A stretch of 64,000 nt of DNA, taken from assembly GCA_902774015.1 (NCBI GenBank), contig CACYHB010000007.1:24902-88901 (forward strand), in the 5' to 3' direction. Positions 1-64,000 of this stretch are shown in pieces. This stretch comes from Oscillospiraceae bacterium (lineage in GTDB: Bacteria > Bacillota > Clostridia > Oscillospirales > Oscillospiraceae). The position numbers and the translations under genes are program-made. The first letter of the stretch is position 1. Each line of letters opens with the position of its first letter. The notes under the pieces are model-generated. The model was not told the DNA's origin. It did not search any database and worked only from the letters and a program-made list of their open reading frames with translations.

Positions 1-1
1 T

Positions 2-745
2 CTCATCAACCGCACTTCGGTCCCACCCGCGTTTACGGAGGCCTTCAATCTTCTGCGAGTGCGTCTGCTGCGGGAGATGGACCGTAAAGGGAAGAAAGTG
101 CTGATGCTTACGAGCGCGGGGGAACGGGAAGGGAAAACCACGGTTTCTGCTAATCTTGCGCTCTGCTGCGCGCAGAAGGGCTTTCGTGTCCTCCTGATCG
201 ACTGCGATCTGCGCCATCCCTCTGTGGCGGCGTGTCTGGGCGTCACGGTCGAGCGTGAGATCGCGGACGTGCTGAGAGGGCGGCTGACTGTCAGCGAGGC
301 GATCGAGCCCTGTGTTGGGAGCCTGGATATTCTGGCCGGCGCAGTCAGTCTGAATGCAGCGGACATCCCAAAGGTTCTGACGACGGATGCGGTCGAAAAA
401 CTGATGGAATACGCCCGGGAGCATTACGATTACATCTTTGTGGACACGCCGCCCTGCGGGATCATCCAGGATGCGCTGGCCATTGCGCCTGCCTGTGACG
501 CAGCCGTCGCCGTGATCCGGCAGGATTATCTTGCACGGACCAGGATCCTGGAGGTGCTGAATCTGTTGACGGATTCCAATGCCGGACTCATCGGCTGCGT
601 GATCAACGGGGAGTCAGGCGGCGTCGGCTCCTACGGCCACGGACGCTACGGCTACGGCAGCGGCTACGGGGCCTACGGCCGGTACGGCAGATACGGGACT
701 TATGGCAGCAGCAAATACACCCAAAGGAAGACGAAGGCAAGATGA
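2..745 (+). CDS. BY-kinase (CpsD/CapB-type tyrosine autokinase), 5' end outside window
   Basis: Bacterial tyrosine kinase of the Wzc/CpsD type, which controls length and export of surface polysaccharide. The reading frame is open to the first base of the window and the first residues (FTEAFNLLRVRLL) match the EAxRxLR segment that precedes the kinase fold, so the gene starts upstream and the GTG at 59 is not its start. Seen: Walker A (SAGEREGKTT), Walker A' (LLIDCDLRHP), Walker B (YIFVDTPP) and a C-terminal Gly/Tyr/Arg tail with about ten tyrosines, the usual autophosphorylation cluster. Two more kinases of this family lie at 29397-32470. Whether the missing N-terminus carries a membrane Wzz domain cannot be seen. 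Confidence 0.93.
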   Translation, partial: LINRTSVPPAFTEAFNLLRVRLLREMDRKGKKVLMLTSAGEREGKTTVSANLALCCAQKGFRVLLIDCDLRHPSVAACLGVTVEREIADVLRGRLTVSEAIEPCVGSLDILAGAVSLNAADIPKVLTTDAVEKLMEYAREHYDYIFVDTPPCGIIQDALAIAPACDAAVAVIRQDYLARTRILEVLNLLTDSNAGLIGCVINGESGGVGSYGHGRYGYGSGYGAYGRYGRYGTYGSSKYTQRKTKAR

Positions 746-749
746 AAAA

Positions 750-777
750 GGCGAGTCCGCTGCTATGCGGACTCGCC
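750..777. terminator. Stem-loop between convergent genes
   Basis: Perfect 11-bp stem (GGCGAGTCCGC / GCGGACTCGCC) with a 6-nt loop. Read on the minus strand it is followed by TTTTTC, so it fits a rho-independent terminator for the minus-strand pair ending at 917; the plus-strand T tract is weak. Confidence 0.6.
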
Positions 778-916
778 GTGTGCTTTCAAATCAAATATGC
801 GCGGGCATTTTTAGATCGCGAATATCGACCCTTTCGGATCGGATCCCGGTACCTTTTTCTTCCCGCTCCTTCCATTTCTGCGATCGCGGGTTTCCCGCAG
901 GGAATAGGAATGCAGC

Positions 917-1789
917 TCAGCCTGTGCCTGTCAGCGTGATCACACTGACCTCCGGCATGTTGAAGATCCTGGGGACACGGCCGCGGCCGGCAAGTCCCGC
1001 GTTGATGATCATGGTATATTTGCCGTCGTCAAAATGATAAAGGCCGCGGTCGTATTTCGGAAAGAAGCCCTGGTTCGGAGCGTAGACGCCGCCGATCCTC
1101 GGGATCCGGAACAGGCCCCCGTGGGTATGACCGCAGAGGTAGAGGTCTCCGGTCCAGGTCTCATGCCCGTCGGCAAAAAAACCCTCCGGCATATGACGCA
1201 GCACAATGGCGGGGGTGCCGTCCGAGCCGACGCTTTTTTCCATCACGTAGTCCGGCGCAGCGGTCATCAACTTCCGACTGTAATACTTATAGTGCCCCAT
1301 TGTAAAACCGACGTTGACCCGGTTCCCGCCGATCTCGGTTTCCAGGTAATCATCCAGCATCGCAATCGCGCCCGTTTCGTTGACGGCGGCAAGGACCCGC
1401 TCCGGCCCGAGAGGACAGTCCATCTCGGTGTTCCCGAGAGTATAATAAACCTGAGCTATGTTTTGGAGGTTCCTGAGAAAGGCGCAAAGCTCCTCCAGGT
1501 CGGCAGCATCCGCATCGTTGTTGATCATATCGCCCAGACAGAAGACGGCGGCCGGCTCCTGTGCGGCGACGGCGGAAAGGAGACGCTCATTGTCCCTGCC
1601 GAACCGGCGGCTGTGCAGATCGGAGATCACGGCGATCCGGATATCCTGACGGATCCCCTCGATGGGGATCGTGTACTCTTTCACGGAGAGCGAATATGTG
1701 CAGACAACTGCGGAGGCGCAGCAAAGCAATGCGGCGCAGACGATCAAAGCTATGAGAAGACGCAGATATACAGGAGGTTTCTTTTTCAT
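917..1789 (-). CDS. Membrane-anchored calcineurin-like metallophosphoesterase (YkuE-like)
   Basis: A 290-residue protein with one N-terminal membrane segment (about residues 10-30) followed by a metallophosphoesterase domain expected outside the membrane. Metal-binding motifs appear in order: DLHS (about residue 57), GDMINND, GNTEMD and GHTHGG near the end. The third motif is normally GNH[DE]; here Thr replaces the catalytic His, so activity may differ from the family. It overlaps the upstream NTase gene by 4 nt (ATGA), so the two are probably co-transcribed and translationally coupled. The substrate is unknown; relatives hydrolyse phosphomono- or diesters, some of them lipid-linked. Confidence 0.85.
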   Translation of the reverse strand: MKKKPPVYLRLLIALIVCAALLCCASAVVCTYSLSVKEYTIPIEGIRQDIRIAVISDLHSRRFGRDNERLLSAVAAQEPAAVFCLGDMINNDADAADLEELCAFLRNLQNIAQVYYTLGNTEMDCPLGPERVLAAVNETGAIAMLDDYLETEIGGNRVNVGFTMGHYKYYSRKLMTAAPDYVMEKSVGSDGTPAIVLRHMPEGFFADGHETWTGDLYLCGHTHGGLFRIPRIGGVYAPNQGFFPKYDRGLYHFDDGKYTMIINAGLAGRGRVPRIFNMPEVSVITLTGTG

Positions 1790-2955
1790 AAGATCTTGTA
1801 CTGCTTCAGCAGCTTTACACGCTCGGAACCGAGCGAGACGCTTTCCGCCGCCTCCCTGCTGCCTCCGTGCAGGAGGTAGGACGTGATGCGGGCGAGCCAG
1901 GCGGCAGGGAGAAGAAGAACACTCCTCTTCACCCAGGGATATTTCAGCTCCATGACCGCCCGGGTGGGGAAAGCGCTGCGCAGTACCGCGTGACCGTGCG
2001 AAGTGTCCGCGGAACCCTGCATGGCGGCGAAGGTGATATTGCCGCTGTGGGTTCGTTTCGCCGTGTTGTTTCCGTATACTCCGCCGTCCAGAGCGTCCGC
2101 AATGAGAGCGCTACTGTCGGCCAGCGTCCAGTCGGCAGGCGGGATCATGCCGAAAAACTTCTGACCGGCGTCCATCACGGCACCGGCAAAAACCTCGGCA
2201 CGGACAAGCGCCAGCGCCTGCCTCACCCGTGCCCACTCGATCTCATAGGCGAGAGACCATCGCGCGGCGTCGCAGATCTGCCGGACGCCGACGCCGGAGT
2301 TGACGAAGTGCTTGAAGGCGTGCAGCAGAAGAAAAGTCATATGGTCGGTAGGGTCGAGCACCCGAAGACGTATGCCGTCGATCTCCTGAAAGCGGCTGCG
2401 CTCCCAGAATCCGGAACTGAGCCCGTTGAGAATGCTCAGCGCCCTGTTCTCCTGCGGAAACAGCTCCCAGTGCCCTTCCAGAACAAAATCGCCCTTGTGG
2501 TAACGCCCTTCGTGGTCGCTCCTGTATTCGGAATCCTCCTGGAAGCCGAGCTCCAGTAAAGCGGCGTGAAAGGCGGGATACTCCTCCTGAGGAACATACA
2601 GATCCTCGTCGGAAGAAGGCCGCTCATCCGGCTTCGGATAGGTCTGGCGGCAGAGAATGCCTTTGACCACTAGGGGAGAGAAGCCTTTCTCGCTCAGCGC
2701 GCGATAGGTGTCCAGAAAGACCGCGCTCCTCCGCACCTGGGAGGCAATGGAAAGCATGACCTCTCTGCGCCACAGAGCACGGACCTCGCCCGGGAGACGA
2801 TTCTGCAGAGAGGTATAAACGAACGGCAGCAACTGCTGTCCGACGGCAAGCACGCGGAGTGCTTCCCAGGAAAAATCCTCGGGAATCTCCGCGTGACAGG
2901 GTTCGTGATTCAGATAGGCAGAAAGGGAATCCAGAAACAGATCGTTCAGTGTCAT
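1786..2955 (-). CDS. Nucleotidyltransferase-fold protein (NTP_transf_5 family)
   Basis: 389 residues, similar in layout to the 'uncharacterised nucleotidyltransferase' family (PF14907). Seen: the KGILCRQTYP segment followed by RPSSDEDLYV, which corresponds to the KG-x-Y-x-R-x-D-I-D active-site block, with Asp/Glu as possible metal ligands. Relatives often sit beside capsule genes or RiPP clusters, and a second, degenerate copy is fused to a peptidase domain at 24566-25897. The start ATG follows AAGGAT at an 11-nt spacing and overlaps a Fur-like palindrome region. Reaction and substrate are not known. Confidence 0.75.
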   Translation of the reverse strand: MTLNDLFLDSLSAYLNHEPCHAEIPEDFSWEALRVLAVGQQLLPFVYTSLQNRLPGEVRALWRREVMLSIASQVRRSAVFLDTYRALSEKGFSPLVVKGILCRQTYPKPDERPSSDEDLYVPQEEYPAFHAALLELGFQEDSEYRSDHEGRYHKGDFVLEGHWELFPQENRALSILNGLSSGFWERSRFQEIDGIRLRVLDPTDHMTFLLLHAFKHFVNSGVGVRQICDAARWSLAYEIEWARVRQALALVRAEVFAGAVMDAGQKFFGMIPPADWTLADSSALIADALDGGVYGNNTAKRTHSGNITFAAMQGSADTSHGHAVLRSAFPTRAVMELKYPWVKRSVLLLPAAWLARITSYLLHGGSREAAESVSLGSERVKLLKQYKIL

Positions 2956-2961
2956 AGAAAA

Positions 2962-2976
2962 TGATAATCCTTATCA
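2962..2976. promoter_or_regulatory. Fur-like box at the NTase start codon
   Basis: TGATAATCCTTATCA matches the 7-1-7 Fur consensus (TGATAAT-n-ATTATCA) with one mismatch. It lies 7 nt upstream of the minus-strand ATG at 2955, where bound repressor would block transcription or ribosome loading. This is motif matching only; PerR or Zur boxes are related but fit less well. Confidence 0.45.
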
Positions 2977-3210
2977 AATGAAGCAATAGAAAGGTATGGG
3001 TTGAAAGCGGCTGTGATTCGAGAGCATCTGTGCGCTGCGGAAATAACCATTAAAATGCATATAGGCTTCCGTATCCGGCCAAAAGCAGCGGCTGTCAAAA
3101 CTACAGAAATGGAGCAGCGGAAGAAAATATACATACTTTAATATTAGCATGGATTTCCCCAAAAGTCCATAAAAAGAATCTGCAATGGGTCAGTATCTGC
3201 CTGCCCCTTG

Positions 3211-3224
3211 ATGATCCTTATCAT
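3211..3224. promoter_or_regulatory. Second, weaker Fur-like palindrome
   Basis: ATGATCCTTATCAT shares the TGAT-CCTTATCA core with the box at 2962 and lies in the same divergent intergenic region (2956-3398), about 100 bp upstream of the polysaccharide promoter. No convincing minus-strand promoter was found; a TTGACA around 3090 lacks a good -10. The rest of the region shows no gene. Confidence 0.3.
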
Positions 3225-3319
3225 GAACGGCCGATGTATAGGCGCCGACTTGCATACTCAGTGCAGTTTCCTTTATACACATTAGAATGTTACACGCTGT
3301 ATACAGACTGTTTTTGCGA

Positions 3320-3348
3320 TTGACGAGCGGTGCGCTTGGTGGTAAAAT
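3320..3348 (+). promoter_or_regulatory. Sigma-A promoter for polysaccharide locus 1
   Basis: TTGACG at 3320-3325, a 17-bp spacer, TAAAAT at 3343-3348; about 45 nt to the chosen start of the sugar transferase. It is the only strong promoter seen before the run of overlapping genes 3399-19336. Confidence 0.75.
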
Positions 3349-3398
3349 GGCATGTAATGTAAAATGAGTTGTTGTGTCTTTTGCGGGGGAATATAGGA

Positions 3399-4037
3399 GT
3401 GCGCAGGGAATCATTCTATGAAAAGTACATCAAGCGTGGAATGGACTTCTTTGGCGCCTGCATAGCTGTTGTGCTGGTTGCGATACCCATGGCGATCACC
3501 GCTGTTGCCGTCCGGGTCACGCTCGGAGCACCGGTTCTGTACAGTGCGGTTCGCATCGGAAAAGATGAGAAGCCGTTCATGATGTACAAATTCAGAAGCA
3601 TGACCAACGAAAAGGATGAGGACGGAAAGCTGCTGCCGGATGCTGAGCGCATGACGAAGCTGGGAAAGTTCTTGCGGAGCACCAGCCTCGATGAGCTCCC
3701 GGAGCTGTTCTCCATCCTGAAGGGCGACATGGCTTTTATAGGACCGCGCCCGATGCCTGTAGAATATCTTCCCTATTTCAGAGCGGAAGAACGAGTCCGC
3801 CATACCTGCCGCGGCGGGATGTCCGGGCTGGCGCAGGTCAACGGCCGGACAAACATAACCTGGGATGAAAAATTCAGTTACGATATAGAATACGTGGAAA
3901 ACATGTCGTTTTCTCAGGACTTCAGGATTTTTTTTGCGACGATCCGAAAAGTCTTTGAGCGGGAAAACATCGGTGCCCCGGATGAGGGCCAGAACATTGA
4001 CCTGAACCTGACGCGGCCGAAACAAGAGGATATATGA
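3399..4037 (+). CDS. Undecaprenyl-phosphate sugar phosphotransferase (PglC-like)
   Basis: Small phosphoglycosyl transferase that moves a sugar-1-phosphate from a nucleotide sugar to undecaprenyl phosphate, the first committed step of a lipid-linked glycan. 212 residues from the GTG at 3399, chosen because GGGGGA sits 8 nt upstream; a TTG at 3369 has no ribosome site. Seen: one N-terminal membrane-inserting helix, then MYKFRSM, the catalytic DELPEL (Asp-Glu) and FIGPRP, with GLAQVNGR near the end. The size matches the monotopic PglC type rather than the larger WbaP type. The sugar is not predictable. It overlaps the next gene by 4 nt. Confidence 0.92.
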   Translation: MRRESFYEKYIKRGMDFFGACIAVVLVAIPMAITAVAVRVTLGAPVLYSAVRIGKDEKPFMMYKFRSMTNEKDEDGKLLPDAERMTKLGKFLRSTSLDELPELFSILKGDMAFIGPRPMPVEYLPYFRAEERVRHTCRGGMSGLAQVNGRTNITWDEKFSYDIEYVENMSFSQDFRIFFATIRKVFERENIGAPDEGQNIDLNLTRPKQEDI

Positions 4038-5200
4038 TACATACACCGTATTTTGAGATCCGAAAGGATGCTCTGGATAAGAATATTGAGGATTTGACCG
4101 AAGCGCTGAAAAGCGAATGGGGGAAGAGCATCTTTTCCTATTCCGTGAAAACCAACTCGCTTCCGTGGCTGCTGCGGCATCTGCGGGAGTTTGACGCATG
4201 GGCGGAGGTCGTTTCCAGCGACGAGTATCGCTTGGCAAGGCTGATGGGTTATCCTCAATCGAGAATCGTTTTCAATGGGCCGGTAAAGGGCAGAGATGAT
4301 TTCCTGGATGCCCTCCGCAACGGTGCGGTGATCAACATCGACTCAGAGCGGGAGATCCGCTGGCTTGAGGAAGAGACGTTTTCCACACCGCGAACAGTCG
4401 GGCTGCGCGTGAATTTCTCGGTGGAGGACTGTTGCCCAGGCGACATTGGCTGGGAAAAAGACGGAACCCGCTTCGGCTTTAGTTATGAAAACGGCGCGCT
4501 GAAGAAGGCCGTCGAGAGAATCAACCGCATCTCCAACATTCGAGTCGGCGGACTGCATATGCATGTTTCAAACCCGAAACGCGGTGTAAACGTATACCGC
4601 ACACTGGCGGCAATGGCCGCACGGATTATTCGGGAATATCAGATCGAAGCGGAATACGTGGATATCGGCGGCAGCTTCTTTGGCGGCGTTCCGGGAAAGA
4701 CCACTTTTGTCGAGTATATTTCCGCAATCAGGGAAGAATTGGAGAGTACGGTGGATCCGCAGCGGACAGCGCTCATCGTGGAGCCGGGCAGTGCGATCAT
4801 TGCATCTCCTGTGGATTTTGTGACCTCGGTGATTGACGTCAAGAACACTGCGAAAAGCCGGATGGTTACAGTCGATGGCAGTCGGTGCAATATTGATCCG
4901 CTGCTTCTAAAACAGAATTATCTGCTTGATCTTGTGTCCGAAGGAAAGACGTATCCCGGCAAGCAGATCGTATGCGGTTTTACCTGCATGGACAAGGACA
5001 GGATTCTGGAGATCTGCGATATGCCGGAGCTGCATGAAGGCGACCGGTTGGTCTTCCATCGCGTAGGCGCCTACACCATGCAGATGAATCCGCTTTTCAT
5101 CAGCTTTTTCCCTGCGGTCTATGTGCGTGACGGGGAACTGAAATGCGTTCGGCCCGCATGGACAGCGGAGGATTTCGTGAATGAAAGACCGAACAAGTAA
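4034..5200 (+). CDS. PLP-dependent decarboxylase, LysA/ornithine-decarboxylase fold III
   Basis: 388 residues of the alanine-racemase-fold decarboxylase family (diaminopimelate, ornithine, carboxynorspermidine decarboxylases). Seen: FSYSVKTN with the PLP lysine (about residue 36), GLHMHVS (about 175), VDIGGSF, the phosphate-binding EPGSAI and CGFTCMDKDRI, equivalent to the catalytic Cys loop CGPxCESxD. It lies in a polysaccharide operon between a sugar transferase and an ATP-grasp ligase, so a role in making an amine or D-amino-acid derivative for glycan decoration is more likely than housekeeping lysine synthesis. That is inference; the substrate is not readable. Confidence 0.85.
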   Translation: MIHTPYFEIRKDALDKNIEDLTEALKSEWGKSIFSYSVKTNSLPWLLRHLREFDAWAEVVSSDEYRLARLMGYPQSRIVFNGPVKGRDDFLDALRNGAVINIDSEREIRWLEEETFSTPRTVGLRVNFSVEDCCPGDIGWEKDGTRFGFSYENGALKKAVERINRISNIRVGGLHMHVSNPKRGVNVYRTLAAMAARIIREYQIEAEYVDIGGSFFGGVPGKTTFVEYISAIREELESTVDPQRTALIVEPGSAIIASPVDFVTSVIDVKNTAKSRMVTVDGSRCNIDPLLLKQNYLLDLVSEGKTYPGKQIVCGFTCMDKDRILEICDMPELHEGDRLVFHRVGAYTMQMNPLFISFFPAVYVRDGELKCVRPAWTAEDFVNERPNK

Positions 5201-6392
5201 AATGAAAAAATTGATGATCCTGGGCGGCGGCCCAAACCAGGTGCCTCTCATTAAGGCGGCAAAGAGGATCGGCGTTTACGTCATTGTCTGCGATTACAGG
5301 GAATCGGCCCCCGGGGTCGCCTTGGCAGACGACTTCCGCCTCGTGAGCATAATGGATCTGGAAGGCGTCGTACGGGCTGCGCAGGAGGAGCAGGTTGACG
5401 GAGTTTTTACCAATTCCGAGCCTGCGATGCAGGTCGCGACAGATGCTGCAAACCGCCTCGGCCTCCCTGCCAACGACTCTTCGGTGATCGCGCTGCTTTC
5501 CAGCAAGGCGGAGTTCCGCAGGCTGCAGAAAGAGAACGGATTTACGGCGCCTGCTTCGGGTGCGGCCTCCGATCTGGAGGAAGCAAAAAAACTGGCGTCC
5601 TGCATGTCCTTCCCCTTGATTGTCAAGCCCGCCGCCTCTTCCGGGAGCCGCGGAGTGACAAAAATCAACAGTATGGAAGAACTTGACGATGCTTTTTCCT
5701 ACGCGATGCGGTACACACGGAACGGTCTGGCGATCGTAGAAGAGTTCTTCGTGAACCGGAATGCAGATCTTCTTGGCGGCGATATTTTCGTCTCAGAGGG
5801 CGAAGTCGTTTTCTGGGGTCTTCTCAGCGACGTGCGCGACAAGAAGTATTTCCCCCTTCTGCCGGGTGGCAAACGCTATCCGATCGCTTTGCCAGAAGCA
5901 CAGGTAGATCGTATCAAAGAGGAGACGTCACGGATTGTAAAGGCCTCCGGTTTCCGCTTCGGCGCGCTGAATCTGGAGATCATGCTCGGCGCGGCGGGGG
6001 AGGTGTTCTTCGTGGAGATTAATCCCCGCAACGGAGGCAATCTGATCCCGGAAGAATTGCAGGTTGCCACAGGCTTTGACCTGTTTGACGCTTCTGTACG
6101 TGCTGCGCTCGGCGAAAAGATCCCGCCCTTTGATGATTGCGGTTCATGCGCCAGCGCAAACTATCTGGTGCACAGCAGATATGGCGGAAAGTTAAATCGC
6201 GTGTTGTTTTCAGCACAGCTTGCCCCATCTGTGATCGCCTATGTTCCCGACCTCCGGAAAGGCGATCCCGTGGAACCTTTTATCAATGCGGATAAGCGGG
6301 TGGGAACGGTTTTCCTGAAGTTTGATTCCGTGCAGGAACGGGACGAGATGCTGGAGGAGATCGAGGAGCATATTCTTGTGGAACTGGAGTGA
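5181..6392 (+). CDS. ATP-grasp ligase
   Basis: 403 residues. The N-terminal Rossmann-like part opens with MILGGGPNQVPLIKAAKRIG, followed by the ATP-grasp core with KPAASSGSRGV (ATP-binding Lys and Gly-rich loop, about residue 150) and FVEINPRNGGN (metal ligands, about 275). The family joins a carboxylate to an amine or thiol through an acyl phosphate. The ATG at 5181 has GGAGG 9 nt upstream and overlaps the decarboxylase by 20 nt; a second ATG at 5202 is possible. With its neighbours it could activate or couple an amino acid to a sugar precursor. Confidence 0.85.
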   Translation: MKDRTSKMKKLMILGGGPNQVPLIKAAKRIGVYVIVCDYRESAPGVALADDFRLVSIMDLEGVVRAAQEEQVDGVFTNSEPAMQVATDAANRLGLPANDSSVIALLSSKAEFRRLQKENGFTAPASGAASDLEEAKKLASCMSFPLIVKPAASSGSRGVTKINSMEELDDAFSYAMRYTRNGLAIVEEFFVNRNADLLGGDIFVSEGEVVFWGLLSDVRDKKYFPLLPGGKRYPIALPEAQVDRIKEETSRIVKASGFRFGALNLEIMLGAAGEVFFVEINPRNGGNLIPEELQVATGFDLFDASVRAALGEKIPPFDDCGSCASANYLVHSRYGGKLNRVLFSAQLAPSVIAYVPDLRKGDPVEPFINADKRVGTVFLKFDSVQERDEMLEEIEEHILVELE

Positions 6393-7447
6393 CATCTTTG
6401 GAGCTTGGCAGTGAATTCTGGGATGCGCCGCTGCGCGAGAGAAGAGAGCCGCTCCCGGATGAGAATACGCGCTTTGTCCTCTCCGGGCGGACGGCTCTTG
6501 AACTTGTCGCCCGGGATTTGATCGCCGAACGGGGCATCCGCTCCGCCTGTCTTCCCGCGTATTGCTGCGATTCCATGATCGCTCCGTTTCACAAGCTGGG
6601 GTTGGAGCTGCGTTTTTATGATGTGATTCCGACGGAGGACGGTGTGTGCCGCCTCCTTCCCGAGAATCACGGCTGCGATGCCGTGCTGCTGCTGGATTAC
6701 TTTGGCTATGCGCAGCCGGAGACCGCAGCACTGGCCGAGCGGGAACACACCCGGGGCGTTGCGGTGATTCTGGATCGTGTGCAGTCGTTTTACTCTGTGT
6801 CAGAGAGCGTAAACTACGCAGATTATACGGTGATGAGCTGGCGCAAGTGGTTTTTCTCCTGCGCCGCCGCGGCTGAAAAACGGAACGGAACCTGGCTGAC
6901 ACCCGCGGCAAACAGGATATGCCCCGACTATGCTGCGCTCCGCAGGAAAGCGGCAATGCGCAAAGCTGCCTACATCCGCTCCGGCGAGGGCGATAAAAAG
7001 CTGTTCCTGGACGGTTTCGCGCAGGCAGAGTTGCTGCTGGAAGCGCACAGTTCCGGCTGTGCTGCAGAAGGTGAAAGCGTGGAGGCTCTCCGGCGAGTCG
7101 ATGTTCCGTTTGTTCGACAGCGGCGCCGGGAGAATGCGAGCGCGCTCTACGAGGGACTCAAAGAGCTGCGTCCCTATGGCGTTCGCCCGCTGTTCCCGGC
7201 ATTCAATGAGGAAGACGTTCCTCTTTTTGTGCCTGTTCTTGTTCCCCCTGAGTGCAGAGATGCTCTGCGCTGTTATCTGATCAGCAAACAAATATATTGT
7301 CCGATCCACTGGCAGGATTCAAAGACAGGCGGCGGAACGGATTGTTATCAACAGGAACTCTCCCTTTTGTGTGACCAGCGATACAGTTTGGAAGACGTGG
7401 AGAGGCAGCTTCGTGTTATAAAGGAGTTTTTCTTCCGTGATGCATGA
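6389..7447 (+). CDS. DegT/DnrJ/EryC1-like PLP aminotransferase-fold protein
   Basis: 352 residues from a GTG that overlaps the previous stop (GTGA). The N-terminal LSGRTALELVARDL is the PLP-phosphate contact region of this family, ILDRVQSF corresponds to the PLP-ring aspartate strand (normally EDxAQ), and VMSWRKWFF places a lysine where the Schiff-base lysine should be. Members of this subgroup are often found in polysaccharide operons next to FemAB-type proteins, as here. It may aminate a keto-sugar or act on an amino acid; the divergent motifs make the exact reaction uncertain. Confidence 0.7.
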   Translation: MTSLELGSEFWDAPLRERREPLPDENTRFVLSGRTALELVARDLIAERGIRSACLPAYCCDSMIAPFHKLGLELRFYDVIPTEDGVCRLLPENHGCDAVLLLDYFGYAQPETAALAEREHTRGVAVILDRVQSFYSVSESVNYADYTVMSWRKWFFSCAAAAEKRNGTWLTPAANRICPDYAALRRKAAMRKAAYIRSGEGDKKLFLDGFAQAELLLEAHSSGCAAEGESVEALRRVDVPFVRQRRRENASALYEGLKELRPYGVRPLFPAFNEEDVPLFVPVLVPPECRDALRCYLISKQIYCPIHWQDSKTGGGTDCYQQELSLLCDQRYSLEDVERQLRVIKEFFFRDA

Positions 7448-8441
7448 TGTTTATTTCCTCCCGGCATACGGAAAACTGAATGAAAAGATCGAAGGCGGAC
7501 GTGTCCAGACCTTTGACTTCCGCTGTGCTTTCGGGCAGATTAGAAGTGTATATATCAAGCGGGAAATCCCGTTTGTCCTGGACGGCGTGCAGTATTTTGA
7601 TGCGGTCACGCCCTATGGATATGGCGGCCCGGTCGTTTTGGAAGCCTCCGACCGTGAGAAACTTCTGGCGTGCTATTCGGAAGCGTATAGGGAAAAGTGC
7701 CGGGAAGAACGGATCGTGGATGAGTTTGTCCGTTTTCATCCACTGGCAGAAAACGCTTTGGATTTCAGAGACCTGTATGAGGTCAGCTTCAACCGGCATA
7801 CCATCGCCGTGGACCTCACGGAAGATACGTATCTGTACAGTCAGTTCACGCCGGACTGCCGAAACATGATACGCAAGGCCGCAAAAAAAGGCGTAGTGAC
7901 ACAAGTGGACGAGAACTGCGAGCATCTGGAGGAGTTCATTCAACTCTATTATGCCACGATGGAAAAAAACTTCGCCAGCAGCTATTACTATTTTGAAAAG
8001 TCATATTTTGAAGGCCTGAAGAACAGTGAGGCATTCAGGCTGATCCTGATCAATGCCTATGTGGAGAATGAGATCATTGCATCTTCCATGTTCATGCGCA
8101 GCGATGAGAATATGCACTACCACCTCTCCGCGACCAATCCGGAATATTATTCCTTTGCTTCGAATAATGCCATTCTGGCTCTGGCGTGCGAATACGGACA
8201 TGAGCAGCGATTGAAGAACCTTCACTTGGGCGGCGGACTGTCGGCAGACGAAAAGGATCCGCTTTTGCGGTTTAAACGGAACTTTGGCCGACAGGACAAG
8301 AACTTGAAGGATTTCTATCTGGGGAAAGCGATTTTTCTGCCGGAAGTATACGAGAAGCTATGCTCGCTGACCCGGGAGGCGGGCCAGGAGAATGAACAGG
8401 ATCTGGGAAACTTTTTCCCTGCCTATCGGAAGGCGCACTGA
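7437..8441 (+). CDS. FemAB/GNAT-like acyltransferase
   Basis: 334 residues. The C-terminal half has the features of the FemAB-like GNAT family (PF13480): DCRNMIRKAAKKGV, YYATMEKNF, then SSMFMRSDENMHYHLSATNPEYYSFASN and a KNLHLGGG motif near residue 262. These enzymes transfer an aminoacyl or acyl group to an amine, for example in peptidoglycan bridges or capsule decoration. It overlaps the aminotransferase-like gene by 11 nt, with AAGGAG 10 nt before the GTG at 7437; an ATG at 7440 is an equal alternative. It completes a four-gene set (4034-8441) that looks like a decoration pathway. Confidence 0.75.
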   Translation: MMHDVYFLPAYGKLNEKIEGGRVQTFDFRCAFGQIRSVYIKREIPFVLDGVQYFDAVTPYGYGGPVVLEASDREKLLACYSEAYREKCREERIVDEFVRFHPLAENALDFRDLYEVSFNRHTIAVDLTEDTYLYSQFTPDCRNMIRKAAKKGVVTQVDENCEHLEEFIQLYYATMEKNFASSYYYFEKSYFEGLKNSEAFRLILINAYVENEIIASSMFMRSDENMHYHLSATNPEYYSFASNNAILALACEYGHEQRLKNLHLGGGLSADEKDPLLRFKRNFGRQDKNLKDFYLGKAIFLPEVYEKLCSLTREAGQENEQDLGNFFPAYRKAH

Positions 8442-8444
8442 ATC

Positions 8445-9527
8445 ATGAGGGTGTTTCTTGCAGGAAACGATACATACGGTATGTATCTATTCCGCCGCGA
8501 TCTGATTTCAAGGATCCTTGCGGATGGTCACGAGGTGTATGTGTCTGTTCCCGACGGAGAGTGTACTGCAAAAATCAAGGCGCTGGGCTGCCGATTTATC
8601 GATACGGAGATCGACCGGCGCGGTATCAACCCCCGGCGTGATTACGTGCTCTTCCGGACATACCGAAAGCTTCTGAAAGAGATACGTCCAGACCTTGTAG
8701 TGACCTATACGATCAAGCCGAATATATACTGCGGTATGGCGGCAAGAACTCTGGGGATTCCGTATGCTATCAATATCACCGGGCTCGGTACCGCCTTTCA
8801 GAGCGGAAGAATACTGAAGACGCTTGCCGAAATACTGTACCATGTGGGCTGCGGAAGGGCAAAAGTCGTTTTTGTCGAGAACCCCGGAATCAAGGAAGAA
8901 CTGCTTTCCATGGGGCTCTTTCCGGAGGAAAAGATCTGCGTGCTCCATGGCGCAGGCGTGAATATGGAACGCTTTGCTCCGGCACCTTATCCCGAGGACG
9001 ATCGGCCGGTGAAATACCTGTTTATCGGCCGCGTCATGAAAGAAAAAGGAATTGACGAGTTTTTCGATGCGGCCAGAAGGCTCAATCGAGAGGGATTCTC
9101 CTGCGAATATCATGTTGCGGGGGACTTTGAGGAGGATTACGAGGAACGCATCCAGCAGATGCAGGATCATGAGAACCTCGTCTATCACGGTTTTGTGGAT
9201 GATGTTCGACCGCTGATCGCCTCCTGCCACTGCTTTGTCCTGCCCAGCTATCATGAAGGTATGGCCAACACGCTTTTGGAATGCGGAGCTATGGGGAGAC
9301 CGTTGATTACCAGTGCGATCCATGGCTGTATGGAAGCGGTAGAGGATGGAAAAAGCGGCTTTCTTGTGCCCCCGCGGGACGCCGGTAGCCTGTATGAGGC
9401 GATGAAGCGCTTTGCCCTCCTTCCCCTTTCACGCAAGGCGCAGATGGGGCGTGCTGGTCATGAATTTATTTGCGCTGTATTTGACAAAAAGCAGGTAATA
9501 GAGCAGACGGTGAGGATGCTTTACTGA
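8445..9527 (+). CDS. Glycosyltransferase, GT4 family
   Basis: 360 residues, GT-B fold. The N-terminal acceptor domain includes DLVVTYTIKPNIYCG and INITGLGTAF, typical of N-acetylgalactosaminyl-diphosphoundecaprenol glucuronosyl- or GalNAc-transferases. The C-terminal donor domain has YLFIGRVMKEKGIDEF, FVLPSYHEGMANTLLECGA with the E-x7-E motif, and AVEDGKSGFLVPP. Predicted to add a sugar to the lipid-linked intermediate on the cytoplasmic face. It starts 3 nt after the FemAB-like gene. Confidence 0.9.
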   Translation: MRVFLAGNDTYGMYLFRRDLISRILADGHEVYVSVPDGECTAKIKALGCRFIDTEIDRRGINPRRDYVLFRTYRKLLKEIRPDLVVTYTIKPNIYCGMAARTLGIPYAINITGLGTAFQSGRILKTLAEILYHVGCGRAKVVFVENPGIKEELLSMGLFPEEKICVLHGAGVNMERFAPAPYPEDDRPVKYLFIGRVMKEKGIDEFFDAARRLNREGFSCEYHVAGDFEEDYEERIQQMQDHENLVYHGFVDDVRPLIASCHCFVLPSYHEGMANTLLECGAMGRPLITSAIHGCMEAVEDGKSGFLVPPRDAGSLYEAMKRFALLPLSRKAQMGRAGHEFICAVFDKKQVIEQTVRMLY

Positions 9528-9539
9528 GGAGACAGTACC

Positions 9540-10730
9540 ATGGATATGGTATTTGTGTATGAAGACAAGATTGCACGGGATACGAACGGAAACTACTACG
9601 TGGGAAGCGCGTTTTCTCAGAAAGTATTCGATCGGTATCTGCAGCATTTCGATCATATTATTTTGCTGATGAGAGAAGCGGAGGTAGCACCGGATGATAC
9701 CGTCGCTCTTTCCAGAATGAATCGGATCAACACTGAACGAATTGATGTGGTGCTGCTGCCGAATCCTACGGCTTCCATCAGGCACTATCTGAATCCCCGG
9801 GTTCATGCGGCGTTCAAGAGCATTGTTCTTAATGAGATCAAGCCTGATCGAGCGGTGATTGTGCGTGTGCCGTCGACCAGCGGCACCATCGCGGCAGATT
9901 ACTGCCATAAACACGGTATTCCCTTTCTGGCAGAGGCGATCGGCTGCCCCTGGGACAGCCTTTGGAACCACAGTCTGCGGGGAAAGCTTCTGGCACCCGC
10001 TTCCTGGCTTGATATGCGTCGGGTGATGCGACATGCGCCGTATTCGGTCTACGTGACCAGTGAATTCCTCCAGCACCGTTATCCCTGCTCTGGGATCACC
10101 GCCTCAATCTCCGATGTGGAGCTTCGTCCGCTGGATCCGTCTGTATTGGATGCGAGGATACAGCGAATCCGAAACCACAGCGGAAGGCTGAAGATCGCAA
10201 CAAGCGGGGCATTGATTGCCGTAAAGGGACAAAAATATGTGATACAGGCGATTGCAAAGCTCAAGGCCCAGGGAAATGACGGGTTTGAATATCATCTCGC
10301 CGGAAGCGGCGATGATGAAACGCTTCGAAAACTCGCAAAAGAGCTTTATGTTGAAGATCTGGTCGTTTTTGAGGGGCGGCTTGCCCATGAAAAAGTGTTC
10401 CCATGGCTGGACGAAATGGACCTTTATATCCAGCCGAGCCTGACGGAAGGAATGCCAAGAGCGCTGATTGAGGCCATGAGCAGGGGACTGCCCGCGCTCG
10501 GCTCCGGAACCGGCGGCATTCCCGAACTTCTGGGTGAGGATTGTATTTTCTCGCGTAAAGGCGTTGATGCCCTGGCACGCTTGCTTCCGACGATCACTCC
10601 AGAGAAAATGGAACGCATGGCCGCCCGAAACTTCGAGCGTGCAAAGGAATACCAAAAAGAAACGCTGGATTTGCTCCGCTTCGATTTCTATTCGGCGTTT
10701 GCCAATGCGGCGGCGGGGGAGAAGCAATGA
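9540..10730 (+). CDS. Glycosyltransferase, GT4 family
   Basis: 396 residues with a GT-B donor domain: KIATSGALIAVKGQKYVIQA, DLYIQPSLTEGMPRALIEAM (E-x7-E) and GSGTGGIPELLG. The N-terminal half (VYEDKIARDTNGNYYVGSAF) resembles family members found in exopolysaccharide clusters. The ATG has GGAG 8 nt upstream. Sugar specificity cannot be read. Confidence 0.88.
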   Translation: MDMVFVYEDKIARDTNGNYYVGSAFSQKVFDRYLQHFDHIILLMREAEVAPDDTVALSRMNRINTERIDVVLLPNPTASIRHYLNPRVHAAFKSIVLNEIKPDRAVIVRVPSTSGTIAADYCHKHGIPFLAEAIGCPWDSLWNHSLRGKLLAPASWLDMRRVMRHAPYSVYVTSEFLQHRYPCSGITASISDVELRPLDPSVLDARIQRIRNHSGRLKIATSGALIAVKGQKYVIQAIAKLKAQGNDGFEYHLAGSGDDETLRKLAKELYVEDLVVFEGRLAHEKVFPWLDEMDLYIQPSLTEGMPRALIEAMSRGLPALGSGTGGIPELLGEDCIFSRKGVDALARLLPTITPEKMERMAARNFERAKEYQKETLDLLRFDFYSAFANAAAGEKQ

Positions 10731-11860
10731 AGGGAGCAATCCGAGTCCTGCATGTCTTTTATGGCCTTGATTCCGGGGGCGTATCCAATTATGTGATGAA
10801 CCTGTACCGGAATATCGATACGGATCGGATTCAGTTCGATTTTGCCATGACTTCGGGGAAAAAGGCGCTCTTCGACGATGAGGTGCTTGCCAGAGGCGGC
10901 CGCGTGTTCTATTTCGAATCCCAAAGCAACCTCGCGGAAGGCTTTCGGAAGATACTTCGCGAAAACGGGCCTTTTGATGCGGTTCACAGTCACCTGTTTT
11001 TTTTCTCCGGGATACTCCTCAGAGAGGCTAAACGCGCGGGTATCCCAATTCGAATCGCCCATGCTCACAATGCTTATACCGGTGAAACACGCTCTCATGT
11101 CAGAGCGCTGTACGAAAAAAGCATGCAACTGCTAATCCGGATGAATGCGACCCATATGCTGGGATGCTCTCAAAAGGCCTGTCGCTACGTGTTTGGTGAG
11201 CAAAGCATGCGGGATAAGCGGACACAGGTCGTCCCCGACGGCATTGACTGCGGGCGTTTTGCGTTTTGCCCGGAGATTCGTGAACAGGTTCGGAAAGAAT
11301 ATGGCCTACAAGGAAGATATGTAGTCGGGCACGTGGGGCATTTCAATCCAGCCAAGAACCATGAAAAGATCTTGGACGTATTCCAGGAGCTTTGCCAGTT
11401 GCGAGATGACGCCGCGCTTCTGCTGGTGGGCGACGGGGAACTGGAAGAAGAGGTCAAAGAGCGCGTGAAAGAACTGGGGATTTCCGACCGGGTCATTTTT
11501 GCCGGCGCCCATAAGGACGTAGAGTGCTTTTATCAGGCGATGGACGTGTTTCTCTTCCCCTCCCGTTATGAGGGCTTCGGAATGGCCATGATCGAGGCGC
11601 AGAGCAGTGGGCTTCTGTGCGTGGCATCGGATGTGGTGCCCCAGGAGACAAATGTGAGCGGCCGCAGTGTCTATCTTCCTTTGGAGGAAGATGCACACGT
11701 CTGGGCGCAACACCTGACTGCAGCGGTACGGGATGAGAGCAGTGCTGCTTTCGTCAGCGTTGCTGCCGTTTTTGACGCGCATAGTACAAGTAAGGAAATA
11801 GAAAGATTGTATTTGAGGAATGATAGCCGATGGCTTACGAAAGATACAGCAACAGAATAG
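10727..11860 (+). CDS. Glycosyltransferase, GT4 family (EpsF-like)
   Basis: 377 residues. The opening VLHVFYGLDSGGVSNYVMNLYR is the family's nucleotide/acceptor loop and matches EpsF-like exopolysaccharide transferases. The donor domain has VGHVGHFNPAKNHEKIL, LLLVGDGELEEEV, VFLFPSRYEGFGMAMIEAQS (E-x7-E) and ASDVVPQE. It overlaps the previous gene by 4 nt and the next by 31 nt, with GGGGGAG before the start. Confidence 0.9.
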   Translation: MKGAIRVLHVFYGLDSGGVSNYVMNLYRNIDTDRIQFDFAMTSGKKALFDDEVLARGGRVFYFESQSNLAEGFRKILRENGPFDAVHSHLFFFSGILLREAKRAGIPIRIAHAHNAYTGETRSHVRALYEKSMQLLIRMNATHMLGCSQKACRYVFGEQSMRDKRTQVVPDGIDCGRFAFCPEIREQVRKEYGLQGRYVVGHVGHFNPAKNHEKILDVFQELCQLRDDAALLLVGDGELEEEVKERVKELGISDRVIFAGAHKDVECFYQAMDVFLFPSRYEGFGMAMIEAQSSGLLCVASDVVPQETNVSGRSVYLPLEEDAHVWAQHLTAAVRDESSAAFVSVAAVFDAHSTSKEIERLYLRNDSRWLTKDTATE

Positions 11861-13017
11861 GAGATAATCAGGTCGCTTTGTCAGGCCTGGTGGTGACAGC
11901 TGTCTTTTTTCTGGTGTCCTCACAGGTGCTGATCCTGCCGCTCCCGAGCATCGCGACGCAAGTGTTCCGCCCATTGATTGTGCTTGCCTGTATGTTCCGC
12001 ATGCGGGATACCGGCGGCGTCAATTCCTGGGCCAGCACATTCGCAATCATCGCTGCGATCCACGCCTTGGCGTCTCTGGTATTTCACACGGAGCTATGGA
12101 GCAGCAAAGTCTTTTTCTCGGGGATTGCTGTCGTGTTGTATTTCCTTATGTTTGCCTTTGCCATTAGCGTAAAATGGTCCGGACACGAGCTGAAGTTTAT
12201 GCTCTTTTTCTCGTTTTTCGCCTGCTTTATTTGTGCAGTCGCGCTTCTGACGAGCAACGACCCCACAGATTTCCAAGCCGCAACTGTCGGACATCTGAAG
12301 CTGCTCGGATATGAGGTCAACCGTAATAAGAACGCGTATCAGTTTTCTTTCGGTGTGGTCCTCGGACTCATTTACCTGTTCAAAGGAAAGAGAATCCCAA
12401 AACTCCTTTTCGCCGGGATGACAGCGGTGATGGTTTACGCTCTTTTGTACAGCCAGTGCCGCGGAGCTTTCCTGTGCTGTGTCGCAGGATCTACGGTTGT
12501 GATCCTTGGAATGCTCCTGGACCTTCGCAAGAGAAGCGGCAGCACTGCGTTCACTCTGCTCGTGCTGACTGTTCTGGCGTATATCGCCGCATATATGCTC
12601 CTGAAGAACAGCGAATTGAGCCGCTTGATCAATACGGATAATACATCCGGGCGAGATGAAGGCATCGTTGAAGCTTTGAATATTTTCAGAAACAGCGATT
12701 TTTTCAGCCGACTATTTGGCAGCGGCTTCGGGTATGAATCCACACAGATCGAGGGCATCGGCGCTCATATGGTATTTGTCAGCTTCCTTGTCTCCATTGG
12801 AATACTGGGTATGCTGTTGACTCTGGGAATGTTTACTTCCGCTTTCCGCCGGTGCTTTGGCGCGGGGGCGTATGGCTTGTTTCTGTGCGCTTTTCTCAAA
12901 GCCTTTTTTGAGAGCGCTGACTACAACATATATATTCCTATGATTTTGGCGGTCTTAATCTGCGACTATGCCAGAAGAACCGGGAGAAGCCATTATGAAC
13001 TCTTTAGCCGAAAATAA
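11830..13017 (+). CDS. Wzy-like O-antigen/capsule polymerase (O-antigen ligase family)
   Basis: 395 residues, about ten to eleven membrane segments with a longer external loop around residues 250-300 (NTDNTSGRDEGIVEALNIF). The layout and the single polymerase position between GT genes and a flippase fit Wzy, which joins repeat units on undecaprenyl diphosphate outside the membrane. Wzy sequences are poorly conserved, so the call rests on topology and context. It starts inside the 3' end of the previous gene; GAGG lies 11 nt upstream of the ATG. Confidence 0.75.
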   Translation: MAYERYSNRIGDNQVALSGLVVTAVFFLVSSQVLILPLPSIATQVFRPLIVLACMFRMRDTGGVNSWASTFAIIAAIHALASLVFHTELWSSKVFFSGIAVVLYFLMFAFAISVKWSGHELKFMLFFSFFACFICAVALLTSNDPTDFQAATVGHLKLLGYEVNRNKNAYQFSFGVVLGLIYLFKGKRIPKLLFAGMTAVMVYALLYSQCRGAFLCCVAGSTVVILGMLLDLRKRSGSTAFTLLVLTVLAYIAAYMLLKNSELSRLINTDNTSGRDEGIVEALNIFRNSDFFSRLFGSGFGYESTQIEGIGAHMVFVSFLVSIGILGMLLTLGMFTSAFRRCFGAGAYGLFLCAFLKAFFESADYNIYIPMILAVLICDYARRTGRSHYELFSRK

Positions 13018-14488
13018 GAAAAAAAATCTATGGATGTACCCTGCCCTGGCGCTTTCTATGATGTTTTGCGCGGCTTTTACAAGCCCACTTTACCCACATT
13101 ATGTTGGCTTGGATTCTTCCATGTTCCTGATTACTGCAAAAGGAATGCTTCAGGGAAAGATCTGTTATCTTGATCTCTTCGACCATAAGGGACCGGTTCT
13201 GTTCTGGATTGAGGAAGCCGGATATGCCATCGGCGGCAGAACCGGAGTATGGATTCTGCAGTGTCTGTTTGCCTTTGCGGATCTATGGCTGATCGGAAAG
13301 ATCTGCCGCTTGTTTCGCGCCAATGCAATAATGCCTTCTTTGAGCTTTTTTGCTCTGTTGTTTTATCTCTTCAGCCATGGAGATCTGACAGAGGAATTCT
13401 GTATGCCGATGATCCTGCTGGGTTTTTATCTTGAGCTTCGGTTCCTCCGGTCGCAGGAGAAAACACATCCTGTCGGATGGGCATTTGTATATGGATTGCT
13501 TTTTGGCCTCATGGCGTTTATACGCGTTAACAATGCCGTTATCCTGTGTTCGCTCCTTCTGTGCATCGCAATCTGTCTGATCATAGACCGTCATTGGGGC
13601 AATCTCTTGCTCAATCTCTGCGCGGGCGTTACGGGACTGGCGATCGTGGCAATCCCGATCTGCCTATATTATCATGAAAAAGGCGCGCTGGAGGACATGC
13701 TCTACGCGACTTTTCTGCACAATTTTATGTATGCGAAAAACAATACGCACAGACTGATTTTTTCCGGACACTTCCTCTTTTATGCAGCTTTATATCTTCC
13801 GGGTTTTTTCGCTTTTTTTCTGTTCCTGATCCGCAGCCTACACGTGGAAGAGCGGCGACTCTATGTCTCCCTCTGTGTGGCGACAACAATTACGTATGGA
13901 ATGCTGCTGTATACAAACGCATATGAGCACTATTTTGTGCTTGGTATTCCGCTTTTTCTCGCGGCTGTTGCTGTGCTGCTGGAGGGAACTGAATGGATGC
14001 ATCCTTTGGAGGCGCTGAAGCAGCTCTTACAGATGGGAAGTGGAAAACGTCGCGCAGCGGGAGCGATCTGCTGCGGGATTGTATGCCTGTATTTTTTGTT
14101 GAGTGCGTACAGCGCCTGCGCACCAATTTACAAATGTTGGCTTACGGACATTACAGAGAATCAGTATCGTCAGATCCACGAGAGCGTCCAGTCCATCCCG
14201 GAGGAAGAGCGAGACTCTGTAATTGGCTATGAGGTGCTTGCGGATTTCTATTTCTTTGCCGATATTGTACCATGCTACAGGTATTATACTCTGCAACATT
14301 GGATGACCTCGGATGTCCGTGATGTGGAAGGGGATTTTTGCCGTTTTGTGGAAGACGAAAAACCTCTGTGGGTAGTAACAAACAAGCATTCTACGTTGCC
14401 TCTGGTTCTCCCGATGTTTATTGAAGAATATTCACTTGTTATGAGTGACGACTTTGTTGACTACTATCGGCTGCAGGCAGAAGCGTGA
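12995..14488 (+). CDS. Polytopic GT-C-like membrane glycosyltransferase (GT39/PMT_2-like)
   Basis: 497 residues from the ATG at 12995 (GGGAG 8 nt upstream); an upstream ATG at 12968 overlaps Wzy further and lacks a ribosome site. The N-terminal external loop holds GLDSSMFLITAKGMLQGK and YLDLFDHKGPVLFWIE, the Asp-containing motif of GT-C transferases that use polyprenyl-phosphate sugars. About eleven membrane helices follow, then a short C-terminal external domain. Predicted to add a side sugar outside the membrane. It overlaps Wzy by 23 nt. Confidence 0.72.
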   Translation: MNSLAENKKKNLWMYPALALSMMFCAAFTSPLYPHYVGLDSSMFLITAKGMLQGKICYLDLFDHKGPVLFWIEEAGYAIGGRTGVWILQCLFAFADLWLIGKICRLFRANAIMPSLSFFALLFYLFSHGDLTEEFCMPMILLGFYLELRFLRSQEKTHPVGWAFVYGLLFGLMAFIRVNNAVILCSLLLCIAICLIIDRHWGNLLLNLCAGVTGLAIVAIPICLYYHEKGALEDMLYATFLHNFMYAKNNTHRLIFSGHFLFYAALYLPGFFAFFLFLIRSLHVEERRLYVSLCVATTITYGMLLYTNAYEHYFVLGIPLFLAAVAVLLEGTEWMHPLEALKQLLQMGSGKRRAAGAICCGIVCLYFLLSAYSACAPIYKCWLTDITENQYRQIHESVQSIPEEERDSVIGYEVLADFYFFADIVPCYRYYTLQHWMTSDVRDVEGDFCRFVEDEKPLWVVTNKHSTLPLVLPMFIEEYSLVMSDDFVDYYRLQAEA

Positions 14489-14562
14489 TGCGCTGCGTTG
14501 TCCTTCTGAGAGCAAGGCTTATTCCTCCGGCAGATAATAGAAAGAAGGATGATCGAAAACAG

Positions 14563-16506
14563 ATGAAAACAAAACAGTTTGAAATCTTGTTTGACAAGCG
14601 AAGAACATGCTTGTGCCTGCTTCTGATGGCGGCAGCTGTGACCGGCTGCGCCCTGACAGACTGCTTGCTTCACGGGGCGGTTTTCGTGATCCTTCTGTTG
14701 GCGCTGATCCCTTCCTCTGTAAAACCGAAGAGCCGCTTTGCTGAGCTGCTCGGCATCTCGCTGTGGCTTTTGATGAGCGCCGCCGTGGTGTTTCTGATTG
14801 TCCAGCTAGCTATCGATGCCAGTGTCCGCCCGGTGGGATTGTATCGCGGCGCACTGAATATCGGAATTATTCTTTCTGTCTTTCTTCTCTTGCTGTTTAT
14901 CCAGGGGAAACTAAGGCCTGCTGTATTATGCGGGGCGTTTGTTTCCCTTCTCTATGCCACGATAGACTTTTATGTCCTGCGCTTTCGAGGCAGAGAGATA
15001 ACGCCTTTCGACGTGCTTACCATTCGGACAGCGGCAAACGTTGCCCAGGAATATGATTTTACACCGGGCGTTACACTTCTGTTCGCATGGCTTGAATACC
15101 TGCTGCTCGTGATCCTGAGTTTTTCTCTGCCGAAGCAAAAGAAAAGCCTGGGGTGGGTAAAGCGGGCGGCTGCGCTTGCCTGCGCTGCGGCGATTGCGCT
15201 TGCGGTGTCCCTTGGTTCGGGTCCTGTGCACGCGAAACATTTCGGTACAGCAGGTGCAGGCATCAACGGAACCCTCCTCAATTTCGCGCTGCAGATAAAA
15301 TCGCTGGGCAACAACCCGCCGGATAGATACAGTGCTGCTTCAATTGCGGCATTGGAGCAGCATGCAGGGGGAGCGGCGCAGGAAGCATCACATGACCCGG
15401 ACGTTATCGTGATCATGGACGAGTCTTTTGCCGATCTCTCGATCCTTGGGGAGGACTTGAGGACGAACCAGCCCGTAACGCCGTTCATTGATTCTCTTAG
15501 GGAGGACACGGTACGTGGCTTCGCCCTTTCCTCCGTCTACGGCGGAGATACCGCCAACTCCGAGTACGAATACCTGACAGGCAATTCTATGTTTTTCTTC
15601 CCTGAGAACACGGTGCCATACCAGCAATACGTGAAGAATGAGAGCTATTCTCTCGCGTCCTGGCTGGGGAGAAAGGGCTATTATTCGCTGGCGATGCACC
15701 CATTCCTGTCCAGCGGCTGGATGAGGACGCAGGCGTATCCGCTTCTTGGCTTTGATGAGTACATGTTTATCGACGCTTTTCCGCAGGAGGAGTATGTCCG
15801 GGAATACATCAGCGATGCGGAGATGTTCCGGACCATGGAAGCAAAGTACGAAGAACTGACCGGAGCGGGCAACAAAGTTTTCCTGTTTGGCGTGACGATG
15901 CAAAATCACGGCGGCTACAAATACGAAGGTGAGGATTTCATCCATACGATCCAACTGCAGGGCTATCAAGGCAGTTATCCTGAGGCGGAGCAGTACCTGT
16001 CGCTGATCCATGAGACGGACACGGCGGTGGAGGACCTGATCGACTATTTCCGCGGCGTAGAGAGAGACGTCGTGATCGCCTTTTTCGGCGATCATCTGCC
16101 CGGACTTCCGATAGAGTTTTACGAAGAGATTCATGGCGGAGCCTTCAGAAATACGGAGGAACTCCAGAAATATATGGTCCCGTTTTTTATCTGGGCCAAC
16201 TATGACATTGAAGAACAGGAGATCCCGCTCTCAAGCATCAATTATCTTGGCGCGCTGACGTTTGAAGCAGCGGGAATGGAGCTGCCGCCGTATCAGCAGC
16301 TGCTTCTGGACTGGGCGGATACGATTCCCGCGATTTGCTCAAAAGGCTGGTATTCCGCCGAAAGAGGCTGCTTTACCATGCGGGAATCACTCACTTCCGA
16401 TGAAATGACTGTATCGGAGCAAGAAGTCTTGCGGGATAATGCGATCCTTGCGTACAACAGTGCCATCGATACGGAGCACGCTTCGACTGTTTTTTTCGCT
16501 GACTGA
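14563..16506 (+). CDS. LtaS-like membrane sulfatase-fold phosphoglycerol transferase
   Basis: About five N-terminal membrane segments (residues 15-200), then an extracellular sulfatase/alkaline-phosphatase-fold domain. Seen: VIVIMDESFADL with metal-binding acidic residues, GGDTANSEYEYLTGNS with the catalytic threonine, MHPFLSSGWMR, FGVTMQNHGGY and FFGDHLPG with Asp-His metal ligands. LtaS relatives move glycerol-phosphate from phosphatidylglycerol to glycans or lipids, so it may decorate this polysaccharide. The ATG at 14563 gives a normal membrane start; a GTG at 14485 overlapping the previous stop would add 26 residues. The nearest upstream AAGGA is 13 nt away. Confidence 0.82.
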   Translation: MKTKQFEILFDKRRTCLCLLLMAAAVTGCALTDCLLHGAVFVILLLALIPSSVKPKSRFAELLGISLWLLMSAAVVFLIVQLAIDASVRPVGLYRGALNIGIILSVFLLLLFIQGKLRPAVLCGAFVSLLYATIDFYVLRFRGREITPFDVLTIRTAANVAQEYDFTPGVTLLFAWLEYLLLVILSFSLPKQKKSLGWVKRAAALACAAAIALAVSLGSGPVHAKHFGTAGAGINGTLLNFALQIKSLGNNPPDRYSAASIAALEQHAGGAAQEASHDPDVIVIMDESFADLSILGEDLRTNQPVTPFIDSLREDTVRGFALSSVYGGDTANSEYEYLTGNSMFFFPENTVPYQQYVKNESYSLASWLGRKGYYSLAMHPFLSSGWMRTQAYPLLGFDEYMFIDAFPQEEYVREYISDAEMFRTMEAKYEELTGAGNKVFLFGVTMQNHGGYKYEGEDFIHTIQLQGYQGSYPEAEQYLSLIHETDTAVEDLIDYFRGVERDVVIAFFGDHLPGLPIEFYEEIHGGAFRNTEELQKYMVPFFIWANYDIEEQEIPLSSINYLGALTFEAAGMELPPYQQLLLDWADTIPAICSKGWYSAERGCFTMRESLTSDEMTVSEQEVLRDNAILAYNSAIDTEHASTVFFAD

Positions 16507-16557
16507 AACGGGCAAAGGGAGAAACTTGACTTTGGAGCAGAGGCAAGGAAAAGCACA

Positions 16558-17808
16558 ATGAGAATCCTCTATATTTCCGGGGACAATCCGGCCGTGGATA
16601 CGATCCTGAACGGGATGGATGATTCCACGCTGGGCGGGCTGCCCGCTTTCTACTATCCGTTCAAAATGCTCCTTGAGCGCGGGCACACGATCGACCTGCT
16701 GCTCTACACGGCGGAGGAAAAGACCGTCACGGAGAGCGCGCATTTCAAAGCGGAAAACCTGATCCAGCTGCACCCGAAGAACGGTATGCTGCCCGGCGCG
16801 GTGGAATACGCGCTGCAGCTGACAGGCGCTGCCCGCAGCCTGCTGAATGAGAGACACTACGATTTTGTCTACGGCATGAGCGAAGGGGCCCACCTGGCCG
16901 TTCGTGAGGCGGCGAAGCGGGGGATCCCCTGCGGTCTGCGGCAGTTCGGCACGCAGGAAATGGCGAACGTGCTGGAGCCGATACGGAGCGTTTTGCTGCG
17001 CCGCTTGAAGGCGTTGAAGGACTATACCTATATCACGCTCTCCATGCAGAGCAGAAAGAGCTTTCTGCTGGCGACGGACGACGGGACCGACACGGGTGCC
17101 GTGCCGGGGCTGCTGGGGATCGAAGCGCTGCCTTACCGTTTCTTTCTGTGGCACACCGGCATTGAAATCCCCGCGGAGCAGCCGGCCCTCGGAGATGGGG
17201 AGACGTATCCCGCGGGCTACGCGCCCATGGTGCTCTCTCACATCGGCCGGGTGACGGAACTGAAATCGCAGGATCGCAGCCTGCGCATCCTGGAGCAGCT
17301 GCACCGGAAGGGTTATCCTTTCCATCTCTATTTTGTGGGAGATATCCGAAGCGAAGCCTTTCACAAGGAACTGCTGGCTTGGGCGGAGGAGCATGGCTTG
17401 GAAGCCTATGTCCATTTTACCGGTTTTCTGAATCAGAAGGTGTGTAGGGCATATGCACGCAATTCTTTTATGACACTTCTGACAGCAGACTTCAACGGCG
17501 GCAACGTCTTTTACGAGATCATGAGCGAGGGAGCGCTTCTCCTCATGCTCCGGGACCCGTCCCTTGACCGCTATGCGGAGAACGGCGTTAACTGCGTGGT
17601 ATGCGGCAAGGAAGAGTATGAGCAGGCGGCGGAGCGGATCCTCGCGCTGATGGACAAAGAAGATACGCAGGCCGCCATTCGCCGCGCAGCGTATCAGACT
17701 GCGCGGGAGAAATTTCTCTCCATAGAAAAGCGCTTCGGTCTGGAAGCCGACCTGGTGGAGGCCGCGGCGAGAGGGGAGGATCTTTCCCGTTTCCCGGAGA
17801 CCTTATAA
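16558..17808 (+). CDS. Glycosyltransferase, GT4 family
   Basis: 416 residues. MRILYISGDNPAVDTILNG opens a GT-B fold; the donor domain has SHIGRVTELKSQDRSLRILEQL, LYFVGDIRSEAFHKEL and VHFTGFLNQKVCRAYARNSF. The E-x7-E block is present in modified form around NVFYEIMSEGALLLM. AAGGA lies upstream of the start. A 51-nt gap after the LtaS-like gene holds no obvious terminator, so it is likely in the same operon. Confidence 0.82.
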   Translation: MRILYISGDNPAVDTILNGMDDSTLGGLPAFYYPFKMLLERGHTIDLLLYTAEEKTVTESAHFKAENLIQLHPKNGMLPGAVEYALQLTGAARSLLNERHYDFVYGMSEGAHLAVREAAKRGIPCGLRQFGTQEMANVLEPIRSVLLRRLKALKDYTYITLSMQSRKSFLLATDDGTDTGAVPGLLGIEALPYRFFLWHTGIEIPAEQPALGDGETYPAGYAPMVLSHIGRVTELKSQDRSLRILEQLHRKGYPFHLYFVGDIRSEAFHKELLAWAEEHGLEAYVHFTGFLNQKVCRAYARNSFMTLLTADFNGGNVFYEIMSEGALLLMLRDPSLDRYAENGVNCVVCGKEEYEQAAERILALMDKEDTQAAIRRAAYQTAREKFLSIEKRFGLEADLVEAAARGEDLSRFPETL

Positions 17809-17857
17809 CAAATATAAAGACCCGATAGAAGCCGGACTGCGGGTCGGAGGAAACAGC

Positions 17858-19336
17858 ATGACGGATGAATCGCACAGCAACACAAGAGGGAAGGCCCTGT
17901 CGGGGCTGATGTGGCGCTTTCTGGAGCGCTTCGGGGCCCAGGGCGTGACCTTTGTCGTGTCGATCATTCTGGCGCGGCTGCTCGACCCCGAGGTGTACGG
18001 CGTGGTCGCCATCGTCACGGTGGTGACGGCGATCCTGAACGTCTTTGTGGACAGCGGGCTCGGCAACGCTCTGATCCAGAAGAAGGACGCGGACGACCTG
18101 GACTTCTCCACGGTGTTCTTCTTCAATATGGCCATGTGCGCGGCGCTGTATCTGCTGGTGTTTGCCGCGGCGCCCCTGATCGCGCGTATTTACGGCATGC
18201 CGGAGCTGACGGCTCTGATCCGCGTGATGAGCCTGATCCTGATCATCTCCGGCGTGAAGAACGTGCAGCAGGCATACGTTTCCCGGCATCTGCTCTTTAA
18301 GCGCTTTTTCTTCGCCACGCTGGGCGGGACGCTGGGCGCGGCGGTGCTGGGCATCTGGATGGCCTACCGGGGGATGGGCGCGTGGGCGCTGGTGGCGCAG
18401 GGCCTGTTCAACGCGGCGACGGATACGCTGATCCTCTGGCTTACGGTCAAGTGGCGGCCGAAACGGATGTTTTCGTGGGAGCGCTTCCGCGGCCTGTTTT
18501 CCTTCGGCTGGAAGCTGCTGGCGTCCCAACTGATCGAGACGGTGTACAACAATCTGCGCCAGCTCATTATCGGCAAGCTGTATACCGCGGAGAGCCTGGC
18601 CTTCTATAATCGGGGCTACATGCTGCCCAACGTGTTCGTTGTGAACGTGAACAGCTCCATCGACAGCGTGCTGCTGCCGGTGATGTCCGGCGTGCAGGAC
18701 GAGGTGGAGAGCGTCAAGGCGATGACGCGGCGCTCGGTGAAGCTCAGCTCCTACGTGATGTGGCCGCTGCTGCTTGGGCTGGCTGCCTGCTCCCGCCCGC
18801 TGGTCACGGTGCTGCTGACGGCCAAGTGGCTGCCCTGCGTGCCCTACGTGATCATCTTCTGCGTCAGCTACGCCTTTCTGCCGGTGCAGACGGCGAACCT
18901 GAACGCGATCAAGGCCCTGGGCCGGAGCGACATCTATCTGCGGCTGGAGACGATCAAGAAGCTGATCGGCTTTGCGATCCTGCTCGCCACGATGTGGTTC
19001 GGGCCGCTGGTCATGGCGGCGAGCAACCTGTTTTTCAGCGTGGTGAACATGGTCATCAACGCCTGGCCGAACCGGAAGCTGCTGGGCTATTCCTTCCGGC
19101 AGCAGGCGGCGGACATGCTGCCCTCGGCGCTGCTGGCCGGGCTGATGTTCGCGGCGGTGTGGTGCCTGCAGTATCTGGGTCTCTCCCCGGCGATGACCCT
19201 GCTGGTGCAGATCCCGGCGGGCGCCGCGGTCTACGTGCTCGGCTCCGCGCTCTTTCGGATCGAGAGCTTCGGCTATCTGCTGGGGCTTGTCAGGGAGTTG
19301 CTGACGCGCAGGAGACGGGGGCGGACGCAGGCCTGA
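17858..19336 (+). CDS. Wzx-type lipid-linked oligosaccharide flippase (MOP superfamily)
   Basis: 492 residues with twelve or more membrane segments. The N-terminus (GKALSGLMWRFLERFGAQGV, then ILARLLDPEVYGVVAIVTV) is characteristic of the WzxC/lipopolysaccharide-export branch of the MOP flippases. It would flip the finished repeat unit to the outer face for Wzy. GGAGG precedes the ATG at 17858. GC content is clearly higher than in the preceding genes, similar to 21-28 kb. It is the last gene of locus 1; a strong new promoter follows at 19409. Confidence 0.92.
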   Translation: MTDESHSNTRGKALSGLMWRFLERFGAQGVTFVVSIILARLLDPEVYGVVAIVTVVTAILNVFVDSGLGNALIQKKDADDLDFSTVFFFNMAMCAALYLLVFAAAPLIARIYGMPELTALIRVMSLILIISGVKNVQQAYVSRHLLFKRFFFATLGGTLGAAVLGIWMAYRGMGAWALVAQGLFNAATDTLILWLTVKWRPKRMFSWERFRGLFSFGWKLLASQLIETVYNNLRQLIIGKLYTAESLAFYNRGYMLPNVFVVNVNSSIDSVLLPVMSGVQDEVESVKAMTRRSVKLSSYVMWPLLLGLAACSRPLVTVLLTAKWLPCVPYVIIFCVSYAFLPVQTANLNAIKALGRSDIYLRLETIKKLIGFAILLATMWFGPLVMAASNLFFSVVNMVINAWPNRKLLGYSFRQQAADMLPSALLAGLMFAAVWCLQYLGLSPAMTLLVQIPAGAAVYVLGSALFRIESFGYLLGLVRELLTRRRRGRTQA

Positions 19337-19408
19337 GTGGGCCGCGCGGCTTTGGTCGATTTCTACAAATATTTGGAAAATTTTTCGGGAAAAAAGGCAA
19401 GGGAACTC

Positions 19409-19437
19409 TTGACAAAGCGGATGCGAGAGGTTAAAAT
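19409..19437 (+). promoter_or_regulatory. Strong promoter for leader-protein gene A
   Basis: TTGACA at 19409-19414, 17-bp spacer, TAAAAT at 19432-19437. It lies just outside the inverted repeat that begins at 19481. A small hairpin (GCGGCA-GTT-TGCCGC, 19456-19470) sits in the 5' untranslated region. Confidence 0.8.
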
Positions 19438-19480
19438 TACCCTGTAACATAGCTTGCGGCAGTTTGCCGCGATCTTTCGA

Positions 19481-19590
19481 AAAGTATAACACTCTGTTAA
19501 ATGGGAGGATACATAAATGAAAACTTGGACGATACCGCAGGTGGTGGTCGAGGCTTTCCGCGCCAATGAGTACGTGGCGGGTTCGTGCCA
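19481..19590 (+). repeat. Left copy of 110-bp inverted repeat (5' UTR plus leader codons)
   Basis: Covers the last 36 nt of the 5' UTR with its ribosome site and the first 74 nt of gene A. It matches the reverse complement of 20725-20834 with four differences in 110 positions, and similarity stops sharply on the body side. Both copies end at the same codon phase, so inversion would make in-frame chimeras. Confidence 0.9.
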
Positions 19591-19951
19591 ACAGGCATTT
19601 GTTGCAGATGAAACAGCTATCAAAGCCGTCATGGCGGATAGACAGATTGATTTCAACTGTGAAGCTAGTGGTGAAGGCAGACCTCCTTCTTCTGGTCAGA
19701 GTATTTTTATCAGTAGTAGTAATTTGACTCAATGGAATATTGATCAAGGTTTGATTGGCCCGTATGAAGCGGGAGTTCACATCAGAGCAGATAACGCGAC
19801 TCAAGCGCAGCAGTATGTAGATCAGGGGCTTTTTGATAGGTACTATTCCCAAAGTGGCATGTATTATGGCGTAGTCAATATTTACTTGTTCCAATATAGT
19901 AAGGACTGGCATCCATCGTCTAAATTTGAAGGTTCTATAAAGTTTTCTTGA
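19517..19951 (+). CDS. Leader-bearing small protein A (candidate modified/exported peptide substrate)
   Basis: 144 residues. The first 25 residues contain PQVVVEAFRANEYVAGSC, nearly identical to protein B (20376-20798) and similar to protein C (33596-34018). The body (residues 26-144) is unrelated in detail to B but keeps the same sketch: an IDFN acidic patch near residue 43, a VNIYLF strand near residue 120, and a C-terminal KFS ending like NFS in B and C. The body is AT-rich with codon use unlike the GC-rich flippase upstream, suggesting acquisition behind a resident leader. There is no classical signal peptide. GGGAGGA gives a strong ribosome site. Adjacent maturation-type genes suggest a RiPP-like or otherwise processed product; function is unproven. 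Confidence 0.8.
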   Translation: MKTWTIPQVVVEAFRANEYVAGSCQQAFVADETAIKAVMADRQIDFNCEASGEGRPPSSGQSIFISSSNLTQWNIDQGLIGPYEAGVHIRADNATQAQQYVDQGLFDRYYSQSGMYYGVVNIYLFQYSKDWHPSSKFEGSIKFS

Positions 19952-19990
19952 GAGACCGCTGCTCTCCTACACAGTTTGATTCAGATTACA

Positions 19991-20019
19991 ACACCCCGGC
20001 GGGAATCCCGCCGGGGTGT
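19991..20019. terminator. Terminator-like hairpin after gene A
   Basis: Perfect 13-bp stem ACACCCCGGCGGG / CCCGCCGGGGTGT with an AAT loop, 40 nt after the stop of gene A. There is no T tract, so termination strength is uncertain. Confidence 0.5.
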
Positions 20020-20047
20020 CGGCTTGCAGAGAAAGCTCGTTTCTGTC

Positions 20048-20067
20048 ATCCTGAGCGCAGCGAAGGA
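20048..20067. repeat. Short extragenic repeat, copy 1
   Basis: Contains GAGCGCAGCGAAGGA; 19 of 20 positions match 57718-57737. Similar GAGCGnAGCGAAG motifs are common between genes in gut Firmicutes (recalled, not searched). Confidence 0.5.
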
Positions 20068-20305
20068 TCTGAAGTCCCTCTTTATCGGAGAGAACAAGAG
20101 GAGTCATGCGCCATTATTCACGGAGGGGCGACGATGAGCCGCCCTCCGGTGCGGCAGAAAAAACGAGAAAAATCAGGCGAATTCGTTCAAACGTGCGAAT
20201 CCGCCTGATTCTTCTTGCTGAGCGGGCGGCTGATAGCCGCCCCTACTGTGCCGAAGCTGCTTCGTGCGTTTTCGGAACATGCTCCTTTTCAGCCATCAGC
20301 AAGCC

Positions 20306-20337
20306 AGCACCCCGGCGGGATTTCCCGCCGGGGTGCT
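20306..20337. terminator. Terminator-like hairpin after gene B
   Basis: 15-bp perfect stem (AGCACCCCGGCGGGA and its complement) with a 2-nt loop, 39 nt beyond the stop of minus-strand gene B. It shares its core with the hairpin after gene A, so the invertible segment is almost symmetric. Confidence 0.5.
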
Positions 20338-20375
20338 GCTTTCTGTATTAAGCTGTGCAGATACGTAACGACCTA

Positions 20376-20798
20376 TCAAGAAAAGTTAGCAATAGTATAA
20401 TCGGTAACCGGATGATAATGGTTGTTGCCACCAGCGGGAAAATAGAAAGCATAGACTTTAGCCCAGTAAGAAGTACTAGTTGGGCTCTGCCTTACGACAT
20501 TCAAATGAAGAGTATTTTCTGCATAGTCCACATACTCTGGCTTAATTTGCATCCACGCTTCAACTGCTCCGTCCTTATCAATTTGTTTCCATTGATAATC
20601 ATTCAAAGCAGTACTAAACATATATCCTTCCGGATAACCCCAATCACCATCATCACCATTAAGATCAAGACTATTATTTCTTCTTATTCTTATGAGATCT
20701 TCTTCATTTGATACAAATGAGTCCTGGCACGAACCTGCCACGTACTCATTGGCGCGGAAAGCCTCGACCACCACCTGCGGCATCATCCAAGTTTTCAT
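20376..20798 (-). CDS. Leader-bearing small protein B (candidate modified/exported peptide substrate)
   Basis: 140 residues. The leader is the same as in protein A except two residues (MM for TI near positions 5-6), ending ANEYVAGSC. The body differs almost completely from A but keeps an LDLNGDDGD patch near residue 40, a VYAFYF strand near 115 and a C-terminal ANFS. It is AT-rich like A. Orientation is opposite to A, so the two bodies face each other within the inverted repeats. Upstream is a weak promoter, and the tyrosine recombinase gene ends 128 nt away on the same strand. A calcium-binding role for the Asp-rich patch is possible but not supported further. Confidence 0.78.
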   Translation of the reverse strand: MKTWMMPQVVVEAFRANEYVAGSCQDSFVSNEEDLIRIRRNNSLDLNGDDGDWGYPEGYMFSTALNDYQWKQIDKDGAVEAWMQIKPEYVDYAENTLHLNVVRQSPTSTSYWAKVYAFYFPAGGNNHYHPVTDYTIANFS

Positions 20799-20834
20799 TT
20801 ATGTATCCTCCCATTTAGCAGAGTGTTATACTTT
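20725..20834 (-). repeat. Right copy of 110-bp inverted repeat (5' UTR plus leader codons)
   Basis: Inverted partner of 19481-19590, 1134 bp apart, with four differences. Contains the ribosome site and first 74 nt of gene B. The recombinase gene begins 91 nt beyond it. Confidence 0.9.
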
Positions 20835-20852
20835 GCGTAAAAAAATAAACAA
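20825..20852 (-). promoter_or_regulatory. Weak candidate promoter for gene B
   Basis: Minus strand: TTGTTT at 20847-20852, 16-bp spacer, TATAAC at 20825-20830. The -10 lies inside the repeat and the -35 outside it. Much poorer than the promoter of gene A, so the two ends of the segment probably differ in strength. Confidence 0.4.
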
Positions 20853-20876
20853 TTTAGTTAAATATAGCGCTAAATT
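20851..20876. repeat. Short palindrome between gene B and the recombinase
   Basis: Arms AATTTAG and CTAAATT, 12 nt apart, with an internal TAGCGCTA palindrome. It could be an accessory binding site for the recombinase or a weak terminator of its transcript. No second copy was found on the gene A side. Confidence 0.3.
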
Positions 20877-20925
20877 GCAGGAGAGGATATGTTATGAAAA
20901 AGAACGAGACGAAACGAAAACGAAC

Positions 20926-21870
20926 CTATTCGAGCAGGGAAGAGAGCTTGTTCATGTTCCGGCGCTTGAAGTCCATAGAGGGGTGCACGTAGCGGTTCAT
21001 GGTGATGCTCACGCTGGCGTGGCCCAGGATCTCGCTGAGGCTCTTCACGTCGAAGCCCAGCTCCACGCAGCGGGTGGCGAAGCTGTGGCGGCAGGTGTGG
21101 AAGGAGGCGTCCCGGATGCCGCAGGCCCGCAGGGCCTCCTTGTAGCGGTTCTCCAGCGTGCGCGGCTCCACGAAGAAGGGCTTGCCCGTGAGGAAATAGC
21201 AGCCGTCCGAGCGCCGATAGGGCCGCAGCACCTCGATCAGGAAATCCGGCAGGGGAATGCTGCGCAGGGAACAGGCGCTCTTGGGCGGGGTGATGACGAT
21301 GCGGGTCTTCTGCTTTTCGTCAAAGGTCTGCAGCCGCTGGAGCGTGGCGCGCACGGTGAGGCTTTTGTCCTCCAGCGAGATATCGCCCCAGCGCAGGGCG
21401 CAGAGCTCGCCGATGCGGATCCCGGTATACAGGCTCAGCAGGATCCCCAGCCGGCAGAGATCCGGCTTCTCGCAGAGCCAGGCCGTCAGACGGCGCTGCT
21501 CCTCCTGCGTGAAGACCCGCAGCGGCTTTCGCTGCTGCCGCGCGACCAGACCGTGCAGATCCGCCGCGTCCGCGCCCCGGTCCTGGGCAAAGCGGAGCAC
21601 GCACTTGAGCACGGAGAGCACGTCCGTCACCGTCTTGGGGGCGAGCCCGGCGCCTTTCCTGCCCCCGCTCTGCAGAAGCTGCTGGCGGAAGGCCGCCGCG
21701 CGCTCCCGGGTGACGGCCTCCGGCGGCAGATCGCCGAAGGCGGGCAGCAGGTAGGAATTGAGAATGTTCACGTAGCGGACGCGGCTGGAGTCCTTCAGCT
21801 CCGTCTCCGGAGAGCTGAGCCACTGCCGCGCCCAGTCGGCAAAGCTGCCGGGGATTCGCGGGGGGTCCAT
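20926..21870 (-). CDS. Tyrosine recombinase (phage integrase/XerD-like)
   Basis: 314 residues from the ATG at 21870, which has AGGAGG 7 nt upstream; longer readings of the frame lack a start signal. Seen: a SAM-like N-terminal core-binding domain (SFADWARQWLSS onward), then a catalytic domain with TGIRIGELCALRW (first Arg), HTCRHSFATRC (His-x-x-Arg), LGHASVSITMNRYVH (second His and nucleophile Tyr), so the active site looks complete. No phage or ICE genes flank it. Its 3' end faces the inverted leader repeats, which suggests it inverts that segment rather than integrates an element. This is inferred from position. Confidence 0.9.
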   Translation of the reverse strand: MDPPRIPGSFADWARQWLSSPETELKDSSRVRYVNILNSYLLPAFGDLPPEAVTRERAAAFRQQLLQSGGRKGAGLAPKTVTDVLSVLKCVLRFAQDRGADAADLHGLVARQQRKPLRVFTQEEQRRLTAWLCEKPDLCRLGILLSLYTGIRIGELCALRWGDISLEDKSLTVRATLQRLQTFDEKQKTRIVITPPKSACSLRSIPLPDFLIEVLRPYRRSDGCYFLTGKPFFVEPRTLENRYKEALRACGIRDASFHTCRHSFATRCVELGFDVKSLSEILGHASVSITMNRYVHPSMDFKRRNMNKLSSLLE

Positions 21871-22033
21871 GCGTTTTCCTCCTTTCCCGCACCGTCCGGG
21901 GCGTCTCGGCGAGACGCCGGGCGAAAAAAATGAGGTGGATCCGTAGGAAGAACGAAAACACCTCATGGCTGACAACAAACCGTTTTTGACAGGGGCGGCG
22001 AAAGCCGCCTCTTTTGCCGGGGAGAGAAAGCCT

Positions 22034-23200
22034 TTACAGGCCGGGGGAGTCCTCCTGTGCGCACTCGCCGTCGGCAGCCGCCAGCTCCTCACGCATGAGC
22101 CGTTCCAGCTCCAGCGTGTAGCGGCAGGCGTAGTCCGGCTTGCCGTCCTGCCGCCCGGTCTCGTAGAGGGCAGAGGCGGGGCAGATATCGCAGAGGCCGC
22201 GGCGGGGGCAGACGGCGCAGTCGGCATGGATGAGCAGCGCCTCCATCCCGTCCTGGATCTGCCGCCAGGCGGCGGCAAAGCCGAGCGCGAACACGTCGGC
22301 CTCCGGGGAGCGCAGGATCACGCAGGGCCGCATATGTCCCTGCCAGTTGAGCGTGAAGGAGCAGCGCCCCGCCTTGCAGGTATTGCGCTCGGGCTTCCGC
22401 GCCTCCGGATGCTCTTCGGCGAAGCGGGCGCGGGCGTCCACCTCGGCGATCTGCCGGGCGCAGTAGGCCAGAAAGTCCTCCCGCTCGGGATAATAACGCC
22501 GGTGGATCTCGTGGGCGGTTTGGGCGGCCTCCTCCGCCGGAAGGCGGGAGGAGAAATCGAAGCCGCGGCTGCGCTCCCGCGTGGCGGGCATGATGCGGGG
22601 ATCGATGCCGTAGACCAAATCGCGCTCTTTGCAGTAGTCCAGGAAGGCGGACAGGTCCTCCGCATTTTTCACGGTCATCGTGTAGCTGAGCTTCACGTGG
22701 ACCCCGCGCTGCCGCAGCAGCTCGATGGCCCGCACCGTGCGCGCATAGCCGCCGGGCAGATGGCACAGCTCCCGGTAGGCCTTGTCGCTCGCGCCGTAGA
22801 GGGTGACGTTCACGCGACGGGGCGGGTTCTGTGCGAAGAAATCCGCCCACTCCTCGTCCAGCAGCGTGCCGTTGGTGTTGAGCATCAGGATGAAGCCCAT
22901 CTTCCGCAGGCCCAGGTACAGCTCCCGAAAGCCGGGGTAGAGCAGCGGCTCCCCGCCGGTCAGCAGCAGGAAAAGCACCCCGGCGTCACGCATCTCCTGC
23001 GCGACCGAGAGCCACTCCTCCGCCGTGCGCAGGCGGCCACGGGCCTCCATCTCCTCGCGCGACAGGCGGACGTAGCACATGTCGCAGTCCATGGTGCACA
23101 GGGGCGTCACCTCGATGCTGCCGTTGAGGGGGATGCGTTTGGCGTCCGCCATGCGGAACAGCGCCTGCTCGCTCCGCTCAAAATCCTCGATGGGGTTCAT
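22034..23200 (-). CDS. Radical SAM/SPASM peptide-maturase-like protein
   Basis: 388 residues. CTMDCDMC near residue 35 is the Cx3Cx2C radical SAM cluster motif; LLLTGGEPLLYPGF binds SAM. The C-terminal SPASM region has CKAGRCSF, then C-x2-C-x5-C-x2-C spacing in CAVCPRRGLCDICP and a last Cys near DYACRY, enough for one or two extra Fe-S clusters. This layout is typical of enzymes that modify ribosomal peptides (PqqE, AlbA, sactionine types). It overlaps the PqqD-like gene by 4 nt, and PqqD-type proteins present the peptide substrate to such enzymes. The likely targets are proteins A, B and C; the modification is unknown. Confidence 0.9.
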   Translation of the reverse strand: MNPIEDFERSEQALFRMADAKRIPLNGSIEVTPLCTMDCDMCYVRLSREEMEARGRLRTAEEWLSVAQEMRDAGVLFLLLTGGEPLLYPGFRELYLGLRKMGFILMLNTNGTLLDEEWADFFAQNPPRRVNVTLYGASDKAYRELCHLPGGYARTVRAIELLRQRGVHVKLSYTMTVKNAEDLSAFLDYCKERDLVYGIDPRIMPATRERSRGFDFSSRLPAEEAAQTAHEIHRRYYPEREDFLAYCARQIAEVDARARFAEEHPEARKPERNTCKAGRCSFTLNWQGHMRPCVILRSPEADVFALGFAAAWRQIQDGMEALLIHADCAVCPRRGLCDICPASALYETGRQDGKPDYACRYTLELERLMREELAAADGECAQEDSPGL

Positions 23201-23535
23201 TTTTCCCCGTCCTCCCGGATCAGCGTGCCCAGATCCAGACTCTCCAGCAAGAAACGGTACACGCCGTACTCGATGAACTTCGGGTCGCCGTTCTCACTCT
23301 CGAACTCGTGCAGGGCGTTCTCCAGCACCTGGGCGGGCGTTGCGCCCTTCCTGAAGTGCCGCCAGAGCCAGGCCGAGGTCTCGTTGAGGGTCAGCATGGT
23401 GTTTTCAAAGCGGCCGGATTCCACCACCGGCACCACCACGCACTCGTCCCCGATCTCACGCAGAATGAAGTCCGGATTCGTCACGAGCCGGGTGTTCCAG
23501 TCCACGTCATTGAAGATGATCTTGTTTTCGTCCAT
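23197..23535 (-). CDS. PqqD-like peptide chaperone (RRE-type)
   Basis: 112 residues with the PqqD fold signature: LNETSAWLWRHFRKG around residue 50 and a C-terminal FLLESLDLGTL helix. PqqD-like proteins bind leader peptides of RiPP precursors and deliver them to the radical SAM enzyme. It is translationally coupled to the genes on both sides (29-nt overlap with the kinase-like gene, 4-nt with the radical SAM gene). Confidence 0.85.
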   Translation of the reverse strand: MDENKIIFNDVDWNTRLVTNPDFILREIGDECVVVPVVESGRFENTMLTLNETSAWLWRHFRKGATPAQVLENALHEFESENGDPKFIEYGVYRFLLESLDLGTLIREDGEK

Positions 23536-24400
23536 ATCCGTTCTCCTGTCTTCTTTCGTCGTTTTCCAGCGTATCCGCGAGCAGCTCCACCGTCTCGCGG
23601 GAAATGGTGCAGGCCAGATGGTAGACCGGGATCTCGCGCGTGAGCGCCTCGATCAGATCCATGGCCCGGTTTTGAAAGTCCCGGCTCCAGCGGTTGACCG
23701 TGATCTGGGTGTAGATCTGTGAAAAGGCCGCCATCGGCCCCAGCCGCTCGATCCGGTTCTCCGGGGCCTGGCTCAGCATCACGATCGCCCGGATGGGCGT
23801 GCTTTCGTTGTTGCAGATCTCCGAGCTGCCGCAGACCGGCCAGCCGCAGGCCTGCCACACGCCGCCGGCCTTCTGCAGCAGCGAGCGGTCCCCGTTGAGC
23901 TGCTTTACGCCGCGGTACCGCTCCCAGAGCCCGGCCTGGGTGCTCTTGCCCGTGCCGGAGGGCGCGGAAAAGAGGATCGCCCCGCGCTCCGTGCGGATGT
24001 AGGCCGAGTGCAGCACCAGCGCATCGCGCCCGATCATCCGCCGCTCAAAGGCGAAGAGGGAGGAGAACATCGTGTCGTATTTGAGCTCCCCCAGCACCCG
24101 GGGCAGCAGCAGGATCTCCGCGCTGTCCGCCGCCGTCTCCCGGTAACAGGCATAGGGCGCCGCGCCCGTCTCGCTGACGTAGCGGGTCTCCAGCCCGTCC
24201 CGCTCCAGCACCAGCAGATCCTTCCGCAGCGCGATCCGGCGGCCCTCCGGCTCCGGCAGCGCGTCCGCGAGCGCGATCCGGTAGGCGTAGTCCGGCGCGT
24301 CGGCGTCCGATTCAAATTTCATGAAATTTTCCGGGGGCCGCACCTCGTCCGGACACGAAAGCCGGAACGAAAAGTCCCCGATGCGAAAGCATTTGTCCAT
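23507..24400 (-). CDS. HPr-kinase-like P-loop protein
   Basis: 297 residues from the ATG at 24400 (GGAG upstream); a longer frame has no start signal. The C-terminal half has ILFSAPSGTGKSTQAGLW, the Walker A loop of the HprK/P-like family, followed by LNGDRSLL, equivalent to the Walker B region. HPrK-like proteins accompany PqqD-like and nucleotidyltransferase-like genes in lasso-peptide (paeninodin-type) clusters, where they phosphorylate the peptide. That supports a peptide-modifying role here, but there is no lasso cyclase. First gene of a three-gene minus-strand operon. Confidence 0.82.
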   Translation of the reverse strand: MDKCFRIGDFSFRLSCPDEVRPPENFMKFESDADAPDYAYRIALADALPEPEGRRIALRKDLLVLERDGLETRYVSETGAAPYACYRETAADSAEILLLPRVLGELKYDTMFSSLFAFERRMIGRDALVLHSAYIRTERGAILFSAPSGTGKSTQAGLWERYRGVKQLNGDRSLLQKAGGVWQACGWPVCGSSEICNNESTPIRAIVMLSQAPENRIERLGPMAAFSQIYTQITVNRWSRDFQNRAMDLIEALTREIPVYHLACTISRETVELLADTLENDERRQENGYGRKQDHLQ

Positions 24401-24425
24401 GCGCGCTGCTCCAGATTTTTCAGTC

Positions 24426-24453
24426 GTATCAACATGATACCATAGATTGTCAA
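24426..24453 (-). promoter_or_regulatory. Promoter for the HPrK-PqqD-radical SAM operon
   Basis: Minus strand TTGACA (24448-24453), 16-bp spacer, TGATAC (24426-24431). An alternative overlapping pair TTGTAT/TATCAT exists. About 25 nt to the start codon. Confidence 0.6.
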
Positions 24454-24502
24454 GAATACAAGCACCCGTCTGCAAAAGCAAAGGGAGATAGGAAAAAAGA
24501 CT

Positions 24503-24530
24503 TGTAAAACCGAAAAATGAGAGTATAATT
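24503..24530 (+). promoter_or_regulatory. Promoter for the NTase-S26 fusion and ABC exporter
   Basis: TTGTAA at 24503-24508, 16-bp spacer, TATAAT at 24525-24530. It is divergent from the operon promoter at 24426, so the two halves of the maturation locus could be co-regulated from one 165-bp region. Confidence 0.65.
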
Positions 24531-24565
24531 ATTCTGCCATATTATGTGAACGAAAGGGGCAGAAC

Positions 24566-25897
24566 ATGGACCGTTCCCGGCTGTGCTTTCTCGCGCTGCT
24601 GCGCTGCGCCCTGGGCGCCGCGCCCTCGGCTGAAATCGGCGCGCCGGGGGAGGAAGTGTTCCGCCTCGCCCAGACCCAGACGCTGCTGCCCGTGCTCGTC
24701 GATACGGCCGCGCGTCTCTGCGGGCCTGCCTGCGTCCCACCCGCTTACCGGCGGACCGCCGCCCGCCTGACTTCGTTCCAGACCGCGCAGAACGTCCTGT
24801 TTCAGAAGCTGCTCGACGGCCTGCTGGACGCGGGGCTTTCGCCCCTGTCGCTGCGCGGCGCGTCGGACCGGGTGCTCTTTCCCGCGGGGCTGCCCCTCCT
24901 CTGCGACGTGGAGGAGCTGGCCGTCCGGCCGGAGGAGCGGGAAGAATGCGAGCGCATCCTGCTGGATCACGGCCTCGCACCCGAGAACGGTGAACCAAAC
25001 GTGTTCTGCCGCCGGGAGAAGCGCCTCTGCGTCCGGCTCACGGTACTGCCCGACTTTCCCGTTTCCCGCCTGCTGACAGGCCCGGACGGCGCGCGCTGCC
25101 CCGTCCCCGCTCCGACGCCGCAGCTGCTGTGGCGGCTGCGCTGCGCCTCGGCAAATCTCTGCCGCGGCGGCGTCGGCCTCGCGGATCTGTGCGGGATCTG
25201 CCTGCTGGCCGAACGGTATGACGCGGAGATCGACTGGCCCGCCCTTCGGGAAGAGCTGGAAAGCGCCGGTCTCGAGGCTTTCGCTGCCGCCGTCTTTCAG
25301 ATCGGCCGGGAAACCCTGGGGCTGCAGACAAGGGAGCTCTTTCCGCAGATATCGGCCGGGCCGCTGCTCGACGCGATGCTGGAGGGCGGGGTCTACGGCT
25401 GCGAGGGCGATCTTCGCGCCTATGGCGTTGAAGAGGGCCGCCCCGGCGGGCAGATGAACACCTTCGCCTATCTCACGGCGCTGCGCGCCCTGATCGAGGG
25501 CGGACGCAGCCTGACGCTGACCGTCTCCGGCAGCAGCATGACGCCTTTCCTCTGCCCCCGGCGCGACCGGGTCCGGCTCTCTCCGCCGGAACGACCCCTG
25601 CGCCGCGGCGACGTCGTGTTTTACCAGCAGGGGGGCGGGCAGTTCATCCTGCACCGCATCCTGCGCGCTTACGGCGGCGCGGAGCCGCGCTTTGACATCG
25701 TGGGCGACGCCCAGACCGCCGTCGACCGCGGCGTCCGCCGGGAGCAGATTTTCGCTCTGGCTGTCGACGCCGAGCGCAAGGGCCGTCCGGCCGGACCGGG
25801 CCATTTCTGGTGGCGCTTTTTCGCCGGCCCATGGCTGCGGCTTCTGCCGCTGCGCCCCGTTCTTACGCGCCTTTACGCTGCGCTTCGGGGCAGATAG
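24566..25897 (+). CDS. Fusion of NTP_transf_5-like domain and S24/S26 signal-peptidase-like domain
   Basis: 443 residues. Residues 1-310 follow the nucleotidyltransferase family layout (LSPLSLRGASDRVLFPAGLP in place of the KG active-site loop), but the Asp-x-Asp pair is degraded to CDVEEL, so catalysis by this half is doubtful. From residue 318, TVSGSSMTPFL matches the catalytic Ser box of type I signal peptidases and RGDVVFYQ the next box. FILHRIL near residue 362 puts His where bacterial enzymes have Lys, as in SipW/eukaryotic-type peptidases; DIVGDAQTAVDRG matches the last conserved box. No membrane helix is obvious. It probably clips or handles the leader proteins. RBS AAAGGGG. Confidence 0.78.
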   Translation: MDRSRLCFLALLRCALGAAPSAEIGAPGEEVFRLAQTQTLLPVLVDTAARLCGPACVPPAYRRTAARLTSFQTAQNVLFQKLLDGLLDAGLSPLSLRGASDRVLFPAGLPLLCDVEELAVRPEEREECERILLDHGLAPENGEPNVFCRREKRLCVRLTVLPDFPVSRLLTGPDGARCPVPAPTPQLLWRLRCASANLCRGGVGLADLCGICLLAERYDAEIDWPALREELESAGLEAFAAAVFQIGRETLGLQTRELFPQISAGPLLDAMLEGGVYGCEGDLRAYGVEEGRPGGQMNTFAYLTALRALIEGGRSLTLTVSGSSMTPFLCPRRDRVRLSPPERPLRRGDVVFYQQGGGQFILHRILRAYGGAEPRFDIVGDAQTAVDRGVRREQIFALAVDAERKGRPAGPGHFWWRFFAGPWLRLLPLRPVLTRLYAALRGR

Positions 25898-25931
25898 AAC
25901 CCGGGCCGCTTTCAATCATTCGGAGTGAGCA

Positions 25932-27716
25932 ATGGATCAACATACAGACGAAAACAAAGCGTTTTTCAACTCCCTTCATACGCTGCGCGTCAAGATCAAG
26001 GACGGCACCTTCCATGAGATCCTGGAAGACTGGCGCTGGATCTTCTCCTACAGCAAGCGCTACAAGGGAGCCATCCTCTTCTACGTGCTGCTGGGCGTCT
26101 TCAGTACCTCGCTCGGCCTGGTGGCCAGCGTGGCCAGCAAGTATATGGTGGACATCATCACCGGCTATCAGACGGAGAAGCTGGGGATCTTCATCGGCCT
26201 GACCGTGGGCAGCGCCCTCTTCAGCCTGATCTTCTCCAACCTCATCGGCCGCATCTCCACCAAGCTCAGCATCGATATCAACAACGACATCCAGGCCGAT
26301 ATCTTCGACCAGATCATCGACGTGGACTGGAAGGCCATCAACAAGTATTCAAACGGCGATATCCTCAACCGCTTCAACGGCGACGTGGGCACGGTCAGCG
26401 GCAACGCCATCGGCTGGCTGCCCTCTATCATCATCTCCATCTACAACTTCATCGTCACCTTCTTCCTGATCTGGCACTACAACAAGGTCATGTCCCTGCT
26501 GGCCTTCGCCAGCGCGCCGATCATGCTGCTGATGAGCAAGTATCTGATCACCAAGCAGCGGGAATACTCCAAGAAGGTGCGCGAGACCAGCAGCGAGATG
26601 ATGAGCTTCGAGGTCGAGACCTTCTATAATTTTGACACCATCAAGTCCTTCGGCGTCATGGAGAGCTACGGCCGCAAGCTGCGCGACTGGCAGAAGAAGT
26701 TCAAGAAGCTCAGCCTGGACTACAATCTCTTCACCATCAAGACCGGCATCTTCATGTCCCTGATGGGCATGGTCATCCAGTACGCCGCCTTCGGCTACTG
26801 CCTGTTTTTGATGTGGACCCACCAGATCACCTACGGCACCATGACGCTCTTCCTCGAACAGAGGGGGAGACTCGCCGGCGCTTTCAACAGCGTGGTCGGC
26901 ATCATCCCCTCCTTCCTGACAAGCTCCGTCTCCGCCCACCGCATCCGCGAGCTCATCGATCTGCCCCGGGAACGTCACATCCCCGAGAGCGAGGAGCTGC
27001 GGGAACTGGCCGAGGAGGGCGTGGAGGTGCGGATGACGGACGTGAGCTTCGCCTATCTGGAGGGCCAGCAGGTCATCCAAAACTCCGATTTCCGCGCCGC
27101 GCCCGGGGAGATCGTGGCGCTGGTCGGCCCCTCCGGCGAGGGGAAGACCACCATGATCCGCCTGATGCTCGGCCTGATCCGGCCCGATGAGGGCGTGGCC
27201 CTGCTTCGCGGCAGCGATGGCAGGGAAGTGGAGATGAACGCGGACAGCCGCTATCTCTTCTCCTACGTGCCCCAGGGCAACACCGTCCTGTCGGGCACCG
27301 TGGCCGAGAACATGCGCATGGTAAAGGAGGACGCCACCGACGAGGAGATCGTCGAGGCGCTGAAGATCGCCTGCGCCTGGGATTTTGTCTCCAAGATGCC
27401 GGAGGGCATCAACTGCAAGATCGGCGAGCGCGGCCGCGGCTTCTCCGAAGGCCAGGCCCAGCGCATCGCCATCGCCCGCGCCGTCCTGCGCGACGCGCCG
27501 ATCCTGCTGCTGGACGAGGCCACCTCCGCGCTTGACGTGACCACCGAGCGCCAGGTGCTGCGCAACATCGTGCAGCGCAGGCCCAACAAGGTCTGCATCG
27601 TGACTACCCACCGCCCCACGGTCATCAATCTCTGCCAGCGGGTCTACCGCGTGATGGAGACCCACGTCACCGAGCTGAGCGAGGAGGAGTCCAGCCGTAT
27701 GGTCATGGACTTCTGA
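25932..27716 (+). CDS. ABC exporter half-transporter (fused permease and ATPase)
   Basis: 594 residues. Residues about 30-330 form a six-helix type I exporter domain. The ATPase has GPSGEGKTT (Walker A), a Q-loop in YVPQGNTVLSG, a divergent signature FSEGQAQRI, Walker B with ILLLDEATSALD and an H-loop TTHRPT. There is no N-terminal C39 peptidase domain, so leader cleavage would have to come from elsewhere, plausibly the S26-like fusion 34 nt upstream. Presumed to export the mature product as a homodimer. Confidence 0.92.
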   Translation: MDQHTDENKAFFNSLHTLRVKIKDGTFHEILEDWRWIFSYSKRYKGAILFYVLLGVFSTSLGLVASVASKYMVDIITGYQTEKLGIFIGLTVGSALFSLIFSNLIGRISTKLSIDINNDIQADIFDQIIDVDWKAINKYSNGDILNRFNGDVGTVSGNAIGWLPSIIISIYNFIVTFFLIWHYNKVMSLLAFASAPIMLLMSKYLITKQREYSKKVRETSSEMMSFEVETFYNFDTIKSFGVMESYGRKLRDWQKKFKKLSLDYNLFTIKTGIFMSLMGMVIQYAAFGYCLFLMWTHQITYGTMTLFLEQRGRLAGAFNSVVGIIPSFLTSSVSAHRIRELIDLPRERHIPESEELRELAEEGVEVRMTDVSFAYLEGQQVIQNSDFRAAPGEIVALVGPSGEGKTTMIRLMLGLIRPDEGVALLRGSDGREVEMNADSRYLFSYVPQGNTVLSGTVAENMRMVKEDATDEEIVEALKIACAWDFVSKMPEGINCKIGERGRGFSEGQAQRIAIARAVLRDAPILLLDEATSALDVTTERQVLRNIVQRRPNKVCIVTTHRPTVINLCQRVYRVMETHVTELSEEESSRMVMDF

Positions 27717-27730
27717 GCGGAGGGACGAGC

Positions 27731-28483
27731 ATGATCGACCTGCACACCCACATCCTCCCCGGTGTGGACGACGGCTCCCAGAGTATGGAGATGTCGCTGG
27801 AGATGCTGCACATGGCAGCCCAGAGCGGCGTGGACCGGATCGTGGCCACACCGCACTGCAACATACCCTTTGAATTTGATAACTATCTCTCCCCCGAGAT
27901 GGAGGAGCTCTGGGAAGAGCTGAAGCTTGCGAAAGAAGAGGCCGGCATCCCCATCGAACTTCTGCACGGGATGGAAATCTTTGCAACGCCGGAGCTGCCG
28001 GAGCTTCTGGAGGAAAACCGCGTATGGACGCTCAGCGGCACCCGCTATTTCCTGACGGAGTTCAGCTTCAACGAAAACCCAGATTTCGTCCTGGACATTC
28101 TGGAGCAGTGCACGGAGCTGGGCTACCGCCCGGTGATCGCCCACCCGGAACGCTACTTCTTCATCCAGGACGATCCGCAGCTGGCCTATGAGCTCTGCGT
28201 GGCCGGATATCCGCTGCAGCTGAACAAGGGCAGCCTGCTGGGACGCTTCGGCCCCGCACCCCGGCGCTGCGCGGAGCTGCTGATGGATCACGGCCTGGCC
28301 GCCTGCGTGGCCAGCGACGCCCACCGCCCCTGGCAGCGCAGCACCTACATGGGGGAGATCCGGGATTTCCTGAATGCGGAATTCGGGGAAAACTATCAGA
28401 AACTGCTGCTGGAGATCAACCCGGAGCGGATCCTGCGCGGCGAAGAGCTGCTGGGATACGAGCCGATCTCTTTCCTGAAATAA
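27731..28483 (+). CDS. cpsB: CpsB/YwqE-type tyrosine phosphatase (PHP fold)
   Basis: 250 residues. DLHTHILPGVDDGS at the N-terminus is the metal-binding signature of the manganese-dependent PHP-fold phosphatases that dephosphorylate BY-kinases. ATPHCN, HPERY and ASDAHRP supply the remaining metal-binding residues. It sits 14 nt after the ABC exporter and just before the two kinases it would reverse, forming a capsule control set. Confidence 0.92.
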   Translation: MIDLHTHILPGVDDGSQSMEMSLEMLHMAAQSGVDRIVATPHCNIPFEFDNYLSPEMEELWEELKLAKEEAGIPIELLHGMEIFATPELPELLEENRVWTLSGTRYFLTEFSFNENPDFVLDILEQCTELGYRPVIAHPERYFFIQDDPQLAYELCVAGYPLQLNKGSLLGRFGPAPRRCAELLMDHGLAACVASDAHRPWQRSTYMGEIRDFLNAEFGENYQKLLLEINPERILRGEELLGYEPISFLK

Positions 28484-28523
28484 AGAGCCTTTCTGAAAGA
28501 ATTGTGATTGGAGAAAGCATGGC

Positions 28524-29393
28524 ATGAAAAAACTGAGAATTGCGATCGTTGTGTTCTTCGTCATCGTGGCGGCGATCTTCGGCGTTCGTCGGGTACATGA
28601 GGAGCTGACTGCCGACTACTCCGCGCCGGTGATCCAGTCCATCAACGACCATATCGAGGCCAGTGTCAAGGTCACGGACCAGGAACTCCTGGTGGGCATG
28701 GGCACCGGCGACAATCTGGACGGCAACGTCAACGAGACGCTGATGGTGGTGTCCAAGTCCAAGTTCATCCAGAAGGGCACCCGCTACGTCAATTACGCCG
28801 CCTTTGACCAGAGCAACAACGTCGGCACCTACACGAGGGTGCTGACCTACACGGATTATGTGTCGCCCCATTTTTCGATCCATGAGCCGCTGGTTTTTCT
28901 GGCGGGAAGCTCCCAGACGGATATTCTGCGCAACGTCGAAGCCTATGACTGTCTGGACGGCAACATCACCTCCCAGATCATGCTGACCTGGGGCGCGTCG
29001 CAGCCCATCAGCGAGAGTGCACAGGCGCAGACGATCAACCTGCAGGTGACCAACAGCGCCGGCGATACCAGCACACTGGAGCTCCAGGCCCTGTCGGAGG
29101 ACTATGAAACCTACTACCGGCAGTCCCCCCATCTGAAGGACTATGTGATCTACGTTAAAGTGGGGGAGCAGCCCGATTACCGCTCCTATATCGACGGGAT
29201 CTGGAACGGTTCGAAACGCGCCTTGAAGGACACGGAATTTGATGTGAACACCGATTTCCAGATCGACAGCAGCGCCGTGGATCTCTATACCCCCGGCAGT
29301 TACACCGTGACCTATTCCCTGAGCCGGGCGCTGGCGGACGGGACCCGCCAACCGCTGGGAACGACGGTCATGTACGTGGAGGTGGAGGAATAA
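28524..29393 (+). CDS. Membrane-anchored protein with Ig-like/cadherin-like repeats
   Basis: 289 residues: a short cytoplasmic start, one membrane segment (residues 5-22), then an extracellular region with two copies of an immunoglobulin-like signature, DNLDGNVNETL and DCLDGNITSQI, as in bacterial DUF5011/HYR-type domains. A further beta-rich part ends TPGSYTVTYSLS. It is between CpsB and a BY-kinase, so it may help organise the capsule machinery outside the membrane. Exact role unknown. Confidence 0.7.
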   Translation: MKKLRIAIVVFFVIVAAIFGVRRVHEELTADYSAPVIQSINDHIEASVKVTDQELLVGMGTGDNLDGNVNETLMVVSKSKFIQKGTRYVNYAAFDQSNNVGTYTRVLTYTDYVSPHFSIHEPLVFLAGSSQTDILRNVEAYDCLDGNITSQIMLTWGASQPISESAQAQTINLQVTNSAGDTSTLELQALSEDYETYYRQSPHLKDYVIYVKVGEQPDYRSYIDGIWNGSKRALKDTEFDVNTDFQIDSSAVDLYTPGSYTVTYSLSRALADGTRQPLGTTVMYVEVEE

Positions 29394-29396
29394 AAC

Positions 29397-31055
29397 ATGA
29401 ATAACGACGATTTTTCCTCTGTCATTGAGCGGCTGGACCTGTACAGCATGCTCCGGGACGTGGTCCGGAACCTCTGGGCGATCATCCTCGCCGCGGCGGC
29501 AGTGGCCATGATCGTGAACATGAATGTCCGCTCCGATTTCCAGAGCACCTACTCCACCACGGCGACCTTCGTCGTGACCTCCAAGACCTCCAGCAATTAC
29601 GCCTACAGCAATCTGTCCGCGGCGTCCTCCATGGCGGACAGCTTCACGAACATCCTCAACAGCCGCCTGCTGCGAAAAAAGGTCTGCGAGGATCTGGGTA
29701 TTTCCTCCTTCAACGCCAGAACAAGCGCCAACGTGATCCAGGGCACCAATCTGATGACCCTGCAGGTCACGGCGGACTCCCCCTGGAATACCTACCGTAT
29801 CATCCGCTCCATCATGAAAAACATCGGCGGCCTGACCCAATACGTCTCCGACGACATGGTGATGGAAGTGCTGCAGGAGCCGCCCGTTCCCACGGGCGCC
29901 GACGCGTCCTTCTCTGCCTTCAATCAGACGAGAGAGGCGTTCCTGGTTGCGTTTTTCGTCGTTGCGCTGGCTTTTATGTATCTTTCGTATATGAAAGCGA
30001 CGATCAAGAGCGAAAAGGACATGGAGGACAAGCTCGACGCCAAGAGCCTCGGCATGGTGTACTACGACCCCACCTACCGCTCTCTGGGCGCACTCCTCCG
30101 GAGGGAAAAAAACCGGCACATCATCACCGACATTGCCGCGCCTTTTGAATTTGTGGAGCGCTATAAGAAGATCAGCGCGAATATCTCCGCCAAGGCGCAG
30201 CAGTCCGGCGCCAGGATCATCCTGGTCACCAGCCTGCGGGAGCATGAGGGCAAATCCACGGTTTCGGCGAACCTGGCCCTGTCCCTGGCCCAGCAGTCCT
30301 ACTCCGTGCTGCTGATCGACGGCGATATGCGCAGACCGACGCAGAACCATGTTTTCCTCAAGGCAAAGGACAAGCTGCAGCATTCTCTGGTGGATCTGCT
30401 GCAGGGAAAGGCCAGCATGGCCGAGGCCCTTCGCTATGACGCCGAGCGCGGCATCCGGCTTTTGCTCAACGACAGGAACTACCCCAACTCCACGGACATC
30501 GTCTCTTCTCCCATGATGGAGAAGCTCTTGAACGTGGCCTCGAAGCATTTTGACTACGTGATCGTCGACTCGCCGCCCATGTCCCTGATGGCGGACGCCG
30601 AGGTCCTGGCGGATCGTGCGGATCTGAGCGTTCTCGTGGTGCGCTACGACCACTCCCTGGCGCCGGAGCTGAACGACGCCATCGACTCTCTGCGCGACTG
30701 CCGCGCGGAATTTGCCGGCTGCGTCCTCAACGAGGTGCAGACCATGCCCGGCATGCGGCACACCGTCGGCGGCTACGGCGGCTACGGGCGCTACTCGCAT
30801 TACCGCCGTTACGGCGATTACAACGCCTACGGCCACTATGCCACGCAGAACGAGGACAGCGGCAGCGAGCGGAAAAACCGTTCCGAGCGCAGAGACAGCG
30901 GCAACTCCCGGAGTCGGAGCGGCAGTGCGTCTCCCCGCAGCGGCAGCAGATCTGCCGTGCGCAGCGGCAGGGAAAAGAAAAACAGCGCCCCGGCAGACGC
31001 GGCGATGCCCGAGATCTCCGGTGAAACTGAGAATCAGGGAGGTGAGCAGGTATGA
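29397..31055 (+). CDS. Wzz-BY-kinase fusion, copy 1
   Basis: 552 residues. The N-terminal Wzz chain-length domain has two membrane segments (about residues 25-45 and 180-200). The cytoplasmic kinase has SLREHEGKSTVSANLALSL (Walker A), LLIDGDMRRP (A') and VIVDSPPMS (B). The C-terminus has GGYGGYGRYSHYRRYGDY, a tyrosine cluster for autophosphorylation, then a long Ser/Arg-rich tail of about 70 residues that is unusual for the family. It overlaps the next kinase by 4 nt. Unlike typical Firmicutes, membrane activator and kinase are one chain. Confidence 0.92.
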   Translation: MNNDDFSSVIERLDLYSMLRDVVRNLWAIILAAAAVAMIVNMNVRSDFQSTYSTTATFVVTSKTSSNYAYSNLSAASSMADSFTNILNSRLLRKKVCEDLGISSFNARTSANVIQGTNLMTLQVTADSPWNTYRIIRSIMKNIGGLTQYVSDDMVMEVLQEPPVPTGADASFSAFNQTREAFLVAFFVVALAFMYLSYMKATIKSEKDMEDKLDAKSLGMVYYDPTYRSLGALLRREKNRHIITDIAAPFEFVERYKKISANISAKAQQSGARIILVTSLREHEGKSTVSANLALSLAQQSYSVLLIDGDMRRPTQNHVFLKAKDKLQHSLVDLLQGKASMAEALRYDAERGIRLLLNDRNYPNSTDIVSSPMMEKLLNVASKHFDYVIVDSPPMSLMADAEVLADRADLSVLVVRYDHSLAPELNDAIDSLRDCRAEFAGCVLNEVQTMPGMRHTVGGYGGYGRYSHYRRYGDYNAYGHYATQNEDSGSERKNRSERRDSGNSRSRSGSASPRSGSRSAVRSGREKKNSAPADAAMPEISGETENQGGEQV

Positions 31056-32470
31056 ATGAGAGCGTTCCCGTAAAAACTGATGAAGTGGAACAGCTGGACA
31101 TCGTCTCCTTCCTGTTCGACGCCCTGCACCGCCTGCGCAGCTTCTGGTGGATCATCCTGCTGCTGACGGTCGTTTTCGCAGGCGCATTTTATTACCGCTC
31201 GAGTGTGAGTTATGTGCCGAACTATGTGGCGGAGTGCACTGTATCCGTGGAAATCGTCAACGGCGGCACCTATTCCAACCAGAACACCGCCCGCCAGATG
31301 GGCGTGGTCTTCCCCTATATCCTCACCAGCGGCGCCCTGTCCGACGTGATCGCCAACGACCTGGGGACGGACGGTGTGCCGGGCTCAATCTCCGTCAACG
31401 CCATTGAAGGCACAAACCTGCTGACCATCTCCGTGAGCGGAAGCGATCCGGAGATGACATACCGGATCCTGCAGTCTGTGCTGAAAAACTATCCCGAGGT
31501 GGCCCAGTACGTGGTGGGTCAGACCAAGCTCACGCTCATCGACGACAGCGGCGTACCCGGCGATAGCGGCAGAGAATCCGTGCTGCGCGGTTCGGCGACC
31601 AAGGGCGCCGTGGTGGGCTTCATGATCGGCCTGGTGCTGCTGGTTTTGTACACGGTCAGCTCCCGTACGGTACGCACGGAGGAAGATCTTCGGGCCTTGT
31701 TCAATGTTCCCTGCCTCGGTACGCTTCCTGTCTGCAAAAAGAAAAAGCGCAGCCGCAATGTCAGCAGGGAGATCAACATCCTCTATGACACGAACCAGGG
31801 CGCCTATATTGAAGCGATGCGTCTGATCCGCACGAGGCTGGAGCGCCAGATGGGCGACAAGCAGGTGCTGATGGTCACAAGCTCCATCCCCGGCGAGGGC
31901 AAATCCACCGTGGCGGCCAACCTGGCTGTGTCCATGGCGAAGAAGAACAAACGGGTCGTGCTGGTGGACTGCGACCTGCGCAATCCTACCCAGGGCAAGC
32001 TCTTCAATCTCCAGGGCGGCAACGCCGGCCTCGTCTCCGTGCTCACGGGAAAGGCCCGGCTGGAAGAAGCGCTGGTGGAAATCAGCGACAAGGGCGGCCC
32101 TCTGGGGCTGACCCTGCTGCCCGGCAGCGATAAAGAATCCCGCCTCGTGGAGATCATGGGCAGCGAAGCCATGAGCCAGATGGTGGAGGAACTGAAAAAA
32201 CAGGCGGACGTGGTCATCCTGGATACGCCGCCCTCCGCCATGCTGGTGGACGCAACGCTTCTGTCCCGCCATGTGGACGGGGTGGCCTATGTGGTGATGA
32301 GCGACTTTGCGAAGCGGCGCTTCATCTACAAAGGGATGGAAGAGCTGAGCAACAACGGCGTGCCGATCTTCGGCTGCATCCTCAACGGCGGCAAGAAGCA
32401 TTCCGGCCGCGGCTACGGTTACGGCTACTACGGCTACGGCTACGGTTACGGTTCCAAGAGCAAATCCTGA
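31052..32470 (+). CDS. Wzz-BY-kinase fusion, copy 2
   Basis: 472 residues with the same order as the preceding gene: Wzz domain with two membrane segments (about 30-50 and 185-205), Walker A in SSIPGEGKSTVAANLAV, A' in LVDCDLRNP, B in VILDTPPSAM, and a pure Gly/Tyr tail (GYGYGYYGYGYGYG). Two kinases in tandem may form mixed rings or serve different polysaccharides. GGAGG before the ATG; it overlaps copy 1. Confidence 0.93.
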   Translation: MNESVPVKTDEVEQLDIVSFLFDALHRLRSFWWIILLLTVVFAGAFYYRSSVSYVPNYVAECTVSVEIVNGGTYSNQNTARQMGVVFPYILTSGALSDVIANDLGTDGVPGSISVNAIEGTNLLTISVSGSDPEMTYRILQSVLKNYPEVAQYVVGQTKLTLIDDSGVPGDSGRESVLRGSATKGAVVGFMIGLVLLVLYTVSSRTVRTEEDLRALFNVPCLGTLPVCKKKKRSRNVSREINILYDTNQGAYIEAMRLIRTRLERQMGDKQVLMVTSSIPGEGKSTVAANLAVSMAKKNKRVVLVDCDLRNPTQGKLFNLQGGNAGLVSVLTGKARLEEALVEISDKGGPLGLTLLPGSDKESRLVEIMGSEAMSQMVEELKKQADVVILDTPPSAMLVDATLLSRHVDGVAYVVMSDFAKRRFIYKGMEELSNNGVPIFGCILNGGKKHSGRGYGYGYYGYGYGYGSKSKS

Positions 32471-32505
32471 GCACAGGCTTCTCGGAAAAAGAGGTGTGAG
32501 AGAAG

Positions 32506-33552
32506 ATCAAAAACGGACATGACAAAAAGCATGGCGGAGCGGGGAGAAAGCGCTCGCCCCTCCTGGTGATCCTGTTTCTCTTCCTCATGCTGGTGCTCAT
32601 TGCGACGCTGGCGATCGGCTGGATGATGAGCCACAGCCTCAACCGGATCGGACGCGTGGATCTGGAGAAGGAGCAGCAGACCTGGATCGCGCCCGAAGAG
32701 GTACGGCAGAGCGAGACGGCGGCTGCTCCGGCCGAGGAGACTGAGAGCGCCCCGGAACTGATCTGGACCCGGCCGGAAGTGAAGGAAAAAACCCAAAACA
32801 TCCAGAACATCCTGCTGATCGGCCAGGACCGGCGCCCCGGCGAGGGACGCGCCCGCTCGGACAGCATGATCCTCTGCAGCTTCAACGCGGATACTGGCAA
32901 GATCATCCTGACTTCCCTGATGCGCGACATGTACGTGCCGTTTCCCGGCGATTATATCGACAACCGCATCAACGCGGCCTATCCCATCGGCGGGATGAGC
33001 TTTCTGGATCAGCTGATCGAGGAGGACTTCGGCGTGCACGTCGACGGCAACGTGGAGGTGGATTTCGACGGCTTTCTCCAGGCAATGGCGATGCTGGCCC
33101 CGCTGGACATCGAGCTGAAATCCTACGAGGTCGGCTATATGAACAACGGGAACGACTGGCACATGCAAGAGGGAGTCAATTCCATGAATGCGGAGCAGCT
33201 GCTCCGCTACGCGCGTATGCGCTACGCCGGCCACGGCGACTGGGAGCGGACCGAGCGGCAGAGAGTCGTCCTGCGGGCTGCCTTTGAAAAGGTAAAGGGC
33301 CTGAGCATCCGGGAACTGACCGAGCTCGCCGACGCGCTGCTGCCGAATTTTACCACCGATCTGACGAATCCGGAGATCCTGCGCTATGTGTACCTGCTGG
33401 TCACCCGGCGGATGAGCATCGGAGAGACCTACCGGCTGCCGGTGGACGGCAGCTATACCGAGCAGAGCATCCGCGGGATGGCGGTGCTGGTGCCGGATCT
33501 GGAGCAGAACAGCGAGTATCTTCACGCGTATATCTATGGAAGCCAACCATAA
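32506..33552 (+). CDS. LytR-CpsA-Psr (LCP) family ligase, probable AUC start
   Basis: LCP enzymes transfer polysaccharide or teichoic acid from undecaprenyl diphosphate to peptidoglycan. Seen: one membrane helix, then NILLIGQDRRPGEGRARSD, LTSLMRDMYVPFPG (conserved Arg) and LLRYARMRYAGHGDWERTERQ. The first canonical start is GTG at 32566, inside the membrane helix and without a ribosome site. Reading upstream to the in-frame TGA at 32497 gives a Lys/Arg-rich head (NGHDKKHGGAGRKRS) that fits positive-inside topology, and ATC at 32506 has AAAGAGGTG 9 nt before it. The AUC start is therefore proposed, not certain. Confidence 0.85.
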   Translation: MKNGHDKKHGGAGRKRSPLLVILFLFLMLVLIATLAIGWMMSHSLNRIGRVDLEKEQQTWIAPEEVRQSETAAAPAEETESAPELIWTRPEVKEKTQNIQNILLIGQDRRPGEGRARSDSMILCSFNADTGKIILTSLMRDMYVPFPGDYIDNRINAAYPIGGMSFLDQLIEEDFGVHVDGNVEVDFDGFLQAMAMLAPLDIELKSYEVGYMNNGNDWHMQEGVNSMNAEQLLRYARMRYAGHGDWERTERQRVVLRAAFEKVKGLSIRELTELADALLPNFTTDLTNPEILRYVYLLVTRRMSIGETYRLPVDGSYTEQSIRGMAVLVPDLEQNSEYLHAYIYGSQP

Positions 33553-33557
33553 GAAAC

Positions 33558-33585
33558 CTCCCGGCAGAACGGAGTCTGCCGGGAG
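33558..33585. terminator. Bidirectional terminator between LCP gene and gene C
   Basis: Stem CTCCCGGCAGA / TCTGCCGGGAG with a 6-nt loop, followed by ATTTT on the plus strand and preceded by AAGAAA, so it can serve both convergent genes. Confidence 0.75.
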
Positions 33586-33595
33586 ATTTTACGTT

Positions 33596-34018
33596 TTATG
33601 AGAAGTTTTGGGTCGACGTTGGCGTAAAGGGAGGGGGAGTGCTGCTGTCATATGTGCCCGTAGGGTATAATAAACCGGTTTTGCCGTCACCGAGGAAATA
33701 TACGTCGTACTGATCGACAAAATAATTCGTTGGGAAGGTATAGCTTTCTGTGAGCAACAGATAGGTATAATTACTGTAAAAATTTATGTTGTTCAACCAC
33801 CTGTTCGCAGAAGTACTCCCTTCCAGTACGATCGATGTGCTGGTTTTATCATCGATATCTTCGTTGCTGCTCAGTATAGTCCGCAATCCATTCCCGTCCA
33901 GATCGATATATTTCGCCTCCGATGAAAGAGAAACACCCGCCATCTGCGCGCATGCGGCTACGTATTCATTCGAAGCAAAGCCTTCGACCAAAATCTTCGG
34001 CATCGTCCAGATTGTCAT
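33596..34018 (-). CDS. Leader-bearing small protein C (relative of A and B)
   Basis: 140 residues from the ATG at 34018 (AGGAGG 8 nt upstream). The leader MPKILVEGFASNEYVAACAQ keeps the W-x-x-P...VE-x-F-x-x-NEYVA pattern of A and B but is diverged at DNA level, so it is not part of the inverted repeat. The body has YIDLDGNG, a YDVYFLGDG strand and ends TQNFS, matching the pattern of A and B. It is far from the maturation genes (6 kb) and has its own strong promoter, as expected for a substrate served in trans. AT-rich. Function unknown. Confidence 0.78.
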   Translation of the reverse strand: MTIWTMPKILVEGFASNEYVAACAQMAGVSLSSEAKYIDLDGNGLRTILSSNEDIDDKTSTSIVLEGSTSANRWLNNINFYSNYTYLLLTESYTFPTNYFVDQYDVYFLGDGKTGLLYPTGTYDSSTPPPFTPTSTQNFS

Positions 34019-34136
34019 GCTGATTCCTCCTTGGGGAAAAGAAAAGCAACCGCGCAGCGCGGAAATACTACTCGGATAACAGAAATGCTGCGTCCCTTGC
34101 ACACGGATAACAGAAAATTCCATGATACACTATTTG

Positions 34137-34165
34137 ATTTTACATAACTTGCCATGGCTTGTCAA
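34137..34165 (-). promoter_or_regulatory. Strong promoter for gene C
   Basis: Minus strand TTGACA (34160-34165), 17-bp spacer, TAAAAT (34137-34142): the same hexamers and spacing as the gene A promoter. The 5' UTR (34019-34130) contains GGATAACAGAAA twice, about 30 nt apart; otherwise nothing is seen in it. Confidence 0.8.
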
Positions 34166-34327
34166 CGGTTTTTCCATTTATTGTAATTTAAGCAGTCCCC
34201 TTTATTCCCTGTGAAAGCCGCCTGTGCTCCCCGTTTGCGGGGGAAGGCGCCTTCTGACCCGGGCAGCGGACAGCGCACATCCCCACGACAGGATCCGCGT
34301 CGGCTGAAGAAAAGCCTCCGGCGTCCG

Positions 34328-34356
34328 TTGACAAAAAGAGCTGCGATTGCTATAAT
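34328..34356 (+). promoter_or_regulatory. Consensus promoter for mini-sortase-substrate operon
   Basis: TTGACA at 34328-34333, 17-bp spacer, TATAAT at 34351-34356, a perfect sigma-A match, 34 nt before the ATG at 34391. Confidence 0.88.
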
Positions 34357-34390
34357 CCTTTTAGAATCATTGCAAAGGAGCATTTTCAAA

Positions 34391-34612
34391 ATGAAACGTC
34401 TGATTGCGATCCTTTTGATTGTCCTGATATTTGCCAGCCTTTCCGTGACCGCCTATGCCACCTACAACAGCAACCAGGGCGGCAATCACACCCCGTCCGG
34501 CGGCGGCAGTTCCTCCGCTCCGCAGACCGGCTCCGGCCTCGTGCTGGCGCTGGCGGCCGTGGCCTGCGGCGCTGGCGGCGTGTTCGCCTATTCCCGCAAA
34601 CAGAGCAAATAA
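34391..34612 (+). CDS. Tiny sortase substrate: signal peptide, short linker, PQTG sorting signal
   Basis: 73 residues. A signal peptide (MKRLIAILLIVLIFASLSV, cleavage after AYA near residue 23) is followed by a Gly/Ser/Asn-rich stretch, then APQTGSG, a hydrophobic segment (LVLALAAVACGAGGVFAY) and the charged tail SRKQSK. That is the layout of a cell-wall sorting signal with PQTG in place of LPxTG. Cleavage at both ends would leave only about 23 residues attached to the wall. A class B sortase gene starts 8 nt later. AAGGAG lies 10 nt upstream of the start. It could be a spacer, a peptide signal or a pilus-like subunit; unresolved. Confidence 0.78.
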   Translation: MKRLIAILLIVLIFASLSVTAYATYNSNQGGNHTPSGGGSSSAPQTGSGLVLALAAVACGAGGVFAYSRKQSK

Positions 34613-34620
34613 AGCTAATC

Positions 34621-35520
34621 ATGCGCGATAAGAAGAAAATGTATCGTACGATCAGCATCGTCAGTTTCTTGGTGATGCTGATCTCGCTTATTGCCCTGGT
34701 TGGCATTTTTCTCCTTTACCGCTGGTCGGACGGGCAGTATCAGGACCTGGCCCGACTGGCGAGAGGCATCCGCGCTGAGCTGGAAGAGATCGCGGAGCAG
34801 ACGGAGCCTTCCCCGAGCGTGACGGAGGAGCCGCTGCCTGAGAGCGGCCCGGTGGTGCCGGTAGTGCCCGTTATGCCGGAGGCAAGCCCGGAGCCGGAGC
34901 TTGCCCCCATCCCGGTGGATTTTGATTATCTGCGGGAGCTCAATCCGGACATAATCGCCTGGATCCTCGTGGACGGGACGGATATCGATTACCCCGTGCT
35001 GTACGACAGCACGCGGGAGCGCTTTTACCTGAGCCACAATTACGCCGGAGCCTATACCATGTACGGTTCCATCTTCATGCTATCCGAATGCCGGCGGGAT
35101 TTTGCCAATTTCAACAGCGTCGTCTACGGCCACAATATGCTGGACGGGCGCATGTTCGCTCAGCTTCACCGCTTTGAGAAGCAGGAGTTTTTCGACGAGC
35201 ACGACAGCATCCTGATCTACACGCCCGACCGGGTGCTGGAATACCGGATCTTCGCCGCATACATGACCGACAAGCTCAACCAGATCGTGAATTTCGACGA
35301 CGCCACCGAGGAGACCCGCCAGGCCTATATCGACCGTATTTTCTCCCATGAGGCGCGCGCCATCTTTCGCGAGGGCGTGAGCGTGACGCCGGACGACCGG
35401 ATCGTGACGCTCTCCACCTGCATCGGCAATCCCGCCAACCGCTATCTGGTGCAGGGAGTGCTGGTAAGCGAGCAGCCGGGCGTCTACGTGCCGCAAACCG
35501 AGGAAAGCAATGCAGGATAA
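34621..35520 (+). CDS. srtB: Class B sortase
   Basis: 299 residues: N-terminal membrane anchor (residues 12-32), a Pro/Glu-rich spacer, then a sortase B domain with DYPVLYDSTRERFYLSH, YGSIFMLSECRRDFANFNSV, VVYGHNM (catalytic His), VTLSTCI (catalytic Cys) and an Arg in NRYLVQGVL. It cleaves sorting signals and attaches proteins to the wall or to each other. The immediate upstream partner has a PQTG motif; class B enzymes commonly use NPxTN-like or related motifs, so the match is not guaranteed. It lacks a clear ribosome site, so translation may be coupled to the upstream gene. Confidence 0.92.
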   Translation: MRDKKKMYRTISIVSFLVMLISLIALVGIFLLYRWSDGQYQDLARLARGIRAELEEIAEQTEPSPSVTEEPLPESGPVVPVVPVMPEASPEPELAPIPVDFDYLRELNPDIIAWILVDGTDIDYPVLYDSTRERFYLSHNYAGAYTMYGSIFMLSECRRDFANFNSVVYGHNMLDGRMFAQLHRFEKQEFFDEHDSILIYTPDRVLEYRIFAAYMTDKLNQIVNFDDATEETRQAYIDRIFSHEARAIFREGVSVTPDDRIVTLSTCIGNPANRYLVQGVLVSEQPGVYVPQTEESNAG

Positions 35521-36649
35521 AAGAGAAGAGACCGTGCCCTCTGCGGCGGCGGAAGATAAACAGAAAACGGGCAGCCCGGAGCGGACGTTGGCCATCGTGC
35601 TGGCCTCGATCGCCGGGCTGCTGGTGCTGCTTGTCCTTGCGGCGGGGGGCTTCCTGCTCTATTCCCGCTCGCTGCATGGAAACATGTTTGCCGAGCGCAG
35701 CTCCGAGGGCATGCGGATGCTGCGGGAGCAGCAGGCCGCGGCTGTGACGCCGGAGCCTTCTCCGACCCCGATCCTCGCGGATCTCGACGCCGACTGGATC
35801 GACAGCGAGGGCCGCGCATGGCGCTATAAGGACAACGTGGTGACCGTGCTGCTGATGGGTGTGGATTACATGTGGAAGTCCTACCATTGGAAGAGCGGGA
35901 CCACGTTCAACGGCGGAAACGCGGACGTGCTGGCGCTGGCGGTGCTGGACCTGAACGAGGAGAGTCTGCATGTCCTGTATATTCCGCGCGACACCATGAC
36001 AGACGTACTGGCCGTGGATCCGGAGGGCAATTATGAGGACACGATCTATACCAATATCAGCGCCGCCCACAGTTACGGAGACGGTGGGGAACTGAGCTGT
36101 GAACTGACGGCGCAGGCAGTGTCCAATCTGCTCTGCGGAGTCCATATCGACCGTTATGCCGCCGTCAATACGGACGCTGTCAACGTGATCAACAATCAGC
36201 TGGGCGGCGTGGAGATCACGCTGGATAAGGACTATACGGAAATCTACCACAGCCTGACGGAAGGCAGCACCGTGCGCCTGGACAACTGGCTGCTTCAGCG
36301 GATGATCTCCTACCGGGACAAGCGGGAAATCGACGGCGCCTATGACCGGGGCCTGCGGGATCTGAAGATCCTGCGCGCCATGTTCGATCAGTTCAAGGAC
36401 ATGGCGAAGGAGGACCCGGGGCTGACCCTGAAGATGGTCAAATCTCTGGATGGCTATCTCCACACAAATCTGACCCTGGACGAAATCAGTTTTCTGGCCC
36501 AGCGCGTATTGAAAATCCCACTCGGCGACAAGCCGGTGGTGAGCCTCAAGGGCGAAAACCGTTCCGGGGAGCAATACGTGGAATTCTATCCGGACGAGCA
36601 GTGGCTGCACGACTATGTGGCCGAGACCTTCTTCGTCCCCGTCCAGTAA
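35510..36649 (+). CDS. LytR-CpsA-Psr (LCP) family protein
   Basis: 379 residues: a cytoplasmic start, membrane helix (residues 25-47), Pro-rich spacer, then an LCP core with VTVLLMGVDYMW, ADVLALAVLDLN, HVLYIPRDTMTDV (conserved Arg-Asp), GVHIDRYAAVNTDAV and a later YDRGLRDLKIL in place of the usual R-x-x-RQ block. It is more diverged than the copy at 32506. It starts inside the sortase gene (11-nt overlap), so it is one operon with sortase and mini-substrate. Confidence 0.85.
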   Translation: MQDKREETVPSAAAEDKQKTGSPERTLAIVLASIAGLLVLLVLAAGGFLLYSRSLHGNMFAERSSEGMRMLREQQAAAVTPEPSPTPILADLDADWIDSEGRAWRYKDNVVTVLLMGVDYMWKSYHWKSGTTFNGGNADVLALAVLDLNEESLHVLYIPRDTMTDVLAVDPEGNYEDTIYTNISAAHSYGDGGELSCELTAQAVSNLLCGVHIDRYAAVNTDAVNVINNQLGGVEITLDKDYTEIYHSLTEGSTVRLDNWLLQRMISYRDKREIDGAYDRGLRDLKILRAMFDQFKDMAKEDPGLTLKMVKSLDGYLHTNLTLDEISFLAQRVLKIPLGDKPVVSLKGENRSGEQYVEFYPDEQWLHDYVAETFFVPVQ

Positions 36650-36654
36650 GAAAG

Positions 36655-36684
36655 CAGAGCCTGTGACCGAAGTCACAGGCTCTG
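36655..36684 (+). terminator. Terminator of the sortase operon
   Basis: 13-bp stem CAGAGCCTGTGAC / GTCACAGGCTCTG with a CGAA tetraloop, then TTGTTGTTG. An almost identical hairpin ends the operon at 39288-39313. Confidence 0.75.
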
Positions 36685-36727
36685 TTGTTGCCTTAGGCGT
36701 TCTGCATGGATACAGCTTAGGAAAACC

Positions 36728-36756
36728 TTGAATTGCTGCGAAAATGAGAATATAAT
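36728..36756 (+). promoter_or_regulatory. Promoter for the glycosyltransferase pair
   Basis: TTGAAT at 36728-36733, 17-bp spacer, TATAAT at 36751-36756, followed by an AT-rich stretch. Confidence 0.75.
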
Positions 36757-36868
36757 AATTTTATTATAGACGCAAAGGCAGCTTGAATCTTGAAACTGGG
36801 ATCGGATGGTAGCCAAGTCCGCCTCCCGTATGTTTCGGATCCGCTGCCGCAGTTTTACGGGTATACGA

Positions 36869-38059
36869 ATGAAGATACTGTTTCTGAATCAGTTTTTTAC
36901 CCCTTCGGTGAATTCCTCTGCGACGCTTCCGTATGACGCCGCCCGCTATCTCGTCGGACAGGGCTTTGCGGTGGACGCGCTTGTGGGCTACCCGAAGGAA
37001 TACAATATGGGCCTTGCCGTTCCCCTGCGGGAGAGCGTGAGCGGGATCTCCGTGCGCAGACTGCGGTATCTCCAGCTCAAACGCAGCGGCAAGATCGGTC
37101 GCCTGATCAACTATTTTTCGTTTACCGCCGCCGTGCTTCTCCATTTGCATTTGCTGAAGCACTATGACTGCGTCGTGGTGTTCTCCAATCCGCCGATCCT
37201 GCCGCTGGCTGCGGTCCTGGCCCGCCGCCTGTACGGTACGCCCTTTCTCTTCGTCGCTTACGACGTTTACCCGGAGGTGGCCTATCCCTCCGGAAGCATT
37301 CGCCCGGGTTCTGCCGTCGACCGCGTGATGAAGCGCATCAACCGCTCGCTGTACGCCGGGGCCTCCGGTGTCGTCGCCCTTACGGAGGAGATGCGGCAGT
37401 TCCTGCTCGCCTCCCGGCCCGAACTCAGTCAGGACCGGGTGAGAGTCATCCACAACTGGGCCTTTGAGGAAGAGCGGTATACGACGGATCGGGCCGCCGA
37501 CGACGGAGAGTTCCTGGTCACGTATTTCGGGAATATGGGCATCTGTCAGGAGATGGATACGCTGATGGACGCCGCCGCGCTGCTCAGGGACGACAGACGG
37601 ATCCGATTCCTGTTCGTCGGTTTCGGGACCAAAGAGGCTGCGCTGGAAGAACGGGCGCGGCGGGAGAAGCTTGAGAGGGTCCGCTTCGAGGGGCATTTGA
37701 CCGGCAAGCGCTTTACGGATGCGGTTTCCGGCAGCGGATGCACCGTTATCACGCTTGCGGAAGGGCTTCGCGGCACCTGCGCGCCCAGCAAGTATTACAG
37801 CTCCCTCTGTCTGGGACGCCCGATCCTGAGCATTACGGAACCCGGATCCTATCTTCCGGCGGAAATCGAGCGGGAGGGGATCGGTTTCGGAACGCGGATC
37901 GGTGACGCCGAAACGCTGCGGGATCATATCCTGTGGCTGGCGGAGCATCCGGAGGAATGTGACGCCATTGGGGAAAGGGCGCGGGCTCTGTACCGGAGGA
38001 AATACGCCCGCGAAAAGAGCCTGTCCGCTTATGCGCAGTGGCTGCGCGAACTGAAATAG
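36869..38059 (+). CDS. Glycosyltransferase, GT4 family (WbuB-like)
   Basis: 396 residues from the ATG at 36869, chosen because MKILFLNQFFTPSVNSSATL is the usual opening of this group; the ribosome site is weak and the frame is open to 36806. Seen: FSNPPILPLAAVLA, FVAYDVYPEVAYPSG in the acceptor half; VTYFGNMGICQEMDTLMDAA, FLFVGFGTKEAAL and GTCAPSKYYSSLCLGRPIL in the donor half. Similar to WbuB-type fucosyl/N-acetylglucosaminyl transferases in general pattern. The product likely feeds one of the two polysaccharide loci. Confidence 0.87.
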   Translation: MKILFLNQFFTPSVNSSATLPYDAARYLVGQGFAVDALVGYPKEYNMGLAVPLRESVSGISVRRLRYLQLKRSGKIGRLINYFSFTAAVLLHLHLLKHYDCVVVFSNPPILPLAAVLARRLYGTPFLFVAYDVYPEVAYPSGSIRPGSAVDRVMKRINRSLYAGASGVVALTEEMRQFLLASRPELSQDRVRVIHNWAFEEERYTTDRAADDGEFLVTYFGNMGICQEMDTLMDAAALLRDDRRIRFLFVGFGTKEAALEERARREKLERVRFEGHLTGKRFTDAVSGSGCTVITLAEGLRGTCAPSKYYSSLCLGRPILSITEPGSYLPAEIEREGIGFGTRIGDAETLRDHILWLAEHPEECDAIGERARALYRRKYAREKSLSAYAQWLRELK

Positions 38060-38121
38060 CCGCTGCGGTCTTTGCATCGGGCGAAAAGGAAAAATCAGAC
38101 GAAAGCGCGGAGGGCGGGAAC

Positions 38122-39297
38122 ATGAAAGTATTGCATATCAATTCCGTCGCCGCCTTCGGCAGCACGGCGACGATCGCGGAAGACCTCTGCCGGGGTCTGG
38201 AAGCACGCGGCGGGCGGGCTGTGCTGGCCTACGGACGCGGAGACGCCTCTGATAAAGCTTCCTGTATCCGCATCGGCTCTCCCTTGTCTGTCCTGGCCCA
38301 CGGCGCCGCCTCCCGGATCTCCGACCGGCACGGCCGGTATTCCCTTGCGGCGACCGCAGCCTTTCTCCGCCGGGCGGAAGCCTTCCGGCCGGATCTGGTG
38401 CATCTGCATAATCTGCACGGATATTATCTGAATTACCCGATGCTGTTTGCCTGGCTGCGGGACAAAAAGCTCCCCGTGGTTTGGACGCTTCACGATTGCT
38501 GGGCCTTCACCGGCCATTGCGCGCACTTCATCCCCTCCGGCTGCGAAAAGTGGCGGAGCGGATGCGGCGCCTGCGGGCAGAAGGGGAGCTACCCGAAAAG
38601 CCTGCTGGCGGACGCCTCCTCCCGCAACCATGCGGACAAACGCCGCTGCTTTACCGGCCTGGATACGCTCACCGTGGTGACCCCAAGCGAATGGCTCAAG
38701 AGCCTCGCCGGGCAGTCTTTCCTGGGCGCGTACCCGATCCGATGCATTCACAACGGCGTGGACCTGGGGCTTTTCCGGCCGGACGGGCCGGAATATCCGC
38801 CCCTGTCGCATAAGGAAGACAGGATCCTGCTGCTGGGTGTCGCCGGCTCCTGGGCGGAGAATAAGGGCCTGGAAGATTTCTTTCGCCTCCGGCAGCTGCT
38901 GGACGCGCGGTATCGGATCGCGCTGGTCGGTCTCAGCCCCGCGCAGCTTGCCTCGCTGCCCGAAGGGGTGGAGGGCTTCGGCAGGATCCGTTCGGCCGAA
39001 GAGCTGGCAGCGATCTACCGCAGCGCAGATCTGTTTCTCAATCCCAGCTACGCCGACACCTATCCGAGTACGCAGCTGGAGGCGCTGGCAAGCGGGACGC
39101 CGGTGCTGTGCTATGATACGGGGGGATGCGCCGAGGCCCTGGCAGACAGGCGCTGCGTTGTTCCCCGCGGGGACGTCGTGGCGCTGGCGGGAGCGATCCG
39201 TGCGGAAGCGTGGAGGGACTGCGTCTTTCCTGCCCGTGACCGCCTGGATAAGCAGCGCGCCATCGCAGAATATCTGTCATTGTATGAAAGCCTGTGA
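38122..39297 (+). CDS. Glycosyltransferase, GT4 family
   Basis: 391 residues from the ATG at 38122 (GGAGGGCGGG upstream). Seen: KVLHINSVAAFGSTATIAED, LVHLHNLHGYYLNYP, WTLHDCWAFTGHCAHF with Cys-rich GCGACGQ, IHNGVDLGLFRP, LFLNPSYADTYPSTQLEALA (E-x7-E-like) and CYDTGGCAEAL. This WTLHDxWxxTGHC subgroup is common in capsule clusters, and the gene at 50664 belongs to a similar subgroup. It starts 62 nt after the previous GT gene. The stop codon lies within the terminator stem at 39288. Confidence 0.88.
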   Translation: MKVLHINSVAAFGSTATIAEDLCRGLEARGGRAVLAYGRGDASDKASCIRIGSPLSVLAHGAASRISDRHGRYSLAATAAFLRRAEAFRPDLVHLHNLHGYYLNYPMLFAWLRDKKLPVVWTLHDCWAFTGHCAHFIPSGCEKWRSGCGACGQKGSYPKSLLADASSRNHADKRRCFTGLDTLTVVTPSEWLKSLAGQSFLGAYPIRCIHNGVDLGLFRPDGPEYPPLSHKEDRILLLGVAGSWAENKGLEDFFRLRQLLDARYRIALVGLSPAQLASLPEGVEGFGRIRSAEELAAIYRSADLFLNPSYADTYPSTQLEALASGTPVLCYDTGGCAEALADRRCVVPRGDVVALAGAIRAEAWRDCVFPARDRLDKQRAIAEYLSLYESL

Positions 39298-39313
39298 CCG
39301 AAGTCACAGGCTT
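39288..39313. terminator. Terminator between convergent genes
   Basis: 11-bp stem AAGCCTGTGAC / GTCACAGGCTT with a CGAA loop, between the plus-strand GT gene and the minus-strand esterase. Its core is the same as the hairpin at 36655. Confidence 0.7.
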
Positions 39314-39330
39314 TCCGTGCTGTATTGCTT

Positions 39331-40368
39331 TCAGAACAGAAGCTGCAGGGCGTTGAAGAGCTCGGTGCTCCAGACCGTCCAGTCGTGGCCGCCGGCCGTG
39401 AGGTGCAGCCAGGCGTTTTCCCCTTCCCGCAGGCGGGGGTCCGCCCCGGTGAGCGTGGCGTAGCATCGCTCCTCCGAGGGGCGCGCCACGTCGCCGGTGC
39501 CGGCGGCGGCATAGTAGAGCGCAATGTCGTATTCGCTGTACTCCGGGGAGTCCAGGATCCGGCTGAGCCAGGGAGCGTCCCCGTCGCCGGAGAAGCAGAG
39601 AAAGCCCGAGAAAAAGGGCAGACTCAGGCCCATCCCGCTCTCGTAGGTGTAGTAGGAGCCCCAGGAGGCGCCGCCGATGGCGAAGTGCTCCCGTGCGGCG
39701 GCCAGATCCTCCGGCTCGGGAGAGGCGGCGTAGCTGCCGTATTCGGCGGCCACGTACGGAAGGATCGTGTCCTTCAGTTCATAGGCGAGCTGATCATACT
39801 GAGTAGTGCGTCTGCCGTCGCCCACGCACATATAGAGACTCGGACAGACTACGATGAGCGGCTCGATGCGCCCCTCGTTGATCATGTTGTCCAGCACCGT
39901 GCGCAGGGCAAGCGCCTCTCCGCCCACGGGGTGGAGATCGCTCAGCCAGCTCTGCTCGCTGCCGCCCAGCCCGTGCAGCAGGACGAGAACGTTGTATGCC
40001 CGCCCGCTCTCCCAGCCGAAGGGGAGATAGATCTGCACCGGGCGGCTCACGGCCTCCTGGGTCTCCCAGTCCACCGTGTCATAGCTCCAGTCCAGCAGCG
40101 TTCCGGCGTTCGGACAGGGGCGGCGATACCGCTCGGGCAGCAGATCGTCATAGAGAATCGGCTCCGGCCGGGGGCGGATCTCCCCGGTCGGAAGCGGAGA
40201 GGAGGGGGGAGGCTCCGTCGCCGGGGCGGGGCTCGGAGAAGGCTCGGAGGCGACTGCCGCCTCAGGGGCGGCGGAAGGCGCGGGAGGCGGGAAGCTTCCG
40301 CAGGCGCAGAGCAGCAGCAGCACGGCAAGCAGCAGCGCAAGCACACGGCCGCGGCCGGATCGAAGCAT
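39331..40368 (-). CDS. Secreted lipoprotein esterase (Esterase_D/feruloyl-esterase-like)
   Basis: 345 residues from the ATG at 40368 (AAGGGGG upstream). Signal peptide LALLLAVLLLLCACG with a lipobox ending LCA-C, then a Pro/Ser/Glu-rich linker (residues 25-65), then an alpha/beta hydrolase: VLVLLHGLGGSEQSW, LIVVCPSLYM, the nucleophile elbow GGASWGSYY near residue 235, and a late GGHDWTVW with the catalytic His. Probably removes ester-linked groups from plant polysaccharide, mucin glycans or the cell's own polysaccharide. It has no operon partner. Confidence 0.85.
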   Translation of the reverse strand: MLRSGRGRVLALLLAVLLLLCACGSFPPPAPSAAPEAAVASEPSPSPAPATEPPPSSPLPTGEIRPRPEPILYDDLLPERYRRPCPNAGTLLDWSYDTVDWETQEAVSRPVQIYLPFGWESGRAYNVLVLLHGLGGSEQSWLSDLHPVGGEALALRTVLDNMINEGRIEPLIVVCPSLYMCVGDGRRTTQYDQLAYELKDTILPYVAAEYGSYAASPEPEDLAAAREHFAIGGASWGSYYTYESGMGLSLPFFSGFLCFSGDGDAPWLSRILDSPEYSEYDIALYYAAAGTGDVARPSEERCYATLTGADPRLREGENAWLHLTAGGHDWTVWSTELFNALQLLF

Positions 40369-40421
40369 AAGAACGCCCCCTTCCCTGTGATCTGCATGAG
40401 TCGCAGCTCGGATACGCGACA

Positions 40422-40450
40422 ATTGTAGCACAATCCCCCGGGCCCTTCAA
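40422..40450 (-). promoter_or_regulatory. Promoter of the esterase gene
   Basis: Minus strand TTGAAG (40445-40450), 17-bp spacer, TACAAT (40422-40427). Confidence 0.6.
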
Positions 40451-40452
40451 GC

Positions 40453-40481
40453 TTGCGCCGGACGGGAAAGCGTGCTATCAT
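40453..40481 (+). promoter_or_regulatory. Promoter of the phasin-like/AarF operon
   Basis: TTGCGC (40453-40458), 17-bp spacer, TATCAT (40476-40481); back to back with the esterase promoter. Confidence 0.5.
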
Positions 40482-40526
40482 GAAAACAGAAAAATCGGGC
40501 CTTGCCCGGAAAGAGAGGATCATCCG

Positions 40527-40811
40527 ATGGAAAAAAAGACGGAAGGAACGCTGCGCAAGCTGTTTCTGGCCGGCGTCGGCGCGCTGGATCTGGGAGCCGA
40601 GAAGCTGGGCGAGTGGGTCGATCGCTGTGCCGAACAGGGAGAGAAGACGGTGGCCAGGGGGCGCGCATTGAATGAGGAACTGCGCCGCACGGTGAAGGAA
40701 GCGGCGGAGAAGCCCGCGCAGGCGCCTGTGATCGATCCGGAGAAGCTCACGGCCGAGCAGCGGCGCGAGCTGCTGGAGAAGCTGCAGGCACTGGAGAAGC
40801 AGGAGCACTGA
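40527..40811 (+). CDS. Small phasin-like/coiled-coil protein
   Basis: 94 residues, almost wholly helical: LFLAGVGALDLGAEKLGEWV resembles the amphipathic start of phasin-like proteins (PF05597-type), followed by a charged coiled coil (LTAEQRRELLEKLQALEKQ). Such small proteins are repeatedly found directly before AarF/UbiB genes in Clostridia, as here (1-nt overlap). It may guide the kinase-like protein to membranes; unproven. Confidence 0.72.
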   Translation: MEKKTEGTLRKLFLAGVGALDLGAEKLGEWVDRCAEQGEKTVARGRALNEELRRTVKEAAEKPAQAPVIDPEKLTAEQRRELLEKLQALEKQEH

Positions 40812-42370
40812 TGGCCGCGGCGCAGACGGACAGCGCACGGCTGGCGGAGATGCTCGCCGTCCTGCGGCGGCATCAGCCCGGCCGCGGGATGAGCCCGGAG
40901 AAGCTGCTGGCGATCCTGGAGGAGCTTGGCCCCACCTACGTCAAGCTTGGACAGATCCTGTCGCAGCGCGGCGATCTGCTGCCTGCGGAGTACTGTGAGG
41001 CGCTCAGCCGCCTGCGCACCGACGTGCCGCCCATGCCGATCGAGACTGTGCGGGACATCCTGAGCACGGAGCTGGGCTGCGAATGGACGGAAGTCTTCTC
41101 CGCCCTGTCGGAGCAGCCGCTGGGCTCCGCCTCCATCGCGCAGGTGCACGAAGCGTGGCTGCGCGACGGGAGGCATGCGGCGGTCAAGGTTCAGCGCCCC
41201 GGACTGTGGGAGGTCATGGAACGGGATATCCGCCTGCTCAAACGGGCGGCCGGCCTGCTGCGGCGCAGCCCGGCGGGAGAAGCTGTGGATTTTCAGGACG
41301 TGCTGGAGCATCTCTGGACGGCGGCCCGGCAGGAGATGGATTTCCTGCAGGAGGAGAGCAATCTCCGGGAGTTCAAGGCCGACTGCGCGGAGCTTCGCTA
41401 TGCCGACTGTCCGGGGACGGTGCCGGAGCTCTGCACGCGCAACGTCCTGGTGATGGACTACGTGGGCGGCTGCCAGGTGGACGATGCGGATGCGCTGGAG
41501 GCCGCCGGCTACGACCGCGGGGAGATCGCCGTCAAGCTGGTGTATCACTACATCGAGCAGATCACGGAATACCGCTTTTTTCATGCCGATCCCCATCCCG
41601 GCAACATCCGGGTGGAGGACGGAAAGATCTGGTGGCTCGATCTGGGGATGATGGGCCGCCTGACTGCCCGGGAAGCCGCCCTGTATACCACGGTGATCCA
41701 CCGGATCTCCGAGGGGGACAGCCTCGGTCTGACCGAGGCGCTGCTGGAGCTGGCCGCCCAGGGGGACGCTCCGGACAGAGACGCCATCTCCGAGAGCGTG
41801 GCGGCCTTTTTCCGGAAATACCAGTCCATGCCCATGGGTGAGATGAACATGGGGGCGCTGGTGGAGGAATTTCTGGCTCTGCTGCGGCGGCACGGGCTGC
41901 AGCTTCCCACGGGACTGACCATGCTGGGCAGGAGCCTGGTGGTGATCCAGGGCTCCCTGGTCGTGCTGGATCCGGAGGTCAACGTGCTGGAGATCGTGGC
42001 GCAGTACATGGCCCAGGAGGAACTGAAACGGGGCTTTTCCCGGGAGGGGCTGCGGCAGCTGGCGATGGAGCTCGGGCGCTCCGGCGAAAAGCTGGGACGG
42101 CTGCCTGCTCAGCTTTCCGCCGTGCTGGAGCGCATGGCGGCAGGGGAGCTGAGCGTGCGGGCCCGAACAAGGCGCAGCGACGGCGACGCCGCGCTGCTGC
42201 GCGCGCTGTGCCGCAAGCTGGTGCTGGCGCTTTTGTGCGCGGGACTGCTGATCGCCGCCTCCGCCGGCCTGACAGCGCCGCTGCCCGGCCTGTGGGGGAT
42301 CCCATGGCCGTCGGCCGCAATGTTTGTGCTGGCGATCCTCTGCAGCGCTGCGATCGTTTTGAGAAAATAG
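40811..42370 (+). CDS. aarF: AarF/UbiB/ADCK family atypical kinase
   Basis: 519 residues. The family's KxGQ motif is present (YVKLGQILSQRGDLLP, about residue 42), then the Ala-rich loop GSASIAQVH, AAVKVQRPG with the ATP lysine, FFHADPHPGNIRV catalytic loop and WLDLGMMGR metal-binding DLG. Two membrane helices close the C-terminus (residues 475-517). UbiB proteins support isoprenoid-lipid biology; in an organism without visible quinone genes here, a role with undecaprenyl or other prenyl lipids is conceivable. Confidence 0.92.
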   Translation: MAAAQTDSARLAEMLAVLRRHQPGRGMSPEKLLAILEELGPTYVKLGQILSQRGDLLPAEYCEALSRLRTDVPPMPIETVRDILSTELGCEWTEVFSALSEQPLGSASIAQVHEAWLRDGRHAAVKVQRPGLWEVMERDIRLLKRAAGLLRRSPAGEAVDFQDVLEHLWTAARQEMDFLQEESNLREFKADCAELRYADCPGTVPELCTRNVLVMDYVGGCQVDDADALEAAGYDRGEIAVKLVYHYIEQITEYRFFHADPHPGNIRVEDGKIWWLDLGMMGRLTAREAALYTTVIHRISEGDSLGLTEALLELAAQGDAPDRDAISESVAAFFRKYQSMPMGEMNMGALVEEFLALLRRHGLQLPTGLTMLGRSLVVIQGSLVVLDPEVNVLEIVAQYMAQEELKRGFSREGLRQLAMELGRSGEKLGRLPAQLSAVLERMAAGELSVRARTRRSDGDAALLRALCRKLVLALLCAGLLIAASAGLTAPLPGLWGIPWPSAAMFVLAILCSAAIVLRK

Positions 42371-42441
42371 CAGCCGCGACGCGGCGGGATCCATCGGCAG
42401 AAGAGAAAGAGGCACGGCGCCGGGAGACGGCCCGTGCGTCT

Positions 42442-42466
42442 TTTAACAGAACAAAGTTCTGTTAAA
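42442..42466. promoter_or_regulatory. Perfect palindromic operator beside a -35 box
   Basis: Arms TTTAACAGAAC and GTTCTGTTAAA around AAA; 11-bp perfect arms that end 1 nt before the -35 hexamer. It resembles an operator of a phage-type or LexA-type repressor (GAAC...GTTC), though LexA boxes of Firmicutes have a 4-nt centre. It could also be a weak terminator for aarF, but there is no T tract. Confidence 0.65.
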
Positions 42467-42467
42467 C

Positions 42468-42496
42468 TTGACATCTGAGCCAGAATGTGGTATAAT
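42468..42496 (+). promoter_or_regulatory. Consensus promoter for the Cys-rich/phage-tail-like genes
   Basis: TTGACA (42468-42473), 17-bp spacer, TATAAT (42491-42496). Transcription would start about 12 nt before the ATG at 42515. Confidence 0.88.
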
Positions 42497-42514
42497 CCTT
42501 TCGAGAGGACGGGG

Positions 42515-42688
42515 ATGTCGGAGAAGCGTCCGATCAAAAAGGGAAAATCCTGCGGAGGGAGCTGCAGCCTGTGCGCGTATCGGGCTGCTCCGCAGAACTG
42601 CGGTCTGCGTCTGGATCGGACAGGGCTTTTGACCGGTCACAAACGCAGATTTTTTCATTCCATAGGTTCTGCCAAACAGAACAAATAA
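42515..42688 (+). CDS. Small Cys-rich protein
   Basis: 57 residues, basic, with CGGSCSLCAYRAAPQNCG: four cysteines in about 18 residues, enough for a zinc knuckle or small metal site. AGAGGA lies close before the ATG. Followed after 20 nt by the collagen-like gene. It could be a small regulator acting at the nearby palindrome, or not translated at all; nothing else is recognised. An upstream in-frame ATG at 42485 would start before the predicted transcription start and is less likely. Confidence 0.45.
   Translation: MSEKRPIKKGKSCGGSCSLCAYRAAPQNCGLRLDRTGLLTGHKRRFFHSIGSAKQNK
42666..42682. promoter_or_regulatory. Second half-conserved operator-like palindrome
   Basis: GTTCTG and CAGAAC arms 5 nt apart. 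AACAGAAC at 42675-42682 repeats the left arm of the operator at 42442. It overlaps the end of the Cys-rich ORF and lies 27 nt before the next start. Confidence 0.35.
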
Positions 42689-42708
42689 AAAAGGAGTGAT
42701 CGACAAAT

Positions 42709-43998
42709 ATGATGAGGGCTATCCTCACGGAGAGAAATCTTCACGTACCGGACAGGGAGGTGCTGCGGCGGGGAACCGTCGGGATGCGCATGGCGGTCAG
42801 CCGCGACGAAAACTGGGAAGCACTCACCGTGACGGCGGTGTTCAGTAACGGGGCGGAACAGCGGGACGTCTCGCTGCTCGGGGAGGAACTGATCCTGCCC
42901 CATGAGCTGCTGGAAACACCCGGACGCAGACTGCTGCTGGGCTTCCACGGCAGCGATGCATCCGGCACAGAGGTCCGGCGCAGCAACATACTCGATCTGG
43001 GAACCGTCACAGACAGCCTGGACCCCTCCGGCGAGGCGCCGGAGGCGCCCACACCGGCGCGTGCCGACCAGATCCAGGCGCTCGCGGAGCAGGCCATGGC
43101 CGCGGCCGCAGCCGTACAGCAACAGGCTGCTGCGGGCGCCTTCCGGGGCGAGAAAGGCGAGAGGGGCGAAAAAGGCGAGAGAGGTGAAAAAGGCGAGAAG
43201 GGCGACAGCGGCGAGACGGGGCCTCAGGGGCCGAAGGGTGACAAAGGCGAAAAAGGCGAGAAAGGCGAGCCGGGCCAGACGCCGTCCGCCTATGCGGGCT
43301 CTGCCTCCGCCGCCGGCCCGGCAGACAAAGCCGTGTCCATCCCGATGGGCCATCTGGACAGCAGCAGCACCGCGACCGTGATGACCGCTACGGTGGACGG
43401 CATCACCGAGCTGCGCGACGGCGTATGCATGTGGCTCCGAAACGGCGCAGTCACCAGCGCCAGCGGATTCACACTGAATATCAACGGATTGGGCGCGAAG
43501 CCCTGTTACAGCTCTCTGGCTGCGGCATCTCGGTCTACCACTATCTTCAACATCAACTACACGATGCTGTTCGTCTACAACGAGGATCGCGTTGACGGCG
43601 GCTGCTGGGATATCGTCTACGGCGTTGACAGCAACACCACCTATACACCCTACGCGCTGGGCTTCGGCTACGGCACCTGCACCACGGCGGCGGCGACTGC
43701 CGCAAAGGCGGCGAGCGTCAGCTCCTCCTATAAGCTGACCGCCGGCGGCATTGTGGCGGTCAAGTTCGACAACGATGTGCCCGCGAGCGCCACGCTGAAC
43801 GTCAACGGCAAGGGAGCCAAAGCGATCTACTACAAGGGCGCGGCGATCACGGCGGGGGCCATCAAAGCGGGCGACACCGTCACGATGATCTACTCAACGT
43901 ATTACCACGTGCTGAGTATCGACCGCTGGGGCAGTGACATTGCGGCCCTGGAGGACCGTCTTGATTCTCTGCTCAATGCAGCGGGGGTGAGCTTCTGA
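42709..43998 (+). CDS. Phage-tail-fibre-like protein with collagen-like repeat
   Basis: 429 residues. Residues 1-110 resemble the N-terminal attachment part of Siphovirus baseplate or neck-appendage proteins. Residues about 145-190 are a Gly-x-y collagen-like stretch (GEKGERGEKGERGEKGEKG, then GPQGPKGDKGEKG) expected to form a triple helix. The remainder is beta-rich with repeated NVNGKGAK/NINGLGAK motifs, as in phage tail fibres. No capsid, terminase or tail genes surround it, so it is an orphan module or a domesticated adhesin. AAGGAG upstream. Confidence 0.75.
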   Translation: MMRAILTERNLHVPDREVLRRGTVGMRMAVSRDENWEALTVTAVFSNGAEQRDVSLLGEELILPHELLETPGRRLLLGFHGSDASGTEVRRSNILDLGTVTDSLDPSGEAPEAPTPARADQIQALAEQAMAAAAAVQQQAAAGAFRGEKGERGEKGERGEKGEKGDSGETGPQGPKGDKGEKGEKGEPGQTPSAYAGSASAAGPADKAVSIPMGHLDSSSTATVMTATVDGITELRDGVCMWLRNGAVTSASGFTLNINGLGAKPCYSSLAAASRSTTIFNINYTMLFVYNEDRVDGGCWDIVYGVDSNTTYTPYALGFGYGTCTTAAATAAKAASVSSSYKLTAGGIVAVKFDNDVPASATLNVNGKGAKAIYYKGAAITAGAIKAGDTVTMIYSTYYHVLSIDRWGSDIAALEDRLDSLLNAAGVSF

Positions 43999-45902
43999 TG
44001 AACTACATTGCAAGTGATTCCGACCTCACCGCCGTAGCCGACGCGATCCGCACAAAGGGCGGCACGGCTGCTGCGCTGGCGTTTCCGAGCGGATTCGTCA
44101 GCGCCGTGCAGGCGATCACCACAGGGGACGCCATCGACCAGAGCGACATCCCCGCTTACGTCAAAGCAGAGGCGCTGGAAGTGGCGGCGCGGGTGAAGCA
44201 GCATCTCGGCCCCGACAGCATCGTGTTTATCGCGGGCAGCGACAGCCACCAGAGCACAACGGCCCACGTGGAGGACGGCAATCTCCACGGCGGCATGGCG
44301 ATGAAAGCGCTGTCTTATCTGCTGCCGCTGGATTTCGCCGCATACCTTGGCGACTATACGACGGGGAGCAGCTCGACGACGCTGGCCGAGGGACGGGCCC
44401 ACTTTGCGGAGATCAACGCCGACATTGACGAGGCGTTCCGGGGGCTGCCGCAGTTTCGCACGGTGGGCAATCACGACCCGCTTGGCTACAGCTACAACCA
44501 GAACGGCGAGGGGCTGAGCCAGGCAGAGCTGTATCAGTACATCGGCAAATACAACGCAGAGAGCGGCAACACGATGGGCAGCACCGTCTCCGGCTATTGC
44601 TATCGGGACTTCACGGCGAAAAGCCTCCGCGTCATCTGCCTCAACACAGCAGACGCGACTCCGGCGGCCCAGGGCGGCACGGAAGCGGTCAGCGACGCGC
44701 AGAAACGCTGGTTTGCCGATACGCTGATTTCCACGCCGCAGGATTACGGCATCGTCATCCTCGCCCACCATCCTCTCGATTGGGGCGACATCATGACGGT
44801 CAGTCACATCCTCCGCGCCTATGTGGAGGAGCAGAGCGGCATCAACATCGGTGGTACGACCTACGACTTCACAAACAAAAACAAGAGCGCATGGGTGCTG
44901 ATGTTCCACGGCCACGTCCACACCTTCACGGTGGACGATCTCCACTGGAACAACGGCGGCAGCGGAGAACCCTACGACGTCAAGCGCATCGCCGTTCCGA
45001 ATCTATGCTTTGGCCGAAACAACGAGTACGGGAACAACACCGGCCCGGAGTATTACAACATCGAGTTCGGTACGACTGCCACCTACAACAAGACCGCGGA
45101 CTCCGGGCAGGATACGGCGTGGAACGTCATCGTGGTCAACCCTTCCGAGGAAAAGGTGTATGCCATCAACTACGGCTCCGGTATCGACCGCGAGGTTTAC
45201 TGGGGTGAAACCGCGGTAGCTGTCACGGGCGTTACGCTGAACGCAAACAGCGGTACGCTGAATCCGGGCGGCACGACGACGCTGACAGCGACCGTAGCTC
45301 CTGCCAATGCCACGAACAAAGCCGTTGTCTGGAGTACCAGCAACAGCGGCGTGGCAACGGTAAACAACGGCGTGGTTTCGGCTGTCGCGGTCGGTTCCGC
45401 CACCATCACCGTCACCACGCAGGACGGCGGCTTTACCGCAAGCTATGCGCTGACGGTGGAAAAGGCCAAAGAGGGCAACGTCATCGCCAAGATCGGCTAT
45501 ACCGACGGCAAGCGGCTTTCGACGTCTACCGGCGAATATCGAGATCTGAGCGGCGGCGTGGTGATCGAATACATCGACCTGAACGAATACCGCCAGTCGG
45601 ACGATACGGTGACGATCCGTATTCGCGGCGGTGATTTCAAGCAGGTCAGCAGCCCGTACAACGACAACGCCTACGTGTTCTACAACCAGAGTCACAGTTT
45701 TACCGTAGCGCAATACTCGACAGAGGGAAGCAGCACGCACGGAAACGTTACGATCACACGGGCTTTCAGCGGAACGGATGCGACCTTCACCATTACTGGC
45801 CTGACAGCGGCAATTGCATCTCAGGGCTATCACTACATCCGCATCTGCGGCCTCGGCTCCGGCGCGAATCTCGATCTTCGCATCAATGAGGATTTTGACT
45901 GA
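43998..45902 (+). CDS. Phage-tail-like metallophosphoesterase with Big_2 Ig domain
   Basis: 634 residues. The start (MNYIASDSDLTAVADAIRTK) is common in phage baseplate or tail accessory proteins. Residues 70-395 form a calcineurin-like phosphoesterase: IAGSDSHQSTT, YLGDYTTGS, RTVGNHDPLGYS, LAHHPLDWGD and FHGHVHTF supply the metal ligands. A Big_2 Ig-like domain follows (about 410-490; LNPGGTTTLTATVAPANATN), then a carbohydrate-binding-like beta domain. It could hydrolyse teichoic acid or glycan phosphodiesters at the cell surface. Start overlaps the previous stop by 1 nt. Confidence 0.82.
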   Translation: MNYIASDSDLTAVADAIRTKGGTAAALAFPSGFVSAVQAITTGDAIDQSDIPAYVKAEALEVAARVKQHLGPDSIVFIAGSDSHQSTTAHVEDGNLHGGMAMKALSYLLPLDFAAYLGDYTTGSSSTTLAEGRAHFAEINADIDEAFRGLPQFRTVGNHDPLGYSYNQNGEGLSQAELYQYIGKYNAESGNTMGSTVSGYCYRDFTAKSLRVICLNTADATPAAQGGTEAVSDAQKRWFADTLISTPQDYGIVILAHHPLDWGDIMTVSHILRAYVEEQSGINIGGTTYDFTNKNKSAWVLMFHGHVHTFTVDDLHWNNGGSGEPYDVKRIAVPNLCFGRNNEYGNNTGPEYYNIEFGTTATYNKTADSGQDTAWNVIVVNPSEEKVYAINYGSGIDREVYWGETAVAVTGVTLNANSGTLNPGGTTTLTATVAPANATNKAVVWSTSNSGVATVNNGVVSAVAVGSATITVTTQDGGFTASYALTVEKAKEGNVIAKIGYTDGKRLSTSTGEYRDLSGGVVIEYIDLNEYRQSDDTVTIRIRGGDFKQVSSPYNDNAYVFYNQSHSFTVAQYSTEGSSTHGNVTITRAFSGTDATFTITGLTAAIASQGYHYIRICGLGSGANLDLRINEDFD

Positions 45903-45923
45903 GGAGGGAGAAAACAACTGAAA

Positions 45924-45958
45924 AAGAGCAGGAACGAGAGTCTTTCGTTCCTGCTCTT
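45924..45958 (+). terminator. Strong rho-independent terminator
   Basis: 14-bp perfect stem (AAGAGCAGGAACGA / TCGTTCCTGCTCTT), 7-nt loop, followed by GATTTTT. Confidence 0.9.
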
Positions 45959-46058
45959 GATTTTTCAGTAAATTTAACTTATACTTTGAGCATGAGCCGC
46001 TGCTCCCGGCGGCGCTGCACTGGACGGATACTGAGCATACAAGAAGGGGGGCAAAAAA

Positions 46059-46673
46059 ATACAACAACGACTATATGGTTATATCCGGGTATCGACCAGA
46101 GAGCAGAACGAGGATCGCCAGGAAATCGCGCTTTTGCAGTACGGCGTGCAGGAGGGCATGATCTTCCGGGATCGACAATCCGGAAAAAGCTTTTTGAGAC
46201 CGGGCTATCAGAGCCTGTTGGACGCTCTGAAACCCGGAGACGTGATCGTGATCAAAAGTATCGACCGGCTTGGCCGCAATTATGAGGAAATCCTGGAACA
46301 GTGGCGCATGATCACGCGGGAAAAAAAGGCGGAGGTGATCGTGCTGGATATGCCGCTGCTGGATACCCGGCAGGGACGCGACCTTACCGGCACGCTGATC
46401 GCGGATATCGTCCTGCAGCTTCTCAGCTACGTGGCACAGACGGAACGGGAGATGATCCTGCAGCGACAGGCGGAGGGGATCGCCGCGGCAAGGGAGCGCG
46501 GCGTGCGCTTCGGACGACCGCCGCTTTCCAGAACCGGGCAATTCCGGGTCCTGCGGGAACAATGGCTCCAGGGCGAGACTTCTGCCAGAGCTGCGGCACG
46601 GCTCCTCGGCATCAGCCACAAAACCTTTCTGCGATGGTGCAGAGAAACAGACGGGGATAAAGGTACACCTTAA
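46059..46673 (+). CDS. Serine recombinase (resolvase/Pin-type invertase), probable AUA start
   Basis: 204 residues if initiated at ATA 46059. The catalytic domain begins YGYIRVSTREQNEDRQ with the nucleophilic Ser, continues DRQSGKSFLRPGYQSLLDAL and VIKSIDRLGRNY (catalytic Arg residues), a long E-helix and a C-terminal helix-turn-helix (SARAAARLLGISHKTFLRWC). The only in-frame canonical starts (for example TTG 46134) would remove the active-site Ser, while ATA lies 7 nt after GGGGGG and would restore the usual MxxRxYGYIRVS start. Its last codons overlap a 26-bp crossover site (46653-46678), so it is very likely the invertase for the adjacent segment. Confidence 0.88.
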   Translation: MQQRLYGYIRVSTREQNEDRQEIALLQYGVQEGMIFRDRQSGKSFLRPGYQSLLDALKPGDVIVIKSIDRLGRNYEEILEQWRMITREKKAEVIVLDMPLLDTRQGRDLTGTLIADIVLQLLSYVAQTEREMILQRQAEGIAAARERGVRFGRPPLSRTGQFRVLREQWLQGETSARAAARLLGISHKTFLRWCRETDGDKGTP

Positions 46674-46678
46674 TCCCC
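46653..46678 (+). repeat. Left crossover site of serine recombinase (12-2-12)
   Basis: Half-sites GGGGATAAAGGT and ACCTTAATCCCC around central AC; the second is the complement of the first with one mismatch. The 26-bp, 12-2-12 layout is the same as Hin/Gin-type sites. It contains the stop codon of the recombinase gene. Confidence 0.8.
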
Positions 46679-46715
46679 GGGGCAAATCGCATGTATATAT
46701 CATAAGCCAAAAATA

Positions 46716-46744
46716 ATTGTATCTCACATAAGCCGAAAAATCAA
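46716..46744 (-). promoter_or_regulatory. Promoter inside the invertible segment
   Basis: Minus strand TTGATT (46739-46744), 17-bp spacer, TACAAT (46716-46721). No comparable plus-strand promoter was found between 46680 and 47069. Confidence 0.65.
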
Positions 46745-46819
46745 GGCGTATCGATAAACATGCTTAATAAAAAAAACTGGCAGACAGGCTGCGTAGCGAG
46801 AACAGGAAAAAAACAGAAT

Positions 46820-46851
46820 GCACGCACAGGAAGAGCGCTTCCTGTGCGTGC
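46820..46851. terminator. Terminator inside the invertible segment
   Basis: 14-bp stem GCACGCACAGGAAG / CTTCCTGTGCGTGC with a 4-nt loop, followed by seven T on the plus strand. The minus-strand side has a T run five bases after the stem. Confidence 0.88.
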
Positions 46852-46916
46852 TTTTTTTCTGCATCCGGACGAAGAAAGGGTTGGGAAAATCTGGAAGTGT
46901 TATGTGAAAAATAATC

Positions 46917-46942
46917 GGGGCTTAAAGTGTACCTTAGTATCC
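46917..46942 (-). repeat. Right crossover site of serine recombinase (12-2-12), inverted
   Basis: Half-sites GGGGCTTAAAGT and ACCTTAGTATCC around central GT. The central GT is the complement of the AC in the left site, so the sites are in inverted orientation. Reading it in reverse, GGTACAC-TTAA-CCCCG matches the left site at 16 of 18 positions. Confidence 0.78.
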
Positions 46943-47069
46943 ACCTTATCATGATCCTCGGCATGGCCGGGATACGGAAACCCGATGCGGGCGGCGCTGT
47001 GTTCAGCCGATATGGATGCGAAAATGCCGATGGACAGTGCGTTTTCCATCATAAGGAGCTTTGTCAGCA

Positions 47070-47747
47070 ATGGCGTCAACAGTTGTTCCAGAGGTCGTTG
47101 ATCTTGAGCGCTTCCCGGCGGGAAGAGAGCATTTTACGGCGGAAAAACTGAATACACTTCCTCCGAAACCGGGATTTGACCTCTGCAAACGGCTGTTTGA
47201 TCTGATTCTGGCGCTGGTCCTGCTGCCTCTTTTTCTGATCCCCATGCTGCTGATCGCCGTTCTGATCCGCGTGGATTCTCCCGGGAAAGCGATCTATTGC
47301 CAGACGCGGCTCGGAAGAAATCAAAAGCCCTTTGTCATGTATAAGTTCAGAACGATGCACCTGAATGCCGAGGAGCTGGGCCCGCAATGGGCTGCCGTGG
47401 ACGACCGGCGCAGCACCTGCTTCGGCCGCTTCCTGCGCCACAGCCATCTGGACGAGCTCCCGCAGCTGGTGAACATCATCGCCGGGCAGATGAGCTTTGT
47501 CGGACCCCGCCCGGAGCGCCCGGAATTCTACGACGTGTTTGACACCTATATCGACGGCTTCCGGCAGCGCACCATGGTGCGTCCCGGGCTTACCGGACTT
47601 GCGCAGATCAACGGCGGCTATGAACTGCTTCCGGAGGAAAAAATAGTGTACGATCTCGAATACATAAAAAATCGCAGCGCGGCGCTGGATCTGAAGATTA
47701 TCCTCCGCACCTTCGCCGTTGTGTTCGGAAGAAAGGACGTCCGTTGA
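47070..47747 (+). CDS. Undecaprenyl-phosphate sugar phosphotransferase of locus 2
   Basis: 225 residues from the ATG at 47070 (AAGGAG 11 nt upstream; the TTG at 47061 is too close to it). Seen: one hydrophobic helix (FDLILALVLLPLFLIPMLL), VMYKFRTMHLNAEELG, catalytic DELPQLVNIIAG, SFVGPRPERPEF and GLAQINGGY. Initiates the lipid-linked glycan of locus 2. Start of a tightly packed operon that lies directly behind the invertible segment. Confidence 0.92.
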   Translation: MASTVVPEVVDLERFPAGREHFTAEKLNTLPPKPGFDLCKRLFDLILALVLLPLFLIPMLLIAVLIRVDSPGKAIYCQTRLGRNQKPFVMYKFRTMHLNAEELGPQWAAVDDRRSTCFGRFLRHSHLDELPQLVNIIAGQMSFVGPRPERPEFYDVFDTYIDGFRQRTMVRPGLTGLAQINGGYELLPEEKIVYDLEYIKNRSAALDLKIILRTFAVVFGRKDVR

Positions 47748-48505
47748 GCGCGCCGCGCGTCTCCGTCGTCACACCCGTATACAACAGCGCTCTTTACCTG
47801 GCCGAAACGCTGGATTCCGTGCTGGCCCAGAGCATGCGGGACTGGGAAATGCTTCTTGTGGACGACGGTTCGACCGACGACAGTCTCGCCGTGGCAGAGG
47901 CCTATGCCTCCCGTGATCCGAGGATCCGCGTGCTGCGCAGCGAGCGCAATCTGGGTGTTGCCAGGACCCGCAACCGCGGGGTGGCGGAGAGCAGGGGAGA
48001 CTATATCGCCCTGCTGGACAGCGACGATCTCTGGATGCCGGACAAGCTGGAAAAACAGCTCGCGCTTGCCGACAGCAGCGGCGCCGACATGGTGTACTGT
48101 TCCTACGCGCTGATCGACGAGCAGGGCAAACGCTGCTGTGAGGATTTCCTTGTCCCGCCGAAAACCGATTTCAACTCCATGCTCGTGCGCAGCGTGATCA
48201 GCTGCTCAACCGTTCTGATCCGCGCCGACTGCATGAAAGCGCATCCCTTCCAACTCAACTGCAAGCATGAGGACCTGGTGCTCTGGCTGGAACTGCTGCG
48301 CGACGGCTGCCGGGCGGCCGGATGCGCGGAGGTGCTGGCAGCCTATCGGCTGCATCGCGGCTCCCGCAGCTCCAATAAATTTCAGTCCGCCTACGGGCGG
48401 TGGCGTGTGTTCCGTGACAATATGGGCATGTCTTTCTGCAGGAGCCTTGGCTGCTTTGCCGCCTATGCCGCGTCGGCCCTGCGCAAATACCGGAGGAGCT
48501 GCTGA
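47744..48505 (+). CDS. Glycosyltransferase, GT2 family
   Basis: 253 residues from a TTG overlapping the preceding stop. GT-A signature: VSVVTPVYNSALYLAETLDS, LLVDDGSTDDS, GVARTRNRG and the metal-binding ALLDSDDLW. Adds a sugar in the cytoplasm during repeat-unit assembly. Confidence 0.92.
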   Translation: MSAPRVSVVTPVYNSALYLAETLDSVLAQSMRDWEMLLVDDGSTDDSLAVAEAYASRDPRIRVLRSERNLGVARTRNRGVAESRGDYIALLDSDDLWMPDKLEKQLALADSSGADMVYCSYALIDEQGKRCCEDFLVPPKTDFNSMLVRSVISCSTVLIRADCMKAHPFQLNCKHEDLVLWLELLRDGCRAAGCAEVLAAYRLHRGSRSSNKFQSAYGRWRVFRDNMGMSFCRSLGCFAAYAASALRKYRRSC

Positions 48506-49374
48506 TGGAGGAAGTGACCGGCCGGACACAGGTTCGGGACCACCAGCTGGCCCTGCTGCCGATGCTCCGTGAGATCGACAGGATCTGCGATATGCACGGG
48601 CTGCGCTATATGCTTTTTGCCGGAACGGCCCTCGGCGCGGCTCGCCATCAGGGCTTTATCCCCTGGGATGACGACCTGGACGTGATCTTTCTCCGGGAGG
48701 ATTACGAGCGCTTTCTGGCGCTCGCACCCGCAGAGCTGGGCGAGGAGTATTTCCTGCAGAAGGAGTATTCCGAGCACTGGCCCATGTTCTTTTCCAAACT
48801 GCGAAAGAACAACACGGCCTGCATGGAAACGGTCCATCCCCGTGATCCGCTGCAGCATCAGGGGATCTATATCGATATTTTTCCCGCGGATGCGCTCTCG
48901 GATCATCCGGTGACCGCGCGTCTGCAGTATCTCGCCTCCAGGGTCGTGCTGGCCAAATGCCTGTATCAGCGCGGCTATCTGACAAACAATCCCGCGAAAA
49001 AAGGATTCCTGCGCTTCTGCAGCCTGTTGCCCATGGAGCCTTTCCGCCGCTTTGCGCAGCGCAGGGGCGACACGGGCAGCCGGAGGGTCCACTCCTTCTT
49101 TGGGGCTTCCCGCCGCTTTGAACGGAGCGTCTATGAGCGGCGCTGGTTCGAGGAGACCGCGCGTATGCCCTTTGAAGAGGGGTGCTTCCCGGTCTCCGTC
49201 CATTACGACGCATTGTTGAAAACACTCTACGGCGACTGGCGCAAGCCGCCCTCGGATCAGAGCAAGGCCGTGAAGGTCCACGGCGTGCTTGTAGACCTGG
49301 AGCATTCCTATGAGCAGTATCTGGACTGGCAGGCCCGGCAGCACTATTCCACCTATACGAGGAGCATCCGCTGA
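48505..49374 (+). CDS. licD: LicD-family phosphotransferase
   Basis: 289 residues. MLFAGTALGAARHQGFIPWD and DDDLDV form the nucleotidyltransferase-fold active site typical of LicD, which transfers phosphocholine, phosphoribitol or similar alcohol phosphates from CDP-activated donors to glycans. No licA/licC-like activation genes lie in the window, so the group cannot be named. It overlaps the GT2 stop by 1 nt. Confidence 0.92.
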   Translation: MEEVTGRTQVRDHQLALLPMLREIDRICDMHGLRYMLFAGTALGAARHQGFIPWDDDLDVIFLREDYERFLALAPAELGEEYFLQKEYSEHWPMFFSKLRKNNTACMETVHPRDPLQHQGIYIDIFPADALSDHPVTARLQYLASRVVLAKCLYQRGYLTNNPAKKGFLRFCSLLPMEPFRRFAQRRGDTGSRRVHSFFGASRRFERSVYERRWFEETARMPFEEGCFPVSVHYDALLKTLYGDWRKPPSDQSKAVKVHGVLVDLEHSYEQYLDWQARQHYSTYTRSIR

Positions 49375-49377
49375 ACC

Positions 49378-50667
49378 ATGAAGCTTCTTCTGATCAGCCA
49401 CAATCCGATCTGCAGCTACAACGGCATGGGAATCACCTTCGCTTCGCTCCTGTCCGGCTTTGATCCGTCGGAGCTCTGCCAGCTCTATATCTATCCTTCT
49501 TACCCGGATATGGACCGCTGCGCCTCCTATTATCGTGTGACGGACAAGGAAGTCCTGGGAAGCCTGTTTCACCGCGGCACACCGGGCGGCCCTGTTCCCG
49601 GGCGGCAGATCCACAGCAGGCAGTCCCGGTATGAGGACGAGCGGGATGAAGCGCTTTACAGGCAGCCGAGAAACAAAAAACCTCTGCGCAGACTGGGGCG
49701 CGATCTGCTCTGGAGACTCTCCGGATGGTACAGTCCGGCCCTGCGCGCATGGCTCGAACGGGAGCGGCCGGACCGCATACTCGTGGCGCCCGGAGCCGGC
49801 AGGTTCCTCTATGACATGGCGCTGCGGATATCCGACGACCTTAAAATCCCGATCGCGGTATATCTCTGCGATGAGTACTACTTTACGCCGGAAAGGAAAG
49901 ATCCTGCCGGAAGGCTGCAGCGAAAGCTTCTCAGGAAAAAGATGGAGGAGCTTCTCTCGAAAGCCTCTCTTCTGGTCACCATCAGCGAGGAGCTGAGAGC
50001 GGCCTACTCCGCCCGCTTCTCTCTTCCGGTCTCGGTCATCATGACCGGCAGTACGCTGCCCCGGGCAAGGGGCCAGGCGTCTGCGGAGGATCCGCAGACA
50101 CTGTGCTATTTCGGAAACGTGCGCTCCAACCGGTATCGTTCTCTGATCGAAATCGGGCGCTGCCTGGATGAAATCAACCGGGAGCAGGGAAGCGCCTACC
50201 GCCTCCGCATCCACACGTTTGAGAAAGATCCCGGGATCCTCGGCCGTTTGCAGGAGGTCGGGAGCATCGAGCTTCCCGGCTTCCTCCAGGGAGATGCGTT
50301 TACCGGGGCGCTTTTGTCCGCAGGCGTCCTTATTCATGTGGAATCCTTCGACAAGGAAAGCATGGAAAAGGTAAAAAACTCGGTATCCACCAAAATCGCC
50401 GACAGTCTGGCCAGCGGTGTACCGCTGCTGGCGTACGGACCGCCCGGCCTCGCTTCCATAGAACATCTGCGCCGCCATCAGTGCGCCTTCCTCTGTACTG
50501 CCCCCGACCGGCTGCGGGAGACGCTTCTCCGGGCGCTTACCGACCGCGAGGCCAGAAGCAGCGTCGTGAGCAATGCGCTGGAGACGGCTGCAGCCTTCCA
50601 CGATTCCGCGGAAAACAGCCGCCGGCTCTATCGGCTCCTGGAAGCGATCGGAGGCGATGCCTTCTGA
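49378..50667 (+). CDS. Glycosyltransferase, GT-B fold
   Basis: 429 residues. LLISHNPICSYNGMGITFAS starts the first Rossmann domain; IAVYLCDEYYFTPERKD lies where many capsule GTs carry an aspartate/histidine loop; LCYFGNVRSNRYRSLIEIGR and VLIHVESFDKESMEKVKNS begin the donor domain; the terminal part has SGVPLLAYGPPGLASIEHL. Family assignment is by pattern; donor unknown. GGAGG near its 3' end serves the next gene. Confidence 0.8.
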   Translation: MKLLLISHNPICSYNGMGITFASLLSGFDPSELCQLYIYPSYPDMDRCASYYRVTDKEVLGSLFHRGTPGGPVPGRQIHSRQSRYEDERDEALYRQPRNKKPLRRLGRDLLWRLSGWYSPALRAWLERERPDRILVAPGAGRFLYDMALRISDDLKIPIAVYLCDEYYFTPERKDPAGRLQRKLLRKKMEELLSKASLLVTISEELRAAYSARFSLPVSVIMTGSTLPRARGQASAEDPQTLCYFGNVRSNRYRSLIEIGRCLDEINREQGSAYRLRIHTFEKDPGILGRLQEVGSIELPGFLQGDAFTGALLSAGVLIHVESFDKESMEKVKNSVSTKIADSLASGVPLLAYGPPGLASIEHLRRHQCAFLCTAPDRLRETLLRALTDREARSSVVSNALETAAAFHDSAENSRRLYRLLEAIGGDAF

Positions 50668-51854
50668 AAGTCGTTCAAATCAACTGCGTGTATGACAAAG
50701 GCAGCACCGCTGCCATCACGCGCCGGCTCCACCGGGCGCTTCTGGAACGCGGCGACAGTTCTCTTGTCCTGTACGGAAGGGGAGCGGCGAGCCAGGAGAG
50801 CGGGACGCGAAAGCTCGTCCCGGAGATCTATGCCAAAGCGAATCATCTGCGGGCTGATCTGAGCGGGCTGATGTACGGCGGCTGCGAGCTGGCGACAGCG
50901 CGCCTGTGTGCTGTTCTGCAGCATGAAAAGCCCGATGCGGTGCATTTGCAGTGCATCAACGGTTACTTTGTCAATATCCCCCGGCTGATTGCCTATCTCA
51001 AAGAAAACAAAATTCCTACGCTGCTTACGCTCCATGCGGAATTCATGTATACCGCCAACTGCAGCCATGCCTTTGACTGTGAACGCTGGCGCGGCGGATG
51101 CGGCGGATGCCCGGACCATCGGCGGCAGACGCACTCCCTTTTCCGCGATGCCAGCGCTGCGTCGTGGCAGCGCATGGCGGCGGCTTTTGACGGATTTGAA
51201 AAGCTGACGGTGGTTTCCGTTTCCCCCTGGCAGCGTATGAGGGCGGAAGCCTCGCCCTTCTTCCGCGGGGCAAGACACGTGACGATAGGCAACGGCGTCG
51301 ATACGAGAGTCTTTGCTCCGCGTGATGCAGGCGCGCACGAGCGCCCCCGCATCCTGCACGTCACGCCGCATTTCACCGATGAAGCCGGACACATCAAGGG
51401 CGGCGAGTACGTGATTCGCCTCGCCGAAGCATTGGGAGAACGCGCGGAGATCCTGGTCGTCGGCCCGGGGAGGGCTGAAAGGGTTCCGGATAACGTCCGG
51501 TTTCTTGGGCCTGTCTGGGATACGAAAAAACTGGCAGAACTCTATGCCGATGCAGACCTGACCCTTCTGACCAGCCGGCGGGAGACTTTCTCGATGGTCT
51601 GCGCCGAGAGCCTGTGCTGCGGGACGCCTGTGGTCGGGTTCGAGGCCGGCGGGCCGGAGAGCATCGCCCTTCCGGCGTACAGCGCATTTGTCCCCTGGGG
51701 CGACGTTGATGCGCTGCGAGATGCGTGCCTTGCCTCGCTCGGGCGCAGGACGGCGCAGACAGAGCTTGCCCGCGAGGCGGCGGAGCATTACGGAAATGAA
51801 CGGATGATCCGTGAATATTTCAATGAATACGAAAAAGCGAGGGTACGGCCATGA
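50664..51854 (+). CDS. Glycosyltransferase, GT4 family, probable CTG start
   Basis: 396 residues. Seen: KVVQINCVYDKGSTAAITRR, VHLQCINGYFVNIP, TLHAEFMYTANCSHAF with Cys-rich GGCGGCPD, TIGNGVDTRVFAP, LHVTPHFTDEAGHIKGGEYV, LLTSRRETFSMVCAESLCCG (E-x7-E) and GFEAGGPES. Same general subgroup as 38122. The only in-frame canonical start (ATG 50481) would overlap the previous gene by 187 nt and add an unrelated Arg-rich stretch. CTG at 50664 overlaps the previous stop (CTGA) and has GGAGG 9 nt upstream, so CTG initiation is proposed. Confidence 0.86.
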   Translation: MKVVQINCVYDKGSTAAITRRLHRALLERGDSSLVLYGRGAASQESGTRKLVPEIYAKANHLRADLSGLMYGGCELATARLCAVLQHEKPDAVHLQCINGYFVNIPRLIAYLKENKIPTLLTLHAEFMYTANCSHAFDCERWRGGCGGCPDHRRQTHSLFRDASAASWQRMAAAFDGFEKLTVVSVSPWQRMRAEASPFFRGARHVTIGNGVDTRVFAPRDAGAHERPRILHVTPHFTDEAGHIKGGEYVIRLAEALGERAEILVVGPGRAERVPDNVRFLGPVWDTKKLAELYADADLTLLTSRRETFSMVCAESLCCGTPVVGFEAGGPESIALPAYSAFVPWGDVDALRDACLASLGRRTAQTELAREAAEHYGNERMIREYFNEYEKARVRP

Positions 51855-52375
51855 AAAAGAAAATCCTGCTGATTGCAGTCATCCTGGTCTTTGCGCTTCT
51901 TGCGGCTTCCCTGAGCAGCTGCGGAAGGCAGGCGACCGAGCGGGTGGATGAAACACCCGCTTCCCAGGCAACGGAGATGCCCGCCCCGGCAGAAGCTGCA
52001 GAAACGGAGGAACCTGTTGTGACGGAAGAGCCGAGAGACTGGGAGCCGGTGGAAACGAAATTCGGCGACCTGAGATACCCCGACCAGTGGTTTGATTCCC
52101 TGGAAACGGAACAGACCGAGACGGACGACAGCGTGACGGTTGCTTTCCGTGCCAAGGTCAATGAGCAGAGTTTTGATCTCTTTGATGTCTGTATCGGTGA
52201 AAATACGGTCGAAGGTGAAGCTGTCGGCATGCTCACAGGCCCCGACGGCGTCCAGCGGGAGGCGTTTCTCCGCTTCCATGAACTGGGGGAGATCACCGGC
52301 CTGAACGAAGGCGAAACCAACCGGGTTTATGCCATGCAGGAAGCCCTGAACTTCGTTATCGATCATCTGCAGTAA
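51851..52375 (+). CDS. Small secreted lipoprotein
   Basis: 174 residues. Lipoprotein signal with lipobox LSSC at about residue 24, a Thr/Glu/Pro-rich linker, then a compact domain (FGDLRYPDQWFDSLETEQ ... FDVCIGENTVEGEAVGML) not recognised. It overlaps the GT gene by 4 nt, so it is a member of the locus 2 operon, and may be a surface accessory of glycan assembly. Confidence 0.82.
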   Translation: MKKKILLIAVILVFALLAASLSSCGRQATERVDETPASQATEMPAPAEAAETEEPVVTEEPRDWEPVETKFGDLRYPDQWFDSLETEQTETDDSVTVAFRAKVNEQSFDLFDVCIGENTVEGEAVGMLTGPDGVQREAFLRFHELGEITGLNEGETNRVYAMQEALNFVIDHLQ

Positions 52376-52443
52376 GTAAGTTTTTCTCCCCGTTGTACAT
52401 TACGAGCACCGGCGATGTGCTCTGAGGAAATAAGGAGGTCGGC

Positions 52444-55400
52444 ATGAAGGAATTGAAGAAAATTCTTGCCTGTCTGCTGGTATTCTGCCTCATGCTTTCC
52501 TATGCTCCTGTGATGGCATTTGCAAACGACGCGGCCGTCACGGATGAGCAGGAGCAGGAACAGGGACAGGATCTTGATCAGGGACAGATCCCCGAAGAAG
52601 GGCAGAACCCCGAAGAGGGGCAGAACCCCGAAGAAGGGCAGATCCCCGAAGAGGGGCAGAACCCCGAAGAAGGGCAGATCCCCGAAGAGGGGCAGAACCC
52701 CGAAGAGGGGCAGAACCCCGAGGAGGGGCAGGATCCCGAAGAGGGACAGGAACCCGAGGAGGGACAGGATCCCGAAGAGGGACAGGAACCCGAGGAGGGA
52801 CAGGTCGGAGATATCACGGTCGATATCGTGATCGATCTTGAGGATCAGGAGATCGTACTTGATGCGGAACAGGTGGAGGAAGATGCGTCTTCCACCACCA
52901 TGCCGGGTGACAACGACGACGCTGAGATCACGGATTACGAGTCTTTCCTCTCTGCGCTGAAAGGGCTGGAGAGCATCGCCGATGAATACGGCGCTGCCAA
53001 CGGCAAAAGCGGCTACGGCCTGGTGCTCAACTATATCCGTACCGGCGCCGAGAAGTATCAGGACAGCCTGTGGGCCGGTGTCGCCGGCGCGATGGACGAG
53101 GATTTTATCGCCTATGTGGCGGCCCAGGATGAAGCCAACGGCACCAATTACTCCGCCCTGCGCAGACTTGGCACCGTTACGATCCCCAACGGCAATTCCA
53201 TCGAACTGGTTCACCTCTTTGCCGTTCTGGACATCGCGTTCTATCAGAGCCGCAACGACGCCTCCGTCGCCCAGCCCTACAAGGACTTCGGCGGCTGGCT
53301 CGGCGACCTGTGCGATCTGCTGTATCAGGTCAACAACGCCCAGGTGGACTGCACGACCGATTTCGAGGCAGGCGTGACCGAAGTCCGCACCAACTACCTC
53401 GGCGTGAATCATGGGCGCAACAGCTTCGACATGGAGGACGTGCGCGCCGACCTGGACGCCGTCTACCTGATGGCGCAGCATGACGCCACGGGCAGCTCCG
53501 TGAGCGCGATGCTGGAGAGCTACTATACCGCCGGCCTGAACGACGGCGCCCGCTGCAGCTTCTTCATGTCGAACCGCTATCCCGGCTTTACTACCGTTGC
53601 CCGGACCCGCTATCAGGTTCATAAGGACTACTCCGACAACCTGATGACGCTTGCGCTGGAGACCAAGCGCGACATTGACCGCAGCGAACATCCCGAGTAT
53701 CTGAAGGCGGTCTGCTACGCATGGGCGGACTACGTGTGCGCCAACGCCGGCATCACAGAATTCGGCGAATACCCCGAGGATCCCGGCGAGCCTGAGGAGC
53801 CCGAACCGGAGGAGCCGGATCCCATTGACCTGGATAACGACTACTACAAGGTCTTCTCCAGCACCACGACGACGCTCGTCCCCGGTGTGACGCAGACCAT
53901 CAAGCTGGCAAACACCGCCGATGACAAGCAGCTGGCCTATTACATCGCCACGGCCGACGTGAACCGGCCGGACGTGACCCTGGCCGCCGGCTACAAGGAC
54001 TATAACGGCTCCGTATGGGGCATGCAGAGCGTCAGCGACCAGATGGCCGCAGCGGCTGCCGCCCACGCCGGTGAAAACTTCACGCCGATCGTCGGTGTGA
54101 ACGCCGACTTCTTTGACATGTCCAACGGCTGCCCCACCGGCGCGCTGGTGATGAACGGCGTGGAGTACAATCCGGCCGGGCGTGAGTATTTCTTCGCCAT
54201 CATGAAGGACGGCTCCGCGCGGATCGCAGCCCCGTCCGAATATGCGGCCCTCAAGGATCAGATCCGGGAGGCCGTCGGCTGCAACACGATCCTCGTGCGC
54301 AACGGTGAGATCGCCGTCGGCCATAGCTCCAACTACATGAATTCCCGTGCCTCCCGTACCTGCGTCGGCATCACCGCCGGCGGCAAGGTGGTGCTGATGG
54401 TGCTGGACGGCCGTCAGGAGCCCTGGTCCTGCGGCGGCAGTGCGGAGGAGATCGCGCAGATCATGCTGGACGCCGGCTGTGTGACGGCGGCCAACCTGGA
54501 CGGCGGCGGCTCCACCACCTTTGTGGCCAAGCAGGAGGGTTCCGATGCGCTCACGGTCGTGAACCGTCCTTCCGACGGCTTTGAGCGCCGTGTCAGCTCC
54601 TCACTGATGATTGTCTCCGGCGCTCCGGCCTCGAACGAGCTGGATCACGCGAACCTGAGCGTTGAGAGCGTTTACATGACCTATGGCGCGGTCGCGGAGA
54701 TCACGGCGGTCGGCGTCAGCACGACGGGCAACTCCGCCGCCCTTCCCGAGGACGTGGCCTGGGTCGTGAGCGATGAAGCCGTCGGCTTTATGGACGGAAA
54801 CTGCTTCAACGCGGAGGATTACGGCGATGTGACCGTCAGTCTGATGAGCGGCGAAACGGAACTCGGCAGCATCGAGCTGCACGTGGTCATGCCGGATGAG
54901 ATTGCTTTTGATCCGGTGGAGTTTGACGCAATCTATGATCAGGTCACAAAGATCCCGCTGACTGCTTCCTATAACAATAATGTGGTGCTCCTGCCCGAAG
55001 ATCCCGAATGGGCAGATGCGCTTGTCTTGTTCAAGCTCGAAAAGACAGAAGCCGGCAGCGTTTTCGGCTTCGATTTCGAGGCCGCCTCTGCGGACTGCGG
55101 GGCAAGAACGACGAAGATTACTGCCAGCCTCTGGGACAATAAGCAGGTAAGTGCCGAGGGCACGATCCGCCTCTACACCGCGGACGAGGCCAGCTTCGAC
55201 TTCAACCATCCCACGGCGGGCGACCGTGCTCTCGCCTGGACGCGTACCGTCAGCAACACCACCACGCAGGACGACGTGACCTACTACCGTGACGATCCCG
55301 ACGTGGGCATGGAGGTAGATTACATCTTCGCGCTGGACATGAACGATCTGCAGATCCCTGACAACATCGCGCAGGCGCTGCCTCTGCTGGCAGCCTTCAT

Positions 55401-57456
55401 GGGCGAGGGGCAGGTTGACGGCAGCACCACGGCCTGGGAGCTGCTGCTCATGCTGGCCGAGCGTATCAGCCCCAGCACCCAGGTCACCGTCACGGTGAAC
55501 GTGGACCCGCGCCTGACGATCGACACCTCCGAGATGAAGGTCAACTGCCAGTACTTTGACCTGACGGACGTGGAGTACGATCAGGCCAACAGCAAGATCG
55601 TACTGACCTGCAACTGGATCAAGGTCTACGGCCCCATTGATCCCGGCACGGCCAACCCTCTGTGCATCGTCTCCGGCCTGAAGGGCATCGTGAAAGACGA
55701 CGCGGATTGGGACGCCAACCACGAGATCCACGTGGTCAACAGCGGCGACATCAAGTACCGCGCGCGTCTGAGAAGCTCTCAGGCATATAACCTTGCGGGC
55801 GGCGCACTCGGCCGTCAGTACGGCCTGCAGCCCTATGACAACTCTGCGAACCTGATCAACGACAAGGGCGCCGAGTTCAGCAGCACGCACACCGCGTTCC
55901 AGGATCAGTTCATCATCAACAACACGGACCGTGAGGGCTGGATCGTCGAGGAGGACAGCAGTGAGTTCTACTACGTGAAGAACCGCAAGCTGACCGGCAT
56001 CCACCCGGTCCCCAATCCTGAGGGTACCGGCACCTTCTATTACGACTTCGGCGAGGACGGCGTCTGCCGCGGCAAGTACAGCGGCCTGCTGACCATTGAC
56101 GGCAAGCTCTACTACCTCGTTCTCGGCGAGAGGAAGACCGGCTGGCGCAACATCGAGGACAGCTACTATTACTTCGACAAGGCCACCTACGCGGCGGTCG
56201 ACGGCGCGCAGACCATTGACGGCTTCCACTACACCTTTGAGGATTACAAGCTGATCAAGGGCGAGATCGTCAAGAGAGGCGAGTTCCTGAAGTACGCCTG
56301 GGCCGGCTCCTTCTACCGCAACGGCTGGTTCATCCTGGACGGGAACAAGTACTGCGCCCGCACGAGCGAAAAGCTCTGCACCGGCCTCTACCGTATCGAC
56401 CCGTACGGCGGCGGCGATAAACCTCTGCTGCACATCTTCGATGAAAACGGCGTGTGGCACGAGGAGATCAACGGGCTCTACGAGATGGACGGCGACACCT
56501 ACCTGGCGGATCACGGCATCCTCTGCGAGTATCCCGGTCTGGTGGAGATCGACGGCGATATGTACTACTTTGCCACCAACGGCAAGATGGTCAAGGGCCG
56601 GAACTACTGGATCTCCAAGACCAACGGCCTGCTGCCCGAGGCGGCCTACCAGTTCGCCGACGACGGCAAGCTGGTGGTGGCCGAGCCCGGCGCCAACGGC
56701 ATCGTGGCGGAGGACGGCAGCCTCTGGTACTATCAGAACGGCGTGCGCGTGTACGCCGGCCTGATCCAGATCGACGGCGACTACTACTACGTCAGGACCA
56801 GCGGCGAGGTCGTTCACGGCCGGAGCTACTGGATCACCAAGACCAACGGCCTCATGCCCGAGAAGGCCTACCAGTTTGCCGACGACGGCAAGATGATCCT
56901 GGACGATACGCCGCCCACGCCGACCCCGACGCCCGGCGACGATCCCACGCCCACCGAGCCGCCCGTGGTGAAGAACGGCATCGTGGCGGAGAACGGCAGC
57001 CTCTGGTACTACGAGAACGACAAGCTCAACTACAAGGGCCTGTTTGTGCTCGACGGCGATTACTACTACGCGAAGACCAGCGGTGAGATCATCCACGGCC
57101 GGAACTACTGGATCACCAAGACCAACGGCCTGCTGCCCGAGAAGTCCTATACCTTCGGCGACGACGGCAAGATGGTGGTGGACGTTCCCACGCCGACCCC
57201 GACGCCCGGCGACGACCCCACGCCCGGCGAGCCGACCGTGGTGAAGAACGGCATCGTGGAGGAGAATGGCAGCCTCTGGTACTACGAGAACGACAAGCTC
57301 ACCTACAAGGGCCTGTTCAAGATCGGCGAGGATTACTACTACGCCAGGACCAGCGGCGAGATCGTCCACGGCAGGAACTACTGGATCACCAAGACCAACG
57401 GCCTGCTGAAAGAGAAGTCCTACACCTTTGCCGACGACGGCAAGATCGTGTTCTGA
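52444..57456 (+). CDS. Large secreted protein with phosphodiester glycosidase domain and wall-binding-like repeats
   Basis: 1670 residues. Order: signal peptide (1-29, cleavage after AFA); twelve six-residue PEEGQ-type repeats (48-120); a helical domain of unknown type (160-440); a phosphodiester glycosidase domain (PF09992, NAGPA-like; 465-720) with VGVNADFFDMSNGCPTGAL, TCVGITAGGKVVLMVLDGR and ANLDGGGSTTFV; Ig-like and cohesin/dockerin-carrier-like beta domains (720-1160); and from about 1180 repeated aromatic modules resembling choline/cell-wall-binding repeats, four complete near the end (EIDGDMYYFATNGKMVKG type, then WITKTNGLLPEKSYTFGDDGKM), linked by TPTPTPGDDPTP. NAGPA-type domains cleave sugar-phosphate diesters. 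AAGGAGG upstream. Confidence 0.85.
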   Translation: MKELKKILACLLVFCLMLSYAPVMAFANDAAVTDEQEQEQGQDLDQGQIPEEGQNPEEGQNPEEGQIPEEGQNPEEGQIPEEGQNPEEGQNPEEGQDPEEGQEPEEGQDPEEGQEPEEGQVGDITVDIVIDLEDQEIVLDAEQVEEDASSTTMPGDNDDAEITDYESFLSALKGLESIADEYGAANGKSGYGLVLNYIRTGAEKYQDSLWAGVAGAMDEDFIAYVAAQDEANGTNYSALRRLGTVTIPNGNSIELVHLFAVLDIAFYQSRNDASVAQPYKDFGGWLGDLCDLLYQVNNAQVDCTTDFEAGVTEVRTNYLGVNHGRNSFDMEDVRADLDAVYLMAQHDATGSSVSAMLESYYTAGLNDGARCSFFMSNRYPGFTTVARTRYQVHKDYSDNLMTLALETKRDIDRSEHPEYLKAVCYAWADYVCANAGITEFGEYPEDPGEPEEPEPEEPDPIDLDNDYYKVFSSTTTTLVPGVTQTIKLANTADDKQLAYYIATADVNRPDVTLAAGYKDYNGSVWGMQSVSDQMAAAAAAHAGENFTPIVGVNADFFDMSNGCPTGALVMNGVEYNPAGREYFFAIMKDGSARIAAPSEYAALKDQIREAVGCNTILVRNGEIAVGHSSNYMNSRASRTCVGITAGGKVVLMVLDGRQEPWSCGGSAEEIAQIMLDAGCVTAANLDGGGSTTFVAKQEGSDALTVVNRPSDGFERRVSSSLMIVSGAPASNELDHANLSVESVYMTYGAVAEITAVGVSTTGNSAALPEDVAWVVSDEAVGFMDGNCFNAEDYGDVTVSLMSGETELGSIELHVVMPDEIAFDPVEFDAIYDQVTKIPLTASYNNNVVLLPEDPEWADALVLFKLEKTEAGSVFGFDFEAASADCGARTTKITASLWDNKQVSAEGTIRLYTADEASFDFNHPTAGDRALAWTRTVSNTTTQDDVTYYRDDPDVGMEVDYIFALDMNDLQIPDNIAQALPLLAAFMGEGQVDGSTTAWELLLMLAERISPSTQVTVTVNVDPRLTIDTSEMKVNCQYFDLTDVEYDQANSKIVLTCNWIKVYGPIDPGTANPLCIVSGLKGIVKDDADWDANHEIHVVNSGDIKYRARLRSSQAYNLAGGALGRQYGLQPYDNSANLINDKGAEFSSTHTAFQDQFIINNTDREGWIVEEDSSEFYYVKNRKLTGIHPVPNPEGTGTFYYDFGEDGVCRGKYSGLLTIDGKLYYLVLGERKTGWRNIEDSYYYFDKATYAAVDGAQTIDGFHYTFEDYKLIKGEIVKRGEFLKYAWAGSFYRNGWFILDGNKYCARTSEKLCTGLYRIDPYGGGDKPLLHIFDENGVWHEEINGLYEMDGDTYLADHGILCEYPGLVEIDGDMYYFATNGKMVKGRNYWISKTNGLLPEAAYQFADDGKLVVAEPGANGIVAEDGSLWYYQNGVRVYAGLIQIDGDYYYVRTSGEVVHGRSYWITKTNGLMPEKAYQFADDGKMILDDTPPTPTPTPGDDPTPTEPPVVKNGIVAENGSLWYYENDKLNYKGLFVLDGDYYYAKTSGEIIHGRNYWITKTNGLLPEKSYTFGDDGKMVVDVPTPTPTPGDDPTPGEPTVVKNGIVEENGSLWYYENDKLTYKGLFKIGEDYYYARTSGEIVHGRNYWITKTNGLLKEKSYTFADDGKIVF
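52588..52803 (+). repeat. Twelve tandem 18-bp repeats encoding (I/N/D/E)PEEGQ
   Basis: In-frame tandem array of exactly 12 units; variation is nearly limited to the first codon and a GAA/GAG wobble. Such arrays change length by slippage and act as an extended acidic stalk. Confidence 0.9.
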
Positions 57457-57784
57457 TCTCCGTTTCTGCGCTTCGCCCCCTGCCTGCGGGCAGGGGAGCG
57501 GGCGCCCGCCGCGGCGGGGGAGCGCTGCGCTCTCTCAAAGCTGAATCAACGTATTGTATCCGGTCCCGGGTGCGTAAAAACGCACCCGGGCACAGCGGCA
57601 CTATGGGGTTCGAGTTGCATAACTGAAAAAACGGGCGGTTATGTAAAATATTTGAAGGATTTGTATTCTTTAGATTCCAATATGTATTCTCTGCTTCACG
57701 CGCTCGACCAATGCGTTATCCCGAGCGCAGCGAAGGAACTCATGTTTTCATCAGGTTGACTCTGGAAAAGAAGAAGGAGAAAGA
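57457..57784. other. Intergenic region with terminator-like hairpin
   Basis: No gene supported. A hairpin at 57565-57590 (CCCGGGTGCGT, AAAA loop, ACGCACCCGGG) lies about 110 nt after the stop of the large protein. The short extragenic repeat occurs again at 57718-57737. An AT-rich stretch at 57650-57700 may hold the next promoter but no confident -35/-10 pair was found. Confidence 0.55.
57718..57737. repeat. Short extragenic repeat, copy 2
   Basis: Shares GAGCGCAGCGAAGGA with 20048-20067; 19 of 20 bases match. Confidence 0.5.
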
Positions 57785-58534
57785 ATGATAAATCAGCTGA
57801 TACACTCAGCGGTCGATGCAGGGCTGGGGCAGTTTTTCTACAATCTGTTCTTTGCGCTGGGTTTTGTTGTGATCATCATTTACACTGCGATCAACTGTAA
57901 GAATTACGGCATTGGCCGTGGGAAAGCCCTGCTGTTTTCATTTTGTGTATATACCGTTACGGTTCTTTGGATGTTCTTCCTTTTTTGGATGGAGAGCGGG
58001 TTCAAGAACTGGGGCGGCAACAATATCGTCCGGATCTTTATCTGGGTCCCGGTAGCGGCGTACCCATTCTGCAAATGGATGAAGATCGACTGGGGCAAAG
58101 CATGTGAGTTTCTGGCTCCCTGCCCTGCCATGGTACAGGGGATCTCACATTATGGATGCATCTTCCATGGCTGCTGCCATGGCTATCCCTGGAAATACGG
58201 GATCTGGAACCCCGCCCTTGATTACAACACATTTCCCGTCCAGCCGGTGGAAGCCTGCGTGGCTGTCGCTGTGGTGATTTATGTGCTGATTCGGCAAAAA
58301 AAGAAAAACTATACCGCAGACGGTTTGACATATCCGATCATGCTCATGTTGTTCGGCTATTCCCGCTTCCTGCTGGAATTTGCCAGAGACAACGATAAGC
58401 TGTTCCTCGGCATCTCTGACCTCGCGATCCACGCTCTGGTGATGGCCGTTGTCGGTACGATCTGGTACATCACCGTGAAGGATATCAACTCCCGCAAGAA
58501 AAAAACCGCTCCCCGCCGAACTCGGAAGGCGTAA
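57785..58534 (+). CDS. Lgt-family (prolipoprotein diacylglyceryl transferase-like) membrane protein
   Basis: 249 residues, six to seven membrane helices. GISHYGCIFHGCCHGYPW and FPVQPVEA align with the Lgt signature region GRIGCFxxGCCYG and xPxQLYE, and YSRFLLEFARDND with the late Arg/Glu block. The conserved Arg of GRIGC is His here (SHYGC), so standard diacylglyceryl transfer may be lost or altered. It is probably not the housekeeping lgt. It stands directly before a giant secreted protein (27 nt), so it may modify or anchor it. GAAGGAG upstream. Confidence 0.8.
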   Translation: MINQLIHSAVDAGLGQFFYNLFFALGFVVIIIYTAINCKNYGIGRGKALLFSFCVYTVTVLWMFFLFWMESGFKNWGGNNIVRIFIWVPVAAYPFCKWMKIDWGKACEFLAPCPAMVQGISHYGCIFHGCCHGYPWKYGIWNPALDYNTFPVQPVEACVAVAVVIYVLIRQKKKNYTADGLTYPIMLMLFGYSRFLLEFARDNDKLFLGISDLAIHALVMAVVGTIWYITVKDINSRKKKTAPRRTRKA

Positions 58535-58561
58535 GCGGGGAACGGAAAAGGAGAAAACAAA

Positions 58562-61500
58562 ATGGTTAAGGAAGTATTAAAGCGGCTCTTGTCCTTTGCC
58601 CTTGTCCTTGTCATGCTCGTCGGCTTCTTGCCTGCAGGTACGGCCTATGCGGAGGATCTTACGTTGAACATTCAAGGGCTAAGTGCCTCGTATGATGGAG
58701 GAACTTGGAGTACAGAGGGAACAACAATTCATGGCAGTGCTACGACTACTAGTACGACAAGTTGTGGGACTACTACTTACACTCAGCAGACCGGAACTTT
58801 GACGCTGACAAACAGTTCCGGCGAAACGAGAGTTTTATCATATGAGTATAGTTGGGATGGAAAAGGCAATGTTACACGTAACCCTGATAACAGCACGGTT
58901 TCTTTGGAGGCCAACGAATCGGTTTCTATACAGATAGCTTCGAATTCTTCTGAGACTGATACAACATCAGTAACTCTTAGCAATATAAGTTTTACTCCCC
59001 CTCAAAATGTTGATGTAACCTTTCTAACTCCGACCGGAGGCAGTTATACAGTAGATTCCGAGACGATTGCTACTACTACAGTGAAAACGAAGCTTTCGTC
59101 GGAATTTTTCGCTGTTAAAGCCATGCCAGATGGAAATCATGATTTCTTTGCTTGGAAAACAGCAATAGGCGGTACGGAAAAGTACCTTTCGTATTCTGCG
59201 GAAACGACGCTGTCCTTTGCTCAACCGCAGGAGGTCATTCCTGTTTTTATCCCTAAGGGGACTGCGTTATTCCAAAATGGTGCGGAACAGTTTTTTGATT
59301 TGAACCTTGCAACCTCTGCCCCTGGCAATTTGATAGTTTTAGTAAAATCAGGCTCAATACCCACTGGAAACTATACGATCCCCAAGGGGAAGACGCTTCT
59401 GATCCCCATGGATGCGGCGAATACATCGTATACAGGCGAGCCGGAAGTTGTGTATGGTTCCCATACGACGCCGAGCGCGTACCGTACCCTGACCATGGCC
59501 AGCGGCGCCAACATCACCGTTAAGAGCGGCGGCGCGATCTCTCTGCCGTCCAAGCTCAGCGCATCCGGGCAGATGGGTGGATGGAACGGTACGCCCACCG
59601 GGCCGGACGGGCGCATCAACATGCAGAGCGGCAGCAAGATCACGCTGGAAAACGGTGCGAATCTATACTGCTGGGGTTATATCTACGGCTCCGGCGCGGT
59701 GGAGGCCAAGAGCGGCTCCACCGTCTATGAGGCTTTCCAGATCAAGGACTGGCGCGGCGGTAGCGCAACGAGCAACTGCTACAAATACACCTTTATTCTG
59801 AGCCAGTATTACGTGCAGAATATCGAAGTCCCGCTGACGCTTGACGCAGGCGCTGTGGAGAAGCTGTATTCCTCTGCCAACGCCTCCAGCAGCGCTTACC
59901 CGATGGGAGCGACCTTTGCCGGCTCCGGCGGCCTCTTCAACGTCAGCAGCGGGCATATCGTCAAGGACTATATCGAGGGCACGGACCGCCTGCAGATCGA
60001 CGTCTACGGCAATGCTTCCATCACGCCGATGACGCTCACCGGCCTCCCGCTCATTGGCAGCATTTCTACCGACAGCTATGAGCTTCCCATCAACAGCAAT
60101 ATCACGATCAACATTCACAGCGACACCACCTCAGTGACGCAGGATATCAAGCTCCTGCCGAGCGTCGAGGTGAACGTCGACAGCGGCGCTGCGCTGAAGA
60201 TCAACAGCGGTAAAAAGGTCTATGTCTATGATAACGATGACTGGGGCAACTTCACCGGCGGCGCACGTTTGTATGTGATCGGCTATTCTGTGGCCAACGG
60301 CACAACAGCAAAACGCACCGCGGCCGGCCTGACCGACGCAAAGATCGACGTCAACGGTACGGTCAATGTCAACGGTTCGCTGTTCACGTCAAATAATAAG
60401 GCCAATATCACAAGCAGTGCGAAAACCGGCACGATCGTGTATGCGGCTGCACCCGCTGCTTCCGCGAGCATCGACGAGATGGCGAATAACAGCACACAGA
60501 CCCCTGTTTCGTTTACTGCCGCAAATCTGAAGAACGGGAATACCCTAATTCCCTATACCGGCACTGCCGGCGCGGCGGCAAACACGAACTTTGTCTACTG
60601 TAATGACACCGGTCACAACTGGTGGGAGTACAGCAAGCCGACGGTCACCTTCCAGCCCAACGGCGGTACCGGCAGCATGGCGGCACAGACTGTTTCCCGC
60701 GGGGATGCTCTCAACGCCAACGCGTTTACCCAGTTCGGATATGTCTTCAAGAACTGGAACACGAAGGAAGACGGAACCGGTGTCGCATTTATTGACCAGG
60801 CGCCTGCCCACTTCCCGGCTGTCAATCCGGAGCTCTTCGCCCAGTGGGAGGAATCCAACGAGATCACAATTGCATTTGACCCCAACGCGGAAGATGCTGA
60901 CGGTTCCATCGAGCCGTTCGTGCCCGATGCGGAGCATCCGACGCTTCCCGGCAACCTCGGCGAGAATGCGCCGATCAAGCGGCCGGGCTACGTGTTCATG
61001 GGATGGAATACCGCGGCTGACGGCAGCGGCACGTCCTATGCCGACGGCGCCAATGTCTTCGACGAGGGAGAATCCCAGATCACCGAGTCCACCACCCTCT
61101 ACGCCCAGTGGGGTTACCGCCTGACCTTTGACCCCAATGTCCCCGAAGGCGTGGACGTCACGCCGGAAGCGATCGACCCCATCGACACCAAAATCGGGGA
61201 TCCGGCGCCGGAGTTTCCTGCCGGCTATGCCCGCGAGGACGGCTATGCCTTCGTCGGCTGGATCTACGAGGATGAGGCCGGCAATACTGACATTGGCGAG
61301 AATGGACCTTACATGATGCCGGCAGGTTACACGTTTGACGGAGACCTGGATGGTCATTATGTCAATACCGGTTTTTACGCCAAGTGGGCGCCAGAGGTAA
61401 CGCTGAACTATAATTACGGTGCGGATTCCCAGGAAACGCAGCCTGAGGATAGCATCCTGCCCGCGCTGAAGGTTGAGGAGAACGAACTGGCGCTGAACGA

Positions 61501-64000
61501 TCTGCCCGAGAACCCGACGCGTGATAACTACACGTTCGACGGCTGGTATGCCAATGCCGACGGCACCGGCGAGGCGGTTTCCGATCTCTCTGCGATCGAA
61601 GCGCCGACCACCCTCTATGCCAAGTGGACGCCGAGCCATGTTCACACCTGGGGCGAGCCTTCCTACGAGTGGAACGCTGACAACAGCAGTGTGACGGCGA
61701 CGCGCGTCTGCGCTGACGACGCGAGCCACGTTGAGACCGAGACCGTCTCGACGACCTCCGAAGTCACGAAGCCCGCGACCTGCGAGGCGAAGGGTGAGAC
61801 GACCTACACGGCGACCTTCGAGAATACCGCCTTTGTTGCTCAGACGAAGACGGTCGAGAACGTCGACGCCCTGGGTCACGACTGGAGCGAGTGGACGGTA
61901 ACGACTGCAGCCACCTGCTCTGTACCGGGCGTTGAGACGCGTACCTGCTCACGCTGCGGCGAGACCGAGACGCGTGCTGTGCCCGTGATCGCGCATATTC
62001 CCGGCGAGGCAGTCCGCGAGAACGAAGTTGCTGCGACCTGCACTGCGGCCGGCAGCTACGACGAAGTCGTGTACTGCACTGTTTGCCATGAAGAACTGAG
62101 CCGCGAGAAGAAGACGATCGAGAAGCTCGCGCATACGCCCGGCGAGGCAGTCCGCGAGAACGAAGTTGCTGCGACTTGCACTGCGGCGGGCAGCTACGAC
62201 GAAGTCGTGTACTGCACTGTCTGCAACGAAGAACTGAGCCGCACGGCGAAGACGATCGAGAAGCTCGCGCATACGCCCGGCGAGGCGGTCCGCGAGAACG
62301 AAGTTGCTGCGACCTGCTCGGCGGAGGGCAGCTACGACGAAGTCGTGTACTGCACCGTCTGCCACGAAGAACTTAGCCGCACGGCGAAGACGATCGAGAA
62401 GCTCGCGCATACGCCCGGCGAGGCAGTCCGCGAGAACGAAGTTGCTGCGACTTGCACTGCGGCCGGCAGCTACGACGAGGTCGTGTACTGCTCCGTCTGC
62501 CATGCAGAGCTGAGCCGCGATAAGAAGACAATCGATGCACTTGGGCACGATTTTGGTGAGTGGACTGTAACGACCGCAGCGACCTGCACGGAGGCGGGCG
62601 TTGAGACGCGTACCTGCTCACGCTGCGACGCGACAGAGACGCGACCTGTGGATGCTCTTGGCCACGAGCTGGTTCATCATGATGCTCAGGCAGCGACCTG
62701 CACGGAGATCGGCTGGAACGAATACGACACTTGCTCTCGCTGCGACTACACGACGTATGTAGAGATCCCTGCGACTGGCCATACTCCTGCTGAGGCAGTG
62801 ATCGAGAACGAAGTTGCTGCGACCTGCACTGCGGCGGGCAGCTACGACGAAGTCGTGTACTGCTCCGTCTGCCATGCAGAGCTGAGCCGCGAGGCGAAGA
62901 CGATCGAGAAGCTCGCGCATACGCCCGGCGAGGCGGTCCGCGAGAACGAAGTTGCTGCAACCTGCACTGCGGCCGGCAGCTACGACGAAGTCGTGTACTG
63001 CTCCGTCTGCCATGCAGAACTGAGCCGCGAGACGAAGACGATCGAGAAGCTCGCGCATACGCCCGGCGAGGCGGTTCGTGAGAACGAAGTAGCAGCGACC
63101 TGCACTGCGGCCGGCAGCTACGACGAAGTCGTGTACTGCTCCGTCTGTGGTGCAGAACTGAGCCGCGAGACGAAGACGATCGAGAAGCTCGCGCATACGC
63201 CCGGCGAGGCGGTCCGCGAGAACGAAGTTGCTGCGACCTGCACTGCGGCCGGCAGCTACGACGAGGTCGTATACTGCTCCATCTGCCACGAAGAACTTAG
63301 CCGTACGGCGAAGACGATCGAGAAGCTCGCGCACACGCCCGGCGAGGCAGTCCGCGAGAACGAAGTTCCTGCAACTTGCTCTAAGGAAGGCAGCTACGAC
63401 GAAGTCGTGTACTGCTCCGTCTGTGGTGCAGAACTGAGCCGCGAGACTAAGACGATCGAAGCGCTTGGCCACGACCTGGTGCATCATGATGCTCAGGCTG
63501 CGACCTGCACGGAGATCGGCTGGAACGCTTACGACACGTGCACTCGCTGCGACTACACGACATACGAAGAGATCGCTGCGACTGGCCATACTCCTGCTGA
63601 GGCAGTTCGTGAGAACGAAGTTGCTGCGACCTGCACTTCGGCCGGCAGCTACGACGAAGTCGTGTACTGCTCCGTCTGCCACGAGGAACTGGGCCGCGAT
63701 AAGAAGACAATCGAAGCGCTTGGTCATGACTTTGGTGAGTGGGCGGTAACGACCGCAGCGACCTGCACGGAGGCGGGCGTTGAGACACGTACCTGCTCAC
63801 GCTGCGACGCGACAGAGACGCGTCCTGTGGAAGCGCTTGGCCACGATCTGGTTCATCATGATGCGAAGGCAGCGACCTGCACGGAGAGCGGCTGGAACGA
63901 ATACGACACTTGCTCTCGCTGCGACTACACGACGTATGTAGAGATTCCGGCGACTGGCCATACTCCTGCTGAGGCAGTGGAAGAGAACCGCGTTGAGGCG
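58562..64000 (+). CDS. Giant secreted repeat protein, 3' end outside window
   Basis: Open from the ATG at 58562 (AAAAGGAG upstream) to the last base, at least 1813 residues. Signal peptide (LLSFALVLVMLVGFLPAG, cleavage near AYA at residue 28). Residues 30-265 are an AT-rich, Ser/Thr-rich beta region. Residues 270-680 form a parallel-beta/adhesin-like region with repeated small motifs (SGGAISLPSKL, SGSKITLENGANL). Residues 690-1020 carry Listeria-Bacteroides (Flg_new/InlB-type) repeats such as VTFQPNGGTGSMAAQ and GYVFMGWNTAADGSG. From about 1025 onward, Cys-containing ATCTAAGSYDEVVYC repeats run to the window edge. Probably a surface adhesin; an anchor, if present, lies downstream. Confidence 0.85.
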   Translation, partial: MVKEVLKRLLSFALVLVMLVGFLPAGTAYAEDLTLNIQGLSASYDGGTWSTEGTTIHGSATTTSTTSCGTTTYTQQTGTLTLTNSSGETRVLSYEYSWDGKGNVTRNPDNSTVSLEANESVSIQIASNSSETDTTSVTLSNISFTPPQNVDVTFLTPTGGSYTVDSETIATTTVKTKLSSEFFAVKAMPDGNHDFFAWKTAIGGTEKYLSYSAETTLSFAQPQEVIPVFIPKGTALFQNGAEQFFDLNLATSAPGNLIVLVKSGSIPTGNYTIPKGKTLLIPMDAANTSYTGEPEVVYGSHTTPSAYRTLTMASGANITVKSGGAISLPSKLSASGQMGGWNGTPTGPDGRINMQSGSKITLENGANLYCWGYIYGSGAVEAKSGSTVYEAFQIKDWRGGSATSNCYKYTFILSQYYVQNIEVPLTLDAGAVEKLYSSANASSSAYPMGATFAGSGGLFNVSSGHIVKDYIEGTDRLQIDVYGNASITPMTLTGLPLIGSISTDSYELPINSNITINIHSDTTSVTQDIKLLPSVEVNVDSGAALKINSGKKVYVYDNDDWGNFTGGARLYVIGYSVANGTTAKRTAAGLTDAKIDVNGTVNVNGSLFTSNNKANITSSAKTGTIVYAAAPAASASIDEMANNSTQTPVSFTAANLKNGNTLIPYTGTAGAAANTNFVYCNDTGHNWWEYSKPTVTFQPNGGTGSMAAQTVSRGDALNANAFTQFGYVFKNWNTKEDGTGVAFIDQAPAHFPAVNPELFAQWEESNEITIAFDPNAEDADGSIEPFVPDAEHPTLPGNLGENAPIKRPGYVFMGWNTAADGSGTSYADGANVFDEGESQITESTTLYAQWGYRLTFDPNVPEGVDVTPEAIDPIDTKIGDPAPEFPAGYAREDGYAFVGWIYEDEAGNTDIGENGPYMMPAGYTFDGDLDGHYVNTGFYAKWAPEVTLNYNYGADSQETQPEDSILPALKVEENELALNDLPENPTRDNYTFDGWYANADGTGEAVSDLSAIEAPTTLYAKWTPSHVHTWGEPSYEWNADNSSVTATRVCADDASHVETETVSTTSEVTKPATCEAKGETTYTATFENTAFVAQTKTVENVDALGHDWSEWTVTTAATCSVPGVETRTCSRCGETETRAVPVIAHIPGEAVRENEVAATCTAAGSYDEVVYCTVCHEELSREKKTIEKLAHTPGEAVRENEVAATCTAAGSYDEVVYCTVCNEELSRTAKTIEKLAHTPGEAVRENEVAATCSAEGSYDEVVYCTVCHEELSRTAKTIEKLAHTPGEAVRENEVAATCTAAGSYDEVVYCSVCHAELSRDKKTIDALGHDFGEWTVTTAATCTEAGVETRTCSRCDATETRPVDALGHELVHHDAQAATCTEIGWNEYDTCSRCDYTTYVEIPATGHTPAEAVIENEVAATCTAAGSYDEVVYCSVCHAELSREAKTIEKLAHTPGEAVRENEVAATCTAAGSYDEVVYCSVCHAELSRETKTIEKLAHTPGEAVRENEVAATCTAAGSYDEVVYCSVCGAELSRETKTIEKLAHTPGEAVRENEVAATCTAAGSYDEVVYCSICHEELSRTAKTIEKLAHTPGEAVRENEVPATCSKEGSYDEVVYCSVCGAELSRETKTIEALGHDLVHHDAQAATCTEIGWNAYDTCTRCDYTTYEEIAATGHTPAEAVRENEVAATCTSAGSYDEVVYCSVCHEELGRDKKTIEALGHDFGEWAVTTAATCTEAGVETRTCSRCDATETRPVEALGHDLVHHDAKAATCTESGWNEYDTCSRCDYTTYVEIPATGHTPAEAVEENRVEA
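61991..64000 (+). repeat. Array of 138-bp (46-residue) Cys-rich repeats
   Basis: Type A units (HTPGEAVRENEVAATC... YCxxC ... KTIEKLA) start at 61991, 62129, 62267, 62405, 62915, 63053, 63191 and 63329, exactly 138 bp apart within runs. Related variants (AEAVIENEV, AEAVRENEV, AEAVEENRV) occur near 62777, 63587 and 63956, and shorter units (GEWTVTTAATCTEAGVETRT; HHDAQAATCTEIGWNEYDTC) separate the runs. DNA identity between units is very high, so copy number is probably unstable. Confidence 0.9.

Follow-up and report, generated by a model that had tools for sequence, protein, structure and literature searches.

The locus analysed here lies in a 64-kb window, by which we mean the whole stretch of DNA under study, and centres on two small genes that face each other. 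Gene A (19517..19951, forward strand) is an open reading frame of 144 aa that carries the leader MKTWTIPQVVVEAFRANEYVAGSC, conforms to the leader pattern described below and ends in KFS. Gene B (20376..20798, reverse strand) is an open reading frame of 140 aa with a leader near-identical to that of A, a different body and the C-terminus NFS. The gene for a tyrosine recombinase of 314 aa, P0001, which we propose to be an invertase, occupies 20926..21870 on the reverse strand (Pfam Phage_integrase, 4e-23). As a preliminary description of this DNA had stated, the recombinase gene is complete and close by: its frame is open and its stop at 20926 lies 91 nt from the repeat shared by A and B. Beyond it are genes for a radical SAM protein that is likely a maturase (22034..23200, reverse; Pfam 3e-27; 51% identical to its homologue at locus L095), a PqqD-like protein that is a candidate leader-binding partner (23197..23535, reverse; Pfam 1.2e-5, above cut-off) and an HprK/ScmC-like protein (23507..24481, reverse; TIGR04249 at 1.3e-8, below cut-off). 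These are followed on the forward strand by a nucleotidyltransferase (NTP_transf_5, 24566..25897; 2.6e-11) with a weak S24-peptidase-like end (0.004, below cut-off) and by an ABC exporter-type protein identified in family searches (25932..27716).

A consensus scan for promoter-like sites returned one good candidate, TTGACA-17-TAAAAT (19409..19437, forward strand, 11/12 bases), which faces A and lies outside the putative invertible segment; none was listed ahead of B. Gene B shares its strand with the recombinase and maturase genes and lies downstream of both. Between the recombinase and B is an AT-rich hairpin with a T tract (20838..20878, reverse; -6.2 kcal/mol, z -2.7), which is unlisted by the consensus scan for terminators, as that scan requires 3 G-C pairs. 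Because this hairpin is a weak terminator candidate at best, B may be low rather than off. Strong GC hairpins, both terminator candidates, are found 3' of A (19989..20021, forward; -29.5 kcal/mol, absent from the consensus-scan list) and 3' of B (20305..20338; listed by the scan on the forward strand, -37.2 kcal/mol on the reverse strand). The stretch between the two genes, 20030-20300, resembles dispersed intergenic repeats of Clostridia (CATCCTGAGCGCAGCGAAGGATCT).

A third leader-bearing paralogue, gene C (33596..34018, reverse; 140 aa, C-terminus NFS), was recognised by a leader spacing and a C-terminal FS like those of A and B. It has its own promoter-like TTGACA-17-TAAAAT, read by eye at 34165-34137, and no recombination site was found at this gene. 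Gene C lies near an LCP-like and a sortase-like gene, both named by resemblance.

The starts of A and B form an inverted repeat whose left arm (19481..19590, forward) covers the 5'UTR, ribosome site and leader codons of A and whose right arm is 20725..20834 (reverse), both defined by sequence comparison. Counted from the ATGs (19517 forward, 20798 reverse), identity spans -36 to +73 (110 nt) and is broken by four mismatches, which fall at -20 (T/C), +13 (C/T), +17 (A/G) and +62 (G/A). The repeat over the ribosome sites and the first 74 nt of the facing genes therefore measures exactly as previously claimed. Two further claims, that the identity includes synonymous sites and that it stops abruptly, hold with corrections. 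The arms are near-identical, but two of the three differences within the leader alter the amino acid (Thr/Met and Ile/Met) and one is synonymous. Matches per 20-nt block number 5-6 directly upstream of -40, 18-20 over -40 to +59, 15 over +60 to +99 and 7-11 thereafter. Thus the upstream edge is abrupt, while the downstream edge is sharp at codon 25 but trails off through some 20 nt of weaker likeness. A search of the window for inverted repeats of at least 25 nt, seeded by exact 16-nt matches and with arms up to 8 kb apart, found no other, and no further copy of the repeat DNA was found elsewhere in the same genome assembly (94% complete, 5.9% contaminated, 88 contigs).

With the leaders removed, the bodies of A and B retain a distant likeness (score 51 versus 28.5 +- 5.1 for shuffled sequences, reached by 0/500 shuffles). 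The likeness of C to B is marginal (27/500 shuffles reach the score) and that of C to A is not significant (359/500). Searches of Pfam and NCBIfam left A and B without a match above cut-off, the Pfam match of B standing at E 0.09, and PHROGs gave none of A, B and C a match of weight, the one of B standing at E 0.085. No homologue of A or B was found in 59 other relatives or, by tblastn, in genome contigs or viral contigs; in one search each, A was absent from plasmids and B from phages. Overall, the collections searched held no body homologue of either protein outside its own genome. A structure model of A was too poor for use (mean pLDDT 46). The bodies have a GC content of 41% in A (GC3 35) and 37% in B (GC3 28), compared with 57% in the leaders (GC3 72 and 76) and 60-71% in the seven neighbouring genes measured (GC3 82-91). 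The bodies (19591-19951 and 20376-20724) lie 16-20 points lower in GC than the leaders, as if of separate origin.

P0001 shares catalytic-domain homology with a family of relatives to which it is up to 48% identical across about 310 residues, and 75 of 394 genomes of this order hold a match at E 1e-40. Its best named plasmid matches are from Ruminococcus albus (39%) and Vescimonas fastidiosa (38%). The protein is without about 60 N-terminal residues that are present in four relatives (first Pfam domain at residue 10 versus 67-84). Its own genome contains 12 further, distant tyrosine recombinase matches, any of which could act in its place, so that P0001, as the neighbour of A and B, is their likely but unproven recombinase.

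The closest relatives of P0001 were drawn from 60 and 394 genomes, and 31 close loci were taken from among the matches, 28 from the larger search and three from the smaller. Inverted repeats of 18-31 bp flank the recombinase in 19 of these 31 loci, compared with none of 26 distant integrases given the same treatment; the 31 loci are not all independent, since L062, L063 and L064 are one near-identical element. The repeats yield the site motif TTCGYARAGT-N5-ACTYTRCGAA, and the window itself played no part in its derivation. An inverted pair of motif sites with an identical spacer occurs in 21/31 close loci, a figure that is partly circular because the motif was derived from those loci, and in 0/26 distant and 0/310 Markov-shuffled loci. 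Another 35 relatives were examined, most of them with wider flanks; repeats or sites flank the recombinase in 28, and in 17 of these they are motif pairs. In total, 50 of 66 recombinases, from different places, lie between inverted repeats or sites, 38 of them by the motif. No flanking sites were seen in the remaining 16, of which some stand at the end of a contig and others may use sites of another, unrecognised sequence. Seven of the nine siteless loci among the first 31 (those other than L073 and L085) were refetched with wider flanks and still displayed no sites. Together, these layouts make the relatives of P0001 look like DNA invertases, judged by sequence.

In the window there is exactly one inverted pair of motif sites with an identical spacer, and its members are the two top motif scores in the 64 kb. 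The left candidate site, TTCGAAAAGT-ATAAC-ACTCTGTTAA (19476..19500, forward), matches the motif at 17/20 positions and lies in the 5'UTR of A; the right candidate site, TACGCAAAGT-ATAAC-ACTCTGCTAA (20815..20839, reverse), matches at 18/20 and lies in the 5'UTR of B. The half-sites are imperfect against the motif. The 16-nt site core has only two mismatch-free occurrences in the genome, the closest other match carrying two mismatches, and a motif pair with an identical spacer was found in 0/100 shuffled windows. The pair is near P0001 but to one side of it, so that the recombinase is outside, whereas in all 50 relatives with detected sites it is inside. No one-sided pair of motif sites was found among the relatives examined; in addition to their flanking pair, L143 and L148 have an inverted repeat on one side only, and this repeat lacks the motif.

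Each candidate site lies 17-41 nt upstream of its start codon, leaving 16 nt between, and is ahead of the ribosome site. As the site common to the relatives falls at this position, the enzyme would move whole genes, leader included. When the segment is turned in silico between the spacer centres, B comes to lie behind the promoter at 19409, bringing along its ribosome site and leader, and A comes to lie behind the recombinase. By their motif, the sites are predicted to sit where a selector of the mycoplasma vpma/vsp type would have them, in the 5'UTRs of alternative genes. The earlier proposal that the recombinase joins leader A to body B is not supported by these positions, as the candidate site is upstream of both ribosome sites and not in the leader codons.

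Based on these results, we propose that the recombinase encoded at 20926-21870 would recombine the two inverted 25-bp sites in the 5'UTRs of A and B, with the crossover in or next to the common spacer ATAAC, and would thereby flip a 1.3-kb segment that carries both complete genes. The fixed promoter at 19409 would then transcribe either A or B, while the gene that sits behind the recombinase would be silent or low. Sharing a leader, the two genes would supply alternative substrates to the radical SAM and PqqD-like genes nearby, and a clonal population would make two different products with one machinery. That an inversion switch operates at the A/B locus we infer with good confidence, and, given inversion, it is likely that whole genes are exchanged at the 5'UTR sites rather than hybrids made. 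The complete reading, a two-state selector switch by whole-gene exchange, is fairly probable. Which gene is on, what the products do and that A and B are modified, we likewise infer.

The invertible cassette with an adjacent recombinase that had been suggested for this locus thus gains an inverted motif pair and an enzyme family linked to inverted sites, and it stands as a proposal. The same applies to the idea of one promoter serving alternative bodies: TTGACA-17-TAAAAT at 19409 faces A and inversion would bring B to it, with the amendment that whole genes, not bodies, would move.

A crossover within the common leader codons would instead produce hybrid leader-body genes. In the R64 shufflon and in pneumococcal hsdS, the crossover falls within coding sequence and gives hybrid proteins, and this locus had been likened to shufflons and hsdS inversion. 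The 110 nt of near identity, leader included, would permit in-frame homologous recombination, and Vpma chimeras are reported to arise without Xer1 at a 38-bp common stretch (PMC5634654). The comparison with shufflons and hsdS does not hold for the candidate sites, which lie outside coding sequence and are each separated from the start codon by 16 nt, so that whole genes would move. The site common to the recombinase relatives sits upstream of the ribosome site in both A and B, and leader-body hybrids would require homologous recombination rather than P0001. Since the leaders differ by three bases only, such hybrids would also hardly differ from whole-gene swaps. We consider the hybrid mechanism improbable.

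About equally improbable is that A and B are static paralogues, born of an inverted duplication, whose leaders and 5'UTRs are held alike by gene conversion while the recombinase is inactive or serves another locus. Several features would suit such a history, namely the extension of leader identity well past any recombinase site, the divergence of the bodies to the weak homology given above, and the shorter N-terminus of P0001 and its place outside the segment. Against a static pair stand the inverted motif pair with its identical 5-nt spacer beside the recombinase, such a pair being absent from 100 shuffled windows, and the lack of a third mismatch-free core in the genome. Under the switch that we prefer, leader identity is not needed as a crossover site, because the candidate sites sit in the 5'UTR and whole genes are exchanged. 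Our guess is that the identity up to codon 25 is kept either by gene conversion acting on the two arms or by shared selection on a leader that one maturase reads. That the sites are attachment sites of an integrative element is very improbable, for although the recombinase is of integrase type, the sites are inverted and not direct, no phage or conjugation gene is present among nine proteins searched (17858-27713), and the inverted layouts of relatives adjoin sipW-tasA-like, exopolysaccharide-like and S-layer-like genes, as named by resemblance.

Orientation among relatives bears on whether the cassettes of this family turn. Relative to an operon that resembles sipW-tasA, the recombinase is divergent in L066, L067 and L076 and co-directed in L071, and both cassette states thus occur between relatives. 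These four loci come from different families with roughly 75% DNA identity. The far flank of L071 differs from that of the other three, and its orientation may have arisen by separate insertion. Among the near-identical L062, L063 and L064, only one orientation was found. Recombinase cassettes between inverted sites stand beside sipW-tasA-like genes (by resemblance) in L066, L067, L071, L076 and L042, which represent three genera; these neighbours suggest phase-variable biofilm fibres.

A relative with a layout of particular relevance is L163 (4048-8521; G360:C15), where a recombinase of the P0001 family lies between two divergent genes of 857 and 793 aa that resemble S-layer/SLH genes in their translated sequence. 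The 5'UTR and signal peptide of one gene recur in the other as an inverted repeat of 173 nt that has five mismatches, a pattern like the leader identity up to codon 25 of A and B. Inverted sites, TTTCGCAAAAG-GGACC-TTTTGCGAAA, are found upstream of the S-layer-like genes; they were read by eye and had been missed by the motif scan. A promoter-like TTGACA-18-TAATAT is inside the segment and points to one gene. L163 therefore looks like a mirror-image two-gene selector, with promoter and enzyme inside and the genes outside, the window being the reverse. The site motif is usable for predicting other switched genes of this invertase family, such as this S-layer-like pair.

Earlier, A and B had been said to look like genes for peptide substrates, and this view gains support from the radical SAM neighbourhood. 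A three-row profile of A, B and C searched against 399 other genomes of the family gave one new leader match, in G628 (E 0.002; locus L095). The match is an ORF of 131 aa that starts MNVREWVRPQTVAQRFVANEYVAAC. It has a PqqD-like gene on one side and a radical SAM gene on the other, and an HprK-like gene comes after the radical SAM gene, the PqqD and HprK names being by resemblance. Used as a query at E 0.01, the G628 ORF matched nothing in 295 genomes, that of the window included, and so did not reach A, B or C; such an empty answer is uninformative, and the tie of this ORF to A, B and C rests on leader and neighbours.

Homologues of the radical SAM protein were collected from 400 genomes, 32 of which had a match at E 1e-60, own genome included, and 29 of the 43 other matches were examined as loci. 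The leader pattern M..[WY]..P......[FL].....[IVL][AC]..C was present in a small ORF within 1.5 kb at 11 of these 29 loci, a count to be taken as description because the pattern was widened after members had been seen (a first version with NEY found one locus). The contrast with the controls is nonetheless strong: the pattern was absent from all 94 control loci, which come to 576 kb and include a few that overlap, and in the window it occurs only in A, B and C. Ten of the 11 ORFs have a C-terminal Ser, and the nine of them that were searched gave no Pfam or NCBIfam match above cut-off. A, B and C share a conserved leader with small ORFs beside homologous maturases, as radical SAM RiPP precursors would. 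Eight loci (L110, L115, L117, L118, L119, L123, L124 and L125) have ORFs of 79-93 aa near the radical SAM gene, at about 240-570 or 3530-3840, with a leader like Y..P....E.F.....IA..C and a C-terminal Ser; seven of these ORFs were searched (L123 was left out), with no Pfam or NCBIfam match above cut-off. Because the leader pattern recurs at radical SAM loci and is absent from controls, the radical SAM and PqqD-like genes at 22034-23535 probably have A, B and C as their leader-bearing substrates, perhaps together with the HprK-like gene and with the nucleotidyltransferase and ABC genes that extend to 27716.

A wider proposal is about as likely as not to be true: programmed DNA inversion may choose which ribosomal precursor one radical SAM/PqqD machinery receives, the leader staying constant while low-GC bodies are switched, and the modified, probably exported product would be diversified at the level of the substrate in a clonal population. 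If this is true, the choice of genes by inversion, a mechanism known from surface lipoproteins, from capsules and from restriction specificity, extends to radical SAM peptide substrates, and the locus offers a two-product test of what long leader-bearing substrates do. No inversion of RiPP or bacteriocin precursors was recognised among the matches listed from open-licence PMC literature. With radical SAM RiPP clusters that have PqqD-type proteins, the window shares leader-bearing small ORFs close to radical SAM and PqqD-like genes; the long bodies (115-120 aa), the HprK-like partner and the absence of a family match for A and B are unlike such clusters.

Alternative protein bodies are obtained by DNA inversion in the R64 shufflon and in pneumococcal hsdS (for hsdS, compare PMC4948785), as they would be in the window; the difference lies in the crossover, which at A and B would be outside coding sequence. 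The Ureaplasma mba/UU376 and UU172 element is described as having neighbouring opposed genes that are expressed alternately through inversion at short inverted repeats (PMC3047005); there a 5' coding region is fused to either body, whereas whole genes would move in the window. A survey of gut communities reports 33 invertons that form one group, 32 of them from Clostridia, and connects this group with one of tyrosine recombinases (PMC11892184); cassettes of the P0001 type are possibly its inverton group 139 and invertase group 35. The self-inverting cassettes of the relatives share recombinase family and site motif with the window, and differ in that the recombinase is inside the segment, whereas the window has the two genes within the segment, and both recombinase and promoter lie beyond it.

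The closest published mechanism is that of mycoplasma vpma/vsp. In vpma of Mycoplasma agalactiae (PMC2268961; compare vsp of M. bovis), a tyrosine recombinase (Xer1, Mbr) is encoded nearby, the proposed sites are in the 5'UTR, the genes share a conserved 5'UTR and start of the signal peptide ahead of divergent bodies, and inversion links a silent ORF to one promoter. The window likewise displays a nearby tyrosine recombinase, candidate 5'UTR sites, conserved starts and divergent bodies, and its promoter-like site facing A would be the one promoter of such a system. It differs in having two genes instead of a multigene family and a different site, and its products look like radical SAM substrates, whereas those of vpma/vsp are lipoproteins.
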